From: Chloroflexota bacterium | Lineage (GTDB): Bacteria > Chloroflexota > Chloroflexia > JAMDCE01 | Length of the DNA stretch: 7,769 bases | Reading direction: 5' to 3' | NCBI GenBank assembly: GCA_023489135.1 | Contig: JAMDCE010000204.1 | Coordinates: forward strand, 1 to 7,769 | In this document: piece after piece, positions 1 through 7,769 of the stretch | How positions within the stretch are numbered: position 1 is the first letter of the stretch | Layout of the letters: every line of letters starts with the position of its first letter | Position numbers and translations under genes: made by a program | The notes under the pieces: generated by a model | Databases searched by the model: none | The model's input: the letters and a program-made list of their open reading frames with translations, nothing else | Told to the model about the DNA's origin: nothing

Positions 1-392
1 TCGTATGCACAGAGCTTCTCTTGCGTACGCTCGTCGGTCTTAGCCTCGTAGCCGTCGGACCTGAGGGCATTCTGGACCTCGTGCAGTACGTACAGCCTGA
101 GGTAATTGTTTAGGCGTCGCAGAGCGTACCTGGGCGAGAAGACGAATCCAGGCATCTGTCCCAACGGCACGGAGTCCTGCTCCGAACGTATGGTCCCGAC
201 GTAGGTATTGTTGGCCCAGGCCGGGTTGGGGACGGCGCAGACGATTACCGAGCGACAGCGATCCCAAAGGTCCAGGGGCCTGCGTCCGGGAATTCCGTGC
301 TCAAAGCCTACCCGAGGGTCGGCAACCTTCGCCTCGTAGGCTCCGGCGTGCTTGGCGCGAGCAATCAACGTGGTTTTCAGCGTATCCACCAT
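1..392 (-). CDS. Possible epoxyqueuosine-reductase-like (QueG/DUF1730-type) Fe-S protein, N-terminal 130 codons only
   Basis: An open frame of 130 codons begins with ATG at 392 and runs off the left edge of the window. The start is set by an AGGAGG Shine-Dalgarno (404-409) that lies inside the last codons of the upstream sulfur-carrier gene; the genes are 7 nt apart, so coupled translation is likely. The visible part has an N-terminal helix (TLIARAKHAGAYEAKVAD), a GFEHGIPGRRPLDLWDRC stretch and a hydrophobic strand, RSVIVCAVPNPAW. This resembles the 'pgarSVIV.a.PY' region of epoxyqueuosine reductases and related cobalamin/4Fe-4S proteins. The diagnostic cysteine clusters would lie C-terminal, beyond the window, so no Fe-S motif can be confirmed. 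As third gene of a SAM/Met-controlled operon it may be an electron-transfer or sulfur-handling partner rather than a tRNA-queuosine enzyme; that is inference. The open frame is secure, the family call is not. Confidence 0.5.
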   Translation of the reverse strand, partial: MVDTLKTTLIARAKHAGAYEAKVADPRVGFEHGIPGRRPLDLWDRCRSVIVCAVPNPAWANNTYVGTIRSEQDSVPLGQMPGFVFSPRYALRRLNNYLRLYVLHEVQNALRSDGYEAKTDERTQEKLCAY

Positions 393-399
393 CTGAGCA

Positions 400-675
400 T
401 CATCCTCCTGCGACTGCCGGGACGATAGATACGTCGCCGCCGTCATTTATGGTGGTGCCGAGTCCATCGATGAAACGGATGTCTTCCCCGCCGACGTAGA
501 TGTTCACAAACCGGCGAACCTCGCCGGTGTCGTCGCACAGACGCTCCTTGATGCCCGGGTAGGTTGCCTCAAGATTCTCGATAAGCTCGCTGATAGTCTT
601 TCCCTCCGCCGTTACCTCTTTGGCCCCCGCGGTCAGGTTTCTCAGTGGGGTGGGGATCTTTACGTTAGCTGCCAT
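400..675 (-). CDS. cysO: CysO-like (ThiS/MoaD family) ubiquitin-fold sulfur carrier protein
   Basis: A 91-residue beta-grasp sulfur carrier. Members are adenylated at a C-terminal Gly-Gly and converted to a thiocarboxylate that donates sulfide to a PLP enzyme. It begins MAANVKIPTPLRNLT, has the RRFVNIYVGGEDIRF core strand (about 55-69) and ends PAVAGG. From memory this matches Mycobacterium tuberculosis CysO closely: the start, a 'LEA.Y.GI.ERL' helix, 'RFVNIYV..EDVRF' and the PAVAGG tail. It is closer to CysO than to ordinary MoaD or ThiS. ATG at 675 is chosen because AGAAAGGA lies just upstream and the CysO homology begins there; an in-frame ATG at 816 would add 47 residues without homology. 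It sits 322 nt downstream of the ThrC-like gene, in the same direction. M. tuberculosis CysO feeds CysM for cysteine synthesis; here the nearby PLP enzyme is ThrC-like and the leader senses SAM and Met, so homocysteine is the more likely product. No activating (MoeB/ThiF-like) or Mec-type protease gene is in the window. Confidence 0.9.
   Translation of the reverse strand: MAANVKIPTPLRNLTAGAKEVTAEGKTISELIENLEATYPGIKERLCDDTGEVRRFVNIYVGGEDIRFIDGLGTTINDGGDVSIVPAVAGG
404..409 (-). promoter_or_regulatory. Shine-Dalgarno (AGGAGG) embedded in the end of the sulfur-carrier gene
   Basis: AGGAGG is formed by the last base of an Ala codon and the two terminal Gly codons (GGA GGA) of the CysO-like protein. 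It lies 11 nt before the ATG at 392 and decides the start of the downstream gene. Confidence 0.75.
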
Positions 676-823
676 GGTAAGGTCTTTCCTTTCTTTACTC
701 ATCTGAATTGACTCAACAATCTTACTAACTTGAGGTGATTGGTGTACAATTGCCACTGCCCCACCCCGCGGGTGAACAGCTCCGTCAATTTGTTCCACCA
801 ACTTCGCTTCTCCCAATGGGCTG

Positions 824-980
824 CGCCCTCACCCGGCCTTCGGCCGACCTGTCCCAGAGGGAGAGGTGAGCCCCCCGCCGCCCCTCGGGCGGACAGGAAC
901 GTCCGCCCCTACATCGGGGTCGCGCTCGCGCGGCCACGGTTCCCCCTCTCCCTCTGGGGGAGGGCTGGGCTGAGGGCGGG
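824..980. repeat. GC-rich imperfect inverted-repeat element between the thrC-like and cysO-like genes
   Basis: This fills most of the 322-nt gap (676-997). The outer arms begin CGCCCTCA (824-831) and end TGAGGGCG (971-978). Inside them is a 14-nt core, CCCAGAGGGAGAGG, near 853-866, with its complement near 944-957. The centre has a perfect hairpin, GGGCGGAC (887-894) and GTCCGCCC (901-908), and a smaller GGCC-TTC-GGCC hairpin near 836-845. I see no coding pattern. It looks like a REP/MITE-type dispersed intergenic repeat; copy number cannot be judged from one window. In RNA it would fold strongly and could stabilise or separate the two halves of the operon message. The remaining 676-820 shows no convincing independent promoter. 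Confidence 0.7.
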
Positions 981-997
981 ACCTGGCCGGGAGCGCG

Positions 998-2248
998 TTA
1001 GGAAACGCCCACGCTCACTCGTTTGTCGAATACCACTTCCTCGAACGAGGTGAGGGAGGGCTCGACGTAATAAGAAACGCCGACGGCTTCGGACACCGCC
1101 TCCTGCGTCTTGAGGCCGTTGCCGGTGATGCAGGCCACTACACACTCCTCGGGGCGAATCTTGCCCGCCAGGGCCAGTCTCTTCAGGGTGGCAACCGTTA
1201 CGCCGCCGGCCGTTTCGGTGAAGACGCCTTCGGTCTGGGCCAGCAGCTTGATTCCCTCGACGATCTCTTCCTCGGATACGGCCTCGATAGATCCGCCGCT
1301 GGATCTCACGGTTTTCAGGGTGTAGTATCCGTCGGCGGGATTGCCGATGGCGAGGGATTTGGCGATCGTGTTGGGCTTCCTCACCGGGCGGATGTTGAAG
1401 GTGTTGGCGGCGAAGGCAGCGGCCACCGGGGAGCAGCCGGCCGGCTGCGCTCCCGAGATGGTGGTCTTGGCCTGGTCGATTAGACCGACTTTGACCATCT
1501 CGTTGAGGCCTTTGCCGATCTTGGTGAGGAGGGAGCCGGAGCCGATGGGTATCACCACGTGGTCCGGCGCGCGCCAACCCAGCTGTTCGACTATCTCGAA
1601 GGCCATGCTCTTGGAGCCCTCGGCATAGTAGGGCCGGATGTTCACGTTCACGAAGGCCCAGCGATAGCGATCGGCGATCTCGCTGCAGAGGCGATTCAGC
1701 TCGTCGTATGTGCCGTGCACGGCCACGAGGTTGGCCCCGTAGATCGCCGCGTTCACTATCTTGCCGGCTTCGACGTCGGCCGGCAGGAACACGTAGGTGG
1801 TGATTCCGGCCTTGGCCCCGGCCGCGGCCACGGCGCTGGCGAGGTTGCCCGTGGAAGCGCAGGCCAGGGTGTCGTAGCCGAACTCCTTGGCCTTAGCCAG
1901 CGCTACCGCTACCACGCGGTCCTTGAAAGAAAACGTGGGGTTGACGCTGTCATTCTTGACGTAGAGGTTCTTGAGCCCCAGCTCGCGGCCCAGGTTATCC
2001 GCCTTGAGCAGGGGGGTAAACCCTATTCCCGGCGATGGATCCTCCCCTTGCTCGACGGGCAGGAGATCCTTGTAGCGCCACAGCGACAAGGGACCGGCGG
2101 CAATCTTCTCTCGGCTGACCAACGCGCGGATCTCGTCGTAATCGTAATCTACCTCCAGCGGCCCGAAGCAGAACTCACACACGTGAATCGGTGCCAGGTC
2201 GTAGGGCCTGCCACATTCGCGACACTTCAAAGCTTTAATTCGTCCCAT
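998..2248 (-). CDS. thrC: Threonine-synthase-family PLP enzyme with N-terminal zinc ribbon; probably a homocysteine-forming enzyme here
   Basis: A 416-residue fold-type II PLP enzyme. The N-terminal zinc ribbon has C9-x2-C12 and C24-x2-C27. The PLP lysine is K109 in PTFSFKDR, followed by the phosphate/substrate loop ASTGNLASA (131-139), a Gly-rich GSGSLL loop and TETAGGVT towards the C-terminus. The family normally converts O-phosphohomoserine to threonine. ATG at 2248 is chosen because GGAGGAGAG (2257-2265) precedes it and the ribbon begins at once; the upstream ATG at 2305 lies in the terminator hairpin. The leader carries a SAM-I riboswitch and a T-box with an AUG specifier, and a CysO-like sulfur carrier lies downstream. 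Both point to methionine rather than threonine supply. Cysteate synthase is an established ThrC-related enzyme that uses a sulfur nucleophile, so sulfur-dependent replacement on O-phosphohomoserine to give homocysteine is plausible. Family assignment is very secure; the alternative reaction is inference, and plain threonine synthase remains possible. Confidence 0.93.
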   Translation of the reverse strand: MGRIKALKCRECGRPYDLAPIHVCEFCFGPLEVDYDYDEIRALVSREKIAAGPLSLWRYKDLLPVEQGEDPSPGIGFTPLLKADNLGRELGLKNLYVKNDSVNPTFSFKDRVVAVALAKAKEFGYDTLACASTGNLASAVAAAGAKAGITTYVFLPADVEAGKIVNAAIYGANLVAVHGTYDELNRLCSEIADRYRWAFVNVNIRPYYAEGSKSMAFEIVEQLGWRAPDHVVIPIGSGSLLTKIGKGLNEMVKVGLIDQAKTTISGAQPAGCSPVAAAFAANTFNIRPVRKPNTIAKSLAIGNPADGYYTLKTVRSSGGSIEAVSEEEIVEGIKLLAQTEGVFTETAGGVTVATLKRLALAGKIRPEECVVACITGNGLKTQEAVSEAVGVSYYVEPSLTSFEEVVFDKRVSVGVS

Positions 2249-2256
2249 CCGTTCTT

Positions 2257-2265
2257 CTCTCCTCC
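2257..2265 (-). promoter_or_regulatory. Shine-Dalgarno of the thrC-like gene
   Basis: GGAGGAGAG ends 8 nt before ATG 2248 and lies downstream of the T-box terminator. It fixes translation start at 2248 rather than at the in-frame ATG at 2305. Confidence 0.85.
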
Positions 2266-2287
2266 ATTTGCTGACGCGACGACCGGT

Positions 2288-2326
2288 AAACAAAAAGCCT
2301 CTCATTCCCCTTTAGGGACGAGAGGC
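2288..2326 (-). terminator. T-box intrinsic terminator
   Basis: GCCTCTC (2320-2326) pairs with GAGAGGC (2297-2303). An inner CCCT/GGGG pairing extends the stem, and TTTTTGTTT (2288-2296) follows. Bases TCTC of the left arm are also needed for the antiterminator, so the two structures exclude each other. Confidence 0.95.
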
Positions 2327-2604
2327 CAATTCTCGTGGTACCACCCTAGTTCGCCGCCGGCTCGCGCCCGCGACCTTTTCGAGTACGGCCCCGAAGTTGA
2401 AGTTGGTCCAACGCCGACCTGCTTCCCAGCCACTTCTCTCCCGCGGTCCTCGATTGCCGTCTTGGCTGCTGCCGGGAGGCTCCATCGCGTGGCATCAACG
2501 GGGGCGATACTCCGGCCCGGTAACGGGGGCCAATTGTCTCTGTGAGACGCCGGCTCAGCCTACTGGAGCGGTAAGCACCGCCGTTCAGCCTGCAGCTCCG
2601 AGGT

Positions 2605-2607
2605 CAT
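2605..2607 (-). promoter_or_regulatory. T-box specifier triplet AUG (Met)
   Basis: This triplet is followed by A and then by the 3' strand CCTC of the Stem I lower helix, as in canonical specifier loops. A one-base register shift gives AAU (Asn). The only threonine codon nearby, ACC, overlaps the paired CCTC and would break the helix. The SAM-I element upstream independently supports Met. Confidence 0.75.
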
Positions 2608-2746
2608 TTTCGGTGGGTTTTCGGGTTCCGCCTCTCACCTGTCGCGGTTCTCTGTAGCCGTTCTGCCCACCTACTCGTCCTCTTCATCGCCGTTAGCGAT
2701 ATTGGGTTCGGTTTGACGGTTTGGTGTATAGCCCTACTAAATGAAT

Positions 2747-2768
2747 ACCCCTCATCTGCACGAGGGGT
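2747..2768 (-). terminator. SAM-I riboswitch terminator
   Basis: ACCCCTC (2762-2768) pairs with GAGGGGT (2747-2753) around an 8-nt loop, followed by ATTCATTT, a rather weak U-tract. Its left arm CCCCT (2763-2767) can pair instead with AGGGG (2783-2787), which overlaps the 3' strand of riboswitch helix P1. That is the expected antiterminator: SAM stabilises P1 and frees the terminator. Confidence 0.8.
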
Positions 2769-2784
2769 TGCGTTATCTGCGTCC

Positions 2785-2887
2785 CCTTATCTTGCAGAAT
2801 CACTTCTGCCGGAATTGGCACCAAGCGGGAGAAACCGCTGGTTGCCGGGCTTCGTCGGGCCGTCTCCCTCCACCTCTCTTGATAAGG
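2785..2887 (-). ncRNA. SAM-I (S-box) riboswitch aptamer
   Basis: All helices of the S-adenosylmethionine class I aptamer are visible. P1 pairs CCTTATC (2881-2887) with GATAAGG (2785-2791). The conserved AGAGAGGTGGAGGGA segment follows P1. The P2/kink-turn and pseudoknot region contains GGCCCGACGAAGCCCGGCAACC-type consensus. P3 pairs AGCGG with CCGCT. GGTGCCAATTCC is the conserved J3/4 segment. P4 is GCAGAA-GTGA-TTCTGC (2794-2809). It lies between the operon promoter and the T-box and would repress the operon by terminating transcription at 2747-2768 when SAM is abundant. S-boxes control methionine, cysteine and SAM synthesis or uptake genes, so this is direct evidence about the operon's physiological role. 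Confidence 0.97.
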
Positions 2888-2912
2888 TCCAGGCGATATT
2901 CTGTTAGCCCTT

Positions 2913-2941
2913 AGTTTAGCAGGGCTTTGGAGCCTTGTCAA
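2913..2941 (-). promoter_or_regulatory. Sigma-70-type promoter of the SAM/T-box operon
   Basis: A perfect TTGACA (2936-2941), a 17-nt spacer and TAAACT (2913-2918, 4 of 6 consensus). The predicted start near 2906 lies about 19 nt before riboswitch helix P1, as expected for a leader RNA. An AGCCCT/AGGGCT hairpin overlaps the -10 box. Confidence 0.8.
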
Positions 2942-2948
2942 GCGTTTC

Positions 2949-2970
2949 TTGACGAGATTTTTTGACGAGA
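2949..2970. repeat. Two 9-nt direct repeats upstream of the SAM/T-box operon promoter
   Basis: TTGACGAGA occurs at 2949-2957 and 2962-2970 (plus-strand reading), with a 13-nt period. It lies immediately upstream of the minus-strand -35 box. It could be an activator or UP-like element, or chance. Confidence 0.45.
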
Positions 2971-3031
2971 ATCCCTATCCTGTCTGGGATGGTTCATAAT
3001 ATGAGGTAAACTGGCGCATAGTCCCCTTGCC

Positions 3032-3352
3032 CTACGGCGCTTTCCCGCGCGCATAATAAATCAGGAGGACAAACACCTGGCGCGCCTCGCGATTCACGCG
3101 AAAGACGACCTGGAAGTCCGGCGGACCTAGCACGAGCAAGTGGCGCGTGCCTTTGTAGCGGGGATGTGTTTGTGGCATAAGCAGCCACGCCTCCGGCCAG
3201 AAGGAAAGGTTCTTGTGGACCCTATGCTCGATGCGCTGTCGCTGCTTTTCGGGCAAGTTATCCAGAAAGTAACTTGCGTGATCCGACCAGAAAATGCGGT
3301 AGCTCTCCTCTGATGGGATTTCCTCGCTGCTCCAATCGCTGGAATCGTTCAC
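3032..3352 (-). CDS. RelE/ParE-superfamily toxin (probable)
   Basis: A 106-residue protein one nucleotide after the antitoxin stop. It starts with GTG at 3352, with AAGGAG 10 nt upstream inside the antitoxin gene. After an acidic N-terminal stretch of about 16 residues (MNDSSDWSSEEIPSEE), it has the helix-rich first half (FLDNLPEKQRQRIEHRVHKN) and the terminal beta strands DFQVVFRVNREARQVFVLLIYYARG typical of RelE/ParE-type mRNA interferases or gyrase poisons. The family is inferred from size, fold pattern and the Phd/YefM-type partner. Which subfamily, and therefore the target (ribosomal mRNA or gyrase), cannot be told. The acidic N-terminal extension is unusual for the family and an internal start is possible, though no better ribosome site was seen. 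Confidence 0.7.
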   Translation of the reverse strand: MNDSSDWSSEEIPSEESYRIFWSDHASYFLDNLPEKQRQRIEHRVHKNLSFWPEAWLLMPQTHPRYKGTRHLLVLGPPDFQVVFRVNREARQVFVLLIYYARGKAP

Positions 3353-3353
3353 G

Positions 3354-3626
3354 CTACGGTCGCTCCTTGTAGCGACCAGCCGCGACGTCAGCCTCGAAGT
3401 TGTCTAGAAGACGGTCAAGGACCTGACGTGCCTCAGGATCCTCAAGTAAACGTTGGATCGTTTCACGATTCCTCTGCTCGTGCAGAGCAACGTATTCCTC
3501 GTAGCTCACGATAACCACAGCGGGTTTGCCCTGCTTCGTCACTATAATAGCCTCATCACCATACTGCGCACGCGCAATGACATCGCCGAAGTTATCGCGG
3601 GCTTCCCTTGCACTCACACGCACCAT
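3354..3626 (-). CDS. Phd/YefM-family antitoxin
   Basis: A 90-residue protein. Its N-terminal half, MVRVSAREARDNFGDVIARAQ followed by EAIIVTKQGKPAVVIVSYEEYVAL, is the Phd/YefM DNA-binding fold. The C-terminal part, about residues 52-90 (RETIQRLLEDPEARQVLDRLLDNFE), is the amphipathic toxin-neutralising tail. ATG at 3626 has GAGGTAAG 7 nt upstream. The gene overlaps its promoter's output closely and is cotranscribed with the toxin gene that follows after one base. Phd/YefM proteins bind palindromes in their own promoters; a 6+6 inverted repeat lies between the -35 and -10 boxes just upstream (3664-3682), which fits autorepression. Confidence 0.93.
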   Translation of the reverse strand: MVRVSAREARDNFGDVIARAQYGDEAIIVTKQGKPAVVIVSYEEYVALHEQRNRETIQRLLEDPEARQVLDRLLDNFEADVAAGRYKERP

Positions 3627-3656
3627 AGTCTTACCTCAGAGATTCATTCTGCCCAC

Positions 3657-3686
3657 ATGCTATCACGCGACCGATACGCGTGTCAA
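3657..3686 (-). promoter_or_regulatory. Toxin-antitoxin promoter with palindromic operator
   Basis: TTGACA (3681-3686), an 18-nt spacer and TAGCAT (3657-3662). An inverted repeat CACGCG-n7-CGCGTG (3664-3682) fills the spacer and is a likely site for Phd/YefM autorepression. Confidence 0.7.
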
Positions 3687-3779
3687 TCAAAATGGCAGAA
3701 TTGCGCAATGAGCGCTTATGGCGAAGAGGCCGGCGTGGGTTATTCATTCTACTATATATCAGGCTGACTCGCATCAACT

Positions 3780-3835
3780 GCGCCACCTCGCGATTGCCAA
3801 AGCGATTGGGAATGTGCTATACTCGCGCCACCTCG
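3780..3835 (+). repeat. 11-nt direct repeats flanking the antiporter-operon promoter
   Basis: GCGCCACCTCG occurs at 3780-3790, just upstream of the -35 box, and at 3825-3835, at the expected transcription start. They are 45 nt apart, about four helical turns, in the same orientation. This arrangement would suit a repressor binding both sides of the promoter. Confidence 0.6.
3794..3823 (+). promoter_or_regulatory. Extended -10 promoter of the antiporter-like operon
   Basis: TTGCCA (3794-3799, 5 of 6), an 18-nt spacer and TGC-TATACT (3815-3823). Copies of GCGCCACCTCG lie on both sides (3780-3790 and 3825-3835) and may be regulator sites. The start point near 3830 gives a 5' leader of about 30 nt before GTG 3861. 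Confidence 0.75.
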
Positions 3836-3860
3836 AGGACGTGTTGTGGGAGGGGTGCTG

Positions 3861-5684
3861 GTGGAAGGAATTGTGGCTGTTCTCCCCATCTTGATCCTTT
3901 GCACCGGCCTGGTGTGGCTCCTGGGGCTGAAGAGGCTGGCCGCCGGAGCTTTCTCGGCTCCGGTTTCTCTTTTCGCGGCCGGGCTGGCCTTCGTCTCCGT
4001 GCTGTATGGGTATTATCTGGCGCGCCTGCAACCGTTGGAGTTCGAGTTAACGGATTGGGCCCCCATTCCCGGACAACAGGCGTCTCTGCTGTACCGGGTT
4101 GATTCCTGGTCCTCCCTCTTCGGCGGGCTGGCGCTAGCCGCCGTCCTGGCGGCTCTGCTCTTACGAACCAGGATTATTCTGGCCTTCCCCCATCGCAAGA
4201 CCTGGACTGATGTCTACTTGCTGGCCCTGGCGGCGGTCTTCACCCACCTGGTGTTCTCGGCCAGCGCCATTCTTATCGTCGCCAGCTGGATTTGTCTGGG
4301 ACTGGTCGCCTGCGCCGGCTCGGTCTCCTCCGCGCAGCAGCCGGAAGAACGGGAGGGTGCTTACCAGATCCTTTGGATGACCTGCCTGTCCGGCAGCGCT
4401 CTGGTCGTCGCCGCAATCACCCTGAGAACCGGAAGCGGATGGTGGCTCGGCGATCTCAACGCCGGCACCGTCGGCCTGCCCACGTTCTTGCTGCTCCTCG
4501 TGGCGCTGGTAGCCTACTCCGGCCAGTTCCCCCTGCATCGCTGGGCGACCGACCTGGGAAGCGTTCCGTCCACGTTTGCGGCCAGCTCCAGTATTCTAAC
4601 CGGCGTGGCATCCATCTACTTGCTGGGAAGGCTCCGCGCCATAATCGATCCGGGCGCCAACCCCGGCTTCGCTGCCATCTTGATCGCGATTGGATTGATC
4701 TCGATCGCCTACGGGAACGTGTCTGCCTGGGTCGAATCCGATTTCAAGCGGCTGCTGCGCCATCTGACGATGATCGAGCTGGGCTTTGCCTTTGTGGCCT
4801 TCGGCTTAGGGAGCCCGACTGCCCTAGCGGCCGCCGCACTGATAGTTCTCAACCTCGTTCTGTCCGGAGGATCGGTCGCGTTCCACGTCCTGGAGCTGAG
4901 GAGCAGAGGGGTCGCCGGCGAGACGTCCCCCGTGTCGAGAAGCCCGTTGGAGCTGTTGCTATCACTGCTCGCTCTGGCGTCGCTGGCCGGCGCGCCACCG
5001 CTGCTGGGCTTCTTCGCCAGGTGGATTCTGTACAACGCGGCGGTGGAGAAGGGCCTGGGCGCGGTCGCTTCGATAGGATTCCTGGTTAGCGCTCTGTCGA
5101 TTGTCCCGGCGTTCAAGTGGGCCGACCAGCTCCTGTTTAGCCGGTCTGACCTTGGATGGAAACACTCGGAGTCGCACAGCATCCTGTCGTTGTCGGCGGT
5201 GGCCCTGCTGCAGGTGCCGGGCCTGGCGTTGGGTCTGCTCCCCTGGCCTGCGCTGCGGCACGTGGTGTTGCCTGCTCTATCCGCCACGTATGGTTTCGGG
5301 ATATCGCTTCCCACCTCTCCGATAAACGGCCTGCCTACATTGGTCCAGGTAGTGACCGCGCTGGCGGTGGTGATCCCGTTTGGCATAGCGGCAAAACTGT
5401 ACCCACTTCCTCTTGGCCGCTTACGCTTGAGCTCGACCGAGAGGATCGATCAGCACAGCAGGCCGCGCGAGCGCTTCTACGAAGGGATCCGCGTGGCATT
5501 GGAGATGGGGGCCGAGTCGGTTCACAGGATGTTCAATCCGGAATACTGGTTGTGGTTTCTCGGAAGGACCATCGACTGGATGGGGACGACGCTGCACAGA
5601 CTGTCGGAGCACGTGCAGGAGCAGTACTACTTTCCGGCGCTGCTACTGCTGGGAATCGGAGTGGTGTTTGTTTTTCTGGATTGA
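3861..5684 (+). CDS. NuoL/HyfB/HyfD-like antiporter-type membrane subunit (divergent)
   Basis: A 607-residue polytopic membrane protein of the Complex I/Mrp antiporter-like superfamily, similar in length to NuoL (about 613). The core domain (about 120-415) includes FPLHRW (223-228), ESDFKRLLRH (292-301, the family's 'DxKRLLAYS' in TM8) and LAGAPPLLGFFARW. A long C-terminal part ends in an amphipathic region and a last membrane helix, as in NuoL-type subunits. GTG at 3861 is preferred because GGGAGGGG (3848-3855) precedes it and the promoter predicts transcription from about 3830; GTG at 3846, 3855 and 3873 are alternatives. Oddities: TM5 reads ASWICLG where the family has 'WE', so the essential glutamate is missing. 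The TM6 lysine is not evident, and 'PTPVSALIHA' has become PSTFAASSSI. The TM8 lysine is kept. Ion pumping may be altered or lost. First gene of a three-gene module. Confidence 0.85.
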   Translation: MEGIVAVLPILILCTGLVWLLGLKRLAAGAFSAPVSLFAAGLAFVSVLYGYYLARLQPLEFELTDWAPIPGQQASLLYRVDSWSSLFGGLALAAVLAALLLRTRIILAFPHRKTWTDVYLLALAAVFTHLVFSASAILIVASWICLGLVACAGSVSSAQQPEEREGAYQILWMTCLSGSALVVAAITLRTGSGWWLGDLNAGTVGLPTFLLLLVALVAYSGQFPLHRWATDLGSVPSTFAASSSILTGVASIYLLGRLRAIIDPGANPGFAAILIAIGLISIAYGNVSAWVESDFKRLLRHLTMIELGFAFVAFGLGSPTALAAAALIVLNLVLSGGSVAFHVLELRSRGVAGETSPVSRSPLELLLSLLALASLAGAPPLLGFFARWILYNAAVEKGLGAVASIGFLVSALSIVPAFKWADQLLFSRSDLGWKHSESHSILSLSAVALLQVPGLALGLLPWPALRHVVLPALSATYGFGISLPTSPINGLPTLVQVVTALAVVIPFGIAAKLYPLPLGRLRLSSTERIDQHSRPRERFYEGIRVALEMGAESVHRMFNPEYWLWFLGRTIDWMGTTLHRLSEHVQEQYYFPALLLLGIGVVFVFLD

Positions 5685-5700
5685 TGGATAGAATAGAAAA

Positions 5701-6351
5701 ATGGAGATCGTTACCCCGGCCCTCATAGTCTTGATTACAGGCTCGCTTATTGTATCTCGGTCCAGGCTGATCGCTGCGCTTTCGATTGGCGCCGATTATG
5801 TCCTGGTGGGGCTCCTCCTATGGCAAGGAGTAAGCCACTCCATCAGCCTGGCTTATGCGATCACGGGACTTACCGCCGGCGCGATTATTTGTCTGTATGG
5901 GTCCGCGCCGCTGCTAGCGTTCCGGCGGGTCGAGATCGCGGGGCCCGCTCCGGCTGCCAAGTTTGATAAGAATGCTTATGCCGGCTCACCGCCGATGGGC
6001 TGGGTGTTCGTCACGACCACTTTGGTGCTGTGCATGGTCGTGGCCTTCGGTCTCTCGTCTACCTATCCCCTGGGAGAGGAGATGCGGGCCAGCTATTGGG
6101 AGAGCTTCGTGTCGTATTGGCTGATTATCTCGGGCTTGCTGGCGGCGGCGGTAACCCGAAATCCGCTCAGGTCCGGCTCGGGACTGTTGCTCCTCATATG
6201 CGGAGTCAGCTTGTCCTACGTCTTGGTCTCCGATGCTTATGGTGTTGTCAACGCCATCGGCTTGTTGCTCGTCGGCATTTTTGCCGCTCTGATAATTGGC
6301 CGGCTTTCGCTCGATCGGCGCGAAGAGGCGTCGCCAGAAGTTCGCGGCTAG
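5701..6351 (+). CDS. HyfE-like small integral-membrane subunit (tentative)
   Basis: A 216-residue protein with about seven predicted membrane segments (near 4-20, 26-42, 49-67, 100-118, 134-150, 158-176 and 183-202) and a charged C-terminal tail. The region RNPLRSGSGLLLLICGVSLSYVL (153-175) resembles the NuoK/MrpC-like half of HyfE, and the length equals that of E. coli HyfE (216 residues). Its position between two antiporter-like subunits matches hyfD-hyfE-hyfF. It starts 16 nt after the upstream stop. The ATG at 5701 lacks a strong Shine-Dalgarno, so it may depend on translation of the previous gene. Sequence similarity to HyfE is weak to the eye and the call rests largely on length, topology and context. 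Confidence 0.55.
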   Translation: MEIVTPALIVLITGSLIVSRSRLIAALSIGADYVLVGLLLWQGVSHSISLAYAITGLTAGAIICLYGSAPLLAFRRVEIAGPAPAAKFDKNAYAGSPPMGWVFVTTTLVLCMVVAFGLSSTYPLGEEMRASYWESFVSYWLIISGLLAAAVTRNPLRSGSGLLLLICGVSLSYVLVSDAYGVVNAIGLLLVGIFAALIIGRLSLDRREEASPEVRG

Positions 6352-6369
6352 CAGGTAGAGTGTTTACAT

Positions 6370-7769
6370 ATGTTGGGTTATGTGCTCCTTTCTATTGTCC
6401 CGCTCACGGCGTCGGTGGCCCAAGGTTACCGGAAGCTGCGCGCTCTCGGGCCGTTGATGGCCCTGGCGGCTCTGGCCATAGCCTTTGCAGCAGCGGCCAG
6501 GACATCGTCTTCTGTCGAAGTTTCCGAGGTTCAGCTTAGCTTTGAGCCGCTATCACGTCTGGCTTTCACCGCGTTCCTTATGCTGGCGGCCCTGGGCATG
6601 GTGTACGGCTGGCTCGCAGGTGAAGGCGAGAGGGTGCTCATGATGGGCCTGGCGATCACCGGGTTCCTGGGCCTCACCTTTTCGCTGTCGAGGGATTTGC
6701 TTTCGGCGGGCCTGGCCTTTGAGCTCGCCGCGCTCGCAGGAGCGCTGGCCATAGGCGCTCGTGCCGCGGATAGAGACGCCCGAAGCGCCACCATGCGCTA
6801 CCTGTCATACGTGGTAACGGCAGGGATGTGCCTGGTGGGCGCTTTTTCGTTGGCCACGAGGTTTGAGGTATCGCGCGACCCGACCTTACAGCGTTTGACC
6901 TTCGGGTTGCTGTCGGTCTTTGTGCTCGTGGTGCTTGGGGTGTTCCCTTTCAACCTCTGGTTTCCCAAGATGGCCCGGCGGGGGGATCTGATGGCCGGCT
7001 CTCTCATGGCGTCGGCGTTGGCGATTGGCGGCGCATGGCTTTTCCTGCAAAGCTATGGCAGCTTGCCGTGGCTCTCCACGGACCCTGCCGCCATTCGGGC
7101 GTTGCTGGGCGTGGCCACTTTGGGAACGGTGGGGGCTTCCCTTATGGCGGCGGCATCCCGGCGCCTGGATCATCTCATAGCTTATTCGGCTGCTTCCAAT
7201 GCCGGGACGATCCTGGTTGGAATAGTTTCGGCGACCTCCCTGGGCCTGGTCGGCGGCATGTTTAGCCTGCTCAATTACCTCTGGGCGTTGCTGCTGGTGC
7301 ACATGTGTCTCGACATTTCCGGACGGGTTCGCTCTGACGGCAATTTTGAGGCCAACCTTCGACGAACCCCTTCCGTAATCCTGGGGCTTACCATCGGAGG
7401 GCTGGCGCTGGCCGGTGCCCCCCCGGCGGCCGGTTTTGCCGGGCGGTGGATGATCTACGAAGCCATTGCCGGCTATTCGGGCTACCTGGTCTTCTTTCAC
7501 GTCGTCTCAAGCGCGCTGGTTTTCCTGGGTTACGCCCGTTTTCTTAAGGGCGCCTGGCTGAATCCGGAGCCCCGCCCCTCCCTGGTTGAAAAGGGGGTTG
7601 AGGAATCGGTTCGGCAGCCTGCGTCGGACCTATGGGAACGATCACCAGGGGGCGAAGAACTAGAGGACGAACCGACGGCGCTGTCTGCCATAGTGATACT
7701 TCTGGCAGTCGTGATACTGGTGGTTGGCGTATATCCGACTCCGATCCTGGAAGCCCTAGCAGGAGCGCT
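6370..7769 (+). CDS. NuoN/NuoM/HyfF-like antiporter-type membrane subunit, 3' end beyond window
   Basis: An open frame of 466 codons from ATG 6370 with no stop before the window edge. The start follows the previous stop by 18 nt, with a weak AGGTAGAG as ribosome site. Family features: AFELAALAG (117-124) keeps the TM5 glutamate (E118); MRYL (142-145) has Arg where the family usually has a TM6 Lys; FPFNLWFP (192-199) matches 'FPFHxWLP' with His replaced by Asn; LDHLIAYSAASNAG (266-279) matches 'DLKRLLAYSS..G' but lacks the TM8 lysine; LAGAPPAAGFAGRW (347-360) is the conserved TM11 region. A hydrophilic acidic stretch (about 399-436) precedes another membrane helix. NuoN-like subunits are about 480-520 residues, so only the last tens of residues are missing. 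Downstream hydrogenase or Complex I genes would be expected beyond 7769. Confidence 0.85.
   Translation, partial: MLGYVLLSIVPLTASVAQGYRKLRALGPLMALAALAIAFAAAARTSSSVEVSEVQLSFEPLSRLAFTAFLMLAALGMVYGWLAGEGERVLMMGLAITGFLGLTFSLSRDLLSAGLAFELAALAGALAIGARAADRDARSATMRYLSYVVTAGMCLVGAFSLATRFEVSRDPTLQRLTFGLLSVFVLVVLGVFPFNLWFPKMARRGDLMAGSLMASALAIGGAWLFLQSYGSLPWLSTDPAAIRALLGVATLGTVGASLMAAASRRLDHLIAYSAASNAGTILVGIVSATSLGLVGGMFSLLNYLWALLLVHMCLDISGRVRSDGNFEANLRRTPSVILGLTIGGLALAGAPPAAGFAGRWMIYEAIAGYSGYLVFFHVVSSALVFLGYARFLKGAWLNPEPRPSLVEKGVEESVRQPASDLWERSPGGEELEDEPTALSAIVILLAVVILVVGVYPTPILEALAGA

Follow-up and report, generated by a model that had tools for sequence, protein, structure and literature searches.

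A gene annotated as a threonine synthase (positions 998-2248, minus strand) lies in a 7,769-nt stretch of DNA from a Chloroflexota bacterium, which we refer to as the window, downstream of a leader that features one RNA switch for SAM and another for tRNA. An earlier note on this DNA regarded S-box control of a thrC-family gene as unexpected, which raises the question of what the gene encodes and what the two switches would sense. The leader is approximately 650 nt in length and contains two attenuation-type switches in series on the minus strand, 5' of the gene (2248-998), with the SAM-I riboswitch first and the T-box second. Both elements, their order, the hairpin terminator that follows each of them and their coordinates had been proposed in the earlier note, and all were confirmed here, with the qualifications that the first terminator has a poor U-tract and that the T-box scores below the gathering cut-off of its family.

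An Infernal scan of the whole window matched the SAM-I (S-box) aptamer at 2888-2784 (minus strand) to the full RF00162 model (1-108) with 82.9 bits, which exceeds the gathering cut-off of 44.4 bits (E 5.5e-19), and every position that is invariant across 19 aligned SAM-I aptamers is retained. The first terminator consists of a hairpin at 2768-2747 (minus strand; -15.8 kcal/mol) with a tail that extends to 2737 and contains the imperfect U-tract UAUUCAUUUAG; because this U-tract is poor, the SAM gate may leak. The segment 2788-2763 (minus strand) is a possible anti-terminator, in which the 3' strand of P1 (AAGGGG, 2788-2783) could compete for the CCCCU of the terminator (2767-2763), as in the usual anti-terminator design. 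By eye, the same complementarity between P1 and the inter-switch terminator is clear in four relatives with a tandem leader (L089, L107, L110 and L118), as in the window, and we did not find it in the other two (L105 and L108), where the terminator itself is not clear.

We also examined where transcription of the leader might begin. A promoter-like site on the minus strand at 2941-2913 (TTGACA-17-TAAACT, 10 of 12 matches) is the only such site that the scan located on this strand of the leader. Because the whole window contains three promoter-like sites compared with 1.7 expected by chance, the site is weak by itself. It gains weight because all seven tandem leaders (two of them near-identical) share its placement: each has a TTGACA site with a spacing of 16 or 17 and 9-10 of 12 matches that ends 24-25 bases 5' of the aptamer, whereas the best site between the SAM element and the T-box reaches only 6-7 of 12. 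This pattern is consistent with the single promoter ahead of both switches that had been proposed, and the sequence gives no sign of transcripts that start between them. On the plus strand, a terminator-like hairpin at 2934-2956 overlaps the -35 end of the promoter-like site.

The second switch is a T-box leader at 2696-2311 (minus strand), which extends from Stem I to the antiterminator and matches RF00230 over its full length (1-219 of 219). Its score of 68.7 bits was obtained in a local search of 781 bases (E 1.1e-14) and lies below the gathering cut-off of 93 bits, and a standard Rfam scan does not list it; our guess is that the low score reflects the long insert that precedes the T-box motif. 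All of the canonical parts are present, and their arrangement is conserved among relatives. Beyond Stem I, these comprise a specifier region at 2611-2604 (GAA-A-AUG-A), within which AUG, the codon for Met, occupies 2607-2605; a T-box motif, AGGGUGGUACCACG, at 2347-2334; and a second terminator, identified by eye as a hairpin followed by UUUUU at 2327-2292 (all minus strand). The bulge UGGU within the motif (2343-2340) presumably fits a tRNA with discriminator A by the pairing rule. T-boxes precede the same gene in eight relatives with scores of 65.8-102.9 bits, two of which exceed the cut-off. In an RNAalifold prediction from eight leaders, 25 of the 66 pairs show changes on both sides, and the predicted fold is only partly that of a canonical T-box.

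The specifier is AUG in all eight aligned T-boxes that precede this gene (the window and L089, L091, L105, L107, L108, L110 and L118); it was called by pattern in the window and six of the relatives, and from the alignment in L107, where AUG is followed by G. A further T-box, that of L002, has AUG followed by C, as judged by eye. Another T-box of L091 provides a useful control, since it has an ACC specifier and stands 5' of a gene with threonyl-tRNA-synthetase-type domains; in this region (712-1036 of L091, minus strand), a tRNA-Val gene lies directly 5' of that ACC (Thr) T-box. We considered whether the T-box of the window is a chance match and rejected this possibility because AUG-specifier T-boxes stand at the same gene in seven relatives. 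The ligand is likely tRNA-Met, in agreement with the earlier note. However, AUG alone is no proof of the ligand, since a change of the Met specifier left tRNA binding unaltered in Staphylococcus aureus, according to passages of PMC3771891.

The earlier note had suggested a search of genomes for the same tandem arrangement, and it was found in six Chloroflexota relatives. We looked for the enzyme in 400 genomes from the phylum of G002, a Dehalococcoidia MAG, and scanned the 30 best loci with Rfam; 25 of them have SAM-I over the cut-off 5' of the gene. Four of the tandem leaders (L089, L107, L110 and L118) combine a T-box with SAM-I over the cut-off (76.2-84.9 bits), and the remaining two, L105 and L108, which are near-identical loci, have a weak SAM element below it (37.9 and 30.4 bits). 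All six have T-boxes of 65.8-91.6 bits, under the cut-off of 93; those that pass the cut-off before a metM-like gene, as we refer to the gene for reasons given below, belong only to L091 (98.9 bits), where the T-box stands alone, and L002, and neither locus has a SAM match. Among the other loci, L106 has neither element, L113 has merely about 160 bases of upstream DNA, and L081 and L082 gave no match in the Rfam run. The long gaps that follow SAM-I in L092-L096 showed no hidden T-box in the Rfam run. In four of these loci with SAM-I and no T-box match (L092, L093, L095 and L096), an apparent small ORF that ends in approximately GGLPRMPxCG was seen by eye between SAM-I and the gene. The SAM-I/metM-like gene adjoins a 16S rRNA gene divergently in 10 of the 30 loci (L099-L103, L111, L112, L114, L115 and L117), and L105 contains a second T-box (3199-3625, plus strand; 104.3 bits) downstream of the enzyme and carrier genes. 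A second set of 80 loci was scanned with our own SAM model and a T-box motif pattern, with Rfam run on six of them, and 34 of the 80 have SAM-I within 210 bases upstream (E up to 0.016). The set of SAM-I, metM-like gene and metO-like gene was also found in Acidimicrobiaceae and Acidimicrobiales MAGs.

The gene encodes a PLP enzyme of 416 residues with an N-terminal CxxC..CxxC arrangement. The window enzyme scores 285.9 bits with TIGR00260 (cut-off 167.1) and 302.2 bits with PRK08197 (cut-off 303), both of which are named threonine synthase; among the window and five relatives scanned, TIGR00260 was passed by six of six and PRK08197 by three of six. The substrate pocket differs from that of canonical ThrC at all four positions compared: N203, R205, Y208 and S237 of the window enzyme correspond to S155, N157, R160 and N188 of Thermus thermophilus ThrC, with the Thermus numbering counted from an alignment with solved threonine synthases. 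We take S155, R160 and N188 to bind the substrate phosphate, and our literature search found no printed roles for the Thermus pocket residues. Across 110 distinct aligned family members, the window included, N203 is kept in 109, R205 and Y208 are kept in all 110, and position 237 is S in 99 and G in 11. In contrast, all 25 ThrC paralogs examined (22 from 30 host genomes and three from G001-G003) have the canonical residue at each of the four positions.

A described system fits this enzyme. According to passages of PMC12172450, Hasebe et al. 2024 found MetM, a novel homocysteine synthase in Streptomyces; its gene is accompanied by metO, which encodes a sulfur carrier, and is preceded by a SAM riboswitch. 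An enzyme from Nonomuraea gerenzanensis is 53.8% identical to that of the window with all 13 checked residues the same, and it belongs to a locus with SAM-I (68.7 bits), the MetM-like gene and a MetO-like carrier that ends in Gly-Gly (on a record of 11.85 Mb labelled as a plasmid). Because PMC12172450 describes MetM/MetO and Nonomuraea has the same set, we filed the window pair as MetM/MetO-like, by description. On these comparisons, the gene most likely encodes a homocysteine synthase of the methionine pathway that acts with a sulfur-carrier partner. The view that S-box control of this gene is unexpected was therefore abandoned, because the gene is of a MetM-like family with an altered ThrC pocket, the sulfur carrier is adjacent, and SAM-I stands 5' of it in many lineages.

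The putative partner is a MetO-like ThiS/MoaD sulfur carrier at 400-675 (minus strand; 91 residues, PF02597, C-terminal Gly-Gly). A ThiS/MoaD-like gene lies downstream on the same strand within 800 bases in the window and in 76 of the 80 loci; the four exceptions are L004, where the contig ends, L048, L076, where it lies 1.4 kb away, and L079. Among 107 related carriers (L082 repeats L033), 51 end in Gly-Gly, 47 have 1-8 more residues, eight have a longer tail and one lacks the motif. Five of the eight long-tailed carriers are NIL-like fusions, in which, by similarity, the carrier reads through into a NIL-like stretch (L007, L021, L025, L049 and L076); these fusions suggest methionine-sensing control of the carrier. 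A NIL domain occurs within 500 bases downstream in 41 of the 80 loci and anywhere on the same strand in 59, and the neighbourhoods also contain E1-like ThiF (30 of 80), JAB peptidase (30 of 80) and CysM-like (33 of 80) genes, families that, together with NIL, were confirmed on example loci. Tailed carriers occur in 29 of 30 loci with a JAB gene versus 20 of 46 without one, a comparison that ignores kinship and in which many JAB loci are from Nitrospirota. In L154, a GHMP-kinase gene, by our reading homoserine-kinase-like, follows the enzyme and carrier genes, and L153 has homoserine dehydrogenase and GHMP-kinase genes nearby.

Within the window, the metM-like and metO-like genes are separated by a gap of 322 bases that contains a 34-nt inverted repeat (848-963, 74% complementary), which might separate the transcripts of the two genes. 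By eye, similar repeats occur in the gaps that follow SAM-I in L092-L096. A third ORF (3-446, minus strand; start at 446 or 392) is cut by the end of the window and belongs to no family; we found no relative of it, nor a match in the eight neighbourhoods examined. With no support from relatives or neighbourhoods, it was set aside as an operon partner, and its membership in the operon is doubtful. Upstream of the leader, 3032-3626 (minus strand) is possibly a toxin-antitoxin pair, composed of a Phd/YefM-type antitoxin (3354-3626) and then a 106-residue ORF without a Pfam or NCBIfam match. Transcribed away from the leader, 3846-7767 (plus strand) encodes two membrane subunits of the proton-antiporter (Nuo/Mrp) type, which flank a further ORF (5701-6351).

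We also surveyed the methionine pathway of the genomes that host the metM-like gene. A further ThrC-family gene over the cut-off was found in 29 of 30 host genomes (barely in G208 and G262) and not in G152. MetA (PF04204) was detected in none of the 30 host genomes versus 8 of 14 controls, and HcyBio (PF01837) in none of the 30 versus 3 of 14. MetX (TIGR01392) exceeded its 500-bit cut-off in none of the 30 host genomes and none of the 14 controls; its match was strong in one host genome (446 bits) and weak in 17 more (18 of 30 at E 0.001 or better). PF02574, the homocysteine-methyltransferase-type domain that is found in MetH, was present in 27 of 30 host genomes at E 1e-10. Matches to the MetB/MetC/MetY/MetZ family (PF01053) exceeded the 27-bit cut-off of that model in 28 of the 30 host genomes; because weak PF01053 matches occur everywhere, we counted it at E 1e-20 or better, and the weak PF01053 and MetX matches are taken as other enzymes. 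At this level, PF01053 was found in 6 of the 30 host genomes and, in a second set, in 9 of the 30 genomes that have the gene as against 47 of the 50 that lack it. Pooled, these are 15 of 60 genomes with a metM-like gene versus 47 of 50 without (Fisher p 5e-14, with kinship ignored). The 50 genomes were those in which, among the matches listed, the best match was weaker than 1e-100; six genomes with weak matches only (G004, G027, G032, G060, G066 and G070) and later table rows were left out, and in the second set with the gene, G016 replaced G311, which is cut at a contig end. Most of these genomes are probably MAGs, so that gene absences may be assembly gaps.

These results bear on what the enzyme makes. 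The gene could encode a true or bifunctional threonine synthase, for which control by SAM and Met would balance the O-phosphohomoserine branch point, and the TIGR00260 score well over its cut-off (285.9 versus 167.1 bits) is in its favor, as is the threonine synthase activity reported for a Microcystis MetM relative. According to passages of PMC12172450, that homolog is 51.6% identical to MetM of Streptomyces albulus, makes threonine in vitro and seems to fall short of full MetM function in cells. We consider a threonine synthase quite unlikely, since 29 of the 30 genomes already hold a further ThrC-family gene, the pocket residues are kept in all 25 canonical copies and swapped in the metM-like family, and a sulfur-carrier partner is present; by reasoning, repression by SAM and Met supply also better suits a methionine enzyme. 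Alternatively, the enzyme might make cysteine from O-phosphoserine instead of homocysteine, like CysM with CysO in Mycobacterium tuberculosis. Thiocarboxylates serve cysteine synthesis in that species (passages of PMC6225789), operons of ThiS, JAB and cysteine synthase have been described (passages of PMC1779556), and a CysM-like gene occurs in the cluster in 33 of the 80 loci. However, loci that already have a separate CysM-like gene would seem to have no need of another cysteine synthase, the sensing of SAM and Met-tRNA points to methionine, homoserine dehydrogenase and GHMP-kinase genes are close by in L153 and a GHMP-kinase gene in L154, and the rarity of PF01053 would leave homocysteine unexplained, which together make a cysteine enzyme very unlikely.

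A different concern is whether both switches matter. In the genome of the window, the T-box alone may be relevant and the SAM switch may be decaying. L105 and L108, with their sub-threshold SAM scores, give the impression of such a loss, and the poor U-tract of the first terminator would fit such decay. Against this view, which we regard as unlikely, the aptamer of the window reaches 82.9 bits and keeps the positions invariant in the 19 aligned aptamers, and the pairing between terminator and anti-terminator is kept. We conclude that a tandem SAM-I/Met T-box attenuator very probably controls the genes for a MetM-type homocysteine synthase and a MetO-type carrier.

From the known mechanisms of these switches, we infer the following two-input reading. 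Binding of SAM to the SAM-I aptamer would stabilize P1 and permit the first terminator to form, whereas at low SAM, transcription would pass the first terminator and the T-box would meet tRNA-Met. Charged tRNA-Met would allow the second terminator to form, and only uncharged tRNA would stabilize the antiterminator. Because the two terminators would act in series, the operon would be fully read only when SAM and charged tRNA-Met are both short, with read-through into the synthase and carrier genes, which would be co-transcribed across the 322-base gap. With the gene being a likely homocysteine synthase, the odd-looking pairing of switches and gene would therefore be a sensible double control of methionine synthesis.

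Other tandem leaders and thiocarboxylate pathways provide points of comparison. A tandem of SAM and cobalamin riboswitches precedes metE. In Wolinella, the PLP enzyme of the thiocarboxylate methionine pathway is reportedly MetY, which has another fold type, whereas the PLP enzyme of the window is a ThrC relative. The predicted use of a protein thiocarboxylate for methionine is a likeness to that pathway (Krishnamoorthy and Begley 2011), for which such use is stated in passages of PMC6225789. The closest enzyme system is that of S. albulus, with a ThrC-like homocysteine synthase that acts on O-phosphohomoserine, metO and an upstream SAM riboswitch (passages of PMC12172450); the window differs in that a Met-specific T-box follows SAM-I, in its Chloroflexota origin and in that its activity is predicted. 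Because that paper reports MetM/MetO, the enzyme pathway is not new, and a claim to that effect was dropped. Tandem heterogeneous leaders have been described as two-input gates, including T-box SAM pairs on ssuABC (8%) in Bacillota (passages of Morales and Merino 2025, PMC12452182). The window leader resembles these in having two complete switches in series and differs in its order, with SAM ahead of the T-box, and in its target, metM/metO, whereas thrC appears in the passages of that source only with T-box T-box. The T-box also resembles that of the S. aureus met leader, which has an overlapping terminator and an AUG specifier, precedes methionine synthesis genes and prefers the initiator tRNA; that leader has a T-box instead of an S-box, whereas the window has both (passages of PMC3771891). 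In the literature that we searched, which consisted of open-licence papers and partly of passages, we found no report of SAM-I and a Met T-box before a metM-like gene. Thus, the enzyme system is known, and the combination of SAM-I and Met T-box before it appears to be a new regulatory variant that is real, recurrent and largely explained.

The locus would provide a natural two-input attenuator for SAM and tRNA-Met, the logic of which is testable in one tube. The passing of TIGR00260 by six of six enzymes, and of PRK08197 by three of six, suggests that behind many genes labelled threonine synthase there is a methionine enzyme. The metM-like gene and the MetB/MetY family come close to excluding each other (15 of 60 versus 47 of 50), which bears on a published gap, in that passages of Price et al. 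2018 (PMC5764234) state that at least one homocysteine pathway is still undiscovered, with Acidimicrobium ferrooxidans among the examples; MetM/MetO could be part of the pathway noted as missing for Acidimicrobium and others. More tentatively, MetM/MetO may serve several uncultured phyla as a main route to homocysteine, one that is often misannotated and would replace the MetB/MetY family. In several Chloroflexota, its operon would be read through an AND gate that senses SAM together with uncharged tRNA-Met, possibly the initiator tRNA, and NIL-domain partners and the processing of tailed carriers by JAB peptidases would add further layers of control.
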